Assembly (NCBI RefSeq): GCF_006717095.1
Contig: NZ_VFQE01000001.1
Span: forward strand, 1,860,001 to 1,924,000
DNA: 64,000 nucleotides
Direction of reading: 5' to 3'
From: Blastococcus colisei
Lineage (GTDB): Bacteria > Actinomycetota > Actinomycetes > Mycobacteriales > Geodermatophilaceae
The position numbers and the translations under genes were made by a program. The notes under the pieces were generated by a model. The model saw only the letters and a list, made by a program, of their open reading frames with translations, searched no databases and was not told where the DNA came from. Below, in pieces: positions 1 through 64,000 of this stretch; the first letter of the stretch is position 1; every line of letters starts with the position of its first letter.

Positions 1-1
1 T

Positions 2-688
2 GCACGGGTCGCCGTGACCGACATCCAGCCGACGGATCCTGTCGTCGAGTCGATTCGCGCGAACGGCGGTACCGCCGTCGGAATCCACCTCGACGTCACG
101 TCGGAGGTCGGTGTCGCCGACGCCTTCGCCCGGGTCGAGGAGCTGTGGGGCCCGGTCGACATCCTGGTGAACAACGCCGCACTGGGCACTCCGGTCGCGC
201 TGGTGCGCGACCTCGAGCTCGACGCCTGGGAGCGCACCCTCAAGGTCAACCTGACCGGCACGATGCTCTGCACCCGCGCGGCACTGCGGCAGATGACCGG
301 CCGCCCGGGGAGCACGGTCATCAACATCGCCTCGAACGTGGCCAAGCGCGGCCTGCCGCACCGCTCGGCCTACGTCGCAAGCAAGTGGGCGGTGCTCGGG
401 CTGACGCAGACCCTTGCCCTGGAGACGGCCCTGGACGGTATCCGGGTGAACACCGTCTGTCCCGGGCCGGTCGAAACCCCGCACCTCGACGAGGTGATGC
501 GCGGTCACGCCGAGGCCGAGGGGACGACGGTGGAGGGCATCGCCGAGCAGTGGCGGACGTCGGCGCCCATTGGGCGCTTCATCGACGCCCGCGAGGTCGT
601 CGATGTCTGCCTCTTCCTCGCCTCCGACGCGTCCTCGGCACTCACGGGCGAGGCGATCAACGTCAGCGGCGGCCTCGTCATGAGCTGA
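2..688 (+). CDS. SDR-family oxidoreductase, 5' end cut by window edge
   Basis: This is the C-terminal part of a short-chain dehydrogenase/reductase. The reading frame is open through the window edge, and the visible protein starts at the second beta-strand (ARVAVTDIQ), so the N-terminal GxxxGxG nucleotide-binding turn lies outside. An NNAA motif, a catalytic Ser (NIAS) and the YVASK Tyr/Lys pair are present, followed by the usual PG.V.T segment and a C-terminal GG.V. The SDR family reduces or oxidises carbonyl/alcohol groups with NAD(P). It sits upstream of an enolase-superfamily protein and the mycofactocin genes; some SDRs in actinobacteria are known to depend on mycofactocin and to co-occur with it. 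Substrate is unknown. Confidence 0.9.
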   Translation, partial: ARVAVTDIQPTDPVVESIRANGGTAVGIHLDVTSEVGVADAFARVEELWGPVDILVNNAALGTPVALVRDLELDAWERTLKVNLTGTMLCTRAALRQMTGRPGSTVINIASNVAKRGLPHRSAYVASKWAVLGLTQTLALETALDGIRVNTVCPGPVETPHLDEVMRGHAEAEGTTVEGIAEQWRTSAPIGRFIDAREVVDVCLFLASDASSALTGEAINVSGGLVMS

Positions 689-737
689 CCGCGAAGTCAT
701 GCACCCCGGAATGCAGAACTGAACGGAAGGGCAGGAC

Positions 738-1268
738 ATGAGCCTGGAAGGCAAGACCATCGCACTGCTGATCGAGGACGACTACCAGATCCTCGAGGCG
801 TGGTATCCCGCGCTGCGGTTGCAGGCCGCCGGAGCAACGGTGCGCGTGGTCGGCAGCGGGACCAAGGGGTGCTACGCGAGCAAGGAGGGCTACCCGATGG
901 CGGCCGACTGCGCGGCGGCCGACGTCCGGGCGGAGGATTTCGACGCCGTCGTCGTCCCGGGCGGCTTCGCCCCGGACAACATGCGGCTGCACCCCGAGAT
1001 GGTCGACCTGGTGCGCGGCGTGCACGACGCCGGCCGGCTGACCGCGGCGATCTGCCACGGTGGCTGGATGCTCGTCTCGGCGGGTGCGCTCAAGGGGCGC
1101 CGTGCGACTGGCTACCTGCCGATCCGCGACGACGTCGTCAACGCGGGCGGCACCTGGGTCGACGAGGCGGTGGTCGAGGACGGCAACGTCATCACGTCCC
1201 GAACGCCGGCCGACCTGCCGCAGTTCGCCGAGGCGCTCGTCGCCTACCTCTCGCGCGCCGACGGCTGA
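738..1268 (+). CDS. DJ-1/PfpI family protein
   Basis: A 176-residue single-domain protein of the DJ-1/PfpI class I glutamine amidotransferase-like family. The nucleophile elbow AICHGG holds the conserved Cys, and an acidic residue lies near the N-terminus (IEDDYQ). Members act as deglycases, chaperones, hydratases or proteases, so the function cannot be fixed from sequence. An AAGGGCAGG ribosome binding site precedes the ATG. It lies 49 nt after the SDR and 9 nt before the enolase-superfamily gene, so these are probably one transcript leading into the mycofactocin genes. Confidence 0.85.
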   Translation: MSLEGKTIALLIEDDYQILEAWYPALRLQAAGATVRVVGSGTKGCYASKEGYPMAADCAAADVRAEDFDAVVVPGGFAPDNMRLHPEMVDLVRGVHDAGRLTAAICHGGWMLVSAGALKGRRATGYLPIRDDVVNAGGTWVDEAVVEDGNVITSRTPADLPQFAEALVAYLSRADG

Positions 1269-1277
1269 GCGGTCGTC

Positions 1278-2405
1278 GTGGAGATCACACGTGTGGAGGC
1301 GATCCCGCTCGCCAGCCCGCTCGCCGAGCCGCTGCGCTGGGGGGCCATGGTTGTCGGGGTCAAGGGCGGCATCGTCGTCCGAGTCGAGACGGACGAGGGC
1401 GTCGTCGGGCTCGGGGAGGCGGGGTTCTCCGCCGAGTACTTCCCGACGGTGGGGCCGATCATCAACGACCAGCTGGCGCCGATGCTCGTAGGCCGGGACC
1501 CGCGGGACATCTCCTCGCTGTGGCGGCAGATGCTCGATGCCACCCATATGTGGGGCCGGCGCGGGATCGAGACCTACGCGCTCAGCGGCGTGGACATAGC
1601 GCTGTGGGACCTGCTCGGAAAGGTCAGCGGGCAACCCGTGTACCGCCTGCTCGGAGCGGCGAAGTCGGCCGTGCGCGCCTACTTCGCGCCCTCGCTGAAG
1701 CCGACGCCGGAGATCGTCGAGGAGTGCGAGCGGGCGGTCGCCGACGGGTTCACCGCGATGAAGCTGCGGGCGTACCCGACGCTGCGCGAGACGGTCGATC
1801 TGGTCGCGAGCGTTCGAGTGGCCATCGGCGACGACGCCGAGATCATGCTCGACGGCAACATGTCGTTCGACCGGCGGACCGCTCTCGTGTTGGCCCGCGA
1901 GCTCGAGCAGTTAGGCGTCTCCTGGCTGGAGGAGCCGATCCTGTCGCACAGCCTCACGCAATACGTCGACGACCACTCCTGGCTCGCCGACCGCGTCTCG
2001 CTGCGCCTGGCTGGCGGGGAATCGCTGCTGACTCGGTTCGAGTACATAGACCTTCTGTCGCGCCGGACGTTCGACGTCCTCCAGCCCGACTGCACCAGCG
2101 TCGGCGGGATCTCCGAGGCCAAGCGGATCGCCGACATGGCCAGCGCCTGGAACATCGAGTGCGTCCCGCACATCGCCTGCTCGTCGGGCACCGGGATATC
2201 GCTCGCGGCTGGGCTGCACATGATCCTCGCCTGCACGAATGCTCCGCTGATCGAGTTCGACGCCTATGGCGGCCCGGGCTGGGACGGCATGCTCGTCGAG
2301 CCGCACACGGTGAAGGACGGGTACGTGAGCGCCGACGAGCGTCCGGGCCTCGGAGTGGAGCTCGCCGGAGACGCGCTGGAGAGGTTCTCCCTGGCCCGCC
2401 AGTGA
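1278..2405 (+). CDS. Mandelate racemase/muconate lactonizing enzyme-type enolase superfamily protein
   Basis: A 375-residue enolase-superfamily enzyme with the N-terminal capping domain (about residues 1-120) and the TIM-barrel domain. Metal ligands are visible on successive strands: Asp in IMLDGN, Glu in WLEEPI and Glu in GGES. A catalytic-type Lys lies in AMKLR and a late His in VPHIA. These proteins abstract an alpha-proton from carboxylate substrates (acid-sugar dehydration, racemisation, cycloisomerisation); the substrate here is not predictable. The GTG start follows the PfpI stop by 9 nt, so it is cotranscribed with it and with mftD downstream. Confidence 0.88.
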   Translation: MEITRVEAIPLASPLAEPLRWGAMVVGVKGGIVVRVETDEGVVGLGEAGFSAEYFPTVGPIINDQLAPMLVGRDPRDISSLWRQMLDATHMWGRRGIETYALSGVDIALWDLLGKVSGQPVYRLLGAAKSAVRAYFAPSLKPTPEIVEECERAVADGFTAMKLRAYPTLRETVDLVASVRVAIGDDAEIMLDGNMSFDRRTALVLARELEQLGVSWLEEPILSHSLTQYVDDHSWLADRVSLRLAGGESLLTRFEYIDLLSRRTFDVLQPDCTSVGGISEAKRIADMASAWNIECVPHIACSSGTGISLAAGLHMILACTNAPLIEFDAYGGPGWDGMLVEPHTVKDGYVSADERPGLGVELAGDALERFSLARQ

Positions 2406-2491
2406 GAAGAAGGTCCGCGGCCGGCACGGCCGCGTGCACGGAAACGATGCCGCGCGCTCGCGCGGTGGCCCCCGAGGACAAGGGAACGGGC

Positions 2492-3694
2492 ATGTCGAAG
2501 GCGTGGTTCGAGACGGTGGCCGAGGCGCAGCGGCGTGCGAAGCGGCGGCTGCCCGAGGGTGTGTACGGGGCCCTCGTGGCGGGGTCGGAGAAGGGGCTGA
2601 CGGTCGCCGACAACCTGTCGGCTTTCGATGAGCTCGGCTTCGCGCCGCACACGGCGGGGCTGTCCAACGAACGGCGGTTGGCTACCAACGTGCTGGGTCA
2701 GGACGTGTCAATGCCGGTCATGATCAGCCCGACCGGCGTGCAGGCGGTGCACCCGGACGGCGAGGTGGCGGTGGCGCGGGCCGCAGCCGCCCGCGGCATC
2801 GCGATAGGACTCTCGTCGTTCGCATCCAAGCCGATCGAGGACGTCGTCGCCGCCAACCCGAAGACCGTCTTCCAGGTCTACTGGGTCGGCTCCAAGGACG
2901 AAATGGCCGGCCGGATCGACCGCGCGAAGCGGGCCGGGGCGGTCGGGCTGATCGCCACCCTGGACTGGTCGTTCGCTTACGGCCGCGACTGGGGGAGCCC
3001 GTTCATCCCAGAGAAGGTCAACTTCGAGGCGGGCCGCCGCTACGCCGCGCAGGTGGCGCTCAGGCCGCGTTGGCTGTGGGACTTCGCCAAGACCCGGACG
3101 TTGCCGGACCTCCGCGTGCCCAACATGGTGGCGAACCCCGGTGACCCGTCGCCGACGTTCTTCGGTGCCTACGGCGCCTGGATGCAGACCCCGATGCCGT
3201 CGTGGGACGACGTCGCTTGGCTGCGCAAGCAGTGGGACGGCCCGTTCATGCTCAAGGGCGTCATGCGCGTGGACGACGCCAAGCGGGCGATCGACGCCGG
3301 CGTCACCGCGATCTCGGTGTCCAACCACGGCGGCAACAACCTCGACGGCACTCCGGCCTCGATCCGCGCGCTGCCAGCAATCGCCGATGCCGTCGGTGAT
3401 CAGGTCGAGGTGCTGCTCGACGGGGGGATCCGCCGCGGCTCCGACGTCGCCAAGGCTCTGGCGCTGGGCGCCAAGGCCGTGATGATCGGCCGCGCCTACC
3501 TGTGGGGGCTTGCTGCCAACGGGCAGGCGGGCGTGGAGAACGTCCTCGACCTGCTCCGCGAAGGACTGGGCTCGGCGCTGGTCGGCCTCGGCCACAGATC
3601 CGTCGACGACCTGCGCCGCAGCGACGTCGTGATCCCGCCCGATTTCCTGCGCAACCTGGGGGTTCAGGGGCCCGACGCACCCGTTCCGGCCTGA
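2492..3694 (+). CDS. mftD: Pre-mycofactocin synthase MftD
   Basis: A 400-residue FMN-dependent alpha-hydroxyacid dehydrogenase-family protein. It resembles mycobacterial MftD (LldD1) throughout: the opening (AWFETVAEAQ, RRLPEGVYG), SPTGVQAV, GLSSFASKP, VSNHGGNNLDG and the FMN phosphate-binding end LLDGGIRRG...MIGRAYLWG. MftD oxidatively deaminates AHDP, the dimethyl-pyrrolidinone made from the MftA C-terminus, to give redox-active pre-mycofactocin. The ATG at 2492 is chosen because the protein then begins like its homologues and AAGGGA lies upstream. It comes before mftA, whereas the common order is mftA-B-C-D. Confidence 0.93.
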   Translation: MSKAWFETVAEAQRRAKRRLPEGVYGALVAGSEKGLTVADNLSAFDELGFAPHTAGLSNERRLATNVLGQDVSMPVMISPTGVQAVHPDGEVAVARAAAARGIAIGLSSFASKPIEDVVAANPKTVFQVYWVGSKDEMAGRIDRAKRAGAVGLIATLDWSFAYGRDWGSPFIPEKVNFEAGRRYAAQVALRPRWLWDFAKTRTLPDLRVPNMVANPGDPSPTFFGAYGAWMQTPMPSWDDVAWLRKQWDGPFMLKGVMRVDDAKRAIDAGVTAISVSNHGGNNLDGTPASIRALPAIADAVGDQVEVLLDGGIRRGSDVAKALALGAKAVMIGRAYLWGLAANGQAGVENVLDLLREGLGSALVGLGHRSVDDLRRSDVVIPPDFLRNLGVQGPDAPVPA

Positions 3695-3780
3695 CCCACA
3701 GAGCTGCGGTCGCTCGTCCTCTTGGTGGGCGCCCGAGCCTTGCACCATCCACACAGAAGAACAGAAGAGAGGAAGGGTCC

Positions 3781-3909
3781 ATGTCAACCCACATCCCGAG
3801 CGTGCCCAGCGAGGACGCCGTCGCGGACGAGACGCTCGGCGCCGAACTCCTGGTCGAGGAGTCGCTGGTCGAGGAGGTCTCGATCGACGGCATGTGCGGC
3901 GTCTACTGA
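3781..3909 (+). CDS. mftA: Mycofactocin precursor peptide MftA
   Basis: A 42-residue precursor peptide ending in IDGMCGVY, the hallmark of MftA. The terminal Val-Tyr is the substrate: MftC decarboxylates the Tyr and forms a C-C crosslink to Val, after which the modified end is released and matured to mycofactocin, a redox cofactor. The body is very acidic (repeated EE with Leu/Val), typical of a leader recognised by MftB. A strong AGGAAGG ribosome binding site lies just before the ATG. It follows mftD by 86 nt and its last codons overlap a possible mftB start. Confidence 0.96.
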   Translation: MSTHIPSVPSEDAVADETLGAELLVEESLVEEVSIDGMCGVY

Positions 3910-3923
3910 ACGCCGCCGTTCCC

Positions 3924-4217
3924 GTGGCGACCACCGTGGTCGCATTCGACCCCTCGGTGCCGTGGCGGCGGGCCCGCTCGGTGGCGCTGCGGCCGGAGCC
4001 GTTCGGCGCGCTGGTCTACCACTTCGGCAACCGGAAGCTGTCCTTCCTGAAGTCGAAGACCCTCGTCACCGTCGTCGAGGCGCTGGGTGACCACCCGAGC
4101 GCCGCCGCGGCCCTCACTGCCTGCGGCGTCCCCGAGGCGCAGCGGCCCGCCTACGTGAAGGCGCTGGCCGACCTCGCCCGTTCCCAGATGATCGAGCTCC
4201 GGGAGGACCTCGCATGA
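3924..4217 (+). CDS. mftB: Mycofactocin biosynthesis chaperone MftB
   Basis: A small PqqD-like RiPP recognition protein that presents MftA to the radical SAM enzyme MftC. The segment RPEPFGALVYHFGNRKLSFL is characteristic of the family. The start is uncertain: an ATG at 3894 lies inside the mftA 3' end (overlap 16 nt), and GTG codons at 3924 and 3936 give a protein that begins nearer the FDP residues shared with homologues. 3924 is used here, giving 97 residues. The stop overlaps the mftC ATG by 4 nt (ATGA), indicating translational coupling. Confidence 0.88.
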   Translation: MATTVVAFDPSVPWRRARSVALRPEPFGALVYHFGNRKLSFLKSKTLVTVVEALGDHPSAAAALTACGVPEAQRPAYVKALADLARSQMIELREDLA

Positions 4218-5431
4218 CCGCCGTGTTGCCCCAGCGTCCGGTCGGGGGTCGGCTGATCGACCAGTTCGAGTACGGCCTCGACGCCCCGATCTGCCTGACC
4301 TGGGAGCTCACGTACGCCTGCAACCTGGCCTGCGTGCACTGCCTGTCGTCCTCGGGACGGCGCGACCCGCGGGAGCTGTCGACCGCCGAGGCCGAGGCGG
4401 TCATCGACGAGCTGCAGCGGATGCAGGTCTTCTACGTCAACGTCGGTGGCGGTGAGCCGACCGTCCGGCCGGACTTCTGGCACCTGCTCGACTACGCGAT
4501 CGGCCACGACGTGGGGGTCAAGTTCTCCACCAACGGCATCAAGCTGGACAGGACGCGGGCGGCCCAGTTGGCCTCTACCGACTACGTCGACGTCCAGATC
4601 TCCCTGGACGGCGCCACGGCGGAGGTGAACGACCGGGTCCGCGGTGCCGGCTCGTTCGCCACCGCCACCCGGGCGCTGGAGAACCTGGCCGAGGCCGGGA
4701 TGAAGGACTTCAAGGTCTCCGTCGTCGTCACCCGCGAGAACGCCGGGCAGCTCGACGCGTTCAAGGCGCTCACCGACTCCTTCGGCGCCCAGCTGCGGAT
4801 CACCCGGCTGCGCCCGTCCGGCCGCGGGGCCGACGTCTGGGACGAGCTGCACCCGACCCAGGCCCAGCAGCGCGAGCTCTACGAGTGGCTGCTGGCCAAC
4901 GGCGACAACGTGCTCACCGGTGACTCGTTCTTCCACCTGTCGGCGTTCGGCGAGGCCCTGCCCGGGCTCAACCTGTGCGGCGCCGGGCGCGTGGTCTGCC
5001 TGATCGACCCGGTCGGCGACGTCTACGCCTGCCCGTTCGCCATCCACGAGAACTTCCTCGCCGGCAACGTCCGCGACGAGGGCGGCTTCCAGAAGGTGTG
5101 GCAGCACAGCGAGCTGTTCGCCGACCTGCGCAGCCCGCAGACCGGCGGCGCCTGCACGAAGTGCGCCCACTTCGACGCCTGCCGTGGCGGCTGCATGGCG
5201 GCCAAGTTCTTCACCGGCCTGCCGCTCGACGGGCCCGACCCCGAGTGCGTCCAGGGCTACGGCGAGACCGCGCTGGCCGCCCGCGACCTCCAGCTGAGCA
5301 CGCCGAGGAGCCACATCGACCACTCGCACACGGGCCCGGTCCGCGGCCAGCCCACCCTCCTGGGCATGCCGGCCCTCCCGCCCGCGAAGCTCTGCGACGA
5401 GTCACCCGTAGTTGACGTCCGTTTGAGATGA
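4214..5431 (+). CDS. mftC: Mycofactocin radical SAM maturase MftC
   Basis: A 405-residue radical SAM/SPASM enzyme. The [4Fe-4S] SAM-cluster motif is CNLACVHC (Cys36, Cys40, Cys43), GGGEPT follows, and a Cys-rich SPASM region with CTKC, CRGGC and late Cys residues lies after about residue 255. MftC decarboxylates the C-terminal Tyr of MftA and crosslinks it to the preceding Val. Overlap with mftB shows coupling. The usual partners mftE (creatininase-like peptidase), mftF (glycosyltransferase) and mftG do not follow: the next DNA is a damaged LuxR-like gene on the other strand. Confidence 0.95.
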   Translation: MTAVLPQRPVGGRLIDQFEYGLDAPICLTWELTYACNLACVHCLSSSGRRDPRELSTAEAEAVIDELQRMQVFYVNVGGGEPTVRPDFWHLLDYAIGHDVGVKFSTNGIKLDRTRAAQLASTDYVDVQISLDGATAEVNDRVRGAGSFATATRALENLAEAGMKDFKVSVVVTRENAGQLDAFKALTDSFGAQLRITRLRPSGRGADVWDELHPTQAQQRELYEWLLANGDNVLTGDSFFHLSAFGEALPGLNLCGAGRVVCLIDPVGDVYACPFAIHENFLAGNVRDEGGFQKVWQHSELFADLRSPQTGGACTKCAHFDACRGGCMAAKFFTGLPLDGPDPECVQGYGETALAARDLQLSTPRSHIDHSHTGPVRGQPTLLGMPALPPAKLCDESPVVDVRLR

Positions 5432-5446
5432 CTGCGACCGTCCGGG

Positions 5447-6116
5447 TCAGTCACCGGCCCGTCGAGATCCGTGACGCTGAGGACCGGATGCCCGCCCGCG
5501 CAAGGGGGCCGGAACGTATAGACCTTCCCGCTCTGCGCGGACGGCCGCGAGTGTCCTCGTCGGTGCCCCGAGCTTGAGGAGGACGTGTTCCAGGTGGGCG
5601 GCCACTGTCCGTGGGGCGACGACGAGTGTGCGTGCGATCTGGTGGTTGGAGGCACCCTCGACCAGGAGGCCCCAACACCTCCAGTTCCCGCGGGGTCAGC
5701 CCGTGCAGATCCGGCGTCGGTGACAGGAGGGTCACGGCGGTCAGCCCCGGCGGCAGGTCCTCGGGCGCCGCCAGGACGGTGACGCGCACATATCCGCCGG
5801 GGGCGTGCGAGCCGCCCACCGGCCAGAGGAAGGACGAGTACACGGTCCCATCGCCGATCCGTTCACGTGCGGCGGCCAGGACGGGGAAGCCGGGGACCAG
5901 GAGCCGATCCGCCTGCAGGCCGGGCAGGGCCTGGCAGTCGCCGTCCGCGTGGAGCACCACGCCGGCCGTGGCCCCCCGGACCAGGCATGCGGCAGCGAGC
6001 AGCAAGCGCATCGGGTCGATGCCGTGCGCGAGCACCGGCCCGAACTGCCCGAGCTGACGGCGCGTCGCCGGCGACGGTGGCTGCGGGCTGCCGGACAGCA
6101 GTGCGAGGAAGCGTGA
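5447..6116 (-). pseudogene. LuxR-type regulator remnant, truncated and frameshifted
   Basis: Read on the minus strand, this is the C-terminal part of a LuxR-family regulator. The frame is closed by an in-frame TAG at 6117-6119 and has no plausible start near it. It reads through QFGPVLAHGIDPMRLL and a ligand-domain-like segment to LTPRELEVLG. At about 5668-5672 one extra base in the run TTGGGGCC shifts the frame. In the other frame the helix-turn-helix continues (SNHQIARTLVVAPRTVAAH, LGAPTRTLAAVRAE) to a stop at 5447. The N-terminal half of the protein is missing. Either gene decay or, for the frameshift only, a sequencing error explains it; the missing N-terminus favours decay. It lies immediately after mftC. 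Confidence 0.75.
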
Positions 6117-6128
6117 CTACTGACCGGC

Positions 6129-6142
6129 CAATCGCCCGATTG
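6129..6142. promoter_or_regulatory. 14-bp palindrome upstream of the Lsr2-like gene
   Basis: CAATCG-CC-CGATTG is a perfect inverted repeat with 6-nt arms in a locally lower-GC stretch between the LuxR remnant and the amphi-Trp/Lsr2 gene. It could be a transcription-factor operator. No regulator can be named, and the rest of 6143-6356 shows nothing else I can support. Confidence 0.3.
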
Positions 6143-6356
6143 ATGGTTCGTCGGTATTCAGCTCCGTCACGACATCCTCGCTTTGAACCTCCGAGGCGCG
6201 GTGGCCCCTCCCTCCGCGCCATCGGGAAGTCTGGAATCGCTCTGGCATCCGGTTCCGGGAGCGCCAGATCCTGAGCTCCCGGCCAGGCGGGGTGATGTAC
6301 TCCGGAACAGCTCAGCCGTCGCACCGCGCGGCGCGCTCGAATGAACGGAGAACGCC

Positions 6357-7007
6357 GTGTCCGATGTGAAGGTCCAGCAGAAGCAGTCGCTGAGCCGGCA
6401 GGAGGCCGCCCGCCTCATCGCGGCGTTGGCCGAGGGGCTGCGGGAGGACGGCAAGGTCGCCGTGCAGCTGGGAAACAGCACACTGGAGCTGTCGGTGACC
6501 GACCAAGTCGACTGGGAGCTCGAGGTGGAGGTCGACGGCGACGAGATCGAGCTGGAAATGGAGCTGAAGTGGTCGACGTCCGGTCGCGCGTCGGCCGAAG
6601 CTGCGGAAGACGAGTCGAAGGAAGACCAGTCGGTGAAATACCAGTCCGAGGAGGACGAGTCCGAAGAGGTCCAGCCTGAACTGGTGTCCGAAGGGGACGT
6701 CGCAGAGGAGGCCGAGACCGACCGGGAGGCGATGGCGGAGGATGAAGCCGAGGGCGGTGAATCCGCGGTGGACGCCGCCGAATCTGGCGAGCCCAAGCCC
6801 GAGGCGGTCTCGGCGGCTGACCGGGACCGAACCCCACGGGCGCGCCGCGGTCGTCGCAGCGCCTCTGCAGGGGCCGGCCGGTCGGCTTCGAACGGCATCG
6901 ATACCGCCGCTGTGCGCGCGTGGGCCGCGGCCAACGGCCTTGCGGTCTCGCCGCGGGGCCGCATCAAGGACGAGGTGCTCGAGGCCTACCGCGCCGCGGG
7001 CAACTGA
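6357..7007 (+). CDS. Amphi-Trp domain / Lsr2 DNA-binding domain fusion protein
   Basis: A 216-residue protein with three parts. Residues 1-72 form an amphi-Trp domain (SLSRQEAARL, DGKVAVQLG, ending in MELKW). Residues about 75-165 are a low-complexity, strongly acidic linker rich in Glu, Asp and Ser. Residues about 180-216 form an Lsr2-type C-terminal DNA-binding domain: VRAWAAANG, then SPRGRI (the RGR that enters the AT minor groove in Lsr2), then a final helix. A short basic Arg-rich stretch precedes it. The N-terminal Lsr2 dimerisation domain is absent, so this is not Lsr2 itself but probably a nucleoid-associated or xenogeneic-silencing-like protein. GTG start. Confidence 0.82.
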   Translation: MSDVKVQQKQSLSRQEAARLIAALAEGLREDGKVAVQLGNSTLELSVTDQVDWELEVEVDGDEIELEMELKWSTSGRASAEAAEDESKEDQSVKYQSEEDESEEVQPELVSEGDVAEEAETDREAMAEDEAEGGESAVDAAESGEPKPEAVSAADRDRTPRARRGRRSASAGAGRSASNGIDTAAVRAWAAANGLAVSPRGRIKDEVLEAYRAAGN

Positions 7008-7020
7008 CCGACCACGTGGG

Positions 7021-7066
7021 CGGACGGCTGTTGGCGGTTCCTAGTGCACGCCGGCGGAGCCGTCCG
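7021..7066. terminator. Stem-loop between convergent Lsr2-like and integrase genes
   Basis: CGGACGGCT (7021-7029) and AGCCGTCCG (7058-7066) are perfect 9-nt inverted arms around a 28-nt loop, just after the Lsr2-like stop and before the end of the convergent integrase gene. There is no T-tract, as usual in high-GC actinobacteria. It may serve both genes as a terminator. Confidence 0.5.
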
Positions 7067-7083
7067 TCCTCGTCTTCACCGGA

Positions 7084-8007
7084 TCACAGCCGATCTCCGA
7101 GACGGAGGCGGCGGTGTGCGTCGTGCGCGCGCTCGACTGCCGTGGAGGCGGCGTACCGGGACAGCATGTCGTCGCTGCGCCAGCCGGCCAGCATCATCAG
7201 GTCGCGTTCCTGCCCACCCCCCGCGAGCCAGCGGTGGGCGAAGGTGTGCCGGAAGCGGTGCGGGTGGACGTCGGTGACTCCGGCCTGCGCGGCGCGGGTG
7301 TGCAGCACGTCCCGGGCGCCGTCGGGGGTCATCGGGCCCCGCTGGCCCAGCAGCAGCCGGGAGGATCGCGCGTAGGGATGCAGGGCGCGAACCCGCAGGT
7401 AGCGGTCGACGGTCTGGGCGGTCTTGGCCCCGAACGGCACCACGCGGGGACGGGAGCCCTTGCCGGTGACGTAGGCGAGTTCCCGGTCGAGGTCGACGTC
7501 GGTCAGGTCGAGTCCGCACAGCTCCGACACCCGGACGCCGGTGTCTAGCAGCAGCCGGAGGACGACCTCGTCGCGACGACCGAGGAAGACGGTGCGGTCG
7601 AAGGCGCCGGGCCGCCCGCGGGGGACCGCGCAGGTCTTGAGCAGGGCGGCGATCTCCTCGTCGGACAGGATCGGGACCGGCTTTTCGGGTGAGGTCGCGA
7701 TTTCGATGCCGTCGGTGGGGGCTTTCTCCAGTTCTCCTTCAGTGACCAGCCAGCGGCAGAACCGGCGCATCCCGCGCAGCCGTGTGCCGACGGTCGAGGG
7801 CTCCGCGGTCTCGGCCAGTTCGGCCAGCCAGGCGCTGATCGCGTGCCGGGTCAGCTCGTCGAGCACGGGCTCGCGGCTGCGGTCGACCAGCCACCGGGAG
7901 AAGTACCGGACGCTCTGGCTGTACAGCTCGATCGTCCGCGGCGCCTTCGCGGCGGCCCGCAGGTGCCGCCGGAAGGACGCCAGCAGGTCCTCGAGCCGGA
8001 TCACCAC
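7084..8007 (-). CDS. Tyrosine recombinase/integrase (XerC/XerD-like)
   Basis: A 307-residue site-specific recombinase of the phage integrase family. The N-terminal SAM-like core-binding domain spans about residues 1-100 and the catalytic domain follows. The catalytic set looks complete: Arg159 (TGVRVSELC), Lys183 (GKGSRPR), His250/Arg253 (HPHRFRH), Trp276 (AGW) and the nucleophile Tyr285 (SRYAAS). Length and architecture resemble XerC/D and the integrases of small mobile elements. No excisionase or attachment site was recognised. It lies between the Lsr2-like gene and the DNA repair polymerase, and may mark the edge of a mobile or once-mobile segment. Confidence 0.87.
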
Positions 8008-8062
8008 GGACGAAGGTTATCGGGCGAGTGAGCGCTGTGCTAGATCTCTCAAGCTGCCCGGA

Positions 8063-9130
8063 TCAAGTATTTTCGCTGGTAGGGCGCCTGGCCCGGCTGG
8101 GCTGCACCCGCATCGGCTCGCCCGGCATCTTCGGGTAATCGGGGGGATAGGGCAGGTCTCCCATCCCGTCGTCCTTCGCCTGCCGCTCGAAGAGCTCCAG
8201 CAGCGGCTCGATGCCGAACGCGGAGCCGGCGAGGCCGGCGTGCTTGTCGCCGACCTTGCGGAAGCGGTCGGGCATGGTGAGGACGTCGAAGTCGAACGGT
8301 GAGACGTCGGGCAGCTCGTCCCAGTCGACCGGCGCGGACACGGGGGCGTGCGGCTTGGGCCGGATGGAGTACGCGGAGGCGATCGTGCGGTCCCGGGCCA
8401 TCTGGTTGTAGTCGATGAAGATCTTCTCGCCGCGCTCCTCCTTCCACCACGACATCGTCACGCGGTCGGGGAGGCGCCGCTCCAGCTCGCGGCCGAACGC
8501 GATCACCGCGTGGCGGACCTCGGTGAAGGTCCACCGCGGCTGGATGGGCACGTAGATGTGCACCCCGCGCCCGCCGGAGGTCTTCGGCCAGCCCTCCATG
8601 CCGAACTCGGCGAGCAGTTCGCGCACGTGCGGGGCCACCTGGACGGCGTCGGAGAAGTCGGTGCCCGGCTGCGGGTCGAGGTCGATGCGGATCTGGTTGG
8701 GCGACTCGACGTCCGTCTTGTCCACCGGCCAGGGGTGGAAGGTCAGCGTGCCGAGGTTGGCGCACCACGCGACGACGGCCACCGAGTCGGGCGCGATCTC
8801 GTCCGCCGTCCGCCCGCTGGGGAAGGTGATGTGCGCCGTCGGCACCCACGGCGGGGCGTTCTTCGGCACCCGCTTCTGGTAGAAGGCGTCGCCGGTGTTG
8901 TCCACCCGGGTGGAGATCCGGGCGCCCTCGAACACCCCGCCCGGCCAGCGCTCCAGCGTCGTCGGCCGGTCCTTCAGCGCGAACAGGATGCCGTCGCCGA
9001 CGGCGACGAAGTACTCGACGACGTCGATCTTCCGGATGCCCTTGTCGCCGAAGTACGGCTTCTCCGGGTTGGAGACCCGCACCTCGTGCCCGGCGACGTC
9101 GAGGACGACGGCGTCCTTGCTGCTGGCCAT
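8063..9130 (-). CDS. NHEJ-type DNA polymerase, stand-alone LigD polymerase domain
   Basis: A 355-residue archaeo-eukaryotic primase-superfamily polymerase equivalent to the POL domain of LigD (PolD/Prim-PolC type). Metal-binding Asp150 and Asp152 are in RIDLDPQPG, and the SGGRGVHIY and YSIRPKPHAPVSAP motifs are present. Such enzymes add ribo- or deoxynucleotides at DNA breaks and gaps. An ATP-dependent ligase lies on the same strand about 1.6 kb upstream with a hydrolase between. No Ku gene is in the window. A GAGGGAGAG ribosome binding site precedes the ATG. Confidence 0.9.
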   Translation of the reverse strand: MASSKDAVVLDVAGHEVRVSNPEKPYFGDKGIRKIDVVEYFVAVGDGILFALKDRPTTLERWPGGVFEGARISTRVDNTGDAFYQKRVPKNAPPWVPTAHITFPSGRTADEIAPDSVAVVAWCANLGTLTFHPWPVDKTDVESPNQIRIDLDPQPGTDFSDAVQVAPHVRELLAEFGMEGWPKTSGGRGVHIYVPIQPRWTFTEVRHAVIAFGRELERRLPDRVTMSWWKEERGEKIFIDYNQMARDRTIASAYSIRPKPHAPVSAPVDWDELPDVSPFDFDVLTMPDRFRKVGDKHAGLAGSAFGIEPLLELFERQAKDDGMGDLPYPPDYPKMPGEPMRVQPSRARRPTSENT

Positions 9131-9166
9131 CGACTGCTCTCCCTCACCGTGGACCAGCGCAGAGTG

Positions 9167-10738
9167 TCACGCAGGGCAGGTGAGTCCGTCCATCGGCACG
9201 ACGAGGTCGATGAGGTAGGCGTTGACCGCCGCGGTCACGCAGTCGGTCTTGGGATAGGCGGTGTGGCCCTGCCCCTGCCAGGTCAGCAGGGCGGCGGACT
9301 CGAGGTCCTCGGCGAGGTCGACCGCGCCCGGGAGCGGGGTCACCGGGTCGCCGGAGGTGCCGATCACCAGGATCGGCGCGCTGCCGTCGGCGTCCCGCTC
9401 CGGCAGCGGCGTGCGCTCGGCATCCCACAGCGAGCAGGTGTAGAGCCCGATCGCCGAGCCGGCGCCGAACAGCGGGTACTGCGCGTTCCACTCCGCGGCG
9501 AGCTCGCGGATCTCGCTCTCCTCGAACTGCTCCTCCCGGTCGGCGCAGTTGATCGCGATGTTGGCGTCGAAGAGGTTGGAGTAGGTGCCGTCCTCCAGGC
9601 GCCCGGAGTAGCTGTCGGCGAGGGAGAACAGGCCCTTCGAGTCGCCGGCCTGCGCGGCGGCGAGTGCCTGGGCGAGCTGCGGCCAGGACTCGGTGCCGGT
9701 GAGGCCGGCCCGGATCGCCGTCAGCACCACACCCGGTGTGGCCTGCCGGGTCTCCCCGGGCTCGCTGCTGGGGATCGGCGCGGCCGCGGCCTGGGTCAGC
9801 ACCTGCTCGACGAACTGCCGGGGCTCCGCGCCGAGCGGGCAGCCGGCCAGCAGCCCCACGCAGTTCGCGGCGAAGGCGTCGAAGCCGGCCTCCAGGCCGG
9901 CTGCCCGCTCCTCGGCGTTCGCGCGCAGGTCGGTGTCGGGGTCGACGGCGGCGTCGAGCACCATGGCGCGGACGTTCTCGGGGAACAGTTCGGCGTACGT
10001 CGAGCCGAGGGTGGTGCCGTACGAGTAGCCCAGGTAGGTCAGCTGCTCGTCGCCGAGCGCCTCGCGCAGCCGGTCCAGGTCCCGGGCGCTGTCGACGGTG
10101 TTGAACGTGCCCAGGGCGTCGCCGTACTCCTCGGCGCATCCGTCGGCGATCTTCTGGGCGAAGGCGAACGCGGCGTCGAGGTCCTCGTCGCTCACCGGGC
10201 GCGGCTCTGCGGCGACCATCTCGTCGTGGCGCTCGTCGGGGATGCACTCGACGGGGGTGGAGAGACCCACGCCCCGCGGGTCGAAGCCGACGATGTCGAA
10301 GCGGGCGAGGATCTCCTCGGGCAGCGTGAGCGCGAGGCCGATGGCGGCGTCGGCGCCGGAGGCGCCCGGCCCGCCGGGGTTGACCATGAGTGAGCCGATG
10401 CGGTCGGTCTGGGTGCCGCTGACGACGCGGACCCCGAACAGCGGCAGCGTCGCGCCCTGCGGCTCGTCGTAGCTGATCGGCACCTCGGTCCGGCCGCAGT
10501 CGAACGAGAGGTCCCGGTCGCTGCCCGACCGGCCGGCCACGATCGTCTGGATCTGCTCGTTGCAGTCGGTCCACTCGATGGGCGCGGCCTCGGGCTCCGG
10601 AGCGGCCGAGGTGGTCGCCGCGGCCTCTTCCCCGGCCGAGCCCCCGACCGAGTCGGAGAACGACGTGCAGCCGGCCAGGACCAGGCTCACAGCGAGCAGG
10701 GTCGACGGGACGGCCAGCCGGCCGCGGTGCAGATGCAT
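9167..10738 (-). CDS. Secreted lipoprotein alpha/beta hydrolase, TAP-like (tripeptidyl aminopeptidase type)
   Basis: A 523-residue exported hydrolase. The start at 10738 gives a short basic N-terminus, a hydrophobic segment and a lipobox LAGC, so it is probably lipid-anchored. Alpha/beta hydrolase features are NPGGPGASG (oxyanion region), FDPRGVG, the nucleophile elbow GYSYG, a C-terminal TAP-like segment with GTSGDPVTP (Asp), and GQGHTAYPKTDC (His). Related actinobacterial proteins are tripeptidyl aminopeptidases or esterases. It is placed between two DNA end-joining genes without obvious functional connection. Confidence 0.9.
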   Translation of the reverse strand: MHLHRGRLAVPSTLLAVSLVLAGCTSFSDSVGGSAGEEAAATTSAAPEPEAAPIEWTDCNEQIQTIVAGRSGSDRDLSFDCGRTEVPISYDEPQGATLPLFGVRVVSGTQTDRIGSLMVNPGGPGASGADAAIGLALTLPEEILARFDIVGFDPRGVGLSTPVECIPDERHDEMVAAEPRPVSDEDLDAAFAFAQKIADGCAEEYGDALGTFNTVDSARDLDRLREALGDEQLTYLGYSYGTTLGSTYAELFPENVRAMVLDAAVDPDTDLRANAEERAAGLEAGFDAFAANCVGLLAGCPLGAEPRQFVEQVLTQAAAAPIPSSEPGETRQATPGVVLTAIRAGLTGTESWPQLAQALAAAQAGDSKGLFSLADSYSGRLEDGTYSNLFDANIAINCADREEQFEESEIRELAAEWNAQYPLFGAGSAIGLYTCSLWDAERTPLPERDADGSAPILVIGTSGDPVTPLPGAVDLAEDLESAALLTWQGQGHTAYPKTDCVTAAVNAYLIDLVVPMDGLTCPA

Positions 10739-10778
10739 GATCACGAGCCTAGGAGGCCAACCTGGCAGCTGCAGGCGA

Positions 10779-11876
10779 TCACTCCCGATCGGGCGGCGCG
10801 CCACCGGTCAGGACCTCGCCCAGGTCGTAGCGGACGGGCACCTCCAACTGGTCGTACGTGCAGCTCAGCGGGTCCCGGTCGGGACGCCAGCGCAGGAACT
10901 GGCCGGTGTGACGAAGACGACGGCCTTCGAGCTGGTCGTACTTGATCTCGACGACCAGTTCCGGGCGCAGCGGCACCCAGGAGAGGTCCTTCTTCGCGTT
11001 CCACCGGCTGACCGCGCCGGGCATGCGGTTCTCGCCGTCCTGGTGCACCTGGGCGTTGGCCCAGTCCTGCCACGGGTGCCCGTCCAGTGCCTCCGCCCGG
11101 TACGGGGCCAGCTCCTCGACCAGCTCGGCGCGGCGGGCCATCGGGAAGGACGCCGCGACGCCGATGTGCTGCAGCTGCCCGTCGTCGTAGAGGCCGAGGA
11201 GCAGCGATCCGACGATCGGCCCGCTCTTGTGCCAGCGGAACCCCGCGACCACGCAGTCCGCCGTCCGGACGTGCTTGATCTTGTTCATCAGCCGCTGGTC
11301 GGGTCCGTAGGGGAGATCCGCGGCCTTGGCGACGACGCCGTCGAGACCCGCGCCCTCGAACGTCTCGAACCAACGCTCCGCGGTGGCGGCGTCACGGGTG
11401 ACGCTGGTCAGGTAGACCGGCGGCCGGACGCGGCCGAGGGCGGTCTCGAGCCGGGCCCGCCGCTCGGCGAAGGGCGTCTCGAGCAGCGACTCGTCGCCGA
11501 GGGCGAGCAGGTCGAAGGCGACGAACGACGCGGGCGTCTGCTCGGCCAGGAGGTTGATGCGGGACTCGGCCGGGTGGATGCGCTGGAGCAGGTCCTCGAA
11601 GTGCAGCCGGTCGCCGCGGGGCACGACGATCTCGCCGTCGACGACGCACTTCTCCGGAAGGTTGGCCTTCGCCGCGGCGACCACCTCGGGAAAGTACCGG
11701 GTCAGCGGGCGCTCGTTCCGGCTGCCCAGCTCGACCTCGTCGCCGTCGCGGAAGACGACGCAGCGGAACCCGTCCCACTTCGGCTCGTAGAAGAAGTCGC
11801 CGGTAGGAAGCGTGGTGGCGGCCTTGGCCAGCATCGGCTTCACCGGCGGCATCACGGGCAGGTCCATGCGCGTCAT
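10779..11876 (-). CDS. ATP-dependent DNA ligase (LigC-type)
   Basis: About 365 residues with the start at 11876 (ATG; a second in-frame ATG is at 11867). The adenylation motif is EPKWDGFR with Lys33 as the AMP-accepting residue. Other nucleotidyltransferase motifs follow: DGEIVV, FVAFDLLAL, GLDGVVAK and the OB-fold region beginning ADCVVAGFRWHK. Size and order match actinobacterial LigC, a short-patch/backup ligase for excision repair that can also support end joining. It is on the same strand as the LigD-type polymerase. No ribosome binding site stands out. Confidence 0.9.
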   Translation of the reverse strand: MTRMDLPVMPPVKPMLAKAATTLPTGDFFYEPKWDGFRCVVFRDGDEVELGSRNERPLTRYFPEVVAAAKANLPEKCVVDGEIVVPRGDRLHFEDLLQRIHPAESRINLLAEQTPASFVAFDLLALGDESLLETPFAERRARLETALGRVRPPVYLTSVTRDAATAERWFETFEGAGLDGVVAKAADLPYGPDQRLMNKIKHVRTADCVVAGFRWHKSGPIVGSLLLGLYDDGQLQHIGVAASFPMARRAELVEELAPYRAEALDGHPWQDWANAQVHQDGENRMPGAVSRWNAKKDLSWVPLRPELVVEIKYDQLEGRRLRHTGQFLRWRPDRDPLSCTYDQLEVPVRYDLGEVLTGGAPPDRE

Positions 11877-11983
11877 CCAAGCAGCCGTCGAGCTGGACCG
11901 GCCATGATCGCGGACCTCACCTTCGCCGTCGCCGACCACGTGTTCTGCGGTGAGGTCGACGACCACACCGCGAGGACGGCGGT

Positions 11984-12463
11984 TCAGCTCTCGGACAGCG
12001 GCCGGCTCATCTGCTGAGCGGTGATGCTGAAACCCATCCGCTCGTACAGCGCGATGGCGCCGGTGTTGTCCCCGAAGACATTGAGCTGGAGGTGGCGGGC
12101 TCCGCGCTCGCGCACCGCGTCCGCAGCCTCCTCGACCAACCGTCGGCCGAGCCCGCGCCGGCGCTCGGACGGCGCCACCCACAGGTGGTAGATCCATGCC
12201 GCGTCCGGCCGGTCGGGGCCGCGCATCGCCACCCACACCCCACCGGTCAGATTCCCCTCGCGACGGGCGGCGAGGAACAGGTGGCCCGGTGTCCCCGCGC
12301 CGTCGGGGAGCAGCGCTGCGGTGTCCCCCGCGGCCTTCGCGGCTGCTTCCTCTGCGGACAGGCCACGATGGCGGGTGAGGGATTCGGCGAAGATCCGCCG
12401 GGAGTCGGCGAGCAACTGCTCGGCCTCGGCCGGCGTGGCCGGCCGGATGTCGACGTCGGTCAT
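11984..12463 (-). CDS. GNAT family N-acetyltransferase
   Basis: A 159-residue GCN5-related acetyltransferase. Motif A is visible as LWVAPSERRRGLGRRLVEEA (acetyl-CoA pyrophosphate loop RRRGLG), followed by the beta-strand LQLNVFGDN and the ALYERMGF signature. The acceptor substrate is unknown. The gene is 107 nt upstream of the LigC gene on the same strand and divergent from the maltokinase-cap-like gene. Confidence 0.88.
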   Translation of the reverse strand: MTDVDIRPATPAEAEQLLADSRRIFAESLTRHRGLSAEEAAAKAAGDTAALLPDGAGTPGHLFLAARREGNLTGGVWVAMRGPDRPDAAWIYHLWVAPSERRRGLGRRLVEEAADAVRERGARHLQLNVFGDNTGAIALYERMGFSITAQQMSRPLSES

Positions 12464-12541
12464 GGTGGCGACGCTAGGGGCAGGGCGGACGCCGAGGCAT
12501 CCCGAGGCGCCGTGACCGGCACGGCGTGCGAGGGTGCCGGC

Positions 12542-13108
12542 ATGGCCACGATCCACCGGACGACGATGGCGCCGACCAAGCTGGAACTGATCGGGAACTG
12601 GCTGCCGCGACAGCCCTGGTACCGGGACAGGGGCGCGCCGCCGGAGCTGTCCCGGGCCGGAGGGTTCCGCCTGGACGACCCGGCCGGTGAGGTCGGGATC
12701 GAGCTGTTGCTGGTCACCGACGGCAGCGGGGCCGGGGCGACGACCTACTTCGTCCCGCTGACCTATCGCGGTGCGGCGCTGGACGAGGCGGCGGGCGGAC
12801 TCCTCGGCACCTCGGAGCACGGCGCCCTCGGAACCCGGTGGATCTACGACGCGGAGCACGATCCGGTGGCGACGGCGCAGCTGCTCGCGTTCGTGGCCGG
12901 CGCGGTCGAGGCGCAGCACCAGAGCGAGAGCGACACCCTCGACCCCACGGTCGGCCGCTCGTGGGCCGGCGATGGAGGGCCGCGCGCCGTCGAGCTCGTC
13001 CGGGTACCGGAACCGGGGGTTCTCGGCACCGGCCGTGGGGTGGTCGAGGTGGACTGGACGCGTCCGGACGGGAGCGCCGTCCGCGGCGTCGTCGCCGTCG
13101 TCCGGTAG
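12542..13108 (+). CDS. Maltokinase N-terminal cap-like domain protein
   Basis: A 188-residue protein resembling the N-terminal cap domain of mycobacterial maltokinase (opening ATIHRTTMAPTKLELIGNWL, then PTKLE-type and FRLDDPAGEVG segments) without the kinase domain. In actinobacteria such short proteins occur near trehalose and glycogen genes, which agrees with treZ less than 2 kb away. The stand-alone cap has no established activity. Divergent from the GNAT gene with a 78-nt spacer. Confidence 0.72.
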   Translation: MATIHRTTMAPTKLELIGNWLPRQPWYRDRGAPPELSRAGGFRLDDPAGEVGIELLLVTDGSGAGATTYFVPLTYRGAALDEAAGGLLGTSEHGALGTRWIYDAEHDPVATAQLLAFVAGAVEAQHQSESDTLDPTVGRSWAGDGGPRAVELVRVPEPGVLGTGRGVVEVDWTRPDGSAVRGVVAVVR

Positions 13109-13196
13109 CCCCGCCGGCGTCGTGCCGAGGGCTCTCGACGCCACCCGGCCGGACCCCTAGCGTCGAGCGCTGCGGAGACGACCGGGAGGCACGACG

Positions 13197-13532
13197 ATGC
13201 CCATGTACCTGACGAGGTTCAGCTACACCCCCGAGACCTGGGCGATGCTGATCGCCCAGCCCGAGGACCGCCGGAGGGCGGCGGCCGCCTACATCGAGTC
13301 GGTGGGCGGAAAGCTGCACGGGTTCTGGTACGCCTTCGGTTCCCACGACGGGGTCAACCTGTGGGAGGCGCCGGACAACGTCTCGATGGCCGCCGTGGCA
13401 CTGGCCATCGGCGGCGGCGGTGCCCTCAGCTCGATCGAGACGACCGTGCTGCTGACGGTCGAGGAGACCCTGGAGGCGCTGGGTCGAGCCCAGGACGTCG
13501 GCTACCGGGCTCCGGGGGCGGCGACGGCGTAG
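13197..13532 (+). CDS. GYD domain protein
   Basis: A 111-residue protein of the GYD family (ferredoxin-like fold): YLTRFSYTPETWAML, a central SVGGKLHGFWYAFGSHDGV, then LLTVEETLEAL. Function of the family is unknown. GGGAGGCACG precedes the ATG. Its 3' end overlaps the 3' end of the convergent RibD-like gene by 31 nt. Confidence 0.8.
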   Translation: MPMYLTRFSYTPETWAMLIAQPEDRRRAAAAYIESVGGKLHGFWYAFGSHDGVNLWEAPDNVSMAAVALAIGGGGALSSIETTVLLTVEETLEALGRAQDVGYRAPGAATA

Positions 13533-14239
13533 CGGGTGAACATCACACCGTCCTCCTCCAGCACCTGACGGAGCTCGAGGCGGGCCGGATCCCGCAGGGC
13601 GCCGTCGAGCAGCCGGGTCTCACCGCCCACCAGGGCGGGCGCGATCGACAGGTCGAGCTCGTCGACCACTCCGGCGCTCAGCGCCGTCCGCAGCAGGGCC
13701 GGCCCGCCCTCGCAGAGCACCTGCTCGAGGCCACGTTCGGCCAGCACGTCGAGGGCGAGCGGCAGGTCGACGTCGTCGTCGCCGCAGACCAGCACCGACA
13801 CGCCGGCCGCCGCGAGCGCCGCGCGGCGATCGGCATCGGCCGCCTCGCAGGTGACGCAGATCGTGGGGGAGAGCGCGCCGGCGAGCCGGTCGCCCGGGTC
13901 GAGCGACGCCCGGCGGGAGACGACGACGATCGGCGCGGTGGCCGGCCGGCCGAGCTCGGTGCGCAGCCGGCCGACGGCGGAGCCCGCGGTGAGGGGCCGG
14001 TAGCCCTCGGCCGACGACGTCCCGTGGCCGACCAGGACGGCGTCGGCCAGGGCCCGGAGCAGGCGGAAGATGCGCTTGTCGCCGGGGGAGCCGAGGCCCT
14101 CGCTGCGCCCGTCCACGGTGACCGCGCCGTCGAGGGAGGCCACGAAGTTGACCCGCAGCGAGCGCCCCGGAGGCAACCGGTAGGCCTCGATCAGCCCGTC
14201 GTCGTCCAGGTTCCCCGGATCGGGGAGGAGCCGGCGCAC
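13502..14239 (-). CDS. RibD C-terminal-like (dihydrofolate reductase fold) pyrimidine reductase family protein
   Basis: A 245-residue protein of the RibD C-terminal/DHFR fold: RVNFVASLDGAVTVDGRS near residue 30, a nucleotide-binding region ADAVLVGHGTSSAEGY, and LCEGGPALL near the end. The family reduces the riboflavin intermediate 5-amino-6-ribosylamino-uracil phosphate or other substrates with NADPH; many actinobacterial paralogues are not the riboflavin enzyme. The GTG start is 1 nt after the treZ stop, so it is the distal gene of the treZ transcript. Confidence 0.82.
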   Translation of the reverse strand: MRRLLPDPGNLDDDGLIEAYRLPPGRSLRVNFVASLDGAVTVDGRSEGLGSPGDKRIFRLLRALADAVLVGHGTSSAEGYRPLTAGSAVGRLRTELGRPATAPIVVVSRRASLDPGDRLAGALSPTICVTCEAADADRRAALAAAGVSVLVCGDDDVDLPLALDVLAERGLEQVLCEGGPALLRTALSAGVVDELDLSIAPALVGGETRLLDGALRDPARLELRQVLEEDGVMFTRYAVAAPGAR

Positions 14240-14240
14240 G

Positions 14241-15995
14241 TCAGCGGGTGCTGAGCACGGCCGCGCTCTCGGCGGGCAGGGTGACCGTGTCGCCGTCCAC
14301 CGTGGGCAGTTCGTCGGTGCTGAAGAGGACGTCGGCCACCGGGCGGTCGAGGTCGATCTCCCGCGGCTCCCGGGCGAGGTTCACCACCACCCGCAGCGAG
14401 CCCCGGTGCACGACCAGCCAGCGGTCGGCGTCGTCCCAGGTGACCTGCACGGCGGTGAGGTCGGGGTCGACCAGGTCGGGGTGCGCGCGACGCAGGGCCA
14501 GCAGCGACCGGTGGACGGCGAGCAGGCGCTCGTGCGGCTCCCGCGTCAGCTCCGACCAGTCGAGCGTGGACCGGGTGAAGGTCTCCGGATCCTGCGGGTC
14601 GGGCACGACGTCGGCGTCCCAGCCGTGCTCGGCGAACTCGCCGATGCGCCCCTCGGCCGTGGCCCTGCCCAGCTCGGGCTCGGGGTGGCTGGTGAAGAAC
14701 TGCCACGGCGTGGTCGCGCCCCACTCCTCGCCCATGAACAGCATCGGCGTGAACGGGCTGGTGAGCACCAGCGTCGCGCCGACGGCGAGGAGCCCGGGGG
14801 AGAGGGTGGCCGAGATCCGGTCGCCGACGGCGCGGTTGCCGATCTGGTCGTGGTCCTGGAGGTAACCGAGGAACTTCCAGCCGGGCAGCGTGGCGGTGTC
14901 GACCGGGCGGCCGTGGTGCCGGCGCCGGAAGCTCGACCAGGCGCCGTCGTGGAAGAAGGCGCCGGTGAGCACCTTCGCCAGCCCGCCGAGACCCGCCTCG
15001 GCGAAGTCGGAGTAGTAGCCCTGCCCCTCGCCGGTCAGCACCGCGTGCAGCGAGTGGTGGAAGTCGTCGCTCCACTGCGCGGTCAGGCCGATGCCTCCGG
15101 CCACGCGCGGGGTGACCATGCGCGGGTCGTTGAGGTCGCTCTCGGCGATCAGCGTCAGCGGCCGGCCGACGGCGACCGACAGCTTGTCCACCTCCTGGGC
15201 CATCTCCTCCAGCACGTGGGTGGCGCGCTCGTCGACCAGCGCGTGGACGGCGTCCAGCCGCAGCCCGTCGACGTGCATGTCGCGCAGCCACATCAGCGCG
15301 TTGTCGATGACGTAGCGGCGCACCTCGTCGGAGTCGGGGCCGCTCAGGTTGATCGAGTTGCCCCAGGTGTTCGCGCTGCCCGAGGCGTTGATGGGGAAGA
15401 ACTCGGGCAGGTAGTTCCCCGACGGGCCGAGGTGGTTGTAGACGACGTCCTGGATCACGCCGAGGCCCTGGGAGTGGCAGGCGTCGACGAACCGCTGGTA
15501 GGCCCCGGGGCCGCCGTACTCCTCCTGCACCGCGTACCAGAGGACGCCGTCGTAGCCCCAGTTGTGCGTGCCGTTGAACCCGTTGACCGGCAGCAGTTCG
15601 ACGAAGTCGACCCCGAGGCGCACCAGGTGGCCCAGCCGGCCGATCGCCGCGTCGAGGGTGCCCTCCGGGGTGAAGGTGCCGACGTGCATCTCGTAGACGA
15701 CGCCACCGGCCAGCGGCCGGCCGGTCCAGGCGTCGTCGCCCCACTCGTGGGCGCTCGGGTCGAAGCGGCGGGAGAGGCCGTGCACGCCCCCGGGCTGGCG
15801 GCGCGACCGCGGGTCCGGACGCGGCGTGTCGTTGTCGTCGATCAGGTAGCCGTAGTCGGCCTCCGGCGATGCCTCCACCTGCGCCCGCCACCAGCCGCCG
15901 TCGTCCCGACGCATGTCGTGCACGGCGCCGTCGACCTGGACCCGCATCCGCTCGGGCAGGGGCGCCCAGACGGCGAACTCGACGGGAGCGGACAT
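14241..15995 (-). CDS. treZ: Malto-oligosyltrehalose trehalohydrolase TreZ
   Basis: A 584-residue GH13 enzyme with an N-terminal CBM48-like beta domain ([16 protein letters not shown]) and catalytic barrel. Nucleophile Asp is in [10 protein letters not shown], acid Glu in LIAESDLND and the third Asp in DHDQIGNR. TreZ releases trehalose from maltooligosyltrehalose made by TreY. It is on the same strand as treX and treY but 3.5 kb downstream of treY, separated by an oppositely oriented efflux cassette. The downstream RibD-like gene is nearly contiguous. Confidence 0.95.
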
Positions 15996-16141
15996 GCGGG
16001 GGCCTCCAGGGGAAGGGCGGTGTTGGGGACGGCGGACGGATCATGCCCGTCAGGCGGCTGGTCAATCCCAGGTCGTACCGGCGCGTCCGTCCGCGGGGTG
16101 ACGACAGCCGGCAGCCCGGACCACTACGTTTCCCGCCTACC

Positions 16142-16157
16142 GGTACCGATCGGTACC
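16142..16157. promoter_or_regulatory. 16-bp perfect palindrome upstream of the efflux cassette
   Basis: GGTACCGA-TCGGTACC is a perfect 16-bp palindrome lying 20 nt before the adaptor start codon and 146 nt before the divergent treZ start. A smaller palindrome (TACCGGTA) overlaps its left end. The position and symmetry fit an operator for a TetR/PadR-type repressor controlling the efflux genes. No regulator gene is adjacent, so the regulator would be encoded elsewhere. Confidence 0.5.
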
Positions 16158-16177
16158 CGAGCGCGCAGGGAGCGTGC

Positions 16178-17203
16178 ATGTCCGTCGTTCGCACCGTCGT
16201 CTTCCCGGCACTCCGGCTGCTGGTCTGGGCCGTGATCGCCGTCGCGCTCGCCGTCCTCGCCTTCCGTGGGGGCACCGAAGACCCGGGCCCGGGCGGTCCG
16301 GGTGCGCCCACGCTGGAACTGGGCTCCCCGACCGTCCCGGTCAGCCGGGGCACCGTCACCAACACCGTCTCGGTCACCGGCACCGTGGTGGCCGACGACG
16401 CCGTCCCGGTGAAGGCCACGGCCGCAGGCACCGTCCGCCGCGTACTGGTCTCGAAGGGCGCCACCGTCACGGCCGGCCAGGCGCTGCTCGAGATCCGGTT
16501 CGAGGAGGAGCTCGACCCCGTCGTGGGCACCGACGCCGAGGGCAACCCGACGTCGACCCCGCGGCCCCCGCGGGTGCGCACGGCGACGGTTCCCGCTCCG
16601 GCGGCCGGCACGTTGAGCACCCTCGACGTCCTCGTCGACCAGGTCGTGGCCGTCGGCGACGAGGTGGGGGCCATCTCCCCGGGGACGCTCTCGGTGACCG
16701 CGACCCTCACGCAGGCCGAGCAGTTCCGGCTGCTGGCCCCGCCCGCCACCGCGGAGGTCGAGGTGCAGGGCGGCCCGGCGCCGTTCACCTGCACGGGCCT
16801 CACGCTGGGCGCGCCGGTGGCCGACGACGCGCCGGACGCACCGTCGCCGCCGCCGACGGGCGGCACCGGCGGTGGCGGAGGGACGACGGCGCGATGCGCG
16901 GTCCCCGCCGGCGTCACCGTCTTCGCCGGCATGGGGGCGACCGTCCGCGTGCAGGCCGGCACCGCGGAGAACGTGCTCGTCGTCCCGATCACCGCCGTCC
17001 AGGGGACGGTGCAGACCGGCAACGTCTGGGTGCTCGGCGACGACGGGACCGAGGAGCAGCGGCCGGTCACCCTCGGCCTCACCGACGGCGACCAGATCGA
17101 GGTGCGGGAAGGCCTGGCCGAGGGCGAGCAGGTCCTGCAGTTCGTGCCGGTGCCCGACGACACCCCGGTCGAGGACCCGATGATGGGCGGGCCGTACGGA
17201 TGA
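16178..17203 (+). CDS. Membrane fusion/periplasmic adaptor subunit of an ABC (MacAB-like) exporter
   Basis: A 341-residue membrane-anchored adaptor. An N-terminal hydrophobic segment (about residues 10-28) precedes a short linker. A biotinyl-lipoyl-like half follows (TAAGTVRRVLVSKGATVTAG), then a second lipoyl-like part (PAAGTLSTLDVLVDQVVAVGDEV), a Pro/Gly-rich spacer at about 225-240, and the C-terminal barrel (VPITAVQGTVQTGNVWVL, GLTDGDQIEVREGLAEGEQV). Such subunits in Gram-positives pair with an ABC ATPase and MacB-type permease. Its stop overlaps an ATG that opens the in-frame repeat leading into the ATPase gene. Confidence 0.85.
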   Translation: MSVVRTVVFPALRLLVWAVIAVALAVLAFRGGTEDPGPGGPGAPTLELGSPTVPVSRGTVTNTVSVTGTVVADDAVPVKATAAGTVRRVLVSKGATVTAGQALLEIRFEEELDPVVGTDAEGNPTSTPRPPRVRTATVPAPAAGTLSTLDVLVDQVVAVGDEVGAISPGTLSVTATLTQAEQFRLLAPPATAEVEVQGGPAPFTCTGLTLGAPVADDAPDAPSPPPTGGTGGGGGTTARCAVPAGVTVFAGMGATVRVQAGTAENVLVVPITAVQGTVQTGNVWVLGDDGTEEQRPVTLGLTDGDQIEVREGLAEGEQVLQFVPVPDDTPVEDPMMGGPYG

Positions 17204-17277
17204 GCGAGCTCGTGAGCTCATCCGAAGGGCACAGCAGCCGGGCGAATGCGGCCGACGAGCGCCAGCGAGGCGGCGGC
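17200..17277 (+). repeat. Diverged copy of the 77-bp junction repeat, in frame with the ATPase gene
   Basis: A 78-nt segment between the adaptor and the ATPase start. It begins ATGA, overlapping the adaptor stop, and shares the start (GAGCGAGCTCG) and the GGCCGACGAGCGCCAGCGAGG end with the two copies at 18003-18156. Being 26 codons without a stop, it is in frame with the downstream ATPase, so the ATPase could be made with a 26-residue extension or from its own ATG at 17278. Confidence 0.7.
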
Positions 17278-18006
17278 ATGAGCTTGTTGCAGCTGCGGGG
17301 GATCAGCCGGGAGGTCCTCCTCCCGGACGAGAGCGTCCTGCCGATCCTGACCGGTGTCGACCTGGACGTCGCCCCCGGCGAGCACGTCGCCATCGTCGGC
17401 CGGTCCGGGTCGGGGAAGTCCACGCTGCTCAACCTCCTCGGTCTGCTCGACACCCCGACGAACGGCAGCTACCTGCTGGACGGCGAGCCGACCGACCGGC
17501 TGTCGGCCCGCCGCCGGTCGCGGCTCCGGGGGGAGGTGTTCGGCTTCGTCTTCCAGCAGTTCAACCTGCTGCCGCGCCGCACGGCGGCCGAGAACGTCGC
17601 CGCGCCCCTCCTCTACGCCCGGGGGCGGGACTACCTGCGCCGTCGGCGCACGGCACGGGAGATGCTCGACCGGGTGGGGTTGGGTGCCCGCGCTGACCAG
17701 GTGCCCGAGCGGCTCTCCGGTGGTGAGCAGCAGCGGGTGGCGATCGCCCGCGCGCTGGTCCGGTCGCCGCGCGTCGTCCTGGCCGACGAACCCACCGGAG
17801 CCCTCGACGTCGAGACCGGGGCGCAGGTCATGGCCCTGCTGGCGCAGGCGACCGCGGAGAACGGCGCCGCGCTGGTCACCATCACCCACGACCTGTCGGT
17901 CGCGGCGCTGGCCGGCCGGCGCTTCCGGCTCGACCACGGCCGGCTGTCGCCCCTGGTCGAGGCCGGCGCGCTCGGGGCCGCGACGTCGGACCGGGGGACT
18001 GCGTGA
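17278..18006 (+). CDS. ABC transporter ATP-binding protein (MacB/LolD-like)
   Basis: A 242-residue ABC ATPase with Walker A GRSGSGKST (41-49), Q-loop VFQQFNLLP (about 91-99), signature LSGGEQQ (146-152), Walker B VVLADEP (167-172) and a switch His in ITHD. It belongs to the LolD/MacB/FtsE-type group that powers extracytoplasmic export or mechanotransmission. The ATG at 17278 is preferred because GCGAGG lies before it and the protein then starts like homologues; the upstream in-frame ATG at 17200 would add the repeat-encoded tail. The stop overlaps a GTG in repeat copy 1. Confidence 0.9.
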   Translation: MSLLQLRGISREVLLPDESVLPILTGVDLDVAPGEHVAIVGRSGSGKSTLLNLLGLLDTPTNGSYLLDGEPTDRLSARRRSRLRGEVFGFVFQQFNLLPRRTAAENVAAPLLYARGRDYLRRRRTAREMLDRVGLGARADQVPERLSGGEQQRVAIARALVRSPRVVLADEPTGALDVETGAQVMALLAQATAENGAALVTITHDLSVAALAGRRFRLDHGRLSPLVEAGALGAATSDRGTA

Positions 18007-18156
18007 CCGAGCTCGCGAAGTCACCGATGAGCAGAGCACCCAACGGCACGAGGCCGACGAGCGCCAGCGAGGAGGGCACGTGACCGAGCTTGCGAGGTCA
18101 CCGATGAGCAGAGCACCTAACGGCACGAGGCCGACGAGCGCCAGCGAGGAGGGCTC
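18003..18156 (+). repeat. Tandem 77-bp repeats, each a mini-ORF, between ATPase and permease genes
   Basis: Two near-identical 77-bp copies (18003-18079 and 18080-18156) differ at only a few positions. Each opens with GTGACCGAGCT and ends in GCGAGGAGGGC followed by GTGA. Copy 1 encodes a 26-codon mini-ORF whose stop overlaps the GTG of copy 2 by four bases; copy 2 does the same with the permease GTG at 18157; and the ATPase stop overlaps the GTG of copy 1. The purine-rich GAGGAGGG near each end can act as the ribosome binding site for the next start. Similar short repeats with a GCAAGCTCG-type core are, from memory, frequent in actinobacterial genomes. Confidence 0.9.
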
Positions 18157-19380
18157 GTGACCGGCGTGCTGGGCACGCTGGCCGAGGCGTGGGACGAGGT
18201 ACGGGTCCACAAGACCCGGGTGCTGCTCTCGCTCGTCGGCGTCTTCCTCGCGGTGTTCGCCATGACCAGCGTGACGGCGCTCGGGCTCATGGTCGCCCAG
18301 GTGCAGCAGGAGCTCGGGGAGCGGGCCGGGGGCCGGGCGGCGACCGTCGCCATCAACGCCTGGGATCCCGCGACCGGGCTGCCGCCGGACGGTGCGGAGT
18401 GGGGCGCCGCGGTCGCCGACCTCGTCGAGCGGTACGACATCGCCACCGCGGCCACCATCTCCTACGGCGAGACCCGGTTCCGGATGGCTGGCGGGACCAT
18501 GGCCGTCCAGACCCGCCGGGTGTCACCGAACTACGGCGATCTGCACCGGATCGAGCCGGTCGAGGGCCGCTGGCTGCGCGAGGAGGACCGCGAGAACCTC
18601 TCCCCGGCGGTGGTCGTCAACGAGGCGTTCATGGCCGCTCTCGGCGTCCCGGACCTCACCGGCCGGCCCACCGTCGTCATCGGCGGGCCGACTCCGGTCA
18701 CCGCGACCATCGTCGGCGTCGTCCGCGAGGGCTACGGCGAGGAACTGGTCGCGTATCGGATCGACCGGTCGACCGGTCCGTGGGATGCGGCCACGGCGGC
18801 GGACCCCGCGACGGCGATGTACGGCGGCCCGAGCACGCTCGAGCTGTGGGTCCCGGCCGAGCAGACCGACCAGGTCATGCAGACGGTCCGCCACGATCTC
18901 GCCCTCGCGCTGGACGGCGTCCAGGTCGACGCCTACCGGACCGACCCCCAGGGTGCCGAGGAGACCATCGCCATGCTGCGGCTCGCCATCCGGGGTGCCG
19001 GTGTGGTGGTGCTGATCCTGGGCGGCCTCGGCGTGCTCAACATCGGGCTGGTGACCGTCCGCCAGCGGATCCGCGAGATCGGGGTCCGCCGCAGCTTCGG
19101 TGCCACGTCCGGCCGCATCTTCGCCGCCGTGATGCTGGAGAGCGTCTGCGCCACGGCGCTGGCCGGACTCCTCGCGGTCGGGGCCGCGATCGTCCTCGTC
19201 CGGAACCTGCCGCTGGAACAGCTGCTGAACAACGGCATCCCGATCGCGGACCTGCCGGGATTCCCGGTGGCCGCAGCGATCGAGGGCATGATCGCCGCCA
19301 CGGCCGTCGGCGCTCTGGCCGGGCTGCTGCCCGCGATCATCGCCGTCCGCGCCAAGGTCATCGACGCCATCCGTTTCTGA
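18157..19380 (+). CDS. ABC transporter permease, MacB-like (FtsX domain)
   Basis: A 407-residue MacB-type permease: one N-terminal transmembrane helix (about residues 22-48), a large extracytoplasmic MacB_PCD domain (about 55-270) and three C-terminal helices of the FtsX domain (about 280-400). RIREIGVRRSFGATSGRI is the typical cytoplasmic loop after the second helix, and the end RAKVIDAIRF matches the usual P.eALR-type tail. With the adaptor and ATPase it forms a tripartite exporter; cargo is unknown. The GTG start overlaps the stop of repeat copy 2. Confidence 0.9.
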   Translation: MTGVLGTLAEAWDEVRVHKTRVLLSLVGVFLAVFAMTSVTALGLMVAQVQQELGERAGGRAATVAINAWDPATGLPPDGAEWGAAVADLVERYDIATAATISYGETRFRMAGGTMAVQTRRVSPNYGDLHRIEPVEGRWLREEDRENLSPAVVVNEAFMAALGVPDLTGRPTVVIGGPTPVTATIVGVVREGYGEELVAYRIDRSTGPWDAATAADPATAMYGGPSTLELWVPAEQTDQVMQTVRHDLALALDGVQVDAYRTDPQGAEETIAMLRLAIRGAGVVVLILGGLGVLNIGLVTVRQRIREIGVRRSFGATSGRIFAAVMLESVCATALAGLLAVGAAIVLVRNLPLEQLLNNGIPIADLPGFPVAAAIEGMIAATAVGALAGLLPAIIAVRAKVIDAIRF

Positions 19381-19403
19381 ACCGGCGGCCGCCCGTCGCT
19401 GGA

Positions 19404-19468
19404 GCGACCAGTGGACCTGTATGGCCCAGAAGACGTCCGCGAACGGGACGCAGGGGTCCACTGGTCGC
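19404..19468. terminator. 14-bp perfect inverted repeat between convergent permease and treY
   Basis: GCGACCAGTGGACC (19404-19417) and its exact reverse complement (19455-19468) flank a 37-nt spacer in the 99-nt gap between the permease stop and the treY stop. Location between convergent genes suggests a bidirectional terminator, although the loop is long for one. Confidence 0.5.
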
Positions 19469-19479
19469 CGGGTCCCCGA

Positions 19480-21807
19480 TCAATCGCGGGTGAGCAGCGC
19501 CACGGGGAGGCGGGTCAGCAGCGCGTCGACGGCCAGGCCGTCCATGTCGGAGACGACCCGCTCGCCGGTGAACAGGTCGCGCCAGGCGCCGGTGGGCAGC
19601 TGCAGGGCCGTGTCGCCCCAGCCCGTGGCCGCCAGTCCGGCCGGCAGGCGGGTCGCCACGACGACGGCTCCACCGCGGTCGTAGGCGACGAGGTGTTCGG
19701 CGGCCGACCCGGTGACCCCGACCGGCTCGTACCCGCCGAACCACTCGGGGTGGTCGCGGCGGGCACGCAGCACGCGCGAGACCACGAGCAGCTTGGCCGC
19801 GCCGCTGTCGTCGACCGCCGGGATCTCGCCACGGTCGAGGTCGGCCAGGAGCTTCCGGCGCAGGGCGTAGTCGACCGGACGGCGGTTGTCGGGGTCGACG
19901 AGCGAGAAGTCCCAGAGCTCGGTGCCCTGGTAGACGTCCGGGACGCCGGGCATCGTCAGCTGCAGCAGCTTCTGGCTCATCGAGTTCGACCGGCCGAACG
20001 GCGCGATCCGGGTGACGAAGGCGTCGATGTCGGCCGTGGTGGCGGGATCGTCGTACGCGGCGTCGACCAGCGCGTGCAGGTGCTCTTCGAACTCCTGCAC
20101 CGGATTGGTCCAGGTCGTCGATGTGCCGGCCTCGCGGGCGGCCTTCTCCACGTAGGCCTGCGCCCGCTCCCGGGAGAGCGGCCATGCGCCGACGATGTTC
20201 TGCCACACCAGGTGGGCCAGCGGCCGGTCCGCCAGCGGATGGCGCTCCAGCAGCGTGCGGACGAGCTGCGCCCAGTCGCTCGGGAGCTCGGCGAGCACGG
20301 CCAGGCGGGCGCGGACGTCCTCGCTGCGCTTGGTGTCGTGGGTGGACAGCGTCGTCATCGACTCGGGGTAGCGCTCCGCGCGGCGCTGCTGTGCGGCGTG
20401 GAACTCCGCGACCGTGCTGCCGAAGCGCGCCGGGTCGCCGCCCACCTCGTTGAGCGCGACGAACCGCGCCCACCGGTAGTAGGCGCTGTCCTCCACGCCC
20501 TTGGCCATGACCGGGCCGCTGGTCTGCTCGAACCGGGTCGCCGCCTCCGACCCGGCGGAGGACAGGACGGAGTGCAGGGCATCGACCGCGGCGACCAGGT
20601 CCGGGCGGCGGTTGCGGACGGCGGTGACGGTCGCGTCGAGGTGCTCGCGACCGTCGGGCAGGTAGCTGCGGTAGACGGGGAAGCTGGCCAGCAGCTCGGC
20701 CAGCGCCTCGGTCTGCTGGGCGACGTCGACTGCGCTGTTGCCCGCCCACCCGAGCTTCCCGATGACCCGGACCAGCCGGGCGACCTCCGAGCCGAGCATG
20801 CCGTCGGCGACCTCGCGCTTGCAGTCGTGGACCAGCTGCTCGTAGTCGACGTCCTTGCCGGCCAGCTCGGTGTCCAGCGCGGTCAGCGCCGCCTCGCCGG
20901 CGGGGTCGATCAGCACCTCGTCGACCTCGGCGAGGGCGTCGTAGCCCGTCGTCCCGGCGGTCCGCCACGACTCCGGCAGGTCCTCGCCCGGCTCGAGGAT
21001 CTTCTCCACGACCGTCCAGCGGTTGCCGGAGGCCTCGGCGAGGCGATCGAGGTATCCCTCGGGGTCGGCCAGGCCGTCGGGGTGGTCGATCCGCAGGCCG
21101 TCGACGGCGCCGTCGTCCACCAGTTGCAGGACCAGCTCGTGGGTGGCGTCGAAGATGGCCGGGTCCTCGACGCGCAGCCCGGCCAGGGTGTTGATGGCGA
21201 AGAACCGGCGGTAGTTCAGGTCGGCGTCGGCCCGGCGCCAGTCGACCAGCTCGTAGTGCTGGCGGGCGTGCACCTCCTGCGGGGTGCCGGCTCCGGTGCC
21301 CGGCGCGATCGGGAAGCGGTTGTCGTAGTACCGCAGCTCACCGTCGACCACCTCCAGCTTCTGGACGTCGTCCGCCGAGCCGAGGACCGGGATGCGGACC
21401 TTGCCGCCGCCGAACTCCCAGTCGATGTCGAAGGCGGCCGCGTGCGCGCTGTCCTGGCCGTGCTTCAGCACGTCCCACCACCAGGGCGCGGCCGCGGGGT
21501 CGTCGACGCCCATGTGGTTGGGGACGAGGTCCAGCACCAGACCGAGCCCGTGCTGGTGCAGGCCGGCGACGAACCGGTCGAAGCCGGCCCGCCCGCCGCG
21601 GGCCTCGTCGATGTGCGCGTGGTCGACGGTGTCGTAGCCGTGGTTGCTGCCTTCGGCCGAGCGCAGCAGGGGAGAGGAGTAGGCGTGGGTCACCCCGAGG
21701 TCGGCCAGGTAGCCGGCCACCTCCGCGGCGTCCTCCAGGCGGAACCCGGCGTGCACCTGCAGGCGGTAAGTGGCGGCCGGCACGCGCCGGCGGTCGTCCT
21801 CCGTCAC
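19480..21807 (-). CDS. treY: Malto-oligosyltrehalose synthase TreY
   Basis: A 775-residue GH13 enzyme that converts the reducing-end maltose unit of glucans into a trehalosyl end. The opening ATYRLQVHAGFRLEDA and the YSSPLL segment are typical. Catalytic Asp is in GLRIDHPDGL, Glu in WTVVEKILEPGE, and the third acidic region is STHDTKRSEDVRARL. The start overlaps the treX stop by 4 nt, so treX and treY are coupled. The next tre gene, treZ, is displaced downstream by the efflux cassette. Confidence 0.95.
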   Translation of the reverse strand: MTEDDRRRVPAATYRLQVHAGFRLEDAAEVAGYLADLGVTHAYSSPLLRSAEGSNHGYDTVDHAHIDEARGGRAGFDRFVAGLHQHGLGLVLDLVPNHMGVDDPAAAPWWWDVLKHGQDSAHAAAFDIDWEFGGGKVRIPVLGSADDVQKLEVVDGELRYYDNRFPIAPGTGAGTPQEVHARQHYELVDWRRADADLNYRRFFAINTLAGLRVEDPAIFDATHELVLQLVDDGAVDGLRIDHPDGLADPEGYLDRLAEASGNRWTVVEKILEPGEDLPESWRTAGTTGYDALAEVDEVLIDPAGEAALTALDTELAGKDVDYEQLVHDCKREVADGMLGSEVARLVRVIGKLGWAGNSAVDVAQQTEALAELLASFPVYRSYLPDGREHLDATVTAVRNRRPDLVAAVDALHSVLSSAGSEAATRFEQTSGPVMAKGVEDSAYYRWARFVALNEVGGDPARFGSTVAEFHAAQQRRAERYPESMTTLSTHDTKRSEDVRARLAVLAELPSDWAQLVRTLLERHPLADRPLAHLVWQNIVGAWPLSRERAQAYVEKAAREAGTSTTWTNPVQEFEEHLHALVDAAYDDPATTADIDAFVTRIAPFGRSNSMSQKLLQLTMPGVPDVYQGTELWDFSLVDPDNRRPVDYALRRKLLADLDRGEIPAVDDSGAAKLLVVSRVLRARRDHPEWFGGYEPVGVTGSAAEHLVAYDRGGAVVVATRLPAGLAATGWGDTALQLPTGAWRDLFTGERVVSDMDGLAVDALLTRLPVALLTRD

Positions 21808-23915
21808 AGCGCGGGGCCGGTGAGGACGACGATCGAGCGCCCCTGCACCGTGACCGTGTCGCCCGGCTTGACCTCGACGGGCTCGACCTCGTTCATCTCC
21901 GCCGTGTCCAGGACCGTCGTCCAGTTCTGGCAGTAGTCGTCGCTGGGCAGCGTGAAGTCGAGTGGCTCGTGCGAGGCGTTGTACGCCAGGAAGAAGTGGT
22001 CGTCGGTGACGTACTCGCCGCGCTCGTCCATCTCCCGGATGCCGACGCCGTTGAGGTACACGGCCAGCGACTTGGCGTAGGCGGCGTCCCAGTCGTCCTC
22101 CGTCATCTCCTCGCCCGCGGGCGTCAGCCAGGCGATGTCCGGCACGGGATCGCCGAGTCCTCGGCGGACCGGACGGCCGTGGAAGAACCGGCGACGGCGG
22201 AACGTCGGGTGTTCGCTGCGGAGCTTGGTGACGGCCTTGGTGAACTCGAGCAGGCCCTCGTCGACGTTCTCCCAGTCGATCCAGGTGAGCTCGGAGTCCT
22301 GGCAGTAGCCGTTGTTGTTGCCGCCCTGCGACCGCCCCAGCTCGTCGCCGTGCAGCAGCATCGGCACCCCCTGGCTGAGCATCAGCGTGGTGATGAAGTT
22401 GCGGCGCTGCTGCGCCCGCAGCTGCAGGATCTCCGGGTCGTCGGTCTTCCCCTCGACCCCGCAGTTCCAGCTGCGGTTGTGGCTCTCGCCGTCGTTGTTG
22501 TCCTCGCCGTTGGCCTCGTTGTGCTTCTCGTTGTAGGAGACGAGGTCGTTGAGGGTGAAGCCGTCGTGCGCGGTGACGAAGTTGATGCTTGCCATCGGAC
22601 GGCGCCCCGAGTGCTGGTAGAGGTCCGACGACCCGGAGATCCGGTCGGCGAACTCACCGATCGTCCCGCCCTCGCCCCGCCAGAAGTCGCGGACCGTGTC
22701 GCGGTACTTGCCGTTCCACTCGGTCCAGAGCGCCGGGAAGTTGCCCACCTGGTAGCCGCCCTCGCCGACGTCCCACGGCTCGGCGATGAGCTTGACCTGA
22801 CTGATGATCGGGTCCTGGTGCACCAGGTCGAAGAACGCAGCCAGCCGGTCGACGGCGTGCAGCTCGCGGGCCAGGGTGGAGGCGAGGTCGAAGCGGAAAC
22901 CGTCGACGTGCATCTCGGTGATCCAGTAGCGCAGCGAGTCCATGATCAGCTGCAGCGACTGAGGCGTCCGGACGTTGAGCGTGTTCCCGGTACCGGTGTA
23001 GTCCATGTAGTACTGCTTGTCGTCCTCGACCAGCCGGTAGTAGGCCTGGTTGTCGATGCCCTTGAACGACAGCGTCGGACCGAGGTGGTTGCCCTCGGCG
23101 GTGTGGTTGTAGACGACGTCGAGGATGACCTCGATGCCGGCCTCGTGCAGGGTCCGCACCATCCCCTTGAACTCCTGCACCTGCTGACCCGCCGTGGTGT
23201 CGCTGGCGTACTCGTCGTGCGGCGCGAAGAAGCCGATCGTGTTGTAGCCCCAGTAGTTGCGCAGGCCCTTCTGCTGCAGGGTGTCGTCCTGCACGAACCG
23301 GTGCACCGGCATGAGCTCGATCGCGGTGACCCCCAGCTCGGTGAGGTGCTCGATGATCGCCGGGTGCGCGATGGCTGCGTAGGTGCCGCGCAACTCCTCC
23401 GGGATCCGCGGATGGGTCATCGTCAGGCCCTTGACGTGGGCCTCGTAGATGACCGTCTTGTTGTACGGCGTCTTCGGCGGGCGGTCGACGCCCCAGTCGA
23501 AGTACGGGTTGACGACGACGGACTTCGGCATGTGCGGTGCCGAGTCCTCGTCGTTGCGCTCCTTGGTCTCGAAGTCGTAGCCGAAGACCGACGGGTGCCA
23601 GGCGATCTGGCCGTCGATCGCCTTGGCGTACGGGTCGAGCAGCAGCTTGTTCGGGTTGCAGCGCTGGCCCTCGGCGGGGTCGTAGGGGCCGTGCACCCGG
23701 AAGCCGTAGCGCTGGCCGGGATGGATGCCGGGGAGGAAGGCGTGCCAGACGTACCCGTCCATCTCGGGGAGGCGGATGCGCTCCTCGTTCCCCGCTTCGT
23801 CGAAGAGGCACAGCTCGACCTTCTCGGCGACCTCGCTGAAGATCGCGAAGTTGGTGCCGGTGCCGTCGTACGTGGCCCCGACGGGGTAGGCACTGCCGGG
23901 CCAGACCTGGGTCAT
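21804..23915 (-). CDS. treX: Glycogen debranching enzyme TreX (GlgX-type)
   Basis: A 703-residue GH13 isoamylase-type debranching enzyme that trims alpha-1,6 branches to supply linear glucans to TreY. An N-terminal CBM48 (residues about 10-100) precedes the barrel with Asp in GFRFDLAST, Glu in LIAEPWDVG and Asp in TAHDGFTLND. The start MTQVWPGSAYPVGATYDG matches homologues, and AGGAGGAA lies 9 nt upstream of this ATG (23915). First gene of treX-treY. Confidence 0.95.
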   Translation of the reverse strand: MTQVWPGSAYPVGATYDGTGTNFAIFSEVAEKVELCLFDEAGNEERIRLPEMDGYVWHAFLPGIHPGQRYGFRVHGPYDPAEGQRCNPNKLLLDPYAKAIDGQIAWHPSVFGYDFETKERNDEDSAPHMPKSVVVNPYFDWGVDRPPKTPYNKTVIYEAHVKGLTMTHPRIPEELRGTYAAIAHPAIIEHLTELGVTAIELMPVHRFVQDDTLQQKGLRNYWGYNTIGFFAPHDEYASDTTAGQQVQEFKGMVRTLHEAGIEVILDVVYNHTAEGNHLGPTLSFKGIDNQAYYRLVEDDKQYYMDYTGTGNTLNVRTPQSLQLIMDSLRYWITEMHVDGFRFDLASTLARELHAVDRLAAFFDLVHQDPIISQVKLIAEPWDVGEGGYQVGNFPALWTEWNGKYRDTVRDFWRGEGGTIGEFADRISGSSDLYQHSGRRPMASINFVTAHDGFTLNDLVSYNEKHNEANGEDNNDGESHNRSWNCGVEGKTDDPEILQLRAQQRRNFITTLMLSQGVPMLLHGDELGRSQGGNNNGYCQDSELTWIDWENVDEGLLEFTKAVTKLRSEHPTFRRRRFFHGRPVRRGLGDPVPDIAWLTPAGEEMTEDDWDAAYAKSLAVYLNGVGIREMDERGEYVTDDHFFLAYNASHEPLDFTLPSDDYCQNWTTVLDTAEMNEVEPVEVKPGDTVTVQGRSIVVLTGPAL

Positions 23916-24083
23916 CCTGGGTGTTCCTCCTGCGCTGGTGGCCCCGTGCCGGGGGCCGATGGGTCTCTCCGGCGATCTTCGCGGAGGAAGCATGGTGGGG
24001 CTGGACAGGGGTTTGTCGTGCCCTGGCGCGAGGCTGCGCACACCTGACTTCCCTGTGAGGCGCGACCCTTTCGTCCGGGGACG

Positions 24084-24120
24084 ACGACGCCCCCCGCGGT
24101 CGGGCCGCGGGGGGCGTCGT
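24084..24120. other. Perfect 16-bp stem hairpin in the treX-uvrB intergenic region
   Basis: ACGACGCCCCCCGCGG (24084-24099) pairs perfectly with 24105-24120 around a 5-nt loop (TCGGG). It lies in a 478-nt gap between divergent genes (treX to the left, uvrB to the right), where a terminator for either is not expected. It could end a small transcript, insulate the two promoters, or be a leftover. The rest of 23916-24364 shows nothing else I can support. Confidence 0.6.
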
Positions 24121-24364
24121 GCGCAGGTCCGACGGGCCGCGGCGGGCAACCGCGCCGGGCGGGCGATGGACGACCCCGGGGGGCCGGACGCCGCGATCCG
24201 GGGTCCGACCTCGCCCGGCAACTCCGGGTGGCGCTGGTCCCCGGTCTGGAACCGCTCCTGCGACCAGGCACGCTAGGGGGGCGCCGCCGTCGAGGACAAG
24301 TAGCGGATGAGTTCCGGATGGCCCCGGGCGCACCAGTCGGCCCACGGAACCGCTCGGGCCCGTT

Positions 24365-24387
24365 CTGTCACACCGCCGTCGTACCGT
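24365..24387 (+). promoter_or_regulatory. Candidate uvrB promoter, weak RecA-NDp/PafBC-like
   Basis: CTGTCACAC (24365-24373), eight bases, then TACCGT (24382-24387). This matches the consensus TTGTCRGTG-N8-TANNNT at positions 2-6 of the upstream element, exactly in spacing, and in the -10. The uvrB GTG starts 7 nt after the -10, so transcription would begin at or next to the start codon (leaderless). Confidence 0.45.
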
Positions 24388-24393
24388 TTCCCC

Positions 24394-26511
<2,118 letters not shown>

Positions 26512-26566
26512 GAGGAGCAGCGCGGCCGGGAACAAGGCAGCGGGTACGACCGTTGGCGACGTGAGG

Positions 26567-26595
26567 ACCACGCGTCCCGGGAACGGGCACGTGGT
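26567..26595 (+). terminator. Stem-loop after uvrB
   Basis: ACCACG...CGTGGT arms enclose an inner CCCG-GGAA-CGGG hairpin at 26567-26595, 56 nt after the uvrB stop and just ahead of the first riboswitch. It is a likely terminator for uvrB, without a T-tract. Confidence 0.5.
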
Positions 26596-26603
26596 TCTGC
26601 TGT

Positions 26604-26700
26604 GGAGGGGAGTATCCCGCCGCGGCAGCGTCGTCAGTACGAGGTCCCCACGGATCTCCGGCGCTGCCGGTCGTCACGCCAGGCGACGGGAGAGACCTCC
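26604..26700 (+). ncRNA. yybP-ykoY (manganese) riboswitch upstream of first TerC gene
   Basis: The leader contains the hallmark GGGGAGTA after the 5' P1 strand (GGAGG, 26604-26608) and the hallmark AGACC before the 3' P1 strand (CCTCC, 26696-26700). A long internal stem (CGGCAGCG with CGCTGCCG) lies between. This is the yybP-ykoY element, a Mn2+-sensing aptamer typically found before TerC, MntP and P-type ATPase genes. The 3' P1 strand plus following bases (CCTCCGGA, 26696-26703) is an exact complement of TCCGGAGG (26739-26746), which holds the TerC ribosome binding site. Mn2+ binding to the aptamer would therefore free the ribosome binding site. Confidence 0.88.
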
Positions 26701-26754
26701 GGAACCGACCCTGAGCGGCGCGAGCGCGCCGCCGAGTCTCCGGAGGACTGAACC

Positions 26755-27882
26755 TTGGACGTGCCCTTCTGGGTATGGGCTGTCACGGTCACTGCGATCG
26801 TGGGCATGCTCGTCTTCGACCTCGTCGGTCACGTGCGCACGCCGCACGCACCGACGCTGCGCGAGTCCGCGATGTGGTCGGCGCTCTACGTCGGCATCGC
26901 GATCGTGTTCGGCTTCCTCGTCTGGTGGGGCTGGGGCGCCGGCTTCGCCGGCGAGTACTTCGCCGGTTACGTGACCGAGAAGAGCCTCTCGGTCGACAAC
27001 CTCTTCGTCTTCGTCCTGATCATGGCCGCGTTCGGCGTGCCACGGGAGCTGCAGCAGAAGGTGCTGCTCTTCGGCATCACGTTCGCGCTGGCCCTGCGGA
27101 CCGTCTTCATCGTCGTCGGGGCGGCGGCCATCGCGAACTTCAGCTGGGTCTTCTACCTGTTCGGCGCGATCCTGATCTACACCGCGTGGATGCAGGCCCG
27201 CAGCGGCGGCCACGAGGACGAGGACGACTACAAGGAGAACGCCGTCCTCCGGTTCGCCCGCAAGCGCCTGCGGACCACGGACGAGTACCACTCCGACCGC
27301 ATGACCGTGAAGCTGGACGGCAAGCGGTTCCTCACCCCGCTGGCCATCGCCCTGATCGCTATCGGGACGGCCGACGTCATCTTCGCCGTCGACTCGATCC
27401 CGGCGATCTTCGGCCTCACCCAGGAGACGTTCCTCGTTTTCGCCGCCAACGCCTTCTCGCTGCTCGGGCTGCGGCAGCTGTTCTTCCTCATCGACGGGCT
27501 GCTCGACCGGCTGGTCTACCTCTCCTACGGCCTCGCGGTCATCCTCGGCTTCATCGGCGTGAAGCTCGTCATCCACGCGCTGCACGAGAACGAGTTGCCG
27601 TTCATCAACGGCGGCGAGCACGTCACCGTGATCCCCGAGGTGTCGATCACGGTGTCCCTGCTCGTCATCCTCGCGACGCTGGTGGTCACGACCGTGGCCA
27701 GCCTCTGGCGGGTCCGCCACGACCGGCGTGAGCACCTCGTCGCCGAGGTGGCAGCGGCCGACCCGACATCCCTGTCGGCCGGTGAGGAGACGCCGGTGGA
27801 CTCCCTCCGGGCGTCCAGCGAGTCCGACACCGACCGAGCAGGTAGCGTGAGCGCCGCGAACCCGGGCCGACGCGAACACTGA
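26755..27882 (+). CDS. TerC family integral membrane protein (first copy)
   Basis: A 375-residue membrane protein of the TerC/Alx family with about nine hydrophobic segments. Family signatures are EKSLSVDNLFVFVLIM and IFAVDSIPAIFG, whose membrane-embedded Asp residues are implicated in metal handling. The last 50 residues are a hydrophilic tail. TerC/Alx proteins export Mn2+ or metallate exported proteins. The TTG start at 26755 is supported by GGAGG 8 nt upstream, the site the riboswitch can mask; a GTG at 26761 is an alternative. Regulation by manganese through the upstream aptamer is likely. Confidence 0.9.
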   Translation: MDVPFWVWAVTVTAIVGMLVFDLVGHVRTPHAPTLRESAMWSALYVGIAIVFGFLVWWGWGAGFAGEYFAGYVTEKSLSVDNLFVFVLIMAAFGVPRELQQKVLLFGITFALALRTVFIVVGAAAIANFSWVFYLFGAILIYTAWMQARSGGHEDEDDYKENAVLRFARKRLRTTDEYHSDRMTVKLDGKRFLTPLAIALIAIGTADVIFAVDSIPAIFGLTQETFLVFAANAFSLLGLRQLFFLIDGLLDRLVYLSYGLAVILGFIGVKLVIHALHENELPFINGGEHVTVIPEVSITVSLLVILATLVVTTVASLWRVRHDRREHLVAEVAAADPTSLSAGEETPVDSLRASSESDTDRAGSVSAANPGRREH

Positions 27883-27909
27883 CGATCGCGGCCGCCGGGG
27901 GGATGCGAA

Positions 27910-28010
27910 GGAGGGGAGTATCCCCCCGCGGCAGCGTCGTCATCACGAGGTCCCATGGCCTCCGGTGCTGCCGGTCGCGCGCCCGCCGGCGTGCGGTGGG
28001 AGAGACCTCC
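27910..28010 (+). ncRNA. yybP-ykoY (manganese) riboswitch upstream of second TerC gene
   Basis: A second aptamer with the same hallmarks: 5' P1 strand GGAGG (27910-27914), GGGGAGTA, a CGGCAGCG-type internal stem, AGACC, and 3' P1 strand CCTCC (28006-28010). CCTCCGG (28006-28012) is exactly complementary to CCGGAGG (28032-28038), the ribosome binding site of the second TerC gene, again predicting translational control. It differs from the first aptamer in the central stem and is 4 nt longer. Confidence 0.87.
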
Positions 28011-28048
28011 GGTGCTGAGACTGCTTGTCCCCCGGAGGAACCCACCGC

Positions 28049-29143
28049 ATGGAGCTACCCGTCTGGTTCGAGATCACGACGTTCGTGGGGCTCACGGTCC
28101 TGCTGCTCGCCGACCTCGCCATCGTCGCTCGTCGACCGCACGAGCCCTCCATCAAGGAGGCCAGTCTCTGGGTCGGCTTCTACGTGAGCCTGGCGCTGAT
28201 CTTCGGCGTCCTGATGCTGGCGTTCACCAATGGCACCTACGCCACGGAGTTCTACGCGGGCTGGCTCACCGAGTACTCGCTCTCGGTCGACAACCTCTTC
28301 GTCTTCGTGATCATCATGGCGCGCTTCCAGGTGCCACGGAAGTACCAGCAGGAAGCGCTGATGATCGGCATCATCATCGCCCTGGTCCTGCGCGGGATCT
28401 TCATCCTGATCGGTGCCGTGGTCATCGAGCGGTTCGTGTGGGTCTTCTACATCTTCGGCGTCTTCCTGATCTACACCGCGGTCAACCTCGTCAAGCACCG
28501 TGGCGAGGACGAGGACTACGAGGAGAACGCCTTCATCCGGCGGATGCGCAAGATCCTGCCGATCACGAAGGACTACCACGGCGCGAAGATCCGGGTGAGC
28601 GAGAACGGCAAGAAGATGTGGACGCCGATGATCGTGGTCATCCTGGCGCTCGGGACGACCGACCTGATCTTCGCGCTGGACAGCATCCCGGCGATCTTCG
28701 GCCTGACCCGGGAGCCGTTCATCGTCTTCACGGCCAACGTCTTCGCCCTGATGGGCCTGCGTCAGCTGTACTTCCTGCTCGGCGGCCTGCTGAAGCGGCT
28801 CGTGTACCTCTCGCTCGGACTCGCGGTCATCCTGGCCTTCATCGGCGTCAAGCTGATCCTGGAGGCGCTGCACGAGAACCAGCTGCCGTTCGCAGGCGAG
28901 CGCGAGCCCATCGAGGCGGTGCCGCACATCCCGATCTGGCTCTCGCTGTCGATCATCCTGGGTGTGCTGATCGTCGCCACGGTGGCCAGCCTGGTGAAGA
29001 CCCGCGGTCAGCTCGCCAGCGCCGGGCCGCCGGACATCGACCCCGAGACGGCGAAGTCCGTCCCGACCGGGGGTCCCGAGGCCGCGGCCGCTGCCGAGGC
29101 CCGCATCGCCGACGAATCCGGCGAGGAGCGCAGCCGCCGCTGA
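28049..29143 (+). CDS. TerC family integral membrane protein (second copy)
   Basis: A 364-residue TerC/Alx-family protein, clearly a paralogue of the preceding gene: EYSLSVDNLFVFVIIM, IFALDSIPAIFG, and the shared LGLAVILAFIGVKLILEALHEN segment. The hydrophilic C-terminal tail is rich in Ala, Glu and Pro. CGGAGGAA precedes the ATG by a normal distance. It is a probable Mn2+ exporter or membrane metallation factor under its own manganese riboswitch. Confidence 0.9.
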   Translation: MELPVWFEITTFVGLTVLLLADLAIVARRPHEPSIKEASLWVGFYVSLALIFGVLMLAFTNGTYATEFYAGWLTEYSLSVDNLFVFVIIMARFQVPRKYQQEALMIGIIIALVLRGIFILIGAVVIERFVWVFYIFGVFLIYTAVNLVKHRGEDEDYEENAFIRRMRKILPITKDYHGAKIRVSENGKKMWTPMIVVILALGTTDLIFALDSIPAIFGLTREPFIVFTANVFALMGLRQLYFLLGGLLKRLVYLSLGLAVILAFIGVKLILEALHENQLPFAGEREPIEAVPHIPIWLSLSIILGVLIVATVASLVKTRGQLASAGPPDIDPETAKSVPTGGPEAAAAAEARIADESGEERSRR

Positions 29144-29188
29144 GCGGCGGCGGAACAGACGTCGGCCGCGGCCGGTTGACTCGTCTCC

Positions 29189-30511
29189 GTGGGTGAGGGG
29201 ACGGACGCCGGCCGCGTCGCCGGGCTCGTCGGGTTGCTCTTCGGCCTCGCCGGGATGGGCAGCGCAGCCGTCGCGGTCACGCTGCCGGCGATCGCGGCCG
29301 ACCTCGACCTCACGACCGGCGGGGTCTCATGGGTCATCAGCCTCTACGCCCTGATGCTCGCGGTGGCGACGGCGATCTACGGCCGGGCTGCTGACCTGGC
29401 GGGCATCCGCCTGCCCCTCCTGGTAGGGGTTGGCCTGATGGCCGGCAGCGCGGTCCTCGGAGGCTTCGCGCCCAGCATCGAGGTGCTGCTGGCCGCTCGG
29501 GTGCTGCAGGGCATGGGAGCGGCCGCGGTGCCCGTCCTCGGCATGGCCATCGTCAGCGCCCGTTACGAGGGCGCCGTCCGGACCACCGCCCTCGGTCAGG
29601 TCGCCGGGACGGCAGCCGCCGTGAGCGCACTCGGCCCGCTGGCGGGTGGCCTGGTGGCCGATCTGGCCGGCTGGCGGGCAGTCGTCGCGCTTCCCGCGCT
29701 CGGACTCCTGGTCGTCCCCGCTCTGTGGCGAGCCCTGCCGACGCAGGGAACGGGTGCCCGGCTCGACGTCCTGGGCGCGGTGCTCGTGGCCGCCACGGCG
29801 GCCGGACTGGTGCTGCTCGTGCAGTCGCCTGCCTCGGGAGTCCTGGTGGCGACGGTGGGGGCCTTGCTGCTGGGCCTCGGCGTGCCCGCCGTCGCGGCCC
29901 GGGTCCGCCGCCGCCCGGAGGGCTTCCTCCCGCGGCGAGTCGTCCGTGAGCCCGTCGTCGTCCGCAGCGCACTGGCCGCCTCGGCCGTGCCGGCGGCCTG
30001 GTTCGCTCTGCTGATCGCTGTTCCGGCGGTCCTCGCCGTGCGCGGGTGGACGCCGCTGCAGGTGGGACTGGCGCTCGTACCGAGTGCCGTCACCGGCTTC
30101 CTCGCTCCGCGTCTCGCGGGTCCACTGCTCGCGCGCCTCGGGCCGGCCCGGTCCCTCGTCGTCTCCGACGCGACGGCGGCGGTGGCGATGGTCGTCGCCG
30201 CCGTGGGAGCGGCGCGCGGCTCGGCGGCTGTGCTCGTGACGGCGGTGGTCCTCGTGACGCTGGCCTTCGGTCTCGGCCAGCCGGCCCTCATGGCCGCCGT
30301 GGGCGGTGCCGTGGCGGCGGACGTCCGCGGCGTGGCCCTGGGCATCGCCACGCTGGTCTTCCTCGTGGGCGGGGGCGTGGGCTCCGCGGTCGTCGGCGGG
30401 ATGGGGGAGGTCCTGGGTCTCGATCGCAGCCTGCTGCTGCTTGCGACGCTGCCGCTCCTGGGCAGCCTGGCGCTGGTGAGCACCATTCGCGCGCGGACGA
30501 TCCGGTCCTGA
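29189..30511 (+). CDS. MFS transporter (drug:H+ antiporter type)
   Basis: A 440-residue major facilitator with about 12-14 hydrophobic segments. The N-terminal half shows VSWVISLYALMLAV and the loop 2-3 region YGRAADLAGIRLPLLVG (a form of the G.laDr.Grr motif), followed by ARVLQGMGAAAVP, which corresponds to the drug-exporter motif. Substrate unknown. GTG start. 45 nt after the second TerC gene, so it could share transcription. Confidence 0.88.
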   Translation: MGEGTDAGRVAGLVGLLFGLAGMGSAAVAVTLPAIAADLDLTTGGVSWVISLYALMLAVATAIYGRAADLAGIRLPLLVGVGLMAGSAVLGGFAPSIEVLLAARVLQGMGAAAVPVLGMAIVSARYEGAVRTTALGQVAGTAAAVSALGPLAGGLVADLAGWRAVVALPALGLLVVPALWRALPTQGTGARLDVLGAVLVAATAAGLVLLVQSPASGVLVATVGALLLGLGVPAVAARVRRRPEGFLPRRVVREPVVVRSALAASAVPAAWFALLIAVPAVLAVRGWTPLQVGLALVPSAVTGFLAPRLAGPLLARLGPARSLVVSDATAAVAMVVAAVGAARGSAAVLVTAVVLVTLAFGLGQPALMAAVGGAVAADVRGVALGIATLVFLVGGGVGSAVVGGMGEVLGLDRSLLLLATLPLLGSLALVSTIRARTIRS

Positions 30512-30577
30512 GCCCAGCGCTGCGGGTCCGGAGGTCACGCGGCGCCCTGCACCCCGGACGGACTAGCGTCGCGGGCC

Positions 30578-32632
30578 ATGCGCCCTGACGATCTCGCGCT
30601 CCTGCGCACGCCGGGGGTGCCGGCCGTGTCCCCGGACGGCCGGATGGCCGTCGTCGCCGTGGCCCGTCCGGACCTGGAGGCCGACGAGTACCGGAGCCAG
30701 CTGTGGGCGGTGCCCACCGACGGGTCCGCGCCGGCTCGTCCGGTGACCTCCGGTTCCCGCGACAGCGCCCCGGCGTTCTCACCGGACGGCCGCTGGCTGG
30801 CCTTCCTCAGTGCCGAGCGGGGCGGGAAGCCGCAGATCTGGCTGCTGCCGACCGCCGGCGGGGAGCCCCGCACGCTCACCTCGCACCACCTCGGCGCGGG
30901 GGCGCCGGTCTGGTCACCGGACTCGCGTCGCCTGGCCTACGTCGCCCGGGTGCCGGAGCCCGGCCGCTACGGCACGGTCGACGGCGTGGGGGCCGAGGCG
31001 GAGGCGCCACGGCTGATCACCTCGCTGCAGTACCGGCGCGACGGGGTCGGGTTCCTCGCCGACAAGCCGAGCCAGGTCTTCGTGCTCGGCCTCCCGGCCG
31101 ACTTCGCCGACGACATCGCCCAGCTGCCGGAGCCGGTGCAGGTGACCACCGGTGACGCCGACTGCGAGGACGTCACCTGGCGCCCGGACGGCGGTGAGCT
31201 CGCGTTCGTGTCCGCGCGCCACCCGCGGGCCGACCGCGATCTGGTGCGAGACGTGTACGCCATCCGGCCGGACGGGTCCGGGCTGCGGCGGGTGACCGCC
31301 TGCCGTGGCGACACCGCGCTGCCGGCCTACGCCGGTGACGAGCTGTACGTCACGGCAACGCCGGACCTCGGCCCCGAGGGAGTCGACTTCGTCGCCCGGC
31401 AGGCGGTGCCGTGCCGGGTTGCCGGCGACGGCGCCCTCGAGCCGCTGCTCGACCCGGAGGAGCACCACCGCGGGGACGAGACATCGTCCACGGTCGTCGT
31501 CGACGGCGCGGTGCTGGTCGGCGTCGAGCGGCGCGGCAGCGTCGAGCTGCTGCGGGTACCGCTGGACGGCGGCGTGCCCGAGGCCCTGATCGACGGGCCG
31601 TTCACCGTCCGCGGCTTCGCGGCCGCCGGGGGAGTCGTCGTGGCCGTCGTCGCGCACGACCGGTCCGCCGGTGAGCTGATCGCGCTCACCCCCGGACAGC
31701 GCCGGCTGCTCACCGCATTCGGCCGGACGCTAGGCGAGACCGGTCGCGTGCACCGGATGGCGGAGCGGACGGCCCCGGCTCCGGACGGCCATCAGGTGCA
31801 CGGGTGGGTCACCACCCCGCCGGGTCCCGGTCCGCATCCCGTGCTGCTGACCGTCCACGGCGGGCCGTTCGCGCAGTACGGCTGGACCCTGTTCGACGAG
31901 ATGCAGACCTACGTCTCCGCCGGGTATGCGGTGGTCCAGTGCAATCCGCGGGGCTCCTCCGGCTACGGAGCCGAGCACGGCCGGGTGATCCGCGGCGGCT
32001 GGGGCGGGCTCGATGCCGGTGACGTCCTGGCCTTCCTCGACGCGGCCCTGGCGGACCCGGCGCTCGACGCCGACCGGGTGGGGGTCATGGGCGGCTCCTA
32101 CGGCGGCTATCTCACCGCCCTGCTGATCGGGCGGACCAACCGCTTCGCCGGTGCCGTCGTAGAGCGGGCGTTCCTCGACCCGGTGAGCTTCGTCGGCTCG
32201 TCCGACATCGGCTGGGTCTTTCCCGACCAGTACCTCGGGACCGATCCCCACCGGCTGGCGGCGCAGAGCGCGATGACGAACGCCCCCGGGATCACCACGC
32301 CGACCCTCGTCGTCCACTCCGAGGAGGACTGGCGCTGCCCCGTCGAGCAGGGTGCCCGGCTCTACGTCGAGCTCAAGCGCCGCGGCGTCCCCTCGGAGCT
32401 GCTGCTCTTCCCGGGGGAGGGACACGAACTGAGCCGCTCGGGGCGGCCCCGCCACCGGCTGGCCCGGTTCGAGCACATCCTCCGCTGGTGGGCCCGCTGG
32501 CTGCCGACGGAGCAGAACCCCGGATCTGGAGCGGACGAGCTGGTCGACCAGCCCGTCGCGGACGGCGAGCTGATCGACGTCGAACCGGCCGGCGCCGAGC
32601 CGCTCAGCGTGCGCGCCACCCGCGTGAACTGA
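30578..32632 (+). CDS. S9 family peptidase (prolyl oligopeptidase/acylaminoacyl-peptidase type)
   Basis: A 684-residue cytosolic serine peptidase. An N-terminal beta-propeller with TolB-like repeats (SPDGRWLAFLS, WSPDSRRLAYVA, WRPDGGELAFVS) fills about residues 1-400 and gates access. The C-terminal alpha/beta hydrolase domain carries nucleophile Ser507 in GGSYGG, Asp584 in HSEEDWRCP and His616 in GEGHELS. It cleaves short peptides. The stop overlaps an ATG in the next reading frame. No signal peptide. Confidence 0.93.
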   Translation: MRPDDLALLRTPGVPAVSPDGRMAVVAVARPDLEADEYRSQLWAVPTDGSAPARPVTSGSRDSAPAFSPDGRWLAFLSAERGGKPQIWLLPTAGGEPRTLTSHHLGAGAPVWSPDSRRLAYVARVPEPGRYGTVDGVGAEAEAPRLITSLQYRRDGVGFLADKPSQVFVLGLPADFADDIAQLPEPVQVTTGDADCEDVTWRPDGGELAFVSARHPRADRDLVRDVYAIRPDGSGLRRVTACRGDTALPAYAGDELYVTATPDLGPEGVDFVARQAVPCRVAGDGALEPLLDPEEHHRGDETSSTVVVDGAVLVGVERRGSVELLRVPLDGGVPEALIDGPFTVRGFAAAGGVVVAVVAHDRSAGELIALTPGQRRLLTAFGRTLGETGRVHRMAERTAPAPDGHQVHGWVTTPPGPGPHPVLLTVHGGPFAQYGWTLFDEMQTYVSAGYAVVQCNPRGSSGYGAEHGRVIRGGWGGLDAGDVLAFLDAALADPALDADRVGVMGGSYGGYLTALLIGRTNRFAGAVVERAFLDPVSFVGSSDIGWVFPDQYLGTDPHRLAAQSAMTNAPGITTPTLVVHSEEDWRCPVEQGARLYVELKRRGVPSELLLFPGEGHELSRSGRPRHRLARFEHILRWWARWLPTEQNPGSGADELVDQPVADGELIDVEPAGAEPLSVRATRVN

Positions 32633-32700
32633 TGTCCCGCGCGATCGAGCTCCTGGCAGGGTGGCGGCACTCGGGTCGCCGGAGGAAGGAAGTGCACACC

Positions 32701-33915
32701 GTGGTCGAGCGCCGGTTGCCCCGCTGGCAGGAGCTCCAGGAACTGGTGAGGCCGCGACGCCCGTCCGGGAACGCGACCGAACGACGGCTCGCGCGGGCGG
32801 CCACGATCGGCGACCTCCGGGAGATCGCTCGCCGGCGGGTGCCCCGCGCTGTCTTCGACTACACCGACGGCGCCGCCGGGGCGGAGATCAGCCTGCGGCG
32901 CTCGCGCGAGGTGTTCGAGCGGGTGGAGTTCCGGCCGCGGGTGCTGCGGAACGTCTCCGTGGTCGACCCGTCGACGACGCTGCTGGGCACCCGCTCCGCC
33001 CTGCCGCTGGTCTTGGCGCCCACCGGGTTCACCCGTCTCATGCACACGGAGGGGGAGTCGGCCGTCGGCCGGGTCGCCGAGCGGGTCGGTGTCCCCTACG
33101 CGCTGTCCACCATGGGGACGACGTCGCTGGAGGCGCTGGCCGACGCGGCGCCCGGGGGGCGGCGGTGGTTCCAGCTGTACCTGTGGCGCGACCGGGAGGC
33201 CAGCGCCGCTCTCGTGGAGCGGGCTCGCGCAGCCGGCTACGAGGCGCTCGTGCTGACCGTGGACACCCCCGTGGCCGGACCGAGACTGCGCGACGTGCGC
33301 AACGGGTTCACCATCCCGCCCGCACTCTCCGCGCGGACGGTGGTCAACGCGGCCCTGCACCCCCGCTGGTGGGTCGATCTGCTCACCACACCGCCGCTGG
33401 AATTCGCCTCGCTGCGCTCCTGGGGCGGCACGGTGGCCGAACTCGTGGACCGTGTGTTCGAGCCGGCTGCCGTCCTGGCCGACGTGCGCGCGCTGCGGGC
33501 GAGCTGGCCGGGCGCGCTCATCGTGAAGGGGATCCTGGACGCCGACGACGCGCGCGCCGTGGTCGACGCCGGCGCCGACGCCGTGGTCGTCTCCAACCAC
33601 GGCGGTCGCCAGCTGGACCGTTCCCCGACGCCGCTCGAGCAACTGCCGGTGATCGTGGATGCCGTCGGGGACCGGGCCGAGGTGTACCTGGACGGCGGCA
33701 TCCTCGACGGCGCGGACGTGGTCGCCGCTGTGGCCTCCGGCGCCCGCGCCTGTCTCATCGGCCGGGCCTACCTCTACGGGCTGATGGCCGGCGGCGAGCG
33801 GGGCGTGCAGCGGGCCGCCGACATCCTGGCCCGCGACATCGCCCGCACGATGCAGCTTCTCGGCGTCACGTCGATCGCCGAGCTGACGCCGGAGCGGGTC
33901 CGCCTGCGCAGCTGA
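32701..33915 (+). CDS. FMN-dependent alpha-hydroxy-acid dehydrogenase (LldD-like)
   Basis: A 404-residue FMN enzyme of the L-lactate dehydrogenase/glycolate oxidase family: FDYTDGAAGAE, APTGFTRLMH, YALSTMGTTS, QLYLWRDRE, catalytic His in VSNHGGRQLD and the phosphate-binding LDGGILDG...LIGRAYLYG. It oxidises a 2-hydroxyacid. It is distinct from MftD, lacking the NNLDG and AWFETV features. Start: GTG at 32701 with AAGGA about 10 nt upstream; an ATG at 32632 overlapping the S9 stop and a GTG at 32692 are in frame. Confidence 0.9.
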   Translation: MVERRLPRWQELQELVRPRRPSGNATERRLARAATIGDLREIARRRVPRAVFDYTDGAAGAEISLRRSREVFERVEFRPRVLRNVSVVDPSTTLLGTRSALPLVLAPTGFTRLMHTEGESAVGRVAERVGVPYALSTMGTTSLEALADAAPGGRRWFQLYLWRDREASAALVERARAAGYEALVLTVDTPVAGPRLRDVRNGFTIPPALSARTVVNAALHPRWWVDLLTTPPLEFASLRSWGGTVAELVDRVFEPAAVLADVRALRASWPGALIVKGILDADDARAVVDAGADAVVVSNHGGRQLDRSPTPLEQLPVIVDAVGDRAEVYLDGGILDGADVVAAVASGARACLIGRAYLYGLMAGGERGVQRAADILARDIARTMQLLGVTSIAELTPERVRLRS

Positions 33916-33964
33916 CTGCCGGGCAGCCATTGCACGCTGACCTGCGGTTTCCTTAGGGTGCGGC

Positions 33965-34966
33965 ATGGACGTCGTCGAGGTCGTGCCCACGTTCGAGCAG
34001 TACGCGTTCACCTTCGGCGGTGTGGCACCGCTGCGGCGGGTCACGCCCGGCACGGCGCTGCGGCTGTGGTCGGACGATGCGTTCGGCGGGGCCCTGCGCG
34101 CGGCCACGGACCTGTCGAGCGAGAAGGTGGACCTGCGTTACGTCAACCCGCAGACCGGACCCTTCTACGTCGAGGGCGCCGAGCCGGGGGACACCCTGGC
34201 GCTGCACTTCGTGGCGATGGAGCCCGCGCGCGACTGGGGCGCGTCGGCCGCGATCCCGTTCTTCGGCGGGCTCACCAGCACCGACCGGGTGGCCACCCTG
34301 CAGGATCCGCTGCCGGACACCACGTGGATCTACGAGCTGGACCGGTCCCGCAACACGGTCACCTTCGCCGCGCAGCACAGCGACCTGCGCATCGATCTGC
34401 CCGTCGAGCCGATGCTCGGCACGGTCGGCGTCGCCCCGTCGGGCGGTGAGGTGCGCAGCTCCCTGGTGCCCGAGCGCTTCGGCGGCAACATGGATTCACC
34501 CCAGATGCGGGCCGGCACCACCTGCTTCCTGGGCGTCAACGTCGAGGGGGCGCTGTTCTCGATCGGGGACGGGCACTACCGGCAGGGCGAGGGCGAGGCC
34601 TGCGGCACGGCCGTCGAGGGCGCCATGACGACGACGCTGATCGTCGAACTGATCAAGGGCGGCGCCCCCGCATGGCCGCGACTCGAGGACGACACCCACT
34701 GGATGACCGTGGGGTCGAGCCGGCCACTCGAGGACGCGTGGCGGATCGGCCAGACCGAGCTCGTGCACTGGTTCCGGGCGCTGTACGGCCTGCACGCGAT
34801 GGACGCCTACCAGCTGCTCTCGCAGATCGTCGAGGTGCCGATCGCCAACGTCGTCGACGCCAACTACAGCGCCGTGGTGAAGGCCCGCAAGTCCCTCCTC
34901 CCGCCGGCCACGGCCTTCGGCGGGCTGCACGACGACCTGCGCAGCCGCGCGGCGTCCCTGCTCTGA
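33965..34966 (+). CDS. Acetamidase/formamidase family protein
   Basis: A 333-residue FmdA/AmdA-family hydrolase. Typical features are VNPQTGPFYVEGAEPGDTLA near residue 60, FGGNMD at about 175, GVNVEGALFSIGDGHYRQGEGE and a C-terminal region with AMDAYQLLSQ. These enzymes hydrolyse short-chain amides such as formamide to acid and ammonia. It is 20 nt before the SDR gene and therefore probably cotranscribed with it. Confidence 0.9.
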   Translation: MDVVEVVPTFEQYAFTFGGVAPLRRVTPGTALRLWSDDAFGGALRAATDLSSEKVDLRYVNPQTGPFYVEGAEPGDTLALHFVAMEPARDWGASAAIPFFGGLTSTDRVATLQDPLPDTTWIYELDRSRNTVTFAAQHSDLRIDLPVEPMLGTVGVAPSGGEVRSSLVPERFGGNMDSPQMRAGTTCFLGVNVEGALFSIGDGHYRQGEGEACGTAVEGAMTTTLIVELIKGGAPAWPRLEDDTHWMTVGSSRPLEDAWRIGQTELVHWFRALYGLHAMDAYQLLSQIVEVPIANVVDANYSAVVKARKSLLPPATAFGGLHDDLRSRAASLL

Positions 34967-34986
34967 CCTCTGGGAGAAGACCAGTC

Positions 34987-35751
34987 ATGGATCTGCAGCT
35001 GAACGGCTCGCGCGTGCTCGTCACCGGCGGCACCCGCGGCATCGGCCGGGCGATCGTCGAGGCGTTCGTCGACGAGGGCGCCGTCGTGGAGTTCTGCGCG
35101 CGCGACGGCGCGGAGATCGACGCGACGGAGAAGGCCCTCGCCGAGCGGAGCGGGGGGCGGGCCACCGGTGTCCAGGTCGACGTCGCGGACGGGCCGGCGC
35201 TCACCGCCTGGGTGGACGCCGCGGCCGGGCGGATGGGTGGCCTCGACGCCGTCGTCGCCAACGTGAGCGCGCTGGCGGTCCCGGACACCGAGGAGAACTG
35301 GCGGCTCTCCTTCGAGGTCGACCTCATGCATACGGTGCGGCTATCGAAGGCGGCGCTACCGCACCTGGAGGCGAGCGGCCGCGGAGCGATCGTCGCTCTC
35401 TCCAGCGTCACGGGGCGCGAAGCCGACTTCGCCTCCGGACCGTACGGGACGATGAAGACGGCGATCGTCGGCTACATCTCGGGGCTGGCGTTCCAGCTGG
35501 CCGGGCGCGGTGTCCGGGCGAACGTCGTCTCGCCGGGCAACACGTACTTCGAGGGCGGCATCTGGAACGGGATCCAGCAGGGCGATCCGGAGCTCTTCGC
35601 CGACTCGCTGACGCTGAACCCGACCGGCCGGATGGGAACTCCCGAGGAGATGGCCCGGGCCGTCGCCTTCCTGGCCAGCCCGGTCTCCAGTTTCACGACG
35701 GGGACCAACCTCGTCGTCGACGGCGCGCTGACCCGGGGCATCCAGCTCTGA
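34987..35751 (+). CDS. SDR-family oxidoreductase
   Basis: A 254-residue classical short-chain dehydrogenase with TGGTRGIG nucleotide-binding motif (about residues 13-20), VANVSA at the NNAG position, Ser in ALSSVTG and the YGTMK catalytic Tyr/Lys. The end GTNLVVDGALTRGI is standard. Substrate unknown. GGGAGAAG lies upstream of the ATG. Confidence 0.92.
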   Translation: MDLQLNGSRVLVTGGTRGIGRAIVEAFVDEGAVVEFCARDGAEIDATEKALAERSGGRATGVQVDVADGPALTAWVDAAAGRMGGLDAVVANVSALAVPDTEENWRLSFEVDLMHTVRLSKAALPHLEASGRGAIVALSSVTGREADFASGPYGTMKTAIVGYISGLAFQLAGRGVRANVVSPGNTYFEGGIWNGIQQGDPELFADSLTLNPTGRMGTPEEMARAVAFLASPVSSFTTGTNLVVDGALTRGIQL

Positions 35752-35835
35752 ACTGACGGTCCGGACGGCACCTGCCGGCAATTCGGCGAGCGCCAGAAGA
35801 GGCACCACGGACGGTCCTGCCCATAGCGTGCAGCC

Positions 35836-36117
35836 ATGGCGCTCATCTATCCCGTCCAGGCCGACGCCCCCGAGCCCGACGACGACGCCGAGCCGGTCTT
35901 CGCCGAGCTCGCGGCCGACCTCTCCGACCAGTGGCTCGTCGAGGTCGACGTCGGCGAGGACGGGGATGACGGCTGCTTCGGCCCGCTGACGGCACGGGCG
36001 GCCTGGGACCTGGCCGTCGCCGTCGACGGACGTCGTCCCGAGTGGATGGTGTCGGTGGTCCCGCTGTACCTCCCCGGAACCGCCGACGAGGTCGTCGAGC
36101 TGTTCGACGAGGGGTAG
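35836..36117 (+). CDS. Hypothetical acidic protein
   Basis: A 93-residue soluble acidic protein (long Asp/Glu runs in residues 10-55) ending VDEL-like (EVVELFDEG). No family recognised. Codon use (strong third-position GC) and an upstream CAGCC-ATG context are compatible with a real gene, but there is no clear ribosome binding site. Isolated between the SDR gene and a 547-nt gap. Confidence 0.55.
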   Translation: MALIYPVQADAPEPDDDAEPVFAELAADLSDQWLVEVDVGEDGDDGCFGPLTARAAWDLAVAVDGRRPEWMVSVVPLYLPGTADEVVELFDEG

Positions 36118-36383
36118 CGACGGGGGCCTGCCGGCCGAGGCGAACGGGGACCCGCCCGCCTCCCGGCCCGCCGAGCCGTTGACGGTCCGCTGCAGCCCGA
36201 GCGGGGGTGCGGACGTCGCCGAACCACCGAGCGGGACGACGTCCACGCGGGAGGGGAGCGATTGCTGAGCTTTCTCGCGCCCGGACGGCAGCACGACGCC
36301 CGCTTCCCCGTGGACTACGGCGCAAGCGGTCGCGGCGTCACGATGACTGCCGCATGACCACACCCAGACCTGCGGACGTCACG

Positions 36384-36411
36384 TTGAGTGTTCAATTCAT
36401 CACGATACGCT
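36384..36411 (+). promoter_or_regulatory. Candidate sigma-70-type promoter for the exported M28 peptidase
   Basis: TTGAGT (36384-36389) and TACGCT (36406-36411) are separated by 16 nt in an AT-richer stretch and match the housekeeping actinobacterial pattern TTGACN/TANNNT well. Transcription from about 36418 would give a roughly 245-nt 5' untranslated leader. The stretch 36118-36383 shows no supportable feature. Confidence 0.45.
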
Positions 36412-36437
36412 GGCTGTGAACACAGAATGTAACTCTG

Positions 36438-36471
36438 CGCCTCCGGCGTGTCGCCAACTTGAGTGGAGGCG
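36438..36471 (+). other. Nested hairpin in the long leader of the M28 peptidase gene
   Basis: CGCCTCC (36438-36444) pairs with GGAGGCG (36465-36471), and within it GGCG-TGT-CGCC (36445-36555 region start, 36445-36455) forms a second stem. The leader from here to the start codon at 36665 is low in coding character. It may be a structured regulatory leader; no riboswitch class was recognised. Confidence 0.35.
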
Positions 36472-36664
36472 AAAGGCCAGGTCAACGGCGTGTTGCGGCG
36501 CGAACAGGGCGAAAGCAAGCCCTACCGCTGCTCTACCTGACACGGCGTGTCCGAGAACTGGCTCTATGCAACTGCGCATCGACGCGGTGAGGTCCAGGAA
36601 GCCGACAACGGAGTCGGCATCGGTGGCAGGCCCCGTCACCGATCACTGATCGAAGGGACCGAGC

Positions 36665-38305
36665 GTGAGCGAACGACGGACCGCGTCCGCACGACGGACG
36701 ATGTCTCGAACCATCGCCCTGACCAGCAGCGGAGTTCTGCTGGCCTTGGCGCTGCCCGCCACAGCGGCCACCGCCGCGCCGGGCAACGCCTGCGACAACC
36801 GGAGCAACAACACCTACGAGAAGCTGCTGCAGTGCGTGACGCTCGAGGGCGTCCGCGAGCACATGGAGGCGTTCCAGAAGATCGCCGACAACAGCAACGA
36901 CCCGGTGTACCCGAACTCGCGGGCCGCCGGCACCGAGGGCTACGCCGAGAGCGTCGAGTACGTCGCCGGTCTGCTGAGGGACGCCGGGTACGAGGTCACG
37001 CTCGACCCGGTGCCCATCACCTTCTTCCACCCCTCGGAGCTCACACAGCTCACACCGACGGAGGCCGAGCACCCCAATGCGATCGCGACCGGCTCCGGCT
37101 TCGGCACGGTCGAGGGTCCGGTCATCCCCGTGGACGTGAACCTGACAGGGGACCGCGCCAACAGCAGCGCCTGTGAGGCGAGCGACTTCGCCGGCCTCGA
37201 CTTCAGCGGATCCAGCGACATCGCGCTCGTCCAGCGCGGCACCTGCAGCTTCCAGGTCAAGGCCGAGAACGCCGAGGCCAGCGGGGCCGAGGCGGTCGTG
37301 ATCATGAACCAGGGCGACGCGGCCGGGCCAGGTGACCGATTCGGCGTCGTCAACCCGACGCTCGGCGCCTACCAGGCGGCGGGGCCGGTCGTCGGCACGA
37401 GCTTCGACGCGGGCCAGGCGCTGGCCCAGGCCGGCTCCACCGCACTCATCGAGGTGCTCGAGCCGGAGGCACGCACCGACTACAACGTGATCGCCGAGCT
37501 ACCGGGCGAGAACACGGACAACGTCGTGATGGCGGGGGCCCACCTCGACAGCGTGACCGCCGGTCCGGGCATCAACGACAACGGCTCGGGTTCGGCCGCA
37601 CTGCTGGAGACGGCCCTGCTGATGGCGAAGTCCCACACGCCCAACACGCTGCGATTCGCCTGGTGGGCGGCCGAGGAGGAGGGTCTGGTCGGCTCGACCG
37701 CCTACGTCAACGGCCTGTCGCCCGCGGAACTCGAGCGCATCGCCCTGTACATGAACTACGACATGGTGGGCTCGCCGAACTACTTCCTCGGGGTGTACGA
37801 CGCCGACGAGTCCACCTTCCCGGCCACGGTCGTCGTGCCGGAGGGTTCCGAGGCGATCGAGGACGTCTACGAGTCCTACTACACCAAGGTCGGCCGGCCC
37901 TATGACGACAGCGAGTTCTCCGGGCGCAGCGACTACCAGGCGTTCATCGAGAACGGCATCCCGTCCGGCGGGCTCTTCACCGGTGCCGAGGTGCGCAAGA
38001 CCGAGGAGCAGCGGGAGATCTGGGGCGGCACGACCGGTGAGCAGTTCGACCCGTGCTACCACGAGGACTGCGACACCATCGAGAACTACGACCCGGAGGC
38101 TCTGGAGGTCAACAGCGACCTGATCGCCTTCGCCATGCTGCACTTCGGTTACTCGACCGAGGCGGTGAACAGCGTTCCGGGCGAGAAGGTGCCCGGCAGG
38201 GCCTTCGACCTGCCGGCACCGGCCGGTCCGGAGGGCACCTTCGCCGGGGGCGGCGGTGGCCTCGCGCACGGACACGACCACGACCACGAAGGCGACGACG
38301 CCTGA
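36665..38305 (+). CDS. Exported M28 family zinc aminopeptidase with PA domain
   Basis: A 546-residue secreted metallopeptidase. A signal peptide (residues about 1-38, Arg-rich start, hydrophobic core, TAA-APG cleavage region) is followed by the catalytic domain interrupted by a protease-associated domain (about 130-265). Two-zinc ligands are His293 (GAHLDS), Asp305 (INDNGSG), Glu338 with catalytic Glu337 (AAEEEG), Asp366 (NYDMVG) and His466 (CYHEDC). It resembles Streptomyces-type aminopeptidases. The C-terminus ends in a His/Asp-rich tail (HGHDHDHEGDD) that could bind metal. GTG start with GAAGGGA upstream. Confidence 0.93.
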   Translation: MSERRTASARRTMSRTIALTSSGVLLALALPATAATAAPGNACDNRSNNTYEKLLQCVTLEGVREHMEAFQKIADNSNDPVYPNSRAAGTEGYAESVEYVAGLLRDAGYEVTLDPVPITFFHPSELTQLTPTEAEHPNAIATGSGFGTVEGPVIPVDVNLTGDRANSSACEASDFAGLDFSGSSDIALVQRGTCSFQVKAENAEASGAEAVVIMNQGDAAGPGDRFGVVNPTLGAYQAAGPVVGTSFDAGQALAQAGSTALIEVLEPEARTDYNVIAELPGENTDNVVMAGAHLDSVTAGPGINDNGSGSAALLETALLMAKSHTPNTLRFAWWAAEEEGLVGSTAYVNGLSPAELERIALYMNYDMVGSPNYFLGVYDADESTFPATVVVPEGSEAIEDVYESYYTKVGRPYDDSEFSGRSDYQAFIENGIPSGGLFTGAEVRKTEEQREIWGGTTGEQFDPCYHEDCDTIENYDPEALEVNSDLIAFAMLHFGYSTEAVNSVPGEKVPGRAFDLPAPAGPEGTFAGGGGGLAHGHDHDHEGDDA

Positions 38306-38323
38306 CGGTCTGACCACAACGGC

Positions 38324-38354
38324 GGCGGGGTCGGTCTAGCGGACCGGCCCCGTC
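38324..38354. terminator. Terminator hairpin between M28 peptidase and MBL hydrolase
   Basis: GGGGTCGGTC (38327-38336) pairs with GACCGGCCCC (38342-38351) with one G-T wobble and a 5-nt loop; up to three further outer pairs extend the stem. It sits between convergent genes and probably serves both. Confidence 0.65.
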
Positions 38355-38369
38355 GTCGCGCGTCCGAGG

Positions 38370-39056
38370 TCACCAGCCGCGGGCGCGCCACTCCCCGAGG
38401 TGCGGACGCTCCGCGCCGATCGTCGTGTCCTTGCCGTGCCCGGGGTAGACCCAGGCGTCGTCCGGGAGCGTGCCGAACAACCGCTCCTCGACGTCGTCGA
38501 CCAGGCTGGTGAACCGCGCCGGGTCCTGCTGCGTGTTGCCCACGCCGCCGGGGAAGAGGCTGTCGCCGGTGAACACGTGCACGCCGGCGTCCCCGGGGCC
38601 GCGCCACACCAGCGCGATGCTGCCGGGTGTGTGGCCGCGCAGGTGCACGACCTCCAGCACCTGGTCGCCCACCTCCACGGTGTCCCCGTGCTCGACGGTC
38701 CGCTGCGCGGGCACGGGGAGATCCGCCGCGTCCTCGGTGCCGGCGACGGTGACGGCGCCGGTCGCCGCCACCACCTCGGGCAGTGCGCGGTGGTGGTCCC
38801 AGTGCCCGTGCGTCGTGACGACGGTGCGCACGCCGCCGTTCCCGATCAGGCCGAGCAACGCCTCCGGTTCCGCGGCCGCGTCGATGAGCAGTCCCTCGCC
38901 GGTGCCCGTGCAACGCAGCAGGTAGGCGTTGTTCGCCATCTCGCTGACCGCCAGCTTGCTGATGGTCAGGCCGGGCAGTTTCCGCACGTCGGCGGGGCCG
39001 CCCACCTCGACGTCGCCGGTGTAGGGGCGGTTTCCTGCCGGGGGAGAGGTGGTCAT
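38370..39056 (-). CDS. MBL-fold metallo-hydrolase (glyoxalase II-like)
   Basis: A 228-residue metallo-beta-lactamase-fold enzyme: THGHWDHHRAL (HxHxDH metal motif), HLRGHTPGSIAL, FTGDSLF and PGHGKDT. The family includes glyoxalase II and other thioester hydrolases. From memory, a protein of this type is commonly next to uvrA in actinobacteria. Substrate unknown. Confidence 0.9.
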   Translation of the reverse strand: MTTSPPAGNRPYTGDVEVGGPADVRKLPGLTISKLAVSEMANNAYLLRCTGTGEGLLIDAAAEPEALLGLIGNGGVRTVVTTHGHWDHHRALPEVVAATGAVTVAGTEDAADLPVPAQRTVEHGDTVEVGDQVLEVVHLRGHTPGSIALVWRGPGDAGVHVFTGDSLFPGGVGNTQQDPARFTSLVDDVEERLFGTLPDDAWVYPGHGKDTTIGAERPHLGEWRARGW

Positions 39057-39103
39057 CCGGAACTCCGATCGAAAGTGTCAGCGGCCGCCGTTACGGTCCT
39101 GGC

Positions 39104-40543
39104 ATGGACGCTAGCGGAGCTCTCGACAGTGACCGACCCGCTGCCGGGAACGCATCTCGCACCGTCGGGCTGCCGGCCATCGAGATCGCGACGCTGGTGC
39201 GCTCCGGCGAGGTGACGGCGGTCGACGTCGTCCGTGCCCATCTCGATCACATCGACGCCGTCGACGCCCGCGTCGGCGCCTTCCGCGCCGTGCGACGCGA
39301 GGCCGCGCTCGCCGAGGCGCATGCCGTCGACACGGCGCTCACCCGCTTCGCGATGCCGCTGGCCGGCGTCCCGATCGCGGTCAAGGACAACGTCGCCGTC
39401 GCGGGTGAGGTCTGCACCGACGGCTCCTCGGCGCGCGACTCGGGGCCACCGGAGACCCGCGACCACCCGGTCGTGGCCCGGTTGCGCAAGGCCGGTGCGA
39501 TCGTCGTCGGCATCACCCGCGCCCCTGAGCTCTGCCTCTACGCGGCGACCGACGGGCCGGGCGCGGTGAGCCGGAACCCCTGGGACACCGCCCGGTCGCC
39601 GGCCGGCAGTTCGGGCGGGAGCGCGGCGGCCGTGGCGTCCGGCTCCGTGCCGCTGGCGCACGGGAACGACGGCATGGGGTCTCTCCGGCTCCCGGCCGCG
39701 GCCTGCGGACTCGTCACGCTGAAGCCGGGCACGGGGGTGGTCCCCGCCGAGATCGGGGCCGACAGCTGGTCGGGCATGGCCGTGAACGGGGCGCTCGCCA
39801 CCACGGTGGCCGACCTGGCGGTCGCGCACGGGGTCATGGCGGGGGAGGAGCCGGCATCGCCCGGCGATCCGGGACGTCCGCTGCGCATCGCGCTCTCCAC
39901 CCGATCGCCCGTCCCCGGCGTCCGCGCTGACGCCGCCACGCGAGCCGCGGTCGACGTAGTGGTCGCCCTCCTCACCGCCGGGGGGCACACGGTGGTCCGC
40001 CGCGAACCGCCGATCACCCCCGGGGCCGCGGCCGGCGCGATGGCGCGCTGGATGGTCGGTGCCGAGGACGACGCGGAACACCTCGGCATCGACCGACGGG
40101 CCCTGGAGCCACGGAGCCGGACGCACGCCCGCATCGGCCGGATCGTCCGGCGGGCGGGCCTGATCCGCCCGCAGACGGCCGCGCGATTCCGGGAGCGCAT
40201 GGTGAGCTACTTCGACGATGTCGACCTGCTGCTCAGTCCGGTGACGACGGGCCCTCCGCTCGCGGCGCGGCCGTGGCACGAGCGCTCGTTCCTCGCCAAC
40301 ATCACGGCGAACGCCCGCTGGGCGCCGTGGACCGCGGCATGGAACCTGGCGGGGCTCCCGGCCACGGTGCTGCCGGCCGGCGTCCGGCCCGACGGTCTCC
40401 CGGTGGCGGTCCAGTTCGTCGGCCCCCCGGGCGCCGAGGGGCGACTACTCTGGCTGGCCGGAGAGCTGGAACGTCTGCAGCCGTGGCGGCGCTACGCACC
40501 CGTCTTCGACCCCACCGCGCCACCGGCCGAGGCACCTGCCTGA
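39104..40543 (+). CDS. Amidase signature family protein
   Basis: A 479-residue amidase-signature hydrolase with catalytic Lys in VAVKDNVAV, cis-Ser in [16 protein letters not shown] and the nucleophile-containing segment [16 protein letters not shown] (commonly GTDGGGSIR.PA, so Gly-Gly is Met-Gly here and Thr is Asn). Family members hydrolyse amides, including GatA; this one lacks GatB/C partners, so it is a general amidase. Divergent from the MBL gene with a 47-nt gap. Confidence 0.88.
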
Positions 40544-40748
40544 GGTCGGTACGCGGGGGCCGTGCAACCGGGTGCCCGTGACGCGGGTGACACGGGGACG
40601 CGCGGAGCCGGGGGAACAGTCACCGGGCGCAGCGCCTTGGCTCCATGGGGACACCGCCGTCGCGCCAGCCACGGCCGGCACCACCCTCGGCCGCGACCAC
40701 GGCCGTCCGCTCCACCGCATTCCAGCCACAGCGACCGACAGGGATCAC

Positions 40749-43640
<2,892 letters not shown>

Positions 43641-43645
43641 TCGGT

Positions 43646-43682
43646 CCGGTCGTCTGACCCGGGCCTCAGGTCAGGCGACCGG
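43646..43682. terminator. Strong terminator hairpin shared by uvrA and the RT-coupled gene
   Basis: CCGGTCGTCTGACC (43646-43659) and GGTCAGGCGACCGG (43669-43682) form a 14-bp stem with one G-T wobble and a 9-nt loop. It is 6 nt after the uvrA stop, and the right arm includes the stop codon (43671-43673) of the convergent gene. Confidence 0.65.
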
Positions 43683-44195
43683 CTGCGGCCGGTACGGGGG
43701 CCGTTGGTCGACGACGTCGACGAGCGTCGCGGCCCACGGTTCCGGCACCCGGCCGGCGCCCACGCCGGCGGCCACCGTCGCCAACGCCTGCGCCGCGGCG
43801 TCCGCCCCGGTGATCTGCCACCGGGCCCATCGCCGGATACGGCCGCGCGCCACGAGCTCCACCTCCCAGGTCTCCGACCGCGGCGTCCGGAGGTGGGCGA
43901 TCGCCTCGCCGACGAGCCGGACGGCGTGACCGACGGCCCACGGGGCGGTCCCCTGCCGCATCGGGGTGTCACGGAACTCCGCGAACGTCGCTTGCATCTC
44001 GACGTCGGCCGTGTCGGCAGGCAGACGCCAGTCGCCGGTGCCCCCGGCGACCGCCGGAGCGGGTAGCCGGGACAGTGCCGCGGTCAGCCGACGCCGGAGG
44101 GACTCCTCCTCCGGGCCCGGTCGCGGCGGTGGCGTGCCGGTCCCGCGCAGCTGCCGTGCGCGTACCGTCCAGCGGACACCGAATCCGTCGGTCAC
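43671..44195 (-). CDS. Unknown 174-residue protein translationally coupled to the reverse transcriptase
   Basis: The GTG at 44195 overlaps the RT stop by 4 nt (GTGA), so the two proteins are made together. The protein is soluble, basic and Arg/Pro-rich at the N-terminus, with a middle and C-terminal part that looks like mixed alpha/beta (VEMQATFAEFRDTP, WEVELVARGRIRRWARWQITGADAAAQALATVAAG). No family was recognised, and there is no transmembrane segment. Position suggests an accessory or effector component of the retron-like unit. The frame is open further upstream to 44366 inside the RT gene, but the coupled GTG is the sensible start. Confidence 0.7.
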   Translation of the reverse strand: MTDGFGVRWTVRARQLRGTGTPPPRPGPEEESLRRRLTAALSRLPAPAVAGGTGDWRLPADTADVEMQATFAEFRDTPMRQGTAPWAVGHAVRLVGEAIAHLRTPRSETWEVELVARGRIRRWARWQITGADAAAQALATVAAGVGAGRVPEPWAATLVDVVDQRPPYRPQPVA

Positions 44196-45613
44196 CGTTC
44201 TCCGCACCGCGCCCCTCCGTCGTCGTCCGGAGGGGGAAGCGTGCCATCGGACGGCCGGTCCGCGGGCGTCCGTCCACAGGCGCCCTCGTCCGGCCTGGAC
44301 CAGTCGATCAGCGCGGCCCGCGCGCGCAGTCGAGCGCCGAAGGCTGGGTCGATCGAGGACGCCCACGCCACCCGGCCGAGCACGTGGTCGCGGAAGGTCG
44401 CCGGATCGCGGTCCCGGACCTGGCTGGCCCAGCCGCGCGTCGCGCAGTTGTGCAGCAGCGCCCGCAGCGCATCCCGCTCCGTGCGCGGCAGGGTGGGACG
44501 GACGTTCACCACCGTCCCGAGCACGGACTGGCGGCCGGCCGACGACGTCGACCGGGTCTTCGAACGGTTCAGCCGGAAGCCCTCCTCGACGACGATCTCA
44601 CCGGCCAGCCGTTCGAACGGGCCCTGATCGATCCCCCGACCGCCACTGAAGGTCAGGTCGTCCACGTACCGGGTGTAGGCAGCCCCGAACGAGGCCGCCA
44701 GTCCGCCGAGGCGTCGGTCCAGCCGGAAGCACACGAGGTTGGCCAGCGCCGGCGAGGTGGGCGCTCCCTGGGGGAGATGCGGGCCCGCCAGCCGTCGGCC
44801 GAGCCGGTGGTGCCGGTCGACGTCGTCCGGCACGGGGACCCGCCGCCAGGTCGACCGCGGCACCACGGTGGTCACCAGGCCGGTGACCGCGAGCGCGACC
44901 GGCTCCGGGAGTCCGCCCACCGACCGCAGCAGTCCGTGCACCCGCTCCGCGGCGATGCTCGCGAAGAACGACTCCAGGTCCATCTGCAGCACCTGGGCGG
45001 CCCCGGTGTGCGGGGTCACCGCCGTCCGCACCGAGCGCCCGGGCACGCACCCGTGCGCCGCCCCGTGCACCCGCAGCGGCCCGATCACGTACCGCAGGAG
45101 CCGTCGCTGGATCTCCTTCAGGCGGGACTTGGGCGCCGCCAGCAGCCGGTCGCCGTCCGTCGTCCACCGGTAGTGCCGCAGCGGCTCGGCCACGGTGCGT
45201 TCCAGCCGGTGGGTGTCGGCGAACCAGGCCAGCTCGCCGGCGTCCACGTCGAGCAGGCGGGCCAGCGCCGTCAGGTCCGGCAACGCGGCCACGCCGTACG
45301 GGCGGTGGACGACGTCGGTCCGAGCCGGCTGCCAGCGGGTGATCCGGGGCTGCGGCACGACGGTCCACCCGCGCGCCCAGCCCGCAGTCGTCCGGACGAA
45401 TCCGGCGAGCTCCCGCGGCCGGTCCACCGGCGGGTCCCGGTAGGCATCGAGCACCTCACCGACCAACGTGCCCACCCATCGCGGAGCCCGGTCCCGGCCG
45501 AGGGCGACCGCCGTCCGACGGACCATCTCCGGCCGTCGCCACCGGCCCGCCAGCAGGGCGGTCGCGATGCCCGCTGCGGTTCCGGCGGCTCGTCGCTCGG
45601 AGGGCGCCGTCAC
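44192..45613 (-). CDS. Retron-like reverse transcriptase
   Basis: A 473-residue RT. The N-terminal about 150 residues are Arg/Ala-rich and not recognised. The RT core begins PKSRLKEIQRRLL (161-173), then GRSVRT..TPHTG (192-204), MDLESFFASI with catalytic Asp211-212 region (211-220), LPQGAPTSPALANL (280-293) and the YVDD active site (316-319) followed by LTFS. After the core, VLGTVVNVRPTLPRTERDALRALLHN (364-389) aligns with the VTGLVVN...R..LRA.LHN region of retron RTs. The retron NAxxH and VTG motifs are diverged (AVTPH; VLG). GTG start just after a hairpin array. Inserted between uvrA and uvrC on the opposite strand. Confidence 0.85.
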   Translation of the reverse strand: MTAPSERRAAGTAAGIATALLAGRWRRPEMVRRTAVALGRDRAPRWVGTLVGEVLDAYRDPPVDRPRELAGFVRTTAGWARGWTVVPQPRITRWQPARTDVVHRPYGVAALPDLTALARLLDVDAGELAWFADTHRLERTVAEPLRHYRWTTDGDRLLAAPKSRLKEIQRRLLRYVIGPLRVHGAAHGCVPGRSVRTAVTPHTGAAQVLQMDLESFFASIAAERVHGLLRSVGGLPEPVALAVTGLVTTVVPRSTWRRVPVPDDVDRHHRLGRRLAGPHLPQGAPTSPALANLVCFRLDRRLGGLAASFGAAYTRYVDDLTFSGGRGIDQGPFERLAGEIVVEEGFRLNRSKTRSTSSAGRQSVLGTVVNVRPTLPRTERDALRALLHNCATRGWASQVRDRDPATFRDHVLGRVAWASSIDPAFGARLRARAALIDWSRPDEGACGRTPADRPSDGTLPPPDDDGGARCGER

Positions 45614-45620
45614 GAGGGGA

Positions 45621-45780
45621 GTGCGCGCCGGGACGGGCAGCCGGCCCCTGAACGAGGCGCCATCAGGTGCGCGGAGCGCACGGCCTGGCGGTTGACGAGA
45701 TGTTCGGGAACAGTGCGATCCCCGGGGTTTCCCCGGGAGAACCGGTCCTCACCGGTCGTCCTGCCCGCCCCGTCGCGCAC
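45621..45780 (-). ncRNA. Candidate retron-type structured ncRNA (msr-msd-like)
   Basis: On the RT-sense strand, a 20-nt arm (45780-45761) pairs with a 20-nt arm (45640-45621) at 18 Watson-Crick positions plus one G-U, like retron a1/a2 repeats. Between them, in order: hairpin ACCGGT-GAGG-ACCGGT (45756-45741), hairpin CCCGGGG-AAA-CCCCGGG (45737-45721), a short TGTTC/GAACA palindrome (45712-45701), and a larger hairpin (45690-45658) with a 5-bp lower stem, 4x4 internal loop and GTGCGC-TCC-GCGCAC tip. The 3' arm ends 7 nt before the RT GTG. Layout fits msr (short stem-loops) then msd (larger hairpin) then RT. The msd-like hairpin is short for a retron. Confidence 0.55.
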
Positions 45781-45882
45781 CCGGCCACCGTAGGGGGTCC
45801 CCACCGCGGCCGGCAGCCGGCTTGACCGGGACCTCTCCTGGCGGTACTCCGAGTGGACACCGACGGCTGGGAGGAACGCGCG

Positions 45883-46809
45883 ATGACGACGAGGTCCGAG
45901 GACGGGAAGCTCCAGAGACCGGACGGATCCCGGGTGCACTACCGCCGCTGGCTCCCGGACGGCGACGTGCGGGGGACCGTCCATGTCGTGCACGGGGCCT
46001 CGGAGCACTCGGGCCGCTACAGCCGGCTGGCCGGGGCGCTCACCGCCCGGGGCCTGGCGGTCTACGCGATGGACCTGCGCGGGCACGGCCGGACGGCGGA
46101 GAGCACCGGCATCGGCCGATTCGGTGGTCCCGGGGTGGACGCCGTCCTGGGCGACATCGAGGCGCTGCACCTGGTGATGGACGACCGCCACCCGGAGGTG
46201 CCGCGGGTGCTGCTGGGGCATTCGATGGGCTCGGTCATCGCCCTGGCCGGTGCCGAGCGGAACGGCGCCGACCTCGCCGGGCTCGTGCTGTCGGGCCCCA
46301 TCGGCGTGGCGCCGCACCTGGCCGCCAGCGTCGACGCGCTGGAGGAGGCGGTCGCCGCCGGCGCCGGGGACCACGCCCTCGACGCGCTCGGCGCGTTCAA
46401 CGCGTCGTTCGAGCCGGCCCGGACCCGGTACGACTGGCTCTCCCGCGACCCGGCGGAGGTGGACGCCTACATCGCCGATCCGCTGTGCGGGGACGAGATG
46501 CCGCTGACCGCCGCCTACGCGGCCGGGGTCTTCGCGCTGGCCGTGCGTGCCGCCACACCCGACGCGGTGGCCGCGCTGCCCGCCGGGCTGCCGGTCCTGC
46601 TGCTGTCCGGGGAACTGGACCCCGTCGGTGGGGCCGACGCCGTCCAGGTGACCGCCCTCGCGCAGCTGTTCGCGGCGCGCGGGCTCGCCGTCGAGCAGCA
46701 CGTCTACCCGGAGGCCCGGCACGAGGTCTTCAACGAGATCAACCGCGACGAGGTGGTCGGCGACCTCCTGGCCTGGCTGGAGCAGCGGGTGCCCGCCCTC
46801 GGCGGCTGA
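45883..46809 (+). CDS. Alpha/beta hydrolase, monoacylglycerol lipase-like
   Basis: A 308-residue hydrolase: HGASEHSGRYSRLA (oxyanion region), MDLRGHGRT, nucleophile elbow GHSMGS, late Asp in SGELDPVGG and His in EARHEVFNE. It resembles lysophospholipase/monoacylglycerol lipases of actinobacteria. GGAGGA lies 10 nt before the ATG at 45883; a GTG at 45853 is in frame. Divergent from the retron-like unit. Confidence 0.88.
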   Translation: MTTRSEDGKLQRPDGSRVHYRRWLPDGDVRGTVHVVHGASEHSGRYSRLAGALTARGLAVYAMDLRGHGRTAESTGIGRFGGPGVDAVLGDIEALHLVMDDRHPEVPRVLLGHSMGSVIALAGAERNGADLAGLVLSGPIGVAPHLAASVDALEEAVAAGAGDHALDALGAFNASFEPARTRYDWLSRDPAEVDAYIADPLCGDEMPLTAAYAAGVFALAVRAATPDAVAALPAGLPVLLLSGELDPVGGADAVQVTALAQLFAARGLAVEQHVYPEARHEVFNEINRDEVVGDLLAWLEQRVPALGG

Positions 46810-46823
46810 TCACCCTGCACGGG

Positions 46824-46843
46824 GGCCGGCCCTTGAGCCGGCC
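46824..46843 (+). terminator. Small hairpin after the lipase-like gene
   Basis: GGCCGGC-CCTTGA-GCCGGCC (46824-46843), a 7-bp perfect stem with a 6-nt loop, starts 15 nt after the lipase-like stop codon and is a likely terminator. Confidence 0.5.
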
Positions 46844-46916
46844 GAGTCGGCCGCCTATGGTCGCTGTGACGGACGTCACCCCAGGTGGTCGACCGGTGGC
46901 CCCGAGGAGGCAGCGC

Positions 46917-47228
46917 ATGACCGCACTCACACCCGGTTGCGACCCGGACATGTCGATCACCGGGGCGCCCTACGGCGTGTCCGGGGGTGGTCCCCGTCTG
47001 CGGTCCGGGCTGGTCCTGCTCGCGGCGGTCGTGGTGTCCGTTCTCCTGGCCATCGGGAACTCCGTGCCCGGGCTGGTCGCCGTCCCGGCCGTCGTCGTCG
47101 GTGTGCTCTGCGCGCTGGCCCTGATCCGACGCGGAGCCCGGCTCGCACACCGCGCGGGCTCGGTCGTCGCGGCCTCCGTCGGCCGTGCGCTGTACCGCTC
47201 CCGGCCGGTACCGACCGCGACGCCCTGA
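46917..47228 (+). CDS. Small two-helix membrane protein
   Basis: A 103-residue hypothetical protein. After a soluble N-terminus of about 32 residues, two adjacent hydrophobic helices follow (SGLVLLAAVVVSVLLAIG and PGLVAVPAVVVGVLCALAL), then a basic, Arg-rich tail. CGAGGAGG precedes the ATG. Function unknown. Between the lipase-like gene and uvrC. Confidence 0.7.
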   Translation: MTALTPGCDPDMSITGAPYGVSGGGPRLRSGLVLLAAVVVSVLLAIGNSVPGLVAVPAVVVGVLCALALIRRGARLAHRAGSVVAASVGRALYRSRPVPTATP

Positions 47229-47293
47229 CCGACGGCGGGTCGCGCGCCCCGGCGCTGTGACGCGAGGGGCGGGCGGGTCCGGGGCTCGACGGC

Positions 47294-47316
47294 GTGTCGG
47301 TGCCGCGACCTAATGT
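47294..47316 (+). promoter_or_regulatory. RecA-NDp/PafBC-type promoter of uvrC
   Basis: GTGTCGGTG (47294-47302), exactly eight bases, then TAATGT (47311-47316). The actinobacterial DNA-damage promoter consensus is TTGTCRGTG-N8-TANNNT; only the first base differs. The uvrC ATG starts 7 nt after the -10, so the message is probably leaderless. This predicts LexA-independent, PafBC-dependent damage induction. Confidence 0.75.
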
Positions 47317-47322
47317 GGAGGC

Positions 47323-49380
47323 ATGCCCGATCCGTCCACGTACCGCCCGGCGGTCGGCAGCATCCCGGAGTCCCCGGGGGTCTACAGGTTCCGTGATCCC
47401 AACGGCCGGGTCATCTACGTCGGCAAGGCCAAGAGCCTCCGTCAGCGGCTGAACAGCTACTTCGCCGACGTCGCCGGCCTGCACCCGCGCACCCGGCAGA
47501 TGGTGACCACCGCGTCGAGCGTCGAGTGGACCGTCGTCGGCACGGAGGTGGAGGCCCTCCAGCTCGAGTACAACTGGATCAAGGAGTTCGACCCCCGGTT
47601 CAACGTCCGCTACCGGGACGACAAGAGCTATCCGTCGCTGGCCGTGACGCTGAACGAGGAGTATCCCCGGCTCCAGGTCATGCGCGGCCCCAAGCGCAAG
47701 GGCGTGCGCTACTTCGGGCCCTACGCCCACGCCTGGGCGATCCGCGAGACGCTCGACACCCTGACCCGCGTCTTCCCGGCGCGCACCTGCTCCAACGGCG
47801 TCTTCAAGCGGGCCGGCCAGATCGGCCGCCCCTGCCTGCTCGGCTACATCGGCAAGTGCGCCGCCCCATGCGTGGGCCGGGTCAGCGCCGACGAGCACCG
47901 CGAGATCGTCGACGACTTCTGCGACTTCATGGCCGGGAAGACCGAGTCGATGATCAGGCGCCTCGAGCGCGAGATGGCCGCTGCGGCCGAGGCGATGGAG
48001 TACGAGAAGGCCGCGCGGCTGCGCGACGACCTCGGTGCGCTGAAGCGGGCGCTGGAGAAGCAGGCCGTGGTCCTCGGCGACGGCACGGACGCCGACGTCG
48101 TCGCCTTCGCCCAGGACGAGCTGGAGGCCGCCGTCCAGGTCTTCCACGTCCGCGGCGGCCGGGTGCGCGGGCAGCGCGGCTGGATCGTCGACAAGGTCGA
48201 GGCGGTCACCACCGGCGAGCTCGTCGAGCAGTTCCTGCTCCAGGTCTACGGCGGCGTCGACGAGCAGACCGGCGTGGGGGAGGCCGGCGAGGCCGTCCCG
48301 CGCGAGGTGCTCGTGCCGGAGCTGCCGGACGATGCCGACGTCTACGTCGAGCTGCTGGAGGAGCTCCGGGGCGGCAAGGTCTCGCTGCGCGTGCCGCAGC
48401 GCGGCGACAAGCGCAGCCTGCTGGAGACCGTCGAGCGCAACGCCAAGGAGGCGTTCGCCCGGCACCGGGTGAAGCGGGCCAGCGACCTCACCGCCCGCTC
48501 GCTGGCGCTCTCGGAGCTGCAGGAGGCCCTCGAGCTGCCCGACGCGCCGCTGCGCATCGAGTGCATCGACATCTCCCACGTCCAGGGCACCAACGTGGTG
48601 GCCAGCATGGTGGTCTTCGAGGACGGCCTGGCCAAGAAGTCCGACTACCGGCGGTTCTCCGTCGCCCAGGGCACCGACGACACGGCCGCGATGGCCGAGG
48701 TCGTCCGCCGGCGGTTCGCCCGCCACCTCAAGGACGAGGCTGATCGCCGGGACGAGCAGGGGATCGCCGCCGAGGAGGGCCGGCCGCGCCGGTTCGCCTA
48801 CCCACCGAACCTGCTGGTGGTCGACGGCGGCGCACCCCAGGTGGCCGCCGCCAGCCGGTCACTGACGGAACTCGGCATCGTCGACGTCGCCGTGTGCGGC
48901 CTGGCCAAGCGCATGGAGGAGGTGTGGCTGCCCGGCGACAGCGATCCGGTCATCCTGCCCCGCACCTCGGAGGCGCTCTACCTCCTCCAGCGGGTGCGGG
49001 ACGAGGCGCATAGGTTCGCGATCACGTACCACCGGCAGAAGCGGTCCAGCAGCATGCTGGTGTCGATGTTGGACGACGTCCCCGGCCTCGGGGAGTCGCG
49101 GCGGAAGGCGCTGATGAAGCAGTTCGGTTCACTCAAGCGGCTGCGGGCCGCCACCGTCGAGGAGCTGACGGCGGTGCCCGGCATCGGGCGGCGGACGGCC
49201 GAGGCGGTGCAGGCCGCCATCGCGGTCCCCGGGGAGGACGCGACCGCGGTCCCCGGGGAGGACGCGACCGCGGCGCCGGGAGTGACCGAGTCGGCGACGG
49301 CACCTCAGGGCCCGGCCGAGCGCGGCGCGCTGCGCGACGGGGCCGGGGAGACCGCCGAGGTCGGCCGGGTGGCGTCGTGA
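47323..49380 (+). CDS. uvrC: Excinuclease ABC subunit UvrC
   Basis: A 685-residue nuclease making both incisions in nucleotide excision repair. It has the N-terminal GIY-YIG domain (GVYRFRD...[13 protein letters not shown]), a central Cys-containing segment ([13 protein letters not shown]), a UVR domain (about 205-240, [12 protein letters not shown]), the RNase H-like nuclease domain ([15 protein letters not shown], catalytic acidic residues) and C-terminal (HhH)2 ([27 protein letters not shown]). An Ala/Pro/Glu-rich tail follows, with a 24-bp tandem duplication. The stop overlaps the rapZ GTG. Confidence 0.96.
49222..49269 (+). repeat. 24-bp tandem duplication in the 3' end of uvrC
   Basis: Two exact 24-bp units (49222-49245 and 49246-49269) encode AVPGEDAT twice, followed by a partial third unit (AAPG). 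In frame and in the dispensable tail after the helix-hairpin-helix domain, so length variation would be tolerated. Confidence 0.85.
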
Positions 49381-50354
49381 CCTCAGGGTCCGCCAGCGGC
49401 CTGGACGGTTCCGCCCCGCCGCCGGACGTTCCCGGCGGTCCGGCGGGACCGCAGAGCGACGTCGAGCCGGCGCTCGATCCCACGACCACGGAGGTCCAGC
49501 CGCTCGAGGTCGTCGTCGTCACCGGGCTCTCCGGCGCGGGCAAGCTCAGCGCGGGCCGTGTCCTGGAGGACCTCGGCTGGTTCGTCGTCGACAATCTCCC
49601 CCCGGCGCTGCTCCAGCCGATGGTCGAGCTGGGTGCACGCGGGGACATCCGCCGCTTCGCCGCCGTCGTGGACGTGCGCAGCCGTGCCTTCTCCAGCGAC
49701 CTACAGGAGTCGATCCGGGTGCTGGCCGACGCGGGCAACCGCCCGCGGGTGATCTACGTGCACGCCCGGGACGAGGTCCTCGTGCGCCGGTACGAGTCGG
49801 TGCGGCGCGAGCACCCGCTGCAGGGGAACGGGACGCTGATCGACGGGATCTCCGAGGAGCGGGCCCTGCTCACCGGTATCGCCGGGGATGCCGACCTGTG
49901 GGTCGACACCAGCGACCTCAACGTCCACCAGCTGCGGGCGACCCTGGAGAACGCCTTCGCCCGCGAGGGCCGGACGCAGCCGCTGACCGCGACCGTCATG
50001 AGCTTCGGGTTCAAGTACGGACTGCCGCTCGACGCGGACCTCGTCGTCGACGCCCGCTTCCTGCCGAACCCGCACTGGATCCCGGAGCTGCGGCCGAGGA
50101 CCGGCAGGGACGCCGAGGTCAGCGCCTACGTGCTGGGCCAGGACGACGCCGGGGAGTTCCTGGACCGGTACACCGACGTGCTGCGGTTGCTGATCCCCGG
50201 CTATCGCCGCGAGGGCAAGCGCTACCTGACCCTGGCCGTCGGCTGCACGGGCGGCAAGCACCGCAGCGTGGCCATCGCCGAGGAGTTCGCCCGGCGGCTC
50301 ACCGCGGAGGGGCTCACCGCGGCGGCCCGGCACCGCGATCTGGGCCGCGAGTAG
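49377..50354 (+). CDS. rapZ: RapZ family nucleotide-binding protein
   Basis: A 325-residue RapZ/YvcJ protein. A Pro/Ser-rich extension (residues 1-40) precedes the nucleotide-binding domain. [11 protein letters not shown], the RRE.HPL segment and the C-terminal [12 protein letters not shown] motif (the part that binds RNA or GlcN6P in E. coli RapZ) are intact. The P-loop reads [11 protein letters not shown] (50-60), with Leu57 where Ser/Thr normally follows the Lys; the Ser is one position later. The family binds ATP/GTP and acts in regulation of cell-envelope metabolism. GTG overlaps the uvrC stop. Confidence 0.93.
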
Positions 50355-50367
50355 TGGGCGGCGAGTA

Positions 50368-51318
50368 GTGGGCAGCGAGCCCCGGGTCGTCGCGTTCGGC
50401 GGCGGGCACGGCCTGGCCGCGGCGCTGGCGGCGTGGCGGCGGATCACCCAGGAGCTGACCGCGGTGGTCACCGTCGCCGACGACGGCGGTTCCTCCGGCC
50501 GGATCCGGCGCGAGATGCCCATGCTGCCGCCCGGGGATCTCCGGATGGCCCTGGCGGCGCTGGCGGGCGACACTCCGCGGGGGGCGGAGCTGGCCGCGCT
50601 CCTGCAGCACCGGCTGGGGGGCACCGGCGTCCTGGCCGGGCATCCGGTGGGCAACCTCATGCTCACCGGGCTCACCGAGATGCACGGCGGGGAGATCACC
50701 CGCGCCCTCGACGATCTCGGTGAGTTGCTCGGTTGCTGCGGTCGGGTCCTGCCGATGGCCGACGTGCCGCTCGACCTCGTGGCCCGGGTGGAGACCACCG
50801 ACCCCGACGACCCCGAGCGCACCCGCACCATCAAGGGACAGGTCGCCATCGCCGCCACCCCGGGGCACGTGAGGGAGATCCTCGTCTCTCCGCCGGACCC
50901 TCCGGTGCACGCCGCCGTCCTCGAGGCGATCGCAGCGGCGGACGTGGTCTCGCTCGGTCCGGGGTCCTGGTACACCTCGGTACTGCCGCACCTCCTCGTG
51001 CCGAGACTGCGCGCTGCACTGGCTGCCGCGCAGGCCCGCGTGGTGGTGGTGCTGAACTTGGTACCGCAGCCCGGCGAGACCGACGGGTTCTCTCCGGAGG
51101 AGCACCTGAATGTCCTGCGGGCGCATCTGGGCGGAGTGGCGTTGCACACGGTGATCGCGGATGCTGACTCGGTGGTTGACCGTCGTGGTCTCCTGTCTGC
51201 GGTGCGCGAGTGCGGTGCCGAGCTCGTTCTGGCTCCGGTCGCCGAACTCGACGGCGCACCACGGCACGATCCCGTGCGACTGTCCGCTGCGCTGGCCTCC
51301 GTGGCCGGCGTCCGGTGA
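50368..51318 (+). CDS. yvcK: YvcK/CofD-like gluconeogenesis/morphogenesis factor
   Basis: A 316-residue YvcK (CofD-like fold) protein: FGGGHGLAAAL, VTVADDGGSSGRIR, PPGDLRMALAAL, GHPVGNLML and LGPGSWYTSVLPHLLV are all hallmark segments. YvcK binds UDP-sugars and links carbon metabolism to cell-wall synthesis. Conserved rapZ-yvcK-whiA order. GTG start 13 nt after the rapZ stop. Confidence 0.94.
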   Translation: MGSEPRVVAFGGGHGLAAALAAWRRITQELTAVVTVADDGGSSGRIRREMPMLPPGDLRMALAALAGDTPRGAELAALLQHRLGGTGVLAGHPVGNLMLTGLTEMHGGEITRALDDLGELLGCCGRVLPMADVPLDLVARVETTDPDDPERTRTIKGQVAIAATPGHVREILVSPPDPPVHAAVLEAIAAADVVSLGPGSWYTSVLPHLLVPRLRAALAAAQARVVVVLNLVPQPGETDGFSPEEHLNVLRAHLGGVALHTVIADADSVVDRRGLLSAVRECGAELVLAPVAELDGAPRHDPVRLSAALASVAGVR

Positions 51319-51408
51319 GGGAGTACGGGTGTCCGATCGGGTATCGGAACTGATGGCGACAGCTTTCGATCCTGGGCGGTCGGTACAAGGGGGAAGGGGA
51401 CGCCGCAC

Positions 51409-52389
51409 ATGGCGATGACCGCAATGGTCAAGGACGAGCTCTCACGGGTCGAGTGCACGAAGACCTCGGAGCGCAAGGCAGAGGTCACCGCGCTGCTGCG
51501 CTTCTCCGGTGGCCTGCACATCGTGGGTGGCCGGGTGGTCATCGAGGCCGAACTCGACACGGGCTCGGTGGCCAGGCGCCTGCGCCGCGACATCAGCGAG
51601 GTCTACGGCTACACGAGCGGGGTGAGCGTGCTCGCCGGCGGCAACATCCGCCGCGGCGTGCGCTACCTCGTTCGGATCGCCAAGCACGGGGAGGGTCTGG
51701 CCCGCCAGACCGGGCTGGTCGACCAGCGCGGCCGGCCGGTCCGCGGCCTGCCGCCGTCGGTGGTCTCCGGCGGCATCAACGACGCCGAGGCGGCGTGGCG
51801 CGGGGCCTTCCTGGCGCACGGATCGCTCACCGAGCCCGGTCGGTCCTCCTCGCTGGAGGTCACCTGCCCCGGGCCCGAGGCGGCCATGGCGCTCGTCGGC
51901 GCCGCGCGCCGGCTGGGCATCCCGGCGAAGGCCCGTGAGGTCCGCGGCGCCGACCGGGTCGTCATCCGCGACGGCGACGCGATCAGCGCCCTGCTGACCC
52001 GCATGGGCGCGCACGACGCCGTCCTCGCCTGGGAGGAGCGGCGGATGCGCCGCGAGGTCCGGGCCACGGCCAACCGGCTGGCGAACTTCGACGACGCGAA
52101 CCTGCGCCGCTCCGCCCGCGCCGCGGTGGCCGCGAGTGCCCGCGTGGAGCGTGCGCTGGAGATCCTGGCCAACGACGCGCCGGAGCACCTGCTCGTGGCC
52201 GGGCGGCTGCGGCTGGAGTTCGGTCAGGCGTCGCTGGAGGAGCTCGGGCAGCGCGCCGATCCGCCGATGACGAAGGACGCCGTCGCCGGGCGGATCCGCC
52301 GCCTGCTGGCCATGGCCGACAAGCGGGCCAAGGACCTCGGCATCCCGGACACGGAGTCCGTCGTCACCGACGACATGCTCGCGCAGTAG
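51409..52389 (+). CDS. whiA: Sporulation/cell-division regulator WhiA
   Basis: A 326-residue DNA-binding protein with an N-terminal degenerate LAGLIDADG-homing-endonuclease-like domain (about 20-220; [28 protein letters not shown]) and a C-terminal helix-turn-helix (about 235-320; [27 protein letters not shown]). WhiA works with WhiB to activate division and developmental genes in actinobacteria. Last gene of the uvrC-rapZ-yvcK-whiA block. Confidence 0.95.
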
Positions 52390-52415
52390 CCCCTCCGCGA
52401 GCCCAGCCGTTCGAC

Positions 52416-52450
52416 GTCCTCCCTCACCGTGCGGGGTCCTCCCTCACCGT
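52416..52450. repeat. 15-bp direct repeat with 20-bp period between whiA and gap
   Basis: GTCCTCCCTCACCGT occurs at 52416-52430 and again at 52436-52450, a period of 20 bp (about two helical turns). Direct repeats on one face of the helix could be tandem operator half-sites for the gap operon. Confidence 0.45.
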
Positions 52451-52464
52451 CGACGCTGAGGTAG

Positions 52465-53631
<1,167 letters not shown>

Positions 53632-53651
53632 CCCGCCCAGGCACCCCCGCG

Positions 53652-54857
53652 ATGCGTTCCCTCGACGACCTCCTCGCCGAGGGCGTCTCCGGTCGGCGCG
53701 TGCTGCTGCGCGCCGACCTGAACGTCCCGCTGGACAAGCAGACCCGAGAGATCACCGACGACGGCCGCATCCGCGCCAGCCTGCCGACGCTCCAGGCGCT
53801 CCGCGACGCCGGCGCCCGGGTGATCGTGACGGCCCACCTCGGCCGGCCCAAGGGCACACCGGACCCGCAGTTCTCCCTCGCGCCGGTCGCGGCGCGGATG
53901 GGCGAGCTGCTGGGGACGACGGTGCCGCTGGCTGCCGACGTCGCCGGCGACGACGCCCGCGCGAAGGCGGCGGCCCTGGCCGACGGCGACGTGCTGCTGC
54001 TGGAGAACGTCCGGTTCGAGGCGGCCGAGACGGCGAAGGACGACGCCGAGCGAGGCGAGCTGGCCGACCGGCTGGCAGCCCTCGCCGACGTCTACGTCGA
54101 CGACGCGTTCGGGGCGGTGCACCGCAAGCACGCCTCGGTGGTCGACGTCGCCGAGCGGCTGCCGCGCGTCGCCGGCCGGCTGGTGGCCCGTGAGCTCGAG
54201 GTGCTCACCCGGCTGACCTCCGAGCCGGACCGGCCGTACGTGGTCGTCCTCGGCGGCTCGAAGGTCAGCGACAAGCTGGCCGTCATCGAGGCGCTGCTGC
54301 CCAAGGTCGACCGGCTGCTCGTCGGCGGCGGCATGTGCTTCACCTTCCTCGCCGCGCAGGGGCACGGCGTGGGCGGCTCGCTGCTCGAGGCCGACCAGGT
54401 CGACACCTGCCGCCGGCTGCTGGCCGAGGCCGGCGACCGCATCGTGCTACCGGTCGACGTCGTCTGCGCCACGGCGTTCAGCGCCGAGGCCGAGACCAGC
54501 GTCGTGCCGGTGTCCGAGATCCCGGACGGGCGCATGGGCCTCGACGTCGGGCCGCGCACCGTCGAGCTGTTCGGGACGACACTCGGCGACGCGCGCACCG
54601 TGTTCTGGAACGGCCCCATGGGCGTCTTCGAGCTGGCCCCCTTCCAGGAGGGCACGCGCGGCGTGGCTCAGGCCGTCGCCGCGGTGGATGGCCTCTCGGT
54701 CGTCGGCGGTGGCGACTCCGCCGCCGCCGTCCGCCTGCTCGGGCTCGACGAGGACGCCTACGGGCACATCAGCACCGGCGGCGGCGCGTCGCTGGAGTAC
54801 CTGGAGGGCCGGGAGCTCCCGGGCCTCGCGGTGCTCGTCGACGGATCGGGGCAGTGA
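53652..54857 (+). CDS. pgk: Phosphoglycerate kinase
   Basis: A 401-residue monomeric kinase transferring phosphate from 1,3-bisphosphoglycerate to ADP. Signatures: [13 protein letters not shown] near the N-terminus, [39 protein letters not shown] and the GGGDSAAA...STGGGASLE end. ATG at 53652, 20 nt after gap. The stop overlaps the tpiA start. Confidence 0.97.
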
Positions 54858-55681
54858 TGGCACGCAAGCAGTACACCCCCAAGCGGGGCGCCTTCCAGGG
54901 CGGCGACCGGCGGATGCTGATCGCCGGCAACTGGAAGATGCACATGACTCACCTCGAGGCCATCGGTCTCGTGCAGAAGCTCGCCTTCACGGTCCCCGAT
55001 CCGGTGCTCGACACCGTCGAGATGGTCGTGCTGCCACCCTTCACCGCGCTGCGGAGCGTGCAGACGCTGGTGACCGGCGACAAGCTGGCCGTCGGATTCG
55101 GTGCGCAGGACCTGTCCGTGCACGACTCCGGTGCCTACACCGGTGAGGTCAGCGGCGGGATGCTCGCCGCCCTGGCGTGCCAGTACGTCACCGTCGGCCA
55201 CTCGGAACGCCGCGCGCTGCACGCGGAGGACGACGCGGTCGTCGCCTCGAAGGCGCAGGCCGCGCTGCGGCACGGCATCATGCCGATCGTCTGCGTGGGG
55301 GAGGGGCTCGACGTCCGCAAGGTCGGTGAACACGTCCCCTTCTGCACGACCCAGCTCGACGCCTCGCTGGACGGGCTGGCCGGCGAGCAGGTGGCCGGGC
55401 TGGTCATCGCCTACGAGCCGGTCTGGGCGATCGGCACCGGCGAGGTCGCCACCCCGGAGGACGCGCAGGAGGTCTGCGGCGCACTCCGGGCGCGGCTCGC
55501 CGAGCGCTTCGGCGACGAGACGGCCGCATCCGTCCGTATCCTCTACGGCGGGTCGGTGAAGGCCGCGAGCACGGCCGGGATCCTGGCCGGGCCGGACATC
55601 GACGGTGCACTGGTCGGCGGCGCGAGCCTGGACGCCGACGAGTTCGCGCAGATCTGTCGGATCGCCGCCGACGGCAGCTGA
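54857..55681 (+). CDS. tpiA: Triosephosphate isomerase
   Basis: A 274-residue TIM-barrel isomerase. Catalytic residues Lys27 (NWKMHM), His115 (HSERR) and Glu187 ([11 protein letters not shown]) are present, and LYGGSVKA binds phosphate. About 20 extra residues precede the usual start; an internal ATG at 54914 (MLIAGNWKM) could be used instead. ATG overlaps the pgk stop by one base (TGATG). NWKMH replaces the more common NWKMN. Confidence 0.96.
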
Positions 55682-55730
55682 GCCCCGCTGCCGCCGCCGG
55701 CCGCATGTGGGTGGGGGCGGGCAGCAGGCA

Positions 55731-57509
55731 GTGGAGAGCACCCTGGAGCGGTGGGGCAGTCGCCTGCCCACGTGGGCCCGTGGGTGGCCCCGCCGTCGCA
55801 TCCTCGCCGCGGCCGCCGCCGTGCTGCTGGTCGTCGTCATCGCCGTCAGCTGCGGCGGTGCCGCGGGCGGACGGGCGGACGTCCCGATCGTCGAGGGGGA
55901 GCCCGACGCCGGGGTCACCGGGGTCCGGGCGCCCTCCACCCAGACCGGCGGGACGCTGCAGGTGGTGTCGGCCGAGATCGACAGCCTGGACCCACAGCGG
56001 TCCTACCTGCCCGGAGTCTGGAACCTGATGCGGCTCTACACCCGCACCCTGGTGACCTACTCCTCCGAGCCCGGCCGTACCGACGAGCTGGTCCCGGATC
56101 TGGCGACCGACCTCGGAACGCCGTCGGAGGACGGCCTGAGCTGGACCTTCACGCTGAGGGAAGGCGTGCTGTTCGAGAACGGCCGCCCGATCACCAGCCG
56201 CGACGTCAAGTACGGCATCGAGCGGTCCTTCGCCTCCGACGTCATCGTCGGGGGGCCCACCTACGTCGTCGACCTGCTCGACGACCCGGCCAACCCCTAT
56301 CCGGGGCCGTACTCCACCGAGGACGACGATCCCGACCTGACCTCCGTCGAGACGCCGGACGATCGGACCATCGTGTTCCGGCTGCGCCAGCCGATGCCCG
56401 CCTTTCCCTACGTGCTCGCGCTGCCCTCCAGCAGCCCTGTGCCGGCGGAGGCCGACACCCGCGGGGACTACGGCGCCGACCCCGTGTCGTCCGGGCCGTA
56501 CGCGATCACCTCCGTCGACCCGGCCACCGGGATCCTGCTCGAGCGCAACCCGCAGTGGAACCCGGCCACCGACGACGTCCGTACCGCCCTGCCCGACCGG
56601 GTCGTGGTCCGGACCGGGCAGGGCGGGGTGGAGCGGGACCAGGCACTGCTGGCCGGGTCGGCCGACATCGACCTCACCGGGGCCGGCGTGCAGCCGGCCA
56701 CCACGGCCCGCCTCGCGGCGGACGAGGACCACCCGGTGCGCGACCGCATCGACGACGTGACCACCGGCGCCCTGCGGCTGCTGGCGCTGCCCACGGACGT
56801 CGCGCCGATGGACAACGCCGCCTGCCGTGCCGCGGTCGCCGCCGTCGTGGACCGCACGGCGGTGCAGGAGGAGCTCGGCGGACCGGTCAACGCGGTTCGT
56901 CGCTCGGTCCTGTGGCCTCGCGGGCTCGACGGCGGTCCGGAGGACCCCGATCCGCGGCCCGATCTCGCCGCCGCGCGCGCCTCCCTGGAGGCGTGCGGCC
57001 GGCCCGAGGGCTTCAGCACCGTCCTGGCCGTGCCCGACACGCAGACGAGCGTCGACGTGGCAGAGGACGTCGCCGCGCAGCTGGCCGAGGTGGGCATCGA
57101 GGTGGAGGTCCGGCCGCTGAGCGCCACCAGCTTCTACGCGACCGACGTGGGTGCTCCCGCCAGCGTCGCGGCCAACGGCTACGGCATCGTCCTCGCTACC
57201 TGGACGGCCGACATCCCGACGCCGGGGTCCTTCCTGGCGCCGCTGGTCGACGGCCGCAGCATCAGGTCGGTGGGCAACACCAACTTCGGCCGGCTCGACA
57301 GCCCCGACATCGCCGCGCTGGTGGACGCCGCGCGTGCGGCGGGAGACCCGGCCGCATGGCGCGAGGTCGTCGCCGCGGTCGACGCGACGTCGGTGTACGT
57401 CCCGCTGGCCGAGACGCGGATCCAGTTGCTGGCGGGACAGCGGCTGCGCAACGGCCTGGTGATGCAGCCCTACAGCGGCTACGACCTCGCCACCGCCGGC
57501 GTCCGGTGA
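55731..57509 (+). CDS. ABC transporter substrate-binding protein, family 5 (peptide/nickel type)
   Basis: A 592-residue solute-binding protein of the SBP_bac_5 family (DppA/OppA type). An Arg-rich N-terminus and hydrophobic segment end in IAVSCGG, a possible lipobox, so it is probably membrane-anchored outside the cell. Typical segments are LDPQRSYLPG, LRTLVTYSSEPG-like start, WTFTLREGVLFENGRPITSRDVKYGIERSF and VSSGPYAITS. No permease or ATPase genes are adjacent. GTG at 55731 is preferred; the frame is open upstream into tpiA. Confidence 0.88.
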   Translation: MESTLERWGSRLPTWARGWPRRRILAAAAAVLLVVVIAVSCGGAAGGRADVPIVEGEPDAGVTGVRAPSTQTGGTLQVVSAEIDSLDPQRSYLPGVWNLMRLYTRTLVTYSSEPGRTDELVPDLATDLGTPSEDGLSWTFTLREGVLFENGRPITSRDVKYGIERSFASDVIVGGPTYVVDLLDDPANPYPGPYSTEDDDPDLTSVETPDDRTIVFRLRQPMPAFPYVLALPSSSPVPAEADTRGDYGADPVSSGPYAITSVDPATGILLERNPQWNPATDDVRTALPDRVVVRTGQGGVERDQALLAGSADIDLTGAGVQPATTARLAADEDHPVRDRIDDVTTGALRLLALPTDVAPMDNAACRAAVAAVVDRTAVQEELGGPVNAVRRSVLWPRGLDGGPEDPDPRPDLAAARASLEACGRPEGFSTVLAVPDTQTSVDVAEDVAAQLAEVGIEVEVRPLSATSFYATDVGAPASVAANGYGIVLATWTADIPTPGSFLAPLVDGRSIRSVGNTNFGRLDSPDIAALVDAARAAGDPAAWREVVAAVDATSVYVPLAETRIQLLAGQRLRNGLVMQPYSGYDLATAGVR

Positions 57510-57577
57510 GCGTCGGTTAGGCTCGGAGACCAGAGCCCGGTGTCGTCCTGCCGGCCGCCTAGCCTGGAGAAGTCGTC

Positions 57578-57811
57578 ATGGAGCTGGTCCTCAACGTGCT
57601 GCTGGTCCTCAGCAGCACGATCCTCATCGTGCTGATCCTGTTGCACCGGGGCAAGGGCGGCGGCTTGTCCTCCATGTTCGGCGGTGCCGTCTCCTCCTCG
57701 CTCAGCGGCTCCTCGGTCGTCGAGAAGAACCTGAACCGGCTGACGGTGTTCTGCGCGTTGATCTGGTCGGTCTGCATCGTCGGTCTGGGGATCCTGCTCA
57801 AGGTCAACTGA
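57578..57811 (+). CDS. secG: Preprotein translocase subunit SecG
   Basis: A 77-residue protein with two transmembrane helices (about 3-22 and 55-75) separated by the conserved cytoplasmic loop HRGKGGGLSSMFGG. Component of SecYEG that aids protein export. It is in the expected place after tpiA, with the solute-binding gene intervening. Confidence 0.93.
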   Translation: MELVLNVLLVLSSTILIVLILLHRGKGGGLSSMFGGAVSSSLSGSSVVEKNLNRLTVFCALIWSVCIVGLGILLKVN

Positions 57812-58030
57812 GAAAGGACCCTCCTGCCCCCCACCACTCGCAGGCTCGCGGCGGGGCCCGGCAGTAGAAGGACCCCAGAAAGGACCTCGCTGCCCCCCAC
57901 CGCTCGGAAAACACCCCGTCCTCCCCACCCTTCGCAAGCTCAGGGCGGGACCCGGGACGGGGCGGACCCTGCACCGAGGCCGTCGAACCCCTCGCACGCT
58001 CGGGGCGAGCCTCCGGACGGGGCCATGCAG
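57812..58030. repeat. Cluster of GC-rich imperfect repeats after secG
   Basis: The 327-nt gap between secG and rbpA holds at least four related segments (near 57813-57870, 57874-57905, 57909-57962 and 57985-58025). They share AGAAAGGACC starts, CCCCCCACC, a CGCAAGCTCG-like core and GGGGCCCGG / GACGGGGC ends. Several can fold internally (CCCCGTC with GACGGGG). They resemble the palindromic intergenic repeats common in actinobacteria and may help terminate secG. 58031-58138 shows only the rbpA leader. Confidence 0.65.
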
Positions 58031-58138
58031 CACGTCACCTATCCGGGGCGAAAACGTGACCGGAAAACGCCCCTCCAGGCTCTAGACTTCGCGCCGCGGT
58101 GATCTGCCGCACGTCCGGTGTAGATGCAGGGGGCGCTC

Positions 58139-58480
58139 GTGGCTGGTGGTAACGCGATCCGGGGCACCCGGGTCGGAGCGGGTCCGATGGGTGAGGCCGA
58201 GCGCGGTGAGGCAGCGCCCCGGAACCGCATCCCGTTCTGGTGTGCCAACCGGCACGAGACGAGGGTCGCGTTCGCCTCGGACGCCGACGTCCCGGAGTTC
58301 TGGGACTGCCCGCGCTGCGGGCTCCCGGCCGGACAGGACCAGCAGAACCCGCCTCCTGCGCCGCGCACCGAGCCGTACAAGACCCACCTGGCCTACGTCC
58401 GGGAGCGGCGCAGCGACGCCGACGGTGACGCTCTCCTCGAGGAAGCCCTCACCCGGCTGCACCAGCGCCGCGGCGCCTGA
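58139..58480 (+). CDS. rbpA: RNA polymerase-binding protein RbpA
   Basis: A 113-residue actinobacterial transcription factor that binds the sigma factor and stabilises open complexes. AGGNAIRGTRVGAGPMGEAERG at the N-terminus, the zinc-binding-fold core with WCANRHET and WDCPRCG, and the sigma-interaction end YKTHLAYVRERRSDADGDALLEEAL are all present. GTG at 58139 follows AGGGGGCG and gives the usual start; an ATG at 58124 would add five residues. Confidence 0.95.
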   Translation: MAGGNAIRGTRVGAGPMGEAERGEAAPRNRIPFWCANRHETRVAFASDADVPEFWDCPRCGLPAGQDQQNPPPAPRTEPYKTHLAYVRERRSDADGDALLEEALTRLHQRRGA

Positions 58481-58485
58481 CCGGC

Positions 58486-58525
58486 CCGACCGCGCGGGTC
58501 CCGGTGACGGGCTCCGCGCGGTCGG
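58486..58525. terminator. Terminator hairpin between rbpA and a convergent small gene
   Basis: CCGACCGCGCGG (58486-58497) pairs perfectly with CCGCGCGGTCGG (58514-58525), and the 16-nt loop contains an inner CCCG-GTGA-CGGG hairpin. It begins 6 nt after the rbpA stop, between convergent genes. Confidence 0.75.
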
Positions 58526-58532
58526 GGTGGGG

Positions 58533-58784
58533 TCACTCGTTGCGCTGTGGCGCCACGACCGGGCCGCGCGAACGCCAGCTGGCCGTGGCGACGTCCCAGA
58601 ACTCCGAGCGCGGCCGGGCGCCCCGCGAGTAGTGCCACGGCTCCGGCCAGGGGAACTCCCCGGCCGGTGGTGCGGTCGTGCGGCGGCGAACGGGCGCCGG
58701 CGCCGCGGCCGTGTCGTCCTCCGCCCCGCGCGGTGCCGGGACGAGCGGCGTGGTCACGAGGTCACGGGTGTCCTGGACGGTCAT
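58533..58784 (-). CDS. Hypothetical small protein
   Basis: An 83-residue Pro/Arg/Ala-rich protein ending with an aromatic stretch (FPWPEPWHYSRGARPRSEFWDVATASWRSRGPV). No family recognised and no membrane segment. GGGGGAA upstream of the ATG at 58784 supports translation. It is convergent with rbpA and followed by a terminator shared with it. Confidence 0.6.
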   Translation of the reverse strand: MTVQDTRDLVTTPLVPAPRGAEDDTAAAPAPVRRRTTAPPAGEFPWPEPWHYSRGARPRSEFWDVATASWRSRGPVVAPQRNE

Positions 58785-58907
58785 CGAATTCCCCCAGCCT
58801 GGGTCGGTGCTCGGTGCTCGGTGCATGTGCCGGATCGGCGTCCCCCCACCGCGCCAGGTCCGCCTCACAGTGGAGTGCTTCCGGGTGAGCGTGGATACGG
58901 CCGAAGG

Positions 58908-59708
58908 TCACACATGTTCCGGTCCCGGCGATTCCTCCGCGCCGCGGAGCTCCACCCGGGCGAGGTGGTCCGTGGTCAGGAAGGCCCGCCGCAGCTCGTC
59001 GCTCAGCCCGTCGAACGGGGACACCTGGGACCGGTGCTCGGCGATGGCTCCCTCCCGCCGGTCGAGCACCGCCGTCGTGTCGAGGACGTCGGTGATCTCG
59101 GTGTCCCCCCGCCCCAGGCCGGCGGGGTCGAGCGCGTGATACGCGGTGTCCGGCCGCAGCTCGCGCATCTCCTCCAGCCACCGGCGGAGCAGGCTGTTGG
59201 GCAGGCAGTGCTCGACGAGCAGCGGCCGGGCGTCCATCCGGGTCACCGCCTCGCGCGCGGCTGCCCCGATGTGCAGGTGGTCGCGGTGGCCGTCGCTGCC
59301 GTCCAGGACCAGCAGTACCTCCGGCCGGAGCTCCCGGAGCAGCCCCAGCAGGGCGTCGGCCACCTCGGCGACCGGAGCGGCGCACAGCGCGCCGACCGGG
59401 AGCTCGCCGTCGAACCCGGAGTCCCGATGACCCAGCAGCTCGACCCGGGTGATCCCCAGCCGGGTGGCGGCACGGCGCAGCTCGCCTTCCCGGACGACGC
59501 CCAGGTCACCGTGGCCGACCGGTCCCTGCACCGCCTCGCCGGCCTCGCCCCGCGTCGCGCACGCCAGCGTCACCTCGGCGCCCTGCACGGCCGCGTGGGC
59601 GATGGTGGAGCCGCAGCCGAAGGACTCGTCGTCGGGGTGCGCGACGGCGACCAGCCAGCGGTCGCCGGCGCGGATGTCGAGCAGGGGGTCGCGCGCGCTG
59701 TCGGTCAC
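58908..59708 (-). CDS. PIG-L family deacetylase
   Basis: A 266-residue zinc-dependent LmbE/PIG-L-type hydrolase: AHPDDE near residue 25 and the HRDHLHI metal-ligand region near 145. The family includes MshB and Mca of mycothiol metabolism and N-acetylglucosaminyl-lipid deacetylases; the substrate here is not clear and it is shorter than typical MshB. It is downstream of pgl on the same strand. Confidence 0.88.
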   Translation of the reverse strand: MTDSARDPLLDIRAGDRWLVAVAHPDDESFGCGSTIAHAAVQGAEVTLACATRGEAGEAVQGPVGHGDLGVVREGELRRAATRLGITRVELLGHRDSGFDGELPVGALCAAPVAEVADALLGLLRELRPEVLLVLDGSDGHRDHLHIGAAAREAVTRMDARPLLVEHCLPNSLLRRWLEEMRELRPDTAYHALDPAGLGRGDTEITDVLDTTAVLDRREGAIAEHRSQVSPFDGLSDELRRAFLTTDHLARVELRGAEESPGPEHV

Positions 59709-59747
59709 GGGGCCATCCGCCGTCCGGGAAGCCGGCCCGCCGGGGAG

Positions 59748-60521
59748 CTAGCCGGGTGGTGCCGGCAGCTTGCCCGCGGCGGGCCGGTCGAGCAACCACC
59801 TGGTGGCCCGGACGCCGTGGACGCCGGCCGCCGGCAGCTGCACAGGGTCCGTGCTCTCGCGGAGCGCGGCGGCGACGGCGGGCGCCTTGGCCTCGCCGGA
59901 GACCAGCAGCCACACCTCCTCGGCCGCGTTGATGGCCGGGAACCCCAGGCTCACCCGAGTGGGCGGCGGCTTCGGGCAGTCGCGCACGGCCACGACCGGA
60001 CGCTCGTCCCGCACGGCCGGGGAGTCGGGGAAGATCGACGCGACGTGCCCTTCCGGGCCCATGCCGAGGAGCAGTACGTCCAGACGCGGCAGGGAACGGC
60101 CCTCGGGCGCGGCGGCCGCCAGCTCGTCGGCGTACCAGGCTGCGGCGTCCTCGGGCACCGCGAACTCGCCGTCCGAGGGCGGCATGGCGTGCACGTGGCC
60201 GGCGGGGACGCCGACGGCGTCCAGCAGCGCCCGGCGAGCGGCCTTCTCGTTGCGCTCGTCGTCGTCGGCCGGCACGAACCGCTCGTCGCCCCACCAGACG
60301 TGCACGGCGGTCCAGTCCACGGTCTCCCGGACGGGTTCCGCGGCCAGGCCGGCGACCGCCTCCAGGACGGCGGTGCCGATCCCGCCGCCGGTCAGCACAA
60401 CCGACGCCGTCCCGTGCACGGCCTGCGCCGCCGCCAGCCGGGCCACCAGGGCCTCCGCGACCGCCCGCGCCAGCTGCTCGGCGTCGGGCTCGACCACGAC
60501 GTCCGGCGGGGGAGCACTCAC
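59748..60521 (-). CDS. pgl: 6-phosphogluconolactonase
   Basis: A 257-residue hydrolase of the oxidative pentose phosphate pathway. VLTGGGIGTAVLEAV, VWWGDERFVP and LLLGMGPEGHVASIFPDS are the family signatures. The GTG at 60521 overlaps the opcA stop by 4 nt, so the start is clear despite an open frame upstream. Confidence 0.95.
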   Translation of the reverse strand: MSAPPPDVVVEPDAEQLARAVAEALVARLAAAQAVHGTASVVLTGGGIGTAVLEAVAGLAAEPVRETVDWTAVHVWWGDERFVPADDDERNEKAARRALLDAVGVPAGHVHAMPPSDGEFAVPEDAAAWYADELAAAAPEGRSLPRLDVLLLGMGPEGHVASIFPDSPAVRDERPVVAVRDCPKPPPTRVSLGFPAINAAEEVWLLVSGEAKAPAVAAALRESTDPVQLPAAGVHGVRATRWLLDRPAAGKLPAPPG

Positions 60522-61573
60522 GAGTCGCCGGCCTGCTTCGCCGCGCTGCGCTTGCGCGGCCGGGAGCCGTTGCCGCTCTCGGACTCGGCCGGGTCGAACC
60601 ACACGTGCTCGCGCTCGGGCGACCGTGCCGACAACCCGGTCACGCCGGTCGCGGCCTCCAGCGCCTCGCTGTAGGGCTCGTCGCGGTCCAGCCGGCGCAG
60701 CTCCTCGCTCAGCAGGTCGCCGAGCACCCGGTCGGGCAGGGCGACGCCCGCGTCGGGCCGGTAGGGCTGGGTGATGACCGCGCCGCCCTTGCGGTCGGCG
60801 TGGATCTGCACCTCCTCGTCCTGGTCCAGCTGCAGGGACACCGAGTCGACGCCGCTGGCGTTGGGCCTGCGATCGCCGTCCTCGACGGTGATCGGGCAGC
60901 CGCACCGGGACGACAGCCAGCCGGCCAGCAGCTGGGCGGTCGGGCTGGTGGAGTCACCCTCGATCCGGCCGCCGTGGACCTGCACCGGCTCACCCCGCCG
61001 CCCGGACACGGAGTCGAGGCTCGAAGCGAGGGTCGAGCGCCAGGCCGTGCTGCGGGTCCAGGCGAGATCGGTGTCGCCGGGGGCGTAGTCCTCGGCCCGG
61101 GTCTTCAGGGCGGCGAGCGGGTCGTCGGCGAGCGAGGTGTCGGTGATCCGCCGGTGGGCGAAGACCGCCAGCGCATCGGTGGCCAGCCGGTCCGGGGGAG
61201 CGGCGTGCCACCAGGCGACGACGGGGGCGTCGGCGGCGAGCAGCGGCAGGACGACGGACTCGGCGTGCAGGCCCAGCCGCCCGTACATCCGCATGACCAC
61301 CGCCTCGCCGGGTCCGAGCCGGCCGCCGATGAGCACCTCGGCGTCCAGCCGGGGCGCCGGGGCCTCCAGCTGCCGGCGCACGACGACGAGCAGCCGGCAG
61401 GGGTGTGCCTCGGCCGCGTGCGTCGCCGCCTCCTCGGCGTCGGCCACCCGGCTCTCGTCGGCCACCACGACCAGGGTGAGGGCCACCCCGGAGAGCACCG
61501 CGCCTCCGGTGCGCCGCTGCGCGGCCAGCTCCTTCACGACGGCCGAGCCGGTGGTGTCCCAGAGCGTCGTCAT
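60518..61573 (-). CDS. opcA: Glucose-6-phosphate dehydrogenase assembly protein OpcA
   Basis: A 351-residue OpcA protein: MTTLWDTTGSAVVKELA start, an N-terminal domain with LTLVVVADE, a middle TDLAWTRSTAWRSTLAS and the WLSSRCGCPITV segment. OpcA is needed for assembly or redox-controlled activity of Zwf in cyanobacteria and actinobacteria. Between zwf and pgl, as expected. A Lys/Arg-rich tail ends the protein. Confidence 0.95.
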   Translation of the reverse strand: MTTLWDTTGSAVVKELAAQRRTGGAVLSGVALTLVVVADESRVADAEEAATHAAEAHPCRLLVVVRRQLEAPAPRLDAEVLIGGRLGPGEAVVMRMYGRLGLHAESVVLPLLAADAPVVAWWHAAPPDRLATDALAVFAHRRITDTSLADDPLAALKTRAEDYAPGDTDLAWTRSTAWRSTLASSLDSVSGRRGEPVQVHGGRIEGDSTSPTAQLLAGWLSSRCGCPITVEDGDRRPNASGVDSVSLQLDQDEEVQIHADRKGGAVITQPYRPDAGVALPDRVLGDLLSEELRRLDRDEPYSEALEAATGVTGLSARSPEREHVWFDPAESESGNGSRPRKRSAAKQAGDS

Positions 61574-61616
61574 GGCGTCTCCTCGGATCGGTCGGGCGGT
61601 GCGGGCACGGGCGACG

Positions 61617-63233
61617 TCATGGTCGGCGCCACCGCCGGCTCTCGGCGGCGAGCATCTCGTCGGCTGCCCGAGGCCCCCATTCGCCGGCCCGGTAGAGCTG
61701 CGGGGTCGTGCCCGCCCAGAACTCCTCGAGCGGGTCGATGACCGCCCAGGACGCTTCCACCTCGGCGTTGCGCGGGAAGAGCGTCGCGTCGCCCAGGAGG
61801 ACGTCGAGCAGCAGCCGCTCGTAGGCCTCCGGGCTGGACTCGGTGAACTGCTCGCCGTACAGGAAGTCCATCGAGACGTCCCGGACCTCCATGACGCTGC
61901 CCGGAACCTTCGACCCGAACTTGAGGGTGACCCCTTCGTCGGGCTGCACCCGTACGACCAGCTGGTTGTTGCCCAGCTCCTCGGTGTCCGTGGCGGCGAA
62001 AGGCAGGTGCGGCGCGCGCTTGAAGACGAGCGCGATCTCGGTGACCCGGCGGGGGAGCCGCTTGCCGGCGCGCAGGTAGAAGGGAACGCCGGCCCAGCGG
62101 CGCGTCTCGACGCCGAGCCGGACGGCGGCGAACGTCTCGGTCGTGGAATCGGGGTCGACGCCCTCCTCCTGGCGGTACCCGTTCACCCGCTCCCCGGCGA
62201 GCCAGCCCTGCTCGTACTGGCCACGGACGGCGAACGCCTGCATGTCCTCGGGGATCGAGATCGCCCGCAGCACCTTGAGCTTCTCGGTGCGGATCTCCTC
62301 GGCGGAGAACTCGACCGGCTCCTCCATGGCCGTCAGGGCCAGCAGCTGCAGCAGGTGGTTCTGCAGCACGTCGCGGGCGGCGCCGGTCTTCTCGTAGAAC
62401 TGGGCCCGGCCGCCGATGCCGACGTCCTCGGCCATGGTGATCTGGACGGAGTCGACGTTGGTGGCGTTCCAGATCGGCTCGAACAGCGAGTTGGCGAAGC
62501 GCAGCGCCAGCAGGTTCTGGACGGTCTCCTTGCCCAGGTAGTGGTCGATCCGGAAGACGTCCTCGGCGCTGAACACCGAGTCGACCAGCTCGTTGAGCTC
62601 CCGGCTGGAGGGCAGGTCCTCACCGAACGGCTTCTCCACCACCACCCGTCGCCAGCGGTCGGGCGTGCTCTCGGCCATGCCGGTGCGCTGCATCTGCTTG
62701 AGCACGACGGGGAACATGGCCGGCGGGATGGAGAGGTAGAAGGCGGCGTTGCCGCCGATGCCGTGGGAGCCCTCCAGCTCTCCGAGAGTCGCGGCCAGCT
62801 GGTCGAAGGCGTCGTCGTCGTCGAACGAGCCCTGCACGAAGGTGATGTCGGAGCCCAGCTGCTCCCACACGTCCTCCCGCCAGGGCGTGCGGGCGTGCTT
62901 GCGCGCCGCGTCCCGGGCCAGCTCCGCGAACTCGGTGTCACCCCAGTCCCGGCGGGCGAAGCCGAGCAGGGCGAAGTTGGTGGGCAGCAGCCCACGGTTG
63001 GCGAGGTCGTACACCGCCGGCAGCAGCTTCTTGCGGGCCAGGTCGCCGGTGATACCGAAGACGACGAGCGCGCATGGCTCCGGTACCCGGGGCAGCCGCC
63101 GGTCCCGCGGATCGCGCAGCGGGTTGGGGATCATCGCGGGCCGCGAAGCGGGGAAAGATTCATGGTCCGTCCTCGAGGTCGGAGGGTGCCCGTCGTCCGG
63201 CCCGGCGGTGGACCGGACGACGGGAGCGCTCAA
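61617..63233 (-). CDS. zwf: Glucose-6-phosphate 1-dehydrogenase
   Basis: A 538-residue enzyme oxidising glucose-6-phosphate with NADP+ (or NAD+). Nucleotide-binding FGITGDLARKKLLPA, the active-site RIDHYLGKE and the YEQGWLAGERV / FYLRAGKRL segments are present. The TTG at 63233 gives an extended N-terminus; ATG at 63132-63134 (MIPNPLRDPRDRRLP) is an alternative start and neither has a clear ribosome binding site. Follows pgi by 28 nt. Confidence 0.94.
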   Translation of the reverse strand: MSAPVVRSTAGPDDGHPPTSRTDHESFPASRPAMIPNPLRDPRDRRLPRVPEPCALVVFGITGDLARKKLLPAVYDLANRGLLPTNFALLGFARRDWGDTEFAELARDAARKHARTPWREDVWEQLGSDITFVQGSFDDDDAFDQLAATLGELEGSHGIGGNAAFYLSIPPAMFPVVLKQMQRTGMAESTPDRWRRVVVEKPFGEDLPSSRELNELVDSVFSAEDVFRIDHYLGKETVQNLLALRFANSLFEPIWNATNVDSVQITMAEDVGIGGRAQFYEKTGAARDVLQNHLLQLLALTAMEEPVEFSAEEIRTEKLKVLRAISIPEDMQAFAVRGQYEQGWLAGERVNGYRQEEGVDPDSTTETFAAVRLGVETRRWAGVPFYLRAGKRLPRRVTEIALVFKRAPHLPFAATDTEELGNNQLVVRVQPDEGVTLKFGSKVPGSVMEVRDVSMDFLYGEQFTESSPEAYERLLLDVLLGDATLFPRNAEVEASWAVIDPLEEFWAGTTPQLYRAGEWGPRAADEMLAAESRRWRRP

Positions 63234-63261
63234 GCGAATCGTGCGGCTGTAACGACCGACC

Positions 63262-64000
63262 TCAGCTGAGTGCCGACAGGAGCTGGTCCAGCCCGGCGGC
63301 GCGGTCGGTCAGGTGCAGGTGCAGGAGGGGGCGCTCCCGGTCGGCCAGCGCCTTGCGGTCGCCGCCGGCCTGGGCCGCCTGGAGCGTCGCGAAGGTGAAC
63401 GGCTGGTCGGGCACCGGGAGGTCCTCGGCCACCACGCCGGTGAGCTGCAGGAACGCGCCGACCTGGGGCCCACCCTTGTGGTACTGCCCGGTGGAGTGCA
63501 GGAAGCGCGGCCCCCACCCGAAGGTGACCGCTCGCTCCGCCCGGCGGGCGAGGACGGCGCGCAGGTCCTCGGCGCCCGCGTCCTGCTGCCGGTCGAGATA
63601 GGCCATGACCGCGAGGTAGCCCCGCGGGGGGATTGCCGCGAGCAGTGCCTCGACGGCCAGGGACGCGCCATCGTGAGAAGAGAGGTCGACTCCGTCGAGC
63701 ACGCCGCCGCTGCCCCGGATCTCGATGGCCCCCACGGTCGCCGCGGGCCGCTCGTCCGGGAGCCCGTCGGACAGGATCCGCGAGGTGTTCTCCTTGCTCT
63801 CGGTGACGTTGGGCTGGTCGAAGGGGTTGATCCCCAGGATCCGCCCCGCCACCGCCGTGGCGTACTCCCAGCCGAGGAACTGGGCGCCGAGCGGACCGGA
63901 GACCGCGAGCGACGGTCCCTGGGCTGGAGCGTCCGAGCCCACGACCGCGAGCAGGACGTCGGGGCCGGCCGACCCGGGGGCGTCGACGGACTCGAGGACG
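63262..64000 (-). CDS. pgi: Glucose-6-phosphate isomerase, C-terminal part (runs off window)
   Basis: The last about 245 residues of a glucose-6-phosphate isomerase on the minus strand; the frame stays open to the window edge. GPLGAQFLGWEYATAVAGRILGINPFDQPNV and FGWGPRFLHSTGQYHKGGP are characteristic of the actinobacterial form. It interconverts glucose-6-phosphate and fructose-6-phosphate and heads the pgi-zwf-opcA-pgl transcript visible here. Confidence 0.9.
   Translation of the reverse strand, partial: VLESVDAPGSAGPDVLLAVVGSDAPAQGPSLAVSGPLGAQFLGWEYATAVAGRILGINPFDQPNVTESKENTSRILSDGLPDERPAATVGAIEIRGSGGVLDGVDLSSHDGASLAVEALLAAIPPRGYLAVMAYLDRQQDAGAEDLRAVLARRAERAVTFGWGPRFLHSTGQYHKGGPQVGAFLQLTGVVAEDLPVPDQPFTFATLQAAQAGGDRKALADRERPLLHLHLTDRAAGLDQLLSALS

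What the first reader, a model, noticed from the sequence alone, without database searches (positions are those of the whole stretch)
45621..45780. Candidate msr-msd ncRNA upstream of the reverse transcriptase
The 160 nt before the RT carries a 20-nt inverted repeat pair (45761-45780 with 45621-45640) that has 18 Watson-Crick pairs. On the RT-sense strand one of the two mismatches becomes a G-U wobble; on the other strand it is A-C, so the fold favours the RT transcript. Inside lie three or four hairpins in the retron order: small stem-loops first, a larger hairpin last, then the closing arm 7 nt before the RT start. This is the msr-msd-RT layout. The sequence is not one I recognise from a described retron.
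Basis: partly seen in the sequence, partly recalled or inferred. Interest (0 to 1): 0.85.

Follow-up and report, generated by a model that had tools for sequence, protein, structure and literature searches.

The report
Retron without a linked effector gene
The stretch encodes a small folded RNA which, with the reverse transcriptase gene beside it, looks like a retron, a bacterial device that copies part of its own RNA into DNA; in this lineage RNA and enzyme seem to travel alone, without the usual neighbouring effector gene.

Summary
The arms are real (18 of 20 Watson-Crick, one G-U; unique in the window at that spacing). The RNA lies upstream of all 30 family RT loci aligned (the best 30 of 45 matches), with compensatory changes. 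A covariance model of it hits 37 of 112 family and 12 of 394 class genomes, always beside the RT or its remnant, and none of the 380 class genomes lacking an RT match; also 62 of 80 RT loci (E<=0.01) from several phyla. RT family, fold (best solved match retron Ec86) and RNA anatomy say retron. New here: no gene travels with the pair. Homology to ten loci in five other contexts ends at the conserved RT end and near the -10 box; neighbours recur only locally. No Rfam 15 family matches; PADLOC has the RT as 'RT_other/outgroup'. Best reading: an untyped, effector-less retron lineage making a DNA of at most about 80 nt. msDNA was not observed; function is inferred. The 177-aa ORF behind the RT is unlikely to be its partner.

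The parts
45787..45792 (-). -10-like promoter box TACGGT of the ncRNA/RT transcript; transcription start expected near 45780, at the first base of arm a1 (inferred)
   Evidence: CTA..GT-like box at this place in the aligned family loci. Mean column identity in 30 family loci, ungapped register: 0.41-0.55 further upstream, 0.61 in the block with this box (its spacing to a1 varies), 0.81-0.98 in a1. The homology block with 10 other loci ends at 45780-45799
45761..45780 (-). arm a1 (5' arm of the closing stem)
   Evidence: helix 1 has 18 consensus pairs, 7 of them with double changes
45760..45760 (-). predicted priming (branch) guanosine, first unpaired base after a1
   Evidence: G in 30 of 30 family sequences and in 56 of 62 wider sequences; position by analogy with PMC6868368 section 6; inferred
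45740..45757 (-). msr hairpin 1 (6 bp)
   Evidence: 100% of cells paired in 30 sequences
45720..45738 (-). msr hairpin 2 (8 bp, 3-nt loop, third loop base A)
   Evidence: loop A in 30/30 and 60/62
45641..45719 (-). predicted msd template region (about 80 nt between hairpin 2 and a2)
   Evidence: 79-80 nt in 30 family sequences, 74-91 nt in 62 wider ones; the exact ends of a DNA are not known
45659..45689 (-). two-part hairpin 3 inside the template region
   Evidence: 9 consensus pairs in the family; 12 pairs in the wider free alignment, 11 of them with double changes
45621..45640 (-). arm a2 (3' arm of the closing stem), ends 7 nt before the RT start
44192..45613 (-). retron-type reverse transcriptase, 473 aa, YVDD; residues 1 to about 110 are a helical N-terminal extension of no known family
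   Evidence: PADLOC RT_other 2.5e-151, RT_outgroup 1.8e-142; AlphaFold mean pLDDT 91.6; best PDB match retron Ec86, Foldseek E 2.4e-18; no NCBIfam and no convincing Pfam family for the N-terminus
44288..45799 (-). outer limits of the conserved unit (promoter box + ncRNA + RT up to about residue 441); left edge 44288-44300, right edge 45780-45799
   Evidence: blastn of the window against 10 loci in five other genomic contexts; G002 site without the cassette

Best explanation
It is a retron: a msr-msd RNA of about 161 nt followed by its own reverse transcriptase, in a lineage that carries no linked effector gene. Likely working: one transcript starts at a1; a1 and a2 pair; the RT recognises the small msr hairpins, uses the 2'-OH of the guanosine just inside a1 as primer, and copies the roughly 80-nt region before a2 into single-stranded DNA, stopping near hairpin 2, so that an RNA-DNA-RT complex forms. 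Shown: the RNA structure by covariation, its coupling to the RT, the retron identity of the RT, and that no partner gene travels with the pair in the loci examined. Inferred: priming, the DNA product and its ends. Least certain is the role: most likely phage defence, with sensor and response inside the RT-RNA-DNA particle (its N-terminal helical domain included) or with an unlinked host protein as effector.
For: Covariation: 30 sequences, MAFFT alignment; 26 divergent sequences chosen by hand, MAFFT alignment, 30 of 36 pairs with double changes; 62 sequences, alignment fitted to the model, covariation 0.636 against 0.159+-0.008 shuffled and at most 0.108 slid. Coupling: RNA model in 37 of 112 family genomes, one hit each, 36 just upstream of the RT and 1 (G040) beside RT pieces; 12 of 394 class genomes, all among the 14 with RT at E<=1e-40; 11 of 12 class RT loci at E<=1.5e-4; 62 of 80 genome contigs RT loci at E<=0.01 and 72 of 80 at E<=0.15. 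RT: (the first 18 PDB fold matches are all chains of retron structures). Anatomy fits PMC6868368 section 6 in most points. No partner.
Against: No msDNA or RNA data. Region X reads AVTPH instead of NAxxH and the region Y triplet is VLG instead of VTG (some distant relatives have VTG); both vary among retrons. The priming-site context (CAGGA) is not among those listed. The msd hairpin is short, near the lower limit. 8 of 44 RT-positive family genomes, 2 of 14 in the class sample and 8 of 80 genome-contig loci gave no RNA match in the searches; of the last 8, 3 show clear arms.
Confidence: 0.88

Rival explanations
1. A defence RT of the DRT kind (DRT2, DRT9), which uses a neighbouring ncRNA but makes repetitive or homopolymer DNA without the a1/a2-primed branched product.
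For: An RT with a neighbouring ncRNA and no retron-type effector is also described for DRT2 (start of the abstracts of PMC12039810 and PMC12483538, listing; DRT9 details are recalled).
Against: HMM scores: retron models down to 2.5e-151, Drt2 5.3e-7, 29.2 bits against a cut-off of 390. Fold: 18 retron chains rank first, DRT2 is at rank 20. The RNA has the retron closing stem with a nearly constant G just inside it.
Confidence: 0.04
2. A structured leader (attenuator or RT autoregulatory site) in the RT mRNA, not a template.
For: It lies 7 nt from the start codon and would be in the same transcript.
Against: Near-constant overall length (153-179 nt), a closing stem with a conserved G at its inner end and an inner segment of 74-91 nt are template-primer features, next to an RT of the retron family.
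Confidence: 0.04
3. An ordinary retron whose effector is a neighbour: the 177-aa ORF 43671-44204 that overlaps the RT end (4 nt GTGA if it starts at 44195), or another adjacent gene.
For: The overlap looks like an operon. In some actinobacterial relatives (Amycolatopsis, Crossiella, Kutzneria) a pentapeptide-repeat protein follows the RT, 7 of the 80 loci.
Against: Homologues of the 177-aa ORF occur in 10 of 112 family genomes, 6 of them without an RT match, and it was not found beside the RT of the two relatives in the genus. G002 has it at the same place without the cassette. Ten downstream genes, this ORF included, give unrelated families or none and no PADLOC hit. Largest neighbour cluster 9 of 80 loci, in mixed positions.
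Confidence: 0.05
4. Chance inverted repeat in G+C-rich DNA.
For: Single-sequence folding is only z -2.16.
Against: Covariation and RT coupling.
Confidence: 0.005

Closest known systems
Retron Ec86 (Eco1) and other solved retrons
   Same: RT fold (Foldseek E 2.4e-18, TM 0.80 on the target), closing a1/a2 stem, an msr element of 8 bp with a 3-base loop as described for Ec86 RT binding, RT behind msr-msd
   Different: N-terminal extension of about 110 residues, no linked effector, short two-part msd hairpin, another context of the priming G; no Rfam 15 family matches the RNA
PADLOC RT_other / RT_outgroup (the latter described as 'retron')
   Same: All 70 RTs scanned match both models, best E 9e-176 and 9.7e-167: same RT clade
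   Different: The models name a protein only; no ncRNA, partner or function came with them in these calls
Type XIII retrons (PADLOC RT_XIII)
   Same: Best typed RT model, E 2.1e-77, over residues 107-436
   Different: The match leaves out the N-terminal extension; no travelling partner genes here. The composition of type XIII is recalled, not looked up
'Standard' retron cassettes (msr-msd plus RT only)
   Same: Only msr-msd and RT; PMC6868368 says many validated cassettes are like this (section 8 and its figure legend)
   Different: Here the lack of a partner holds in most of the genera examined; whether those RTs belong to this clade was not tested

Membership tests
Retron (msr-msd-RT) | complementary 8-30 nt arms at the ends of the RNA, msr before msd, RT in the cassette | tested here: met
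   20-nt arms; 18 consensus pairs, 7 with double changes; RT 7 nt behind. The order msr-msd is read from the anatomy
Retron (msr-msd-RT) | 1-3 msr hairpins of about 7-10 bp with 3-10 nt loops | tested here: met
   Hairpins of 6 and 8 bp, loops of 6 and 3 nt in the window; the first is 1 bp short of the stated range
Retron (msr-msd-RT) | priming guanosine at the inner end of a1 in TAGC or a variant (CAGA, CAGC, GAGC, ACGC) | tested here: inconclusive
   A G just inside a1 in 30/30 and 56/62; context CAGGA in this family, often GAGA, GAGG, GAGC or AAGC elsewhere; priming itself not shown
Retron (msr-msd-RT) | msd forms a long (about 10-50 bp) imperfect hairpin | tested here: inconclusive
   Two-part hairpin of 9 to 12 pairs, at the lower limit
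Retron (msr-msd-RT) | RT of the retron clade by sequence and fold | tested here: met
   but below the cut-offs of the three NCBIfam retron models matched, which are subgroup models
Retron (msr-msd-RT) | region X NAxxH and region Y VTG | tested here: inconclusive
   AVTPH and VLG. Not strict in retrons: PMC4244168 reports VTG in 47% and, in a passage that was cut, a motif with A, N and H in 59% of its retron group
Retron (msr-msd-RT) | msDNA with 2'-5' RNA-DNA branch | not testable with these tools
   Needs extraction or sequencing
Typed tripartite retrons (I-XIII) | RT or a linked gene supplies a type-specific effector | tested here: not met
   No travelling neighbour and no fused known domain; therefore not filed under any type. 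The type scheme itself is recalled
DRT2-type defence RT | RT matches the model above its cut-off | tested here: not met
   Drt2 29.2 bits against 390

The most novel reading that the evidence does not exclude
A retron lineage found in several phyla that works without any dedicated effector: ncRNA, RT (with its helical N-terminal domain) and the DNA they make are the whole inherited unit, which is gained and lost as a 1.5-kb cassette, so sensing and response must lie in that particle or in a conserved host target.
Probability: 0.4. Interest if true: 0.75.

Novelty: new variant of a known kind. Interest (0 to 1): 0.52.

Why it matters
Retron defence is usually explained by an effector held in check by the RT-RNA-DNA complex (abstract of PMC12548924, listing). 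A lineage whose records are titled Actinomycetota genera, Acidobacteria, Planctomycetota, Myxococcales and Proteobacteria and that mostly keeps only RNA and RT makes the question 'what does a retron do without an effector' directly testable. It also gives a covariance model for an RNA that no Rfam 15 family matches, and compact (about 160 nt) RNA/RT pairs that may suit DNA production in high-G+C hosts.

Tried and rejected
Rejected: the 177-aa ORF as partner; neighbouring genes as effector of the whole lineage; DRT identity; a known Rfam family; chance repeat. Two other inverted repeats with >=18 of 20 matches exist in the window at gaps outside 120-145 nt: the one at 22424-22645 is inside a coding frame; the one at 9829-9914 was read but its frame was not checked.

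Led nowhere: viral contigs, no relative; phages (10 records) and plasmids (82 records), only matches under 60% identity, not pursued; nine literature searches in the held library showed no description of this RNA in listings or in the passages opened (PMC6868368, PMC12548924, PMC12262390, PMC8934634, PMC8565338, PMC9716671, PMC4244168). Mestre 2020, the retron census and a FEMS review are not held, so absence from print is not shown. The N-terminal domain could not be folded on its own. VIA-align was not available.

Dropped or chosen rows: A2 used the 30 best of 45 family RT matches; A4 used the 62 matches at E<=0.01 in 62 sources that I gave (52 of the 80 genome-contig loci and 10 of the 12 class loci); A5 used the window and the 69 RTs of 380-520 aa from the 80 loci; A6 used 26 sequences and A7 32, chosen by hand. 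In one search, 78 of 80 loci could be read. One search used 27 of the 30 family loci. A1 had wrong window ends and was replaced by A2.

Full report
1. Observation. The arms exist at the stated places: 18 Watson-Crick pairs, one G-U, one A-G in 20. No other 20-nt inverted repeat with >=18 matches at 120-145 nt spacing occurs in the window, and none in 20 first-order Markov replicates. Thermodynamics alone is weak (z -2.16; 3 of 200 shuffles as stable). Rfam 15 has no match at gathering scores in the window; with relaxed limits the three matches in 45300-46100 have E 0.81 to 4.9 and lie far below gathering.

2. The gene behind it. The ORF 44192-45613 (-), 473 aa, is a retron RT: PADLOC RT_other 2.5e-151 and RT_outgroup 1.8e-142, next RT_XIII 2.1e-77; Pfam RVT_1. 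Against this, it stays below the cut-offs of the three NCBIfam retron models that it matches. An AlphaFold model from 70 sequences (mean pLDDT 91.6) matches 18 chains of retron structures first (Ec86: E 2.4e-18, TM 0.80 on the target), then, after a gap to 2.9e-9, G2L4, DRT2 and group II RTs. Residues 1 to about 110 form helices; of 32 members scanned none matches NCBIfam and two Pfam models match one member each at E 0.0035 and 0.0078, probably by chance.

3. Relatives. The RT is found in 3 of 16 genomes of the genus (own included), 44 of 112 of the family (E<=1e-60) and 14 of 394 sampled from the class (E<=1e-40). The family is Geodermatophilaceae by inference: G048 and Geodermatophilus obscurus L074 share contig length and place.

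4. The RNA is conserved and covaries. Of 45 family matches the best 30 came as loci; all 30 carry the RNA (29 by arm search; L029 seen). On their MAFFT alignment RNAalifold gives 41 pairs, 9 with double changes. The counter gives 98.2% of cells paired and covariation 0.164 against 0.115+-0.004 in shuffles (0 of 500 as high) and at most 0.069 when slid; 'further pair types' is less striking (31 of 500 shuffles as high). On a free MAFFT alignment of 26 divergent RNAs chosen by hand, 30 of 36 predicted pairs show double changes. On the 62-sequence alignment fitted to the model, covariation is 0.636 against 0.159+-0.008, and RNAalifold's own fold of it has 41 pairs, 35 with double changes; fitting favours these last numbers.

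5. The RNA was not found without the RT. The model built from the family (R1) hits 37 of 112 family genomes, once each. By comparison of coordinates, 36 lie upstream of the RT on its strand; the 37th, G040, lies beside RT pieces that no longer form one frame. Eight RT-positive family genomes gave no RNA hit, seven of them with RTs of 44-48% identity. In the class sample 12 of 394 genomes hit, all among the 14 with RT; G175 and G322 were missed (in the locus search G175's RNA scores E 5.9e-7 and G322's E 1.3). Whole-genome searches used stricter filters that lose weak matches. In 80 genome contigs RT loci, 62 hit at E<=0.01 and 72 at E<=0.15, upstream of the RT on its strand; 9 further weak rows (E 0.052-0.81) in the same search are off target or on the other strand. 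Of the 8 misses, L106, L127 and L146 show clear arms 165-183 nt apart.

6. Anatomy against the definition. PMC6868368 section 6 (read) describes arms of about 8-30 nt, 1-3 msr hairpins, a priming G at the inner end of a1, and an msd hairpin of about 10-50 bp. Here: arms of 20; hairpins of 6 and 8 bp, the second with a 3-nt loop whose last base is A in 30/30 and 60/62 sequences; a G just inside a1 in 30/30 and 56/62; an inner segment of 74-91 nt with a two-part hairpin. The same section says Ec86 RT needs an 8-bp stem with a three-base loop, which hairpin 2 resembles. Deviations: context CAGGA at the priming site, AVTPH and VLG in the RT. PMC4244168 (passages) reports VTG in 47% of its retron group and a region X motif in 59%, so these do not exclude membership.

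7. What travels. blastn of the window with 10 loci, which fall into five other contexts by their shared neighbours, gives a single block each time in this region. It ends at 44288-44300, where the conserved RT ends (IDWS, about 44291; the window's own frame runs on for about 30 codons), and at 45780-45799, at or near the -10 box. Mean column identity in the 30 family loci is 0.41-0.55 upstream, 0.61 in the block with the -10 box, and 0.81-0.98 in a1. In the window the cassette sits between uvrA and uvrC (names). G002 has the same neighbours and the 177-aa ORF but no cassette; G014 and G015 have the cassette there without the ORF or the hydrolase gene. Of 27 loci compared, the own genus shows one site, g2 and g9 mainly one, g3 two or more. 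G091 of g9 carries an RT 79-80% identical to the window's in a context of its own, which suggests transfer. Several RT matches are broken or partial (for example G100 in two pieces; G040), which suggests a dispensable element, sequencing errors apart.

8. No partner. Across 16 loci with about 5.5 kb on each side, groups of three or more loci sharing a neighbour are those of one local site; beyond them there are only scattered two-locus matches. Across 80 loci with up to 3 kb, the largest cluster holds 9 loci, in mixed positions and orientations. Same-strand ORFs starting close behind the RT stop were found in 45 of 78 loci: one group of 6 (a pentapeptide-repeat protein), three of 2 and 33 singletons. 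Ten downstream genes are sulfite reductase-like, SDR, SelO, GH26, HAD, epimerase, PRC-barrel or, in three cases, the window's ORF included, without family; none matches PADLOC. The 177-aa ORF has homologues in 10 of 112 genomes, 6 of them without the RT. An unlinked effector was not searched for.

9. Reading. It is a retron by RNA, RT and their coupling. It fits no typed system, since a type-specific effector (recalled as the basis of the types) is not there; PADLOC's 'other/outgroup' is the same RT clade (70 of 70 members). I expect a branched DNA of at most about 80 nt from 45641-45719. Role: probably defence, by analogy with other retrons, not tested here; how it acts without a linked effector is open. 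Retrons drawn with msr-msd and RT only are known (PMC6868368 section 8), so the lack of a partner is not unique; that it holds in most of the many genera examined is the new point. Novelty is limited by papers that are not held.

Noticed in passing
L097, L119, L126, L130, L133, L135, L116 (downstream of the RT): In Amycolatopsis, Crossiella and Kutzneria relatives a pentapeptide-repeat protein (Pfam PF00805 in the two scanned) follows the RT on the same strand: 7 loci, 6 within about 80 nt, L116 about 0.5 kb away. It could be a clade-specific partner or shared synteny.
   Followed up: partly
window 43671-44204 (-): 177-aa ORF overlapping the RT end (GTGA if it starts at 44195), no Pfam or PADLOC family; homologues in 10 of 112 family genomes, 6 of them without the RT.
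   Followed up: yes
window 44192-44287: The last about 30 codons of this RT are not shared with relatives; this stretch matches DNA of the cassette-free site of G002, so the RT frame seems to run on into older flanking DNA.
   Followed up: partly
L086: A contig titled Vibrio cholerae strain 35D carries this RT and RNA and falls in one neighbour cluster with Arthrobacter loci L091, L093 and L095; possibly a mislabelled or contaminated record.
   Followed up: no
L154 (G040), L029/L074 (G048), G100, G104, G042, G047: RNA kept beside broken or partial RT frames; either sequencing errors or decaying cassettes.
   Followed up: partly
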